The notes under the pieces: model-generated
Seen by the model: the letters and a program-made list of their open reading frames with translations, nothing else
Told to the model about the DNA's origin: nothing
Databases searched by the model: none
Program-made: the position numbers and the translations under genes
Shown: positions 1-8,358 of the stretch, piece after piece
Position numbering within the stretch: the first letter of the stretch is position 1
How the letters are laid out: each line of letters starts with the position of its first letter
Assembly: GCA_021815245.1 (NCBI GenBank)
Contig: JAKAHF010000069.1
Location: 1-8,358 of the forward strand
From: Actinomycetes bacterium
GTDB taxonomy: Bacteria > Actinomycetota > Thermoleophilia > RBG-16-64-13
Direction: 5' to 3'
Length of the DNA stretch: 8,358 nucleotides

Positions 1-1175
1 CCATCTGGTGCGCCCGCCCACTCCCCGATTGCTTGGTTCTGCAGGCCGATCTGGGTCGCATCGGACGTCTCGACGGGCATCGGGAAGGTGCTCATGTAGT
101 CCGGGTGTGCCGTGCGATATGACTCGGGGAACAGCAGCTCGAGCAACTTCATCTCCCGTTGCTGCGGATCGCCCGACGTGTCGGTGAGCACGGCGATGAC
201 CTCCTGAGAGGGCCCCACGGCCGAGGGCCCACCAGCACTGCCGGCGTACGATATCAGTCGCCCGACGACCTGCGGATGGCGCAAGGCAAGATCGATCGCC
301 ACGTCACCCCCCATCGACCAACCCATGACGTCGAGCTTGTCATACCCCAACGCCGTGATAAAGGCCGCGGTGTCATCGGCGAGTTGGCTCAGAGCGTAGG
401 TGCTCTTGGTGTTGGTGGTCTCGCCCATGCCCCGGTTGTCGAACACGATCACCGTGCGATCCGCGGCCAAGGCCGATACCAACGCCGGGGACCACATATC
501 CATCGTCGAACTCGAGCCGATGATGAGAAGAAGTGGGCTCTTGTCCTTGGCCTCCGCTGCCTCCGAAAGTGGACCGATGACACGATAGCCGACAGAGATG
601 TCGCCGACGGTGACGCGCTCGACCGGCGCTGACCGCACGATGTCGGTCGCCATAGAGGTCTCGGCCGCTTTTGTCGCTTCTACGTTGTCGCCATCGGTAG
701 CGATGCCGCCCGCCAAAGCGTAGATGGAGAAGAACAGCATGATAGCCGCGAACGAGGCGGTGCCAACCACCGATCGCCACAGCTTGGCCGGCGACTTGGT
801 CTCGCTCTTGATGTAGCCGTGCGCGTGGAGCATCGCCGCCTGTAGGAGGTATACGGCGTAGCCGAGCACTCCGAGGGCCTGAGCCTTGATACCGAGACCC
901 GCGAAGACGGCCACCAGAGCTATCGCGGCGAAGCCGAGGTTGGCAAAGCCGACCTCGAACGCCCATTCGGGTCGTTCGGTCTCCCAGCCCATGCGCTTCG
1001 CGTCACTCTTGTGAAAGAAGAAGTGGCGCACGAAGGCCAGCACCCCAACGGCCCCCACAGTGGTGGCCGCCACGACGGCGAGAGCGAGTTCTGAGTCTCC
1101 CCCCAAGTAGAAGAACCCGAAGAAGATACCCACAGCTCCCACGAGCATGCCTGTCAAGTTCAGCCACTTGCCCAA
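1..1175 (-). CDS. Membrane-anchored alpha/beta-hydrolase with N-terminal DUF6790-like domain (3' end outside window)
   Basis: The reading frame is open from a stop at 1227-1229 to the left edge, so the C-terminus is missing. Numbered from a TTG at 1175-1173, residues 1-155 hold about five hydrophobic segments (roughly 9-25, 29-50, 76-95, 96-115, 130-153). The motifs RHFFFHKSDAKRMGW and FEVGFANLGF recall the DUF6790 membrane family. After a linker, residues from about 183 are an alpha/beta-hydrolase: GSSSTMDMW, then VFDNRGMGETTNT, then the nucleophile elbow GWSMGG with Ser287 (codon 317-315), then the LLFPESY lid region. The catalytic acid and His would lie beyond the edge. The TTG start is preferred because GAAAGGGG (1188-1181) sits 5 nt upstream; GTG at 1202 (nine residues longer) and ATG at 1148 are alternatives. 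The substrate cannot be read from sequence. Membrane location is inferred from the helices. The gene is divergent from the lipoprotein gene at 1360. Confidence 0.85.
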   Translation of the reverse strand, partial: MGKWLNLTGMLVGAVGIFFGFFYLGGDSELALAVVAATTVGAVGVLAFVRHFFFHKSDAKRMGWETERPEWAFEVGFANLGFAAIALVAVFAGLGIKAQALGVLGYAVYLLQAAMLHAHGYIKSETKSPAKLWRSVVGTASFAAIMLFFSIYALAGGIATDGDNVEATKAAETSMATDIVRSAPVERVTVGDISVGYRVIGPLSEAAEAKDKSPLLLIIGSSSTMDMWSPALVSALAADRTVIVFDNRGMGETTNTKSTYALSQLADDTAAFITALGYDKLDVMGWSMGGDVAIDLALRHPQVVGRLISYAGSAGGPSAVGPSQEVIAVLTDTSGDPQQREMKLLELLFPESYRTAHPDYMSTFPMPVETSDATQIGLQNQAIGEWAGAPD

Positions 1176-1229
1176 GTCGGCCCCTTTCGAAAGGCTTTTC
1201 ACAGGCGGCCCGATGCGGCCCGCTGGCTA

Positions 1230-1258
1230 GTGTTATCGGCACGACCGAGACGGGGCAA
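1230..1258 (-). promoter_or_regulatory. Weak candidate promoter for the membrane hydrolase gene
   Basis: On the minus strand TTGCCC (1258-1253) and TAACAC (1235-1230) are separated by exactly 17 nt. The -35 is fair, but the -10 matches only three of six consensus positions. Transcription would start near 1223, leaving a short leader to either start codon of the hydrolase gene. No other hexamer pair in this gap looked better on this strand. Confidence 0.22.
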
Positions 1259-1309
1259 AGCAAGTAGCCCTCTGGCCTATTGCCCTTTGGTCCAATATCC
1301 TCTCCCGTT

Positions 1310-1332
1310 GAGGCACCGGTACCGATAGCCTC
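1310..1332. promoter_or_regulatory. Dyad in the divergent gap, possible operator
   Basis: GAGGC (1310-1314) and GCCTC (1328-1332) form inverted arms around an inner 8-bp palindrome CGGTACCG (1317-1324). The two symmetry centres differ by half a base. The site lies 27 bp before the lipoprotein start and on the far side of the candidate hydrolase promoter, so it could bind a dimeric regulator. No known regulator site is recognised, and in GC-rich DNA such arms can occur by chance. Confidence 0.25.
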
Positions 1333-1359
1333 GGTGATCAAGAGGACAGGAGAACGGGC

Positions 1360-1914
1360 ATGCATACCCTCAGAGAGCGCCCCCGCTTCGCGCTCCGCCC
1401 CTTCGTGGCGATCGTAGTCGTCGCCTCCATGGCCCTGACCTTCGCGTCGTGCGGACCCCGCGAGACCGCACAACCCGTCGGATCGACCGAGACCGTCGCC
1501 CCCACGCTCACGTCCCAACCGTCGACTCCGGGCTCCACGGGGAACCTGGGAAGCACTGCGGAGACGACTGGGCCAGATAGCCACGCGGTCGAACAAGACG
1601 CGCTGCCCGCGATCGTGGTCGATTCGCCGACCCCGGGAGCGACCGTGCAGAGCCCGGTGAGAGTGACCGGCACCGTGATCGGAGGAACTGCCGTCGATGT
1701 CTCGCTCGTGATCGTCTCCGACGACGGATCCTTCATCGCGCGTTGGGCCGAAGCGTTCCAGAACACGGAGGCTCGGGTCGCTTTCGATGAAAGCTTCGCG
1801 TACGCGCCGGCCTATGCAGGAGGCGCGGCGAGGATCGTCATGACCGTGACCGCGGTCACCGCCGATGGCCAACCGACGACTTCGACCATCGTGGTACCCA
1901 TCGATCTGCAGTGA
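1360..1914 (+). CDS. Lipoprotein with Gmad2-type immunoglobulin-like domain
   Basis: The 184-residue product has a type II signal peptide: basic N-terminus (R5, R7, R9, R13), hydrophobic stretch 15-29 and lipobox FASC with Cys31 as the likely lipidated residue. Residues 32-78 are a Thr/Ser/Pro/Gly-rich linker, as expected for a spacer holding a domain off the membrane. Residues 79-184 resemble the Gmad2 domain (Ig-like, associated with spore-germination proteins but widespread in actinobacterial and Firmicute lipoproteins): the opening IVVDSPTPGATVQSPVRVTG is characteristic, followed by alternating beta-strand patterns ending in STIVVPIDL. The start is supported by AGGAG at 1348-1352, seven nucleotides before ATG. 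Nothing catalytic is visible, so a binding or structural envelope role is inferred. It is probably a single-gene unit, because a separate promoter precedes the next gene. Confidence 0.85.
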   Translation: MHTLRERPRFALRPFVAIVVVASMALTFASCGPRETAQPVGSTETVAPTLTSQPSTPGSTGNLGSTAETTGPDSHAVEQDALPAIVVDSPTPGATVQSPVRVTGTVIGGTAVDVSLVIVSDDGSFIARWAEAFQNTEARVAFDESFAYAPAYAGGAARIVMTVTAVTADGQPTTSTIVVPIDLQ

Positions 1915-1934
1915 CCCTCGCCACGAGAGCTACG

Positions 1935-1947
1935 CGTAACAGTTACG
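1935..1947. promoter_or_regulatory. CGTAAC-A-GTTACG palindrome upstream of the surface-protein promoter
   Basis: CGTAAC (1935-1940) and GTTACG (1942-1947) are perfect 6-bp inverted arms around a single base. A one-base loop cannot form an RNA hairpin, so this is more likely a DNA-binding site than a terminator for the lipoprotein gene. A third GTTACG copy lies at 2015-2020, just past the predicted transcription start. The site is 25 bp upstream of the -35 box, a position common for activators. The binding protein is unknown. Confidence 0.35.
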
Positions 1948-1971
1948 TATTACTCATGTGGTAGAAAGTGC

Positions 1972-2000
1972 TTGTAAATCGCACAATTCGTCTTTAGGAT
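1972..2000 (+). promoter_or_regulatory. Sigma-70-type promoter of the SLH surface-protein gene
   Basis: TTGTAA (1972-1977) and TAGGAT (1995-2000) are separated by exactly 17 nt and lie in the most AT-rich stretch of the gap. Transcription would start near 2007, giving a leader of about 135 nt before ATG 2142. CACAAT (1982-1987) in the spacer and ATTGTG (2010-2015) after the -10 form an inverted pair bracketing the -10 box, a geometry compatible with repression. Confidence 0.55.
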
Positions 2001-2051
2001 AGTCACACGATTGTGTTACGACAGGTTGCGCCGACACGCCACTCATGAGTC

Positions 2052-2110
2052 GGTCTCAAGCTACCCGAGCACCTCCCAGAGGGGCTGAACCACAGCCCAT
2101 TCGGCGGACC
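2052..2110 (+). promoter_or_regulatory. Potentially structured 5' leader of the surface-protein mRNA
   Basis: Manual pairing gives a nested fold within the predicted untranslated leader. P1 is GGUCU (2052-2056) with GGACC (2106-2110). P2 is CCGAG (2065-2069) with UUCGG (2100-2104). Inside P2 are two side-by-side hairpins: CCUC/GAGG (2072-2075, 2079-2082) and GGCUG/CAGCC (2083-2087, 2093-2097). The fold ends 13 nt before the ribosome-binding site AAGAAAGGGG (2124-2133). It does not match the riboswitch consensus sequences I know (c-di-GMP I/II, ydaO, cobalamin, SAM), and no folding energy could be computed. It could be a regulatory leader or only GC-rich sequence that pairs easily. Confidence 0.27.
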
Positions 2111-2141
2111 TCACCGCGCAAACAAGAAAGGGGCGTACGTC

Positions 2142-5100
2142 ATGGTTGGCAGAAGACCGGTGCTGCGCAATCTGATGATCGCTGTGATTCTGGTCGCGGT
2201 GATCGGCATCGTGGCCGCCGCCATCGTGGTAGATAGAGCCTCCGCGGTGACGACAAAGCCCGGATGGAGAGTCACCACGGTCGGCCAGTACTCGTCGGGA
2301 GCGGGGAGTCTCCATTCACAACTGAACGGCGACTACATCGTCTATCTCGGCCTCCACGGGGAGGTTCTGCTCTATCGGGTCTCCACCGGAGCGACCACCC
2401 CGATCAAGACCACGACGGACCCTGTCTATGAGCTGCGCAAGGATGGGCGCTACGTGGCCTGGTTCACCGGCGCCGGTGTCTGGGTCTACGACGTAGTAAG
2501 CGCGGGGCCGGCTCAACTGGTGGACACGACCATGGGCACCGACCTCTGCTTGAGCGTGGGCCGGTTGGCATGGCGCGAGGCGGACGGCAAGATCCACATA
2601 TTCAACATCCCCGCTAACGTCGGGCGCACCATCAGCAACCGCGTCGACTCAGGGCTTGAGCTGAACGGCAACTACATGGTCTGGGTGGAGAACGTCTCCA
2701 CGAACAACGTGCCCGGTTTCACTTATCCGACAGATCCCGAGATCATGTTGCATGATTTCTCGACCGCCAAGACCGTCAATATCAGCGGCCTCGCCGCCGT
2801 CAGCTCCTCCATCTTCGGCGGTCGTGACTACGAGCCCCAGGTGGCCGCCAACGGCTTCGCGTTGTGGACGCACGCCAACTTCGCCGGATCTTCGGATATC
2901 TGGGGCTACAACGCCACATCGTATGCCGGCAAGACATTCGGGGTCTCGTACCTCCCGCCCCCGTCCGACCTCCGTCCCTACGAGTCCCCCCTCACCGACG
3001 GCCGCTGGGCGGTCTGGAACTCGGGGAGTGACCTCTGGCTGGCCGACACGCAAGTGCACTATCCCGCTGCGGCAGCCGTGCCTACCCTGATCGTCGGCAG
3101 CGGTGCCGGCACGGGAGGCGTTTGGCACAAGGCCATCGGGGGTGGATGGCTCGTCTACTACAGCGAGCCCAATATCTGGCTGTACGACTGCTCCACGGGC
3201 GTCGGTGAGATCGTGGGCAGTGTGGCGCCACAAGATCTCTATGGCCTGCAGACAGACGGGCAGAGAATAGTGGCGGAGGTCGGCTCCGACACAGACAGCG
3301 CGGTGCTTCTCTTCGAGCGAGGCTCGGCTACGACGACCACGACCACGGCGGCAACGGGCTTCCTGCCGGATCCCAACGGCTACCGGTTCGCCAACCTCGC
3401 CTACAGCGACCCCGGCGCCGCGACAGCGGTATTCACCCATCTGTTCGGAGCCTCTCTCTTCGACAGCCAAGGGGCCCAGCAGTCGATGTCGGCCTCGGCA
3501 AAACAGGCCTACGTCAACGTCTCGGGCATCTACTCCGGCGGCATCTGCTTCGGCATGGCCTCCACGTCCATCTCCTACTTCCAGCGTCATCTCACAACCG
3601 AGAGCATCACGGCGGGTGTGACCACTCTGTGGGGACTCGGGACCTTCGGCGTCACACAGAGCAATCCCAGCACGCTCCCCGCCACGATGAAGTGGAACCT
3701 CGAGGAGTACTACACGGCGCAATGCTCGTCGCTCGTACACGACACCATGTTCGACAGTTCGCACTTCGTGCAGTCCGACACCGCCGCCTCGGCAGCCAAG
3801 CTCAAGAACCTAGTCGCGGCGATTCAGACCAAGGTAATCAGTGAGCCGGTGGTCCTCTGTATCTGGGGCATGATCGGCGCGCAGCAATCTGGGCACGCCA
3901 TCGTCGCCTACCGGGTTGAGAGCGCCGCCGATGGCAATAGTGGCAAGATCTGGGTATACGACAGCAACTACCCGGGAGTGCCTCACAGCGTGTCGTACAA
4001 TCTGAAGACGGGCTCCTGGTCGTATCCCGAACTGTTCTCTGGGGACACCATGATCGCCTACGTCCCCATGTCGTTGGTGTATTCCGTGGTCGACTCGACC
4101 AGCTCCGTCTCCTACTACCCCAATTGGGTATACGCCAACACGGCCTGCAATATCGCCTTTGAGGACTCGTCGGGGCACATCACCGGCAAGACGTCTTCGG
4201 GATACATCTCGACCAACCCGCAGGTGCGGCTGGAGCCGCTGCTCGACGGCCACGCCGGGCAGAGGAGTGTCGACCGCTACGTGGTCGCCGGAAGCTCGGC
4301 ACGCGAATTCACTCTGCAACAGGTAGGCAGCCAGGCAGCCTACGCCGGCGCGCACGGCACGGCCGGCACCTTCCTCGTCTGCAGCACGGGCGCCGGCGGA
4401 GACAGCGTCTCCGTCACGGCCGCCTACTCGGGCGCCGACGTCGGCTTCGCCACCCGATCGGACGCCGATATCTTCATCAGCGCCGAGAACGGTCGGGTGT
4501 GGGCCATGACCACCTTCGAGAAGGACCTCTCCCGCTCCGGCGCCTCCACCGGCGAGGGACGGTTGGCTGTGATCGGCTCTTCGCAGGTGATCATCGAACG
4601 CGACGGTGAGGCGGTGCAGAGTGTGAGCTTGGGCGGCACGACGACCGCTTATACGGTTCCCAGTCTCCCCGATGCCAAGAGAGTCTCCATCGACGTGTCG
4701 ACCTACGACAGCTCCGACGGGACGCTCGAAGTGCGCATCGACGTCAACGGCGACGGCATCTACGAGACCACCGACGAGGTAGACACGACCAATTCGCCCG
4801 CCGGTCCCCAGGGTTTCTGGGATGTCGCGGCCTCGCATCCCTACTATACGGCCATCAACGGCATGGCCGCGGCCGGGGTGATCGGTGGCTACGACGACGG
4901 CAGTTTCGGACCGAGCAAGCCGGTCACGCGTCAGCAGTTCGCCAAGATGATCGTGGGCACTCTCGGCTTCCCCTGCTCCGAACTCGACATCTGCCCCTTC
5001 AGCGATGTGGCCAACGGTGGCCCCACCACCCTCTATCCCGACAACTACGTGGCCGTGGCCGCCGCCTTCGGCATCACCAACGGCATCGGGGGCGGCAAGT

Positions 5101-5399
5101 TCGGTCCCCAGAATCAGATCACCCGGGCCCAGGTGATCACCATGGTGGTGCGGGCCGCCCAGAACTACACCAACGGTTTGGCGACTCCCGACGCGGCCTA
5201 CTACTCGGGCTGGGGGCTGTTTCGCGCCTTCAACGACCCCATCCACGGCTACAACGTCCAGTTGGCCGAGTTCAACGGCCTGCTGACGGGCATTCAGGGA
5301 AGCGGCGACGTGGCGACCTGGCTGTGGCAACCCGCCACTCGGGGAGAGGTCGCCCAGATCCTCTGGAAGCTGATGAACAAGGCCGGGTTGGCAGGGTAG
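2142..5399 (+). CDS. SLH-anchored surface protein: beta-propeller plus papain/C39-like cysteine peptidase
   Basis: The 1085-residue protein starts at ATG 2142, eight nucleotides after AAGAAAGGGG. Residues 11-30 are a signal peptide or anchor after basic R4, R5, R9. Residues about 61-392 hold eight repeats of the type DGRYVAW...VWVYD, beginning near 61, 100, 138, 174, 236, 285, 332 and 371, as in a seven- or eight-bladed TolB-like propeller. A Thr6 run (397-402) is the linker. Residues about 407-640 look like a papain-fold/C39-type peptidase: GGICFGMAS with Cys469, SGHAIVAY with His585, VYDSNYPG with Asp607 (or Asn609). A beta-rich region follows, including DVNGDGIYE (867-875), which resembles an EF-hand or dockerin calcium loop. 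Three SLH repeats (about 892-943, 952-1006, 1021-1080), each with a TR motif (VTRQQ, ITRAQ, ATRGE), should bind cell-wall polymer. Function as a surface protease or peptide-bond-acting enzyme is inferred; its substrate is unknown. A non-peptidase papain-fold role is the alternative. Confidence 0.87.
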   Translation: MVGRRPVLRNLMIAVILVAVIGIVAAAIVVDRASAVTTKPGWRVTTVGQYSSGAGSLHSQLNGDYIVYLGLHGEVLLYRVSTGATTPIKTTTDPVYELRKDGRYVAWFTGAGVWVYDVVSAGPAQLVDTTMGTDLCLSVGRLAWREADGKIHIFNIPANVGRTISNRVDSGLELNGNYMVWVENVSTNNVPGFTYPTDPEIMLHDFSTAKTVNISGLAAVSSSIFGGRDYEPQVAANGFALWTHANFAGSSDIWGYNATSYAGKTFGVSYLPPPSDLRPYESPLTDGRWAVWNSGSDLWLADTQVHYPAAAAVPTLIVGSGAGTGGVWHKAIGGGWLVYYSEPNIWLYDCSTGVGEIVGSVAPQDLYGLQTDGQRIVAEVGSDTDSAVLLFERGSATTTTTTAATGFLPDPNGYRFANLAYSDPGAATAVFTHLFGASLFDSQGAQQSMSASAKQAYVNVSGIYSGGICFGMASTSISYFQRHLTTESITAGVTTLWGLGTFGVTQSNPSTLPATMKWNLEEYYTAQCSSLVHDTMFDSSHFVQSDTAASAAKLKNLVAAIQTKVISEPVVLCIWGMIGAQQSGHAIVAYRVESAADGNSGKIWVYDSNYPGVPHSVSYNLKTGSWSYPELFSGDTMIAYVPMSLVYSVVDSTSSVSYYPNWVYANTACNIAFEDSSGHITGKTSSGYISTNPQVRLEPLLDGHAGQRSVDRYVVAGSSAREFTLQQVGSQAAYAGAHGTAGTFLVCSTGAGGDSVSVTAAYSGADVGFATRSDADIFISAENGRVWAMTTFEKDLSRSGASTGEGRLAVIGSSQVIIERDGEAVQSVSLGGTTTAYTVPSLPDAKRVSIDVSTYDSSDGTLEVRIDVNGDGIYETTDEVDTTNSPAGPQGFWDVAASHPYYTAINGMAAAGVIGGYDDGSFGPSKPVTRQQFAKMIVGTLGFPCSELDICPFSDVANGGPTTLYPDNYVAVAAAFGITNGIGGGKFGPQNQITRAQVITMVVRAAQNYTNGLATPDAAYYSGWGLFRAFNDPIHGYNVQLAEFNGLLTGIQGSGDVATWLWQPATRGEVAQILWKLMNKAGLAG

Positions 5400-5421
5400 C
5401 GGAGCCGGCGGCCCAAGCGCG

Positions 5422-5442
5422 AAACCGCCCGAGATGCGGCGG
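5422..5442 (-). terminator. Possible weak terminator in the convergent gap
   Basis: On the minus strand CCGCC (5442-5438) pairs with GGCGG (5429-5425) across an 8-nt loop and is followed by TTT (5424-5422), so it could end the FKBP transcript. On the plus strand an alternative stem GGCGG (5407-5411) with CCGCC (5425-5429) follows the surface-protein stop, but without a U run. The stems are short and mutually exclusive. Confidence 0.25.
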
Positions 5443-5461
5443 CGCGCAGCCCCCTAGCTTC

Positions 5462-5944
5462 TCAACAGCAACTGACGTCGTTGCATTCGGTGCCGGGATA
5501 GCCCTGCCGCAGTTCGCGTCCGATGGCGGTACGGATGTCGACGACCTCGACCTCGAAGTGAAGCCGCTTGCCGGCGAGCGGATGGTTCGCGTCGAACACC
5601 ACGCTATCGCTCCTCACCTCCGACACCGTCAGGGCGATGGGGCCGCGCGCCGTCTTCGCGTTGATCTGCGCGCCCTGCTCGAGTCGTACGTCGGCCGGAA
5701 CCGAATCGATCGGCATGGTCACGAGCCGGTCGGCATCGTATTCGCCGTACGCCTCTGCCGGCTCGAGCACGATGGAGCGCCGCTCGCCCATCTTGGCCCC
5801 CTCCAGCGCTGTTTCAAGCCCCGGCACGATGTTGTGCCAGCCGTGCAGATACTCGAGACGATGGTTTCGCTCTCCGACGACCTCGCCGTCATCGAGCGTG
5901 AGTGTGTAACTGATCGTCACTACTGAGCCGTAGGTGGCTTCCAA
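5462..5944 (-). CDS. slyD: SlyD-type FKBP peptidyl-prolyl cis-trans isomerase
   Basis: The 160-residue product catalyses prolyl cis-trans isomerisation and, by family, acts as a cytoplasmic folding helper. From the TTG start, residues 7-65 form the first half of the FKBP barrel (VVTISYTLTLDDGEVV, then HNIVPGLETALEGAKMGE). Residues 66-125 contain the SlyD insert-in-flap chaperone region beginning AYGEYDADRL. The barrel closes with the signature VFDANHPLAGKRLHFEVEVV (117-136). The tail has three cysteines (154, 159, 160, ending in CC) but none of the His-rich metal-binding tail of classical SlyD. TTG at 5944-5942 is chosen because AAAGGGAG lies 6 nt upstream and it places VTISY near the N-terminus, as in homologues. 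An ATG at 6064 would add 40 residues with no FKBP similarity. The gene is convergent with the surface-protein gene and divergent from the acyl-CoA ligase gene. Confidence 0.92.
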   Translation of the reverse strand: MEATYGSVVTISYTLTLDDGEVVGERNHRLEYLHGWHNIVPGLETALEGAKMGERRSIVLEPAEAYGEYDADRLVTMPIDSVPADVRLEQGAQINAKTARGPIALTVSEVRSDSVVFDANHPLAGKRLHFEVEVVDIRTAIGRELRQGYPGTECNDVSCC

Positions 5945-6089
5945 GGTGCACTCCCTTTGTCGCCGGCAATCCGGCAAGAGCGGCGATTCGACCTGCCGCA
6001 GTATACCGGCCTCTCCGGCTGGAGTCCCGACGGCGGCGGTCTCGCCCGGCGAGGACCGATTCATTCCTCAGTAAGATGACTTGGATGAT

Positions 6090-6106
6090 AATCTATAGGA
6101 TAGATT
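6090..6106. promoter_or_regulatory. Perfect 7+3+7 dyad between the FKBP and ligase genes
   Basis: AATCTAT (6090-6096) and ATAGATT (6100-6106) are perfect inverted arms around AGG. The site is an AT-rich island in otherwise GC-rich DNA and overlaps -10-like sequences (GATAAT 6087-6092, TATAGG 6094-6099, TAGGAT 6096-6101). It is therefore placed to cover a promoter of the ligase gene, the FKBP gene or both. No good -35 box pairs with any of these -10 candidates, so the exact promoter is not assigned. I do not recognise the regulator. Confidence 0.45.
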
Positions 6107-6159
6107 CACGTCGCTGCCGGCGCAGCGGCTTGGCTCATTCGTTGGAGAGGATGTGACAG

Positions 6160-8256
6160 ATGCTCAGCTCTCTTCTCTATCCGAACAGCATCGCCGTCCT
6201 GGGAGCTTCTCGTACGCCCGGCAAGGTGAGCCACGCCGTTGTGGCCAACCTCCTCTCGGGAGGGTTCGAAGGCGAGATCATTCTCGTCAACCCGGCGGGG
6301 GGCGAGCTGATGGGACTCAAGATGTACACGAGTCTCGCGGAGTACGGCAAGCCCATCGACATGAGCCTGATAGTCGTACCGGCGGCGGTGGTCAGAGAAG
6401 CCGTGCTTCACTCCCTCGGGCAAGACGCCAAATCCATCGTGATCCTCACGTCGGGCTTCAAGGAGGTCGATGAGGCCGGGGCGCGGCTCGAAGCCGAGAT
6501 CGCCGACCTCTGCCTCGCACACGGCACGAGACTGCTGGGGCCCAACTCCCTGGGTCTGATCAACACCCACCACAAGATGAATGCCGCCTTCGCCGGGCAC
6601 ATGCCAAAGGCAGGCAGCATCTCGGTGCTCTCGCAGTCGGGGGCGCTGTGCTCGGCTATTCTCGACTGGGCGGACTCCCGCAGAGTGGGCATAGCGACTC
6701 TGCTCAGCATGGGCAACAAGGCCGACCTCTGCGAAACCGACATCTTGGTCGCGTTCCGGAATGACGAGAAGACCAGGGTCGTCGCGGGCTATCTGGAGAG
6801 CATCAACTCCGGAGAGGAGTTCATCCGCGTGGCTGAGTCGGTCTCGGCGGTCAAGCCGGTGGTGATTCTCAAGGGAGGCACGACCGCGGCCGGCTCCAAG
6901 GCCGCTTCGTCGCACACGGGAGCGCTGGCGGGTACCGACATCGCCTACGAGGCGGCCTTCAAGCGGGCGGGCGTCATCAGAGCCGACACGTTCGAGTCGC
7001 TCTTCGATTTTGCCACCGCCTTTGCCATGCAGCCGCTCCCCGAAGGCAACAGAGTCGCGATAATCACCAACGCCGGGGGGCCCGGAACGATGGCGGCCGA
7101 CGCCGTGGAGCGGGCCGGCATGCAGATGGCATCAATCGACCCCGCGATCCTGGAAGCGCTCAGGGCCAAGCTTCCTGTCGCCGCTCGGGTGGGCAATCCC
7201 ATCGATCTGCTCGAAGATGCCGGTCCGGCGAGCTACGCGCTGGCCATCAAGGCCGTCGAGGCCGATCCTTCGGTGGACGCGTTGATCGTCATCCTCACAC
7301 CACAGGCCGTGACCCGGGCCATCGAGACGGCACGGGCCATCGCGGACAGCGTCAAGGCCAAGCCCCTGTTCGGAGTGTTCATGGGAGGCGGCGACATCTA
7401 CCCCGGCCGCCAGGAACTGGCGCTCGCGAGCCTGCCCAACTACCCATCGCCCGAACGCGCGGTGGCCGCCCTCAAGGCCATGTTGGAATACGCCGCTTGG
7501 CGCACCCGGCCAAAGAGGGTCGTCACCCGGTTCCCGGTCAACCGGCGCCGGGTGAACCGCATCATCGCCCACCAACTTCTCATCGGCCGAACCTATCTCG
7601 GCGAAGTCAGGGCCAAGGACATCCTCAGGGCCTACGACTTCGTCGTGCCCGAGGGCCGCATGGTGAGCACGGTCGACGAGGCCATCGAAGCCGCCTCGCA
7701 GCTCGGCTACCCGCTCGCCATGAAGATCGTGTCGCCCGACATAATCCACAAGTCGGACGTCGGCGGAGTCAAGCTCAACCTTACAACCGAGCGCGAGGTG
7801 GCCGACTTCTTCGAGCTCATGATGATCCGGGTCGCGCGCGAAGCCCCCGGCGCCTTTCTCGAAGGAGTCTATCTGGAGCGCATGGTGGGCAAGGGCCGGG
7901 AGGTCATCCTGGGGATGAGCCGTGACCCCCAGTTCGGCCCGATGCTCATGTTCGGGTTGGGCGGTGTCTTCGTCGAAGTCATGGAGGACGTCTCGTTTCA
8001 TCTCGCGCCCATCACCTCGGCCGAAGCGATGAGCATGCTCAAGAGCACCAGGTCGTACAGACTGCTGGCGGGTTTTCGAGGCGAGGCGAAGGTCGACATC
8101 ACCGTCCTTGCTGAGGCACTGCAGCGCATCAGCCAGCTGGTCACCGATTTCCCCCAGATCTCGGAGCTCGACATAAACCCCTTCATGGTGGGCCCCCCGG
8201 GCGAGGAATCGGTCGTGGCGGACGCACGCATCCAGCTGCAGGCTCCCAATTCATGA
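6160..8256 (+). CDS. acd: ADP-forming acetate/acyl-CoA ligase, fused alpha and beta parts
   Basis: The 698-residue enzyme interconverts acyl-CoA + ADP + Pi with acid + ATP + CoA in the cytoplasm, conserving energy as ATP during fermentation of sugars or amino acids. The alpha part comes first: CoA-binding Rossmann domain with GASRTPGK (15-22) and GPNSLGLIN (127-135), then a succinyl-CoA-ligase-like domain with SQSGALCSAI (158-167), GNKADLCETD (185-194) and SSHTGALAGTD, whose His252 is the expected phosphohistidine. A second Rossmann-like domain begins near IITNAGGPGT (about residue 300). The beta ATP-grasp part covers about 470-695, with IIHKSDVGGVKL including His530 and a FGLGGVFVEVMED segment. 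About 700 residues is normal for fused members. ATG 6160 has GGAGAGG (6144-6150) nine bases upstream. GPNS replaces the more usual GPNC. Acyl specificity (acetate, branched-chain or aryl acids) cannot be told from sequence. Confidence 0.93.
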   Translation: MLSSLLYPNSIAVLGASRTPGKVSHAVVANLLSGGFEGEIILVNPAGGELMGLKMYTSLAEYGKPIDMSLIVVPAAVVREAVLHSLGQDAKSIVILTSGFKEVDEAGARLEAEIADLCLAHGTRLLGPNSLGLINTHHKMNAAFAGHMPKAGSISVLSQSGALCSAILDWADSRRVGIATLLSMGNKADLCETDILVAFRNDEKTRVVAGYLESINSGEEFIRVAESVSAVKPVVILKGGTTAAGSKAASSHTGALAGTDIAYEAAFKRAGVIRADTFESLFDFATAFAMQPLPEGNRVAIITNAGGPGTMAADAVERAGMQMASIDPAILEALRAKLPVAARVGNPIDLLEDAGPASYALAIKAVEADPSVDALIVILTPQAVTRAIETARAIADSVKAKPLFGVFMGGGDIYPGRQELALASLPNYPSPERAVAALKAMLEYAAWRTRPKRVVTRFPVNRRRVNRIIAHQLLIGRTYLGEVRAKDILRAYDFVVPEGRMVSTVDEAIEAASQLGYPLAMKIVSPDIIHKSDVGGVKLNLTTEREVADFFELMMIRVAREAPGAFLEGVYLERMVGKGREVILGMSRDPQFGPMLMFGLGGVFVEVMEDVSFHLAPITSAEAMSMLKSTRSYRLLAGFRGEAKVDITVLAEALQRISQLVTDFPQISELDINPFMVGPPGEESVVADARIQLQAPNS

Positions 8257-8289
8257 TGACTCGACGTCAGAGCGCTCCCGGAGAAAGCC

Positions 8290-8358
8290 ATGACTGAGAT
8301 GACGGTTCCCAACTACGAGGCCGATTGGCAGACGCGGTACAAAGACATGATCATGACC
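8290..8358 (+). CDS. N-terminus of a probable acetyl-CoA hydrolase/CoA-transferase family protein (cut by right edge)
   Basis: Only 23 codons are visible. The start ATG at 8290 has GGAG at 8280-8283, six bases upstream; an in-frame ATG at 8299 is an alternative. The peptide segment DWQTRYKDMIMT resembles the opening of acetyl-CoA hydrolase/4-hydroxybutyrate CoA-transferase family proteins, which begin with a W..RY..K..(S/T) pattern before the EEAV...GD segment. The gene follows the acyl-CoA ligase by 33 bp with no terminator between them, so the two are probably co-transcribed, and a CoA-transferase would fit beside an acyl-CoA ligase. With so few residues the family call is tentative; the presence of a gene start is much firmer. 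Confidence 0.45.
   Translation, partial: MTEMTVPNYEADWQTRYKDMIMT

What the first reader, a model, noticed from the sequence alone, without database searches (positions are those of the whole stretch)
2142..5399. Surface protein joining a beta-propeller, a papain/C39-like peptidase and SLH anchors
One polypeptide carries eight propeller-like repeats (residues 61-392), a Thr6 linker, a papain-fold domain with Cys469, His585 and Asp607 in the right order and spacing, and three SLH repeats. I do not know a characterised protein with this architecture. The propeller could present substrates or bind a polymer for the peptidase at the cell wall, making it a candidate new class of wall-bound protease or peptide ligase. 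The residues are seen directly; the function is inferred.
Basis: partly seen in the sequence, partly recalled or inferred. Interest (0 to 1): 0.7.

Follow-up and report, generated by a model that had tools for sequence, protein, structure and literature searches.

The report
Wall-anchored propeller plus papain-like enzyme
This gene, apparently from an uncultured actinobacterium, seems to encode a surface enzyme that joins an eight-bladed propeller, a papain-like catalytic domain of an unnamed family, and an anchor that ties it to the cell wall.

The parts
2142..5399 (+). whole ORF, 1085 aa (P0001)
   Evidence: relatives P0003 at 71% and P0002 at 68% identity
2142..2243 (+). hydrophobic N-terminus, likely signal peptide or TM helix (residues 1-34)
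   Evidence: sequence; helix 7-34 in the model; no signal-peptide program was run
2268..3317 (+). eight-bladed beta-propeller (residues 43-392)
3330..3347 (+). Thr6 linker (residues 397-402)
3354..4106 (+). papain-like catalytic domain (residues 405-655)
3546..3548 (+). codon of Cys469, proposed nucleophile
   Evidence: 175 of 175 rows with that column
3894..3896 (+). codon of His585, proposed base
   Evidence: 165 of 165 rows with that column
3960..3962 (+). codon of Asp607, proposed third residue
   Evidence: 161 Asp and 3 Asn of 164 rows
4119..4781 (+). beta-rich region of unknown role (residues about 660-880)
   Evidence: strands at low confidence; likeness to the segment after the Cys domain in relatives not established (hhalign probability 2.4%)
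4812..5381 (+). three SLH repeats (residues about 891-1080)

Best explanation
The gene encodes a secreted cysteine hydrolase, most likely an endopeptidase, held at the cell surface by SLH repeats that bind a wall polymer. Cys469 would attack an amide bond, His585 would act as base and Asp607 would orient the histidine, as in papain-like enzymes. The eight-bladed propeller would be the recognition module that brings the substrate, probably another surface or S-layer protein, to the active site. Shown: the ORF; the SLH repeats; the propeller fold by prediction and structure comparison; the conservation of the triad. Inferred: export, anchoring, catalysis, peptidase chemistry, the role of the propeller, the substrate.
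Confidence: 0.5

Rival explanations
1. It is a peptidoglycan or wall-peptide hydrolase: the Cys domain cuts stem peptides or cross-links, as NlpC/P60, CHAP or pseudomurein endoisopeptidases do, and the propeller and SLH hold it to the wall.
Against: One fusion only; no NlpC/P60 or CHAP match; PeiR ties with many other papain-like rows.
Confidence: 0.2
2. It is a transamidase or other amide-transfer enzyme with a papain-like fold (isopeptide or lipoyl-type chemistry) rather than a peptidase.
Against: Those relatives are only about 21-25% identical to the window domain, and gene order need not carry over to a secreted protein.
Confidence: 0.2
3. The domain is catalytically dead or binding-only, and the protein is a surface adhesin or scaffold.
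For: Propeller and SLH modules are common in binding proteins; several other positions (Gly467, Gly471, Pro611) are as invariant as the triad, so structure alone could hold the motifs.
Against: A Cys, a His and an Asp/Asn kept together in 162 of 162 rows is unlike a decayed active site.
Confidence: 0.1

Closest known systems
Cwp84 / Cwp13, papain-type (C1A) enzymes of the clostridial S-layer
   Same: Papain-type domain, an extra domain and a repeat anchor for the wall in one surface protein; Cwp84 cleaves the S-layer precursor (PMC5842191, passages seen).
   Different: Anchor is the clostridial wall-binding domain, not SLH; lectin-like domain instead of a propeller; searches of solved structures with our protein and profiles gave SLH matches but no peptidase.
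Papain-like proteins: streptopain, staphopain, IdeS, PCAT1 peptidase domain
   Same: Order Cys at helix start, His in a strand, Asp/Asn after the next strand (papain order recalled); leading fold matches.
SLH-anchored surface proteins
   Same: C-terminal SLH repeats like those of S-layer protein Sap and of many kin proteins.
   Different: No paper with SLH, propeller and cysteine protease terms together in the library searched.
Tricorn and DPP IV, propeller-bearing peptidases
   Same: A propeller joined to a peptidase; both appear among the propeller matches.
   Different: Serine peptidases (recalled); only their propellers match, and no gating of the active site was shown here.

Membership tests
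Papain-like (clan CA) enzymes | Cys, His and Asn/Asp conserved in that order | tested here: met
   162 of 162 rows covering the three columns
Papain-like (clan CA) enzymes | Cys at the start of a helix; His and third residue on or next to successive strands | tested here: met
   helix 65-78 starts at Cys65 (=469), His181 (=585) in strand 177-190, Asp203 (=607) after strand 196-202 (pLDDT about 60 at the Cys)
Papain-like (clan CA) enzymes | overall fold | tested here: inconclusive
Papain-like (clan CA) enzymes | triad clustered in space | not testable with these tools
   no coordinates are returned
Pfam-modelled cysteine peptidase and transglutaminase families | match to a curated family model | tested here: not met
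   none at E <= 1 in the window protein, none at E <= 0.1 in 31 members
SLH proteins | PF00395 over the cut-off, repeats in tandem | tested here: met
   81.7 bits, two stretches pass alone; third repeat by motif
SLH proteins | host pyruvylates its wall polymer (CsaB) | tested here: inconclusive
   9 of 12 kin genomes at E <= 1e-10, 1 of 12 over the cut-off, control also rings in E. coli; own genome not held
Beta-propellers | circular array of four-stranded blades | tested here: met
Cwp84-type S-layer-maturing peptidases | cleavage of the S-layer precursor | not testable with these tools
   needs biochemistry
Cwp84-type S-layer-maturing peptidases | C1A peptidase sequence family | tested here: not met
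   no Peptidase_C1 match

The most novel reading that the evidence does not exclude
The catalytic domain founds an undescribed papain-like superfamily, spread through Actinomycetota as predicted lipoproteins, propeller-joined and SLH-anchored enzymes and lipoate-cluster proteins, whose members do amide hydrolysis or transfer not covered by any known peptidase family; the window protein is its wall-anchored, propeller-guided form.
Probability: 0.3. Interest if true: 0.72.

Novelty: new variant of a known kind. Interest (0 to 1): 0.5.

Why it matters
If right, a papain-like enzyme family with a strictly kept triad, and no model in the Pfam and NCBIfam copies used here, sits on the surface of many actinobacteria. 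One member is wired to the wall by SLH repeats and carries a propeller, which gives a testable candidate for how SLH-coated actinobacteria process their surface proteins. The small relatives in a lipoate gene cluster offer a separate, easily tested entry to the family's chemistry.

Tried and rejected
Chance motif: rejected, since the triad holds in 162 of 162 rows. Bias to note: many rows came from a search that needs shared short words, and that search scored only the 7998 candidates sharing most words; the genome searches by profile are less biased.

One-off fusion or misassembly: rejected by P0003 (1098 aa, all domains), P0002 (764 aa, ends before the SLH part) and P0119 (propeller and Cys motif, then a tail that looks out of frame).

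Viral origin: a scan of viral contigs gave 16 pattern matches and no relative.

Shared companion domain after the Cys domain: not established (hhalign probability 2.4%, E 0.019).

Relatives by sequence among solved structures: the profiles of A3 and A6 gave three chance-level matches each. No NCBIfam model for the Cys domain in the window protein, four of the relatives or the small protein of L092.

False positive removed: one of the 20 of 396 genomes (L061) is, by reading its sequence, RNA polymerase alpha, leaving 19. Class search: 35 of 399 genomes at E <= 1e-5, at most 6 candidates scored in each; the two draws share genomes.

Promoter, terminator, tRNA and Rfam scans of the window gave nothing useful. 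Paper searches on lipoamidase with papain-like gave none; one search listed one paper (PMC3482391, listing only, not opened).

Full report

The catalytic domain. Searching with residues 400-680 found P0002 (83% in this region), P0003 (74%), P0004 (25%) and P0005 (26%); P0005 led to P0006 and P0007. P0004 has NHL repeats and P0005 Reg_prop repeats over Pfam's cut-off; P0006 has Amidase_3, fn3 and CBM96; P0007 has only sub-threshold propeller and fn3 hints. A plasmid of Rhodococcus encodes another member. A phylum sample gave 20 of 396 genomes with a match at E <= 1e-3, of which one is a false positive; a class sample gave 35 of 399 at E <= 1e-5. A protein search with profile A3 returned 119 proteins, many of one actinobacterial group with lipoprotein-like N-termini (seen by eye).

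Conservation. Mapping everything collected onto the window gave 179 proteins: Cys469 in 175 of 175, His585 in 165 of 165, Asp607 as Asp in 161 and Asn in 3 of 164. All three columns are present in 162, and all 162 keep Cys, His and Asp/Asn; so do 57 of 57 clusters at 60% identity. Some genes are counted twice in the 162 (for example L044 and L100, L045 and L101, the same places in two searches); the clusters remove that. Gly467, Gly471, Asn418, Gln527, Asn609 and Pro611 are nearly or fully invariant. The motif reads GF/Y-x-F-x-N ... G-x-C-x-G ... HA-x-x-P ... VYD-x-N-x-P.

Are the small relatives true relatives? A profile built only from 12 small proteins finds P0001 at E 1.1e-9 among 126 proteins and 1260 shuffles, whose best E is 3.9. 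Profile-profile comparison of the window group with the small group gives probability 95.

Context. The neighbouring CoA ligase gene (6160-8256) is 79% identical to one in a MAG called Actinobacteria (G006), and the SLH part is most like proteins of Actinobacteria and Thermoleophilia MAGs, so the host is probably of that kin; P0002, however, is labelled Armatimonadetes by its source. No match to the Cys domain or to residues 1-873 was found in 12 kin genomes; 2 of 18 genomes of the order of G006 have distant members. The gene is thus patchy. CsaB-like proteins are in 9 of 12 kin genomes, one over the cut-off, with E. coli ringing as a control.

A lead on chemistry. In 12 loci of small relatives (12 of the 13 small-protein genomes; L058 was not extracted) the gene lies on the same strand as dihydrolipoyl dehydrogenase in 12, lipoyl synthase in 10 and LipB in 9; the missing ones fall beyond contig or extract ends. 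NCBIfam names for these neighbours were checked on one locus, L092. The genes are not always adjacent (gaps of 2 to 5 kb in L084 and L086).

How it most likely works. A secreted cysteine hydrolase fixed by SLH repeats, with the propeller as substrate receptor, acting on surface or S-layer proteins. The nearest working analogue is Cwp84: a papain-type domain, a lectin-like domain and wall-binding domains, needed to cleave the S-layer precursor (PMC5842191, passages seen). It works like Cwp84 at most; it is not a member of that family, since no C1A match was found.

Novelty. The kind of protein, a wall-anchored papain-like enzyme, is known. New are the propeller plus SLH architecture (no paper) and the catalytic family, for which no Pfam or NCBIfam model was found here.

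Noticed in passing
L084-L095 (12 loci of unnamed actinobacterial genomes): A small Cys/His/Asp relative lies in a conserved same-strand gene order with dihydrolipoyl dehydrogenase, lipoyl synthase and LipB: a candidate lipoyl-amide enzyme.
   Followed up: partly
window 1360-1914 (+): Predicted lipoprotein (lipobox seen by eye) with a Gmad2 Ig-like domain just over the cut-off, 227 bases upstream on the same strand.
   Followed up: no
window 3-1202 (-): A DUF6790 membrane region fused to an alpha/beta hydrolase, running off the window.
   Followed up: no
L124-L128: Proteins with open frames of 950-1327 aa carry the Cys domain with no other Pfam family over its cut-off in the four scanned.
   Followed up: partly
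L001-L042: 42 loci in Actinobacteria and Thermoleophilia MAGs encode SLH repeats like those of the window, several per genome.
   Followed up: no
P0119: A close relative (82% over 37% of the query) whose sequence turns into an unrelated-looking tail after the Cys motif; looks like a frame change in the source record.
   Followed up: no
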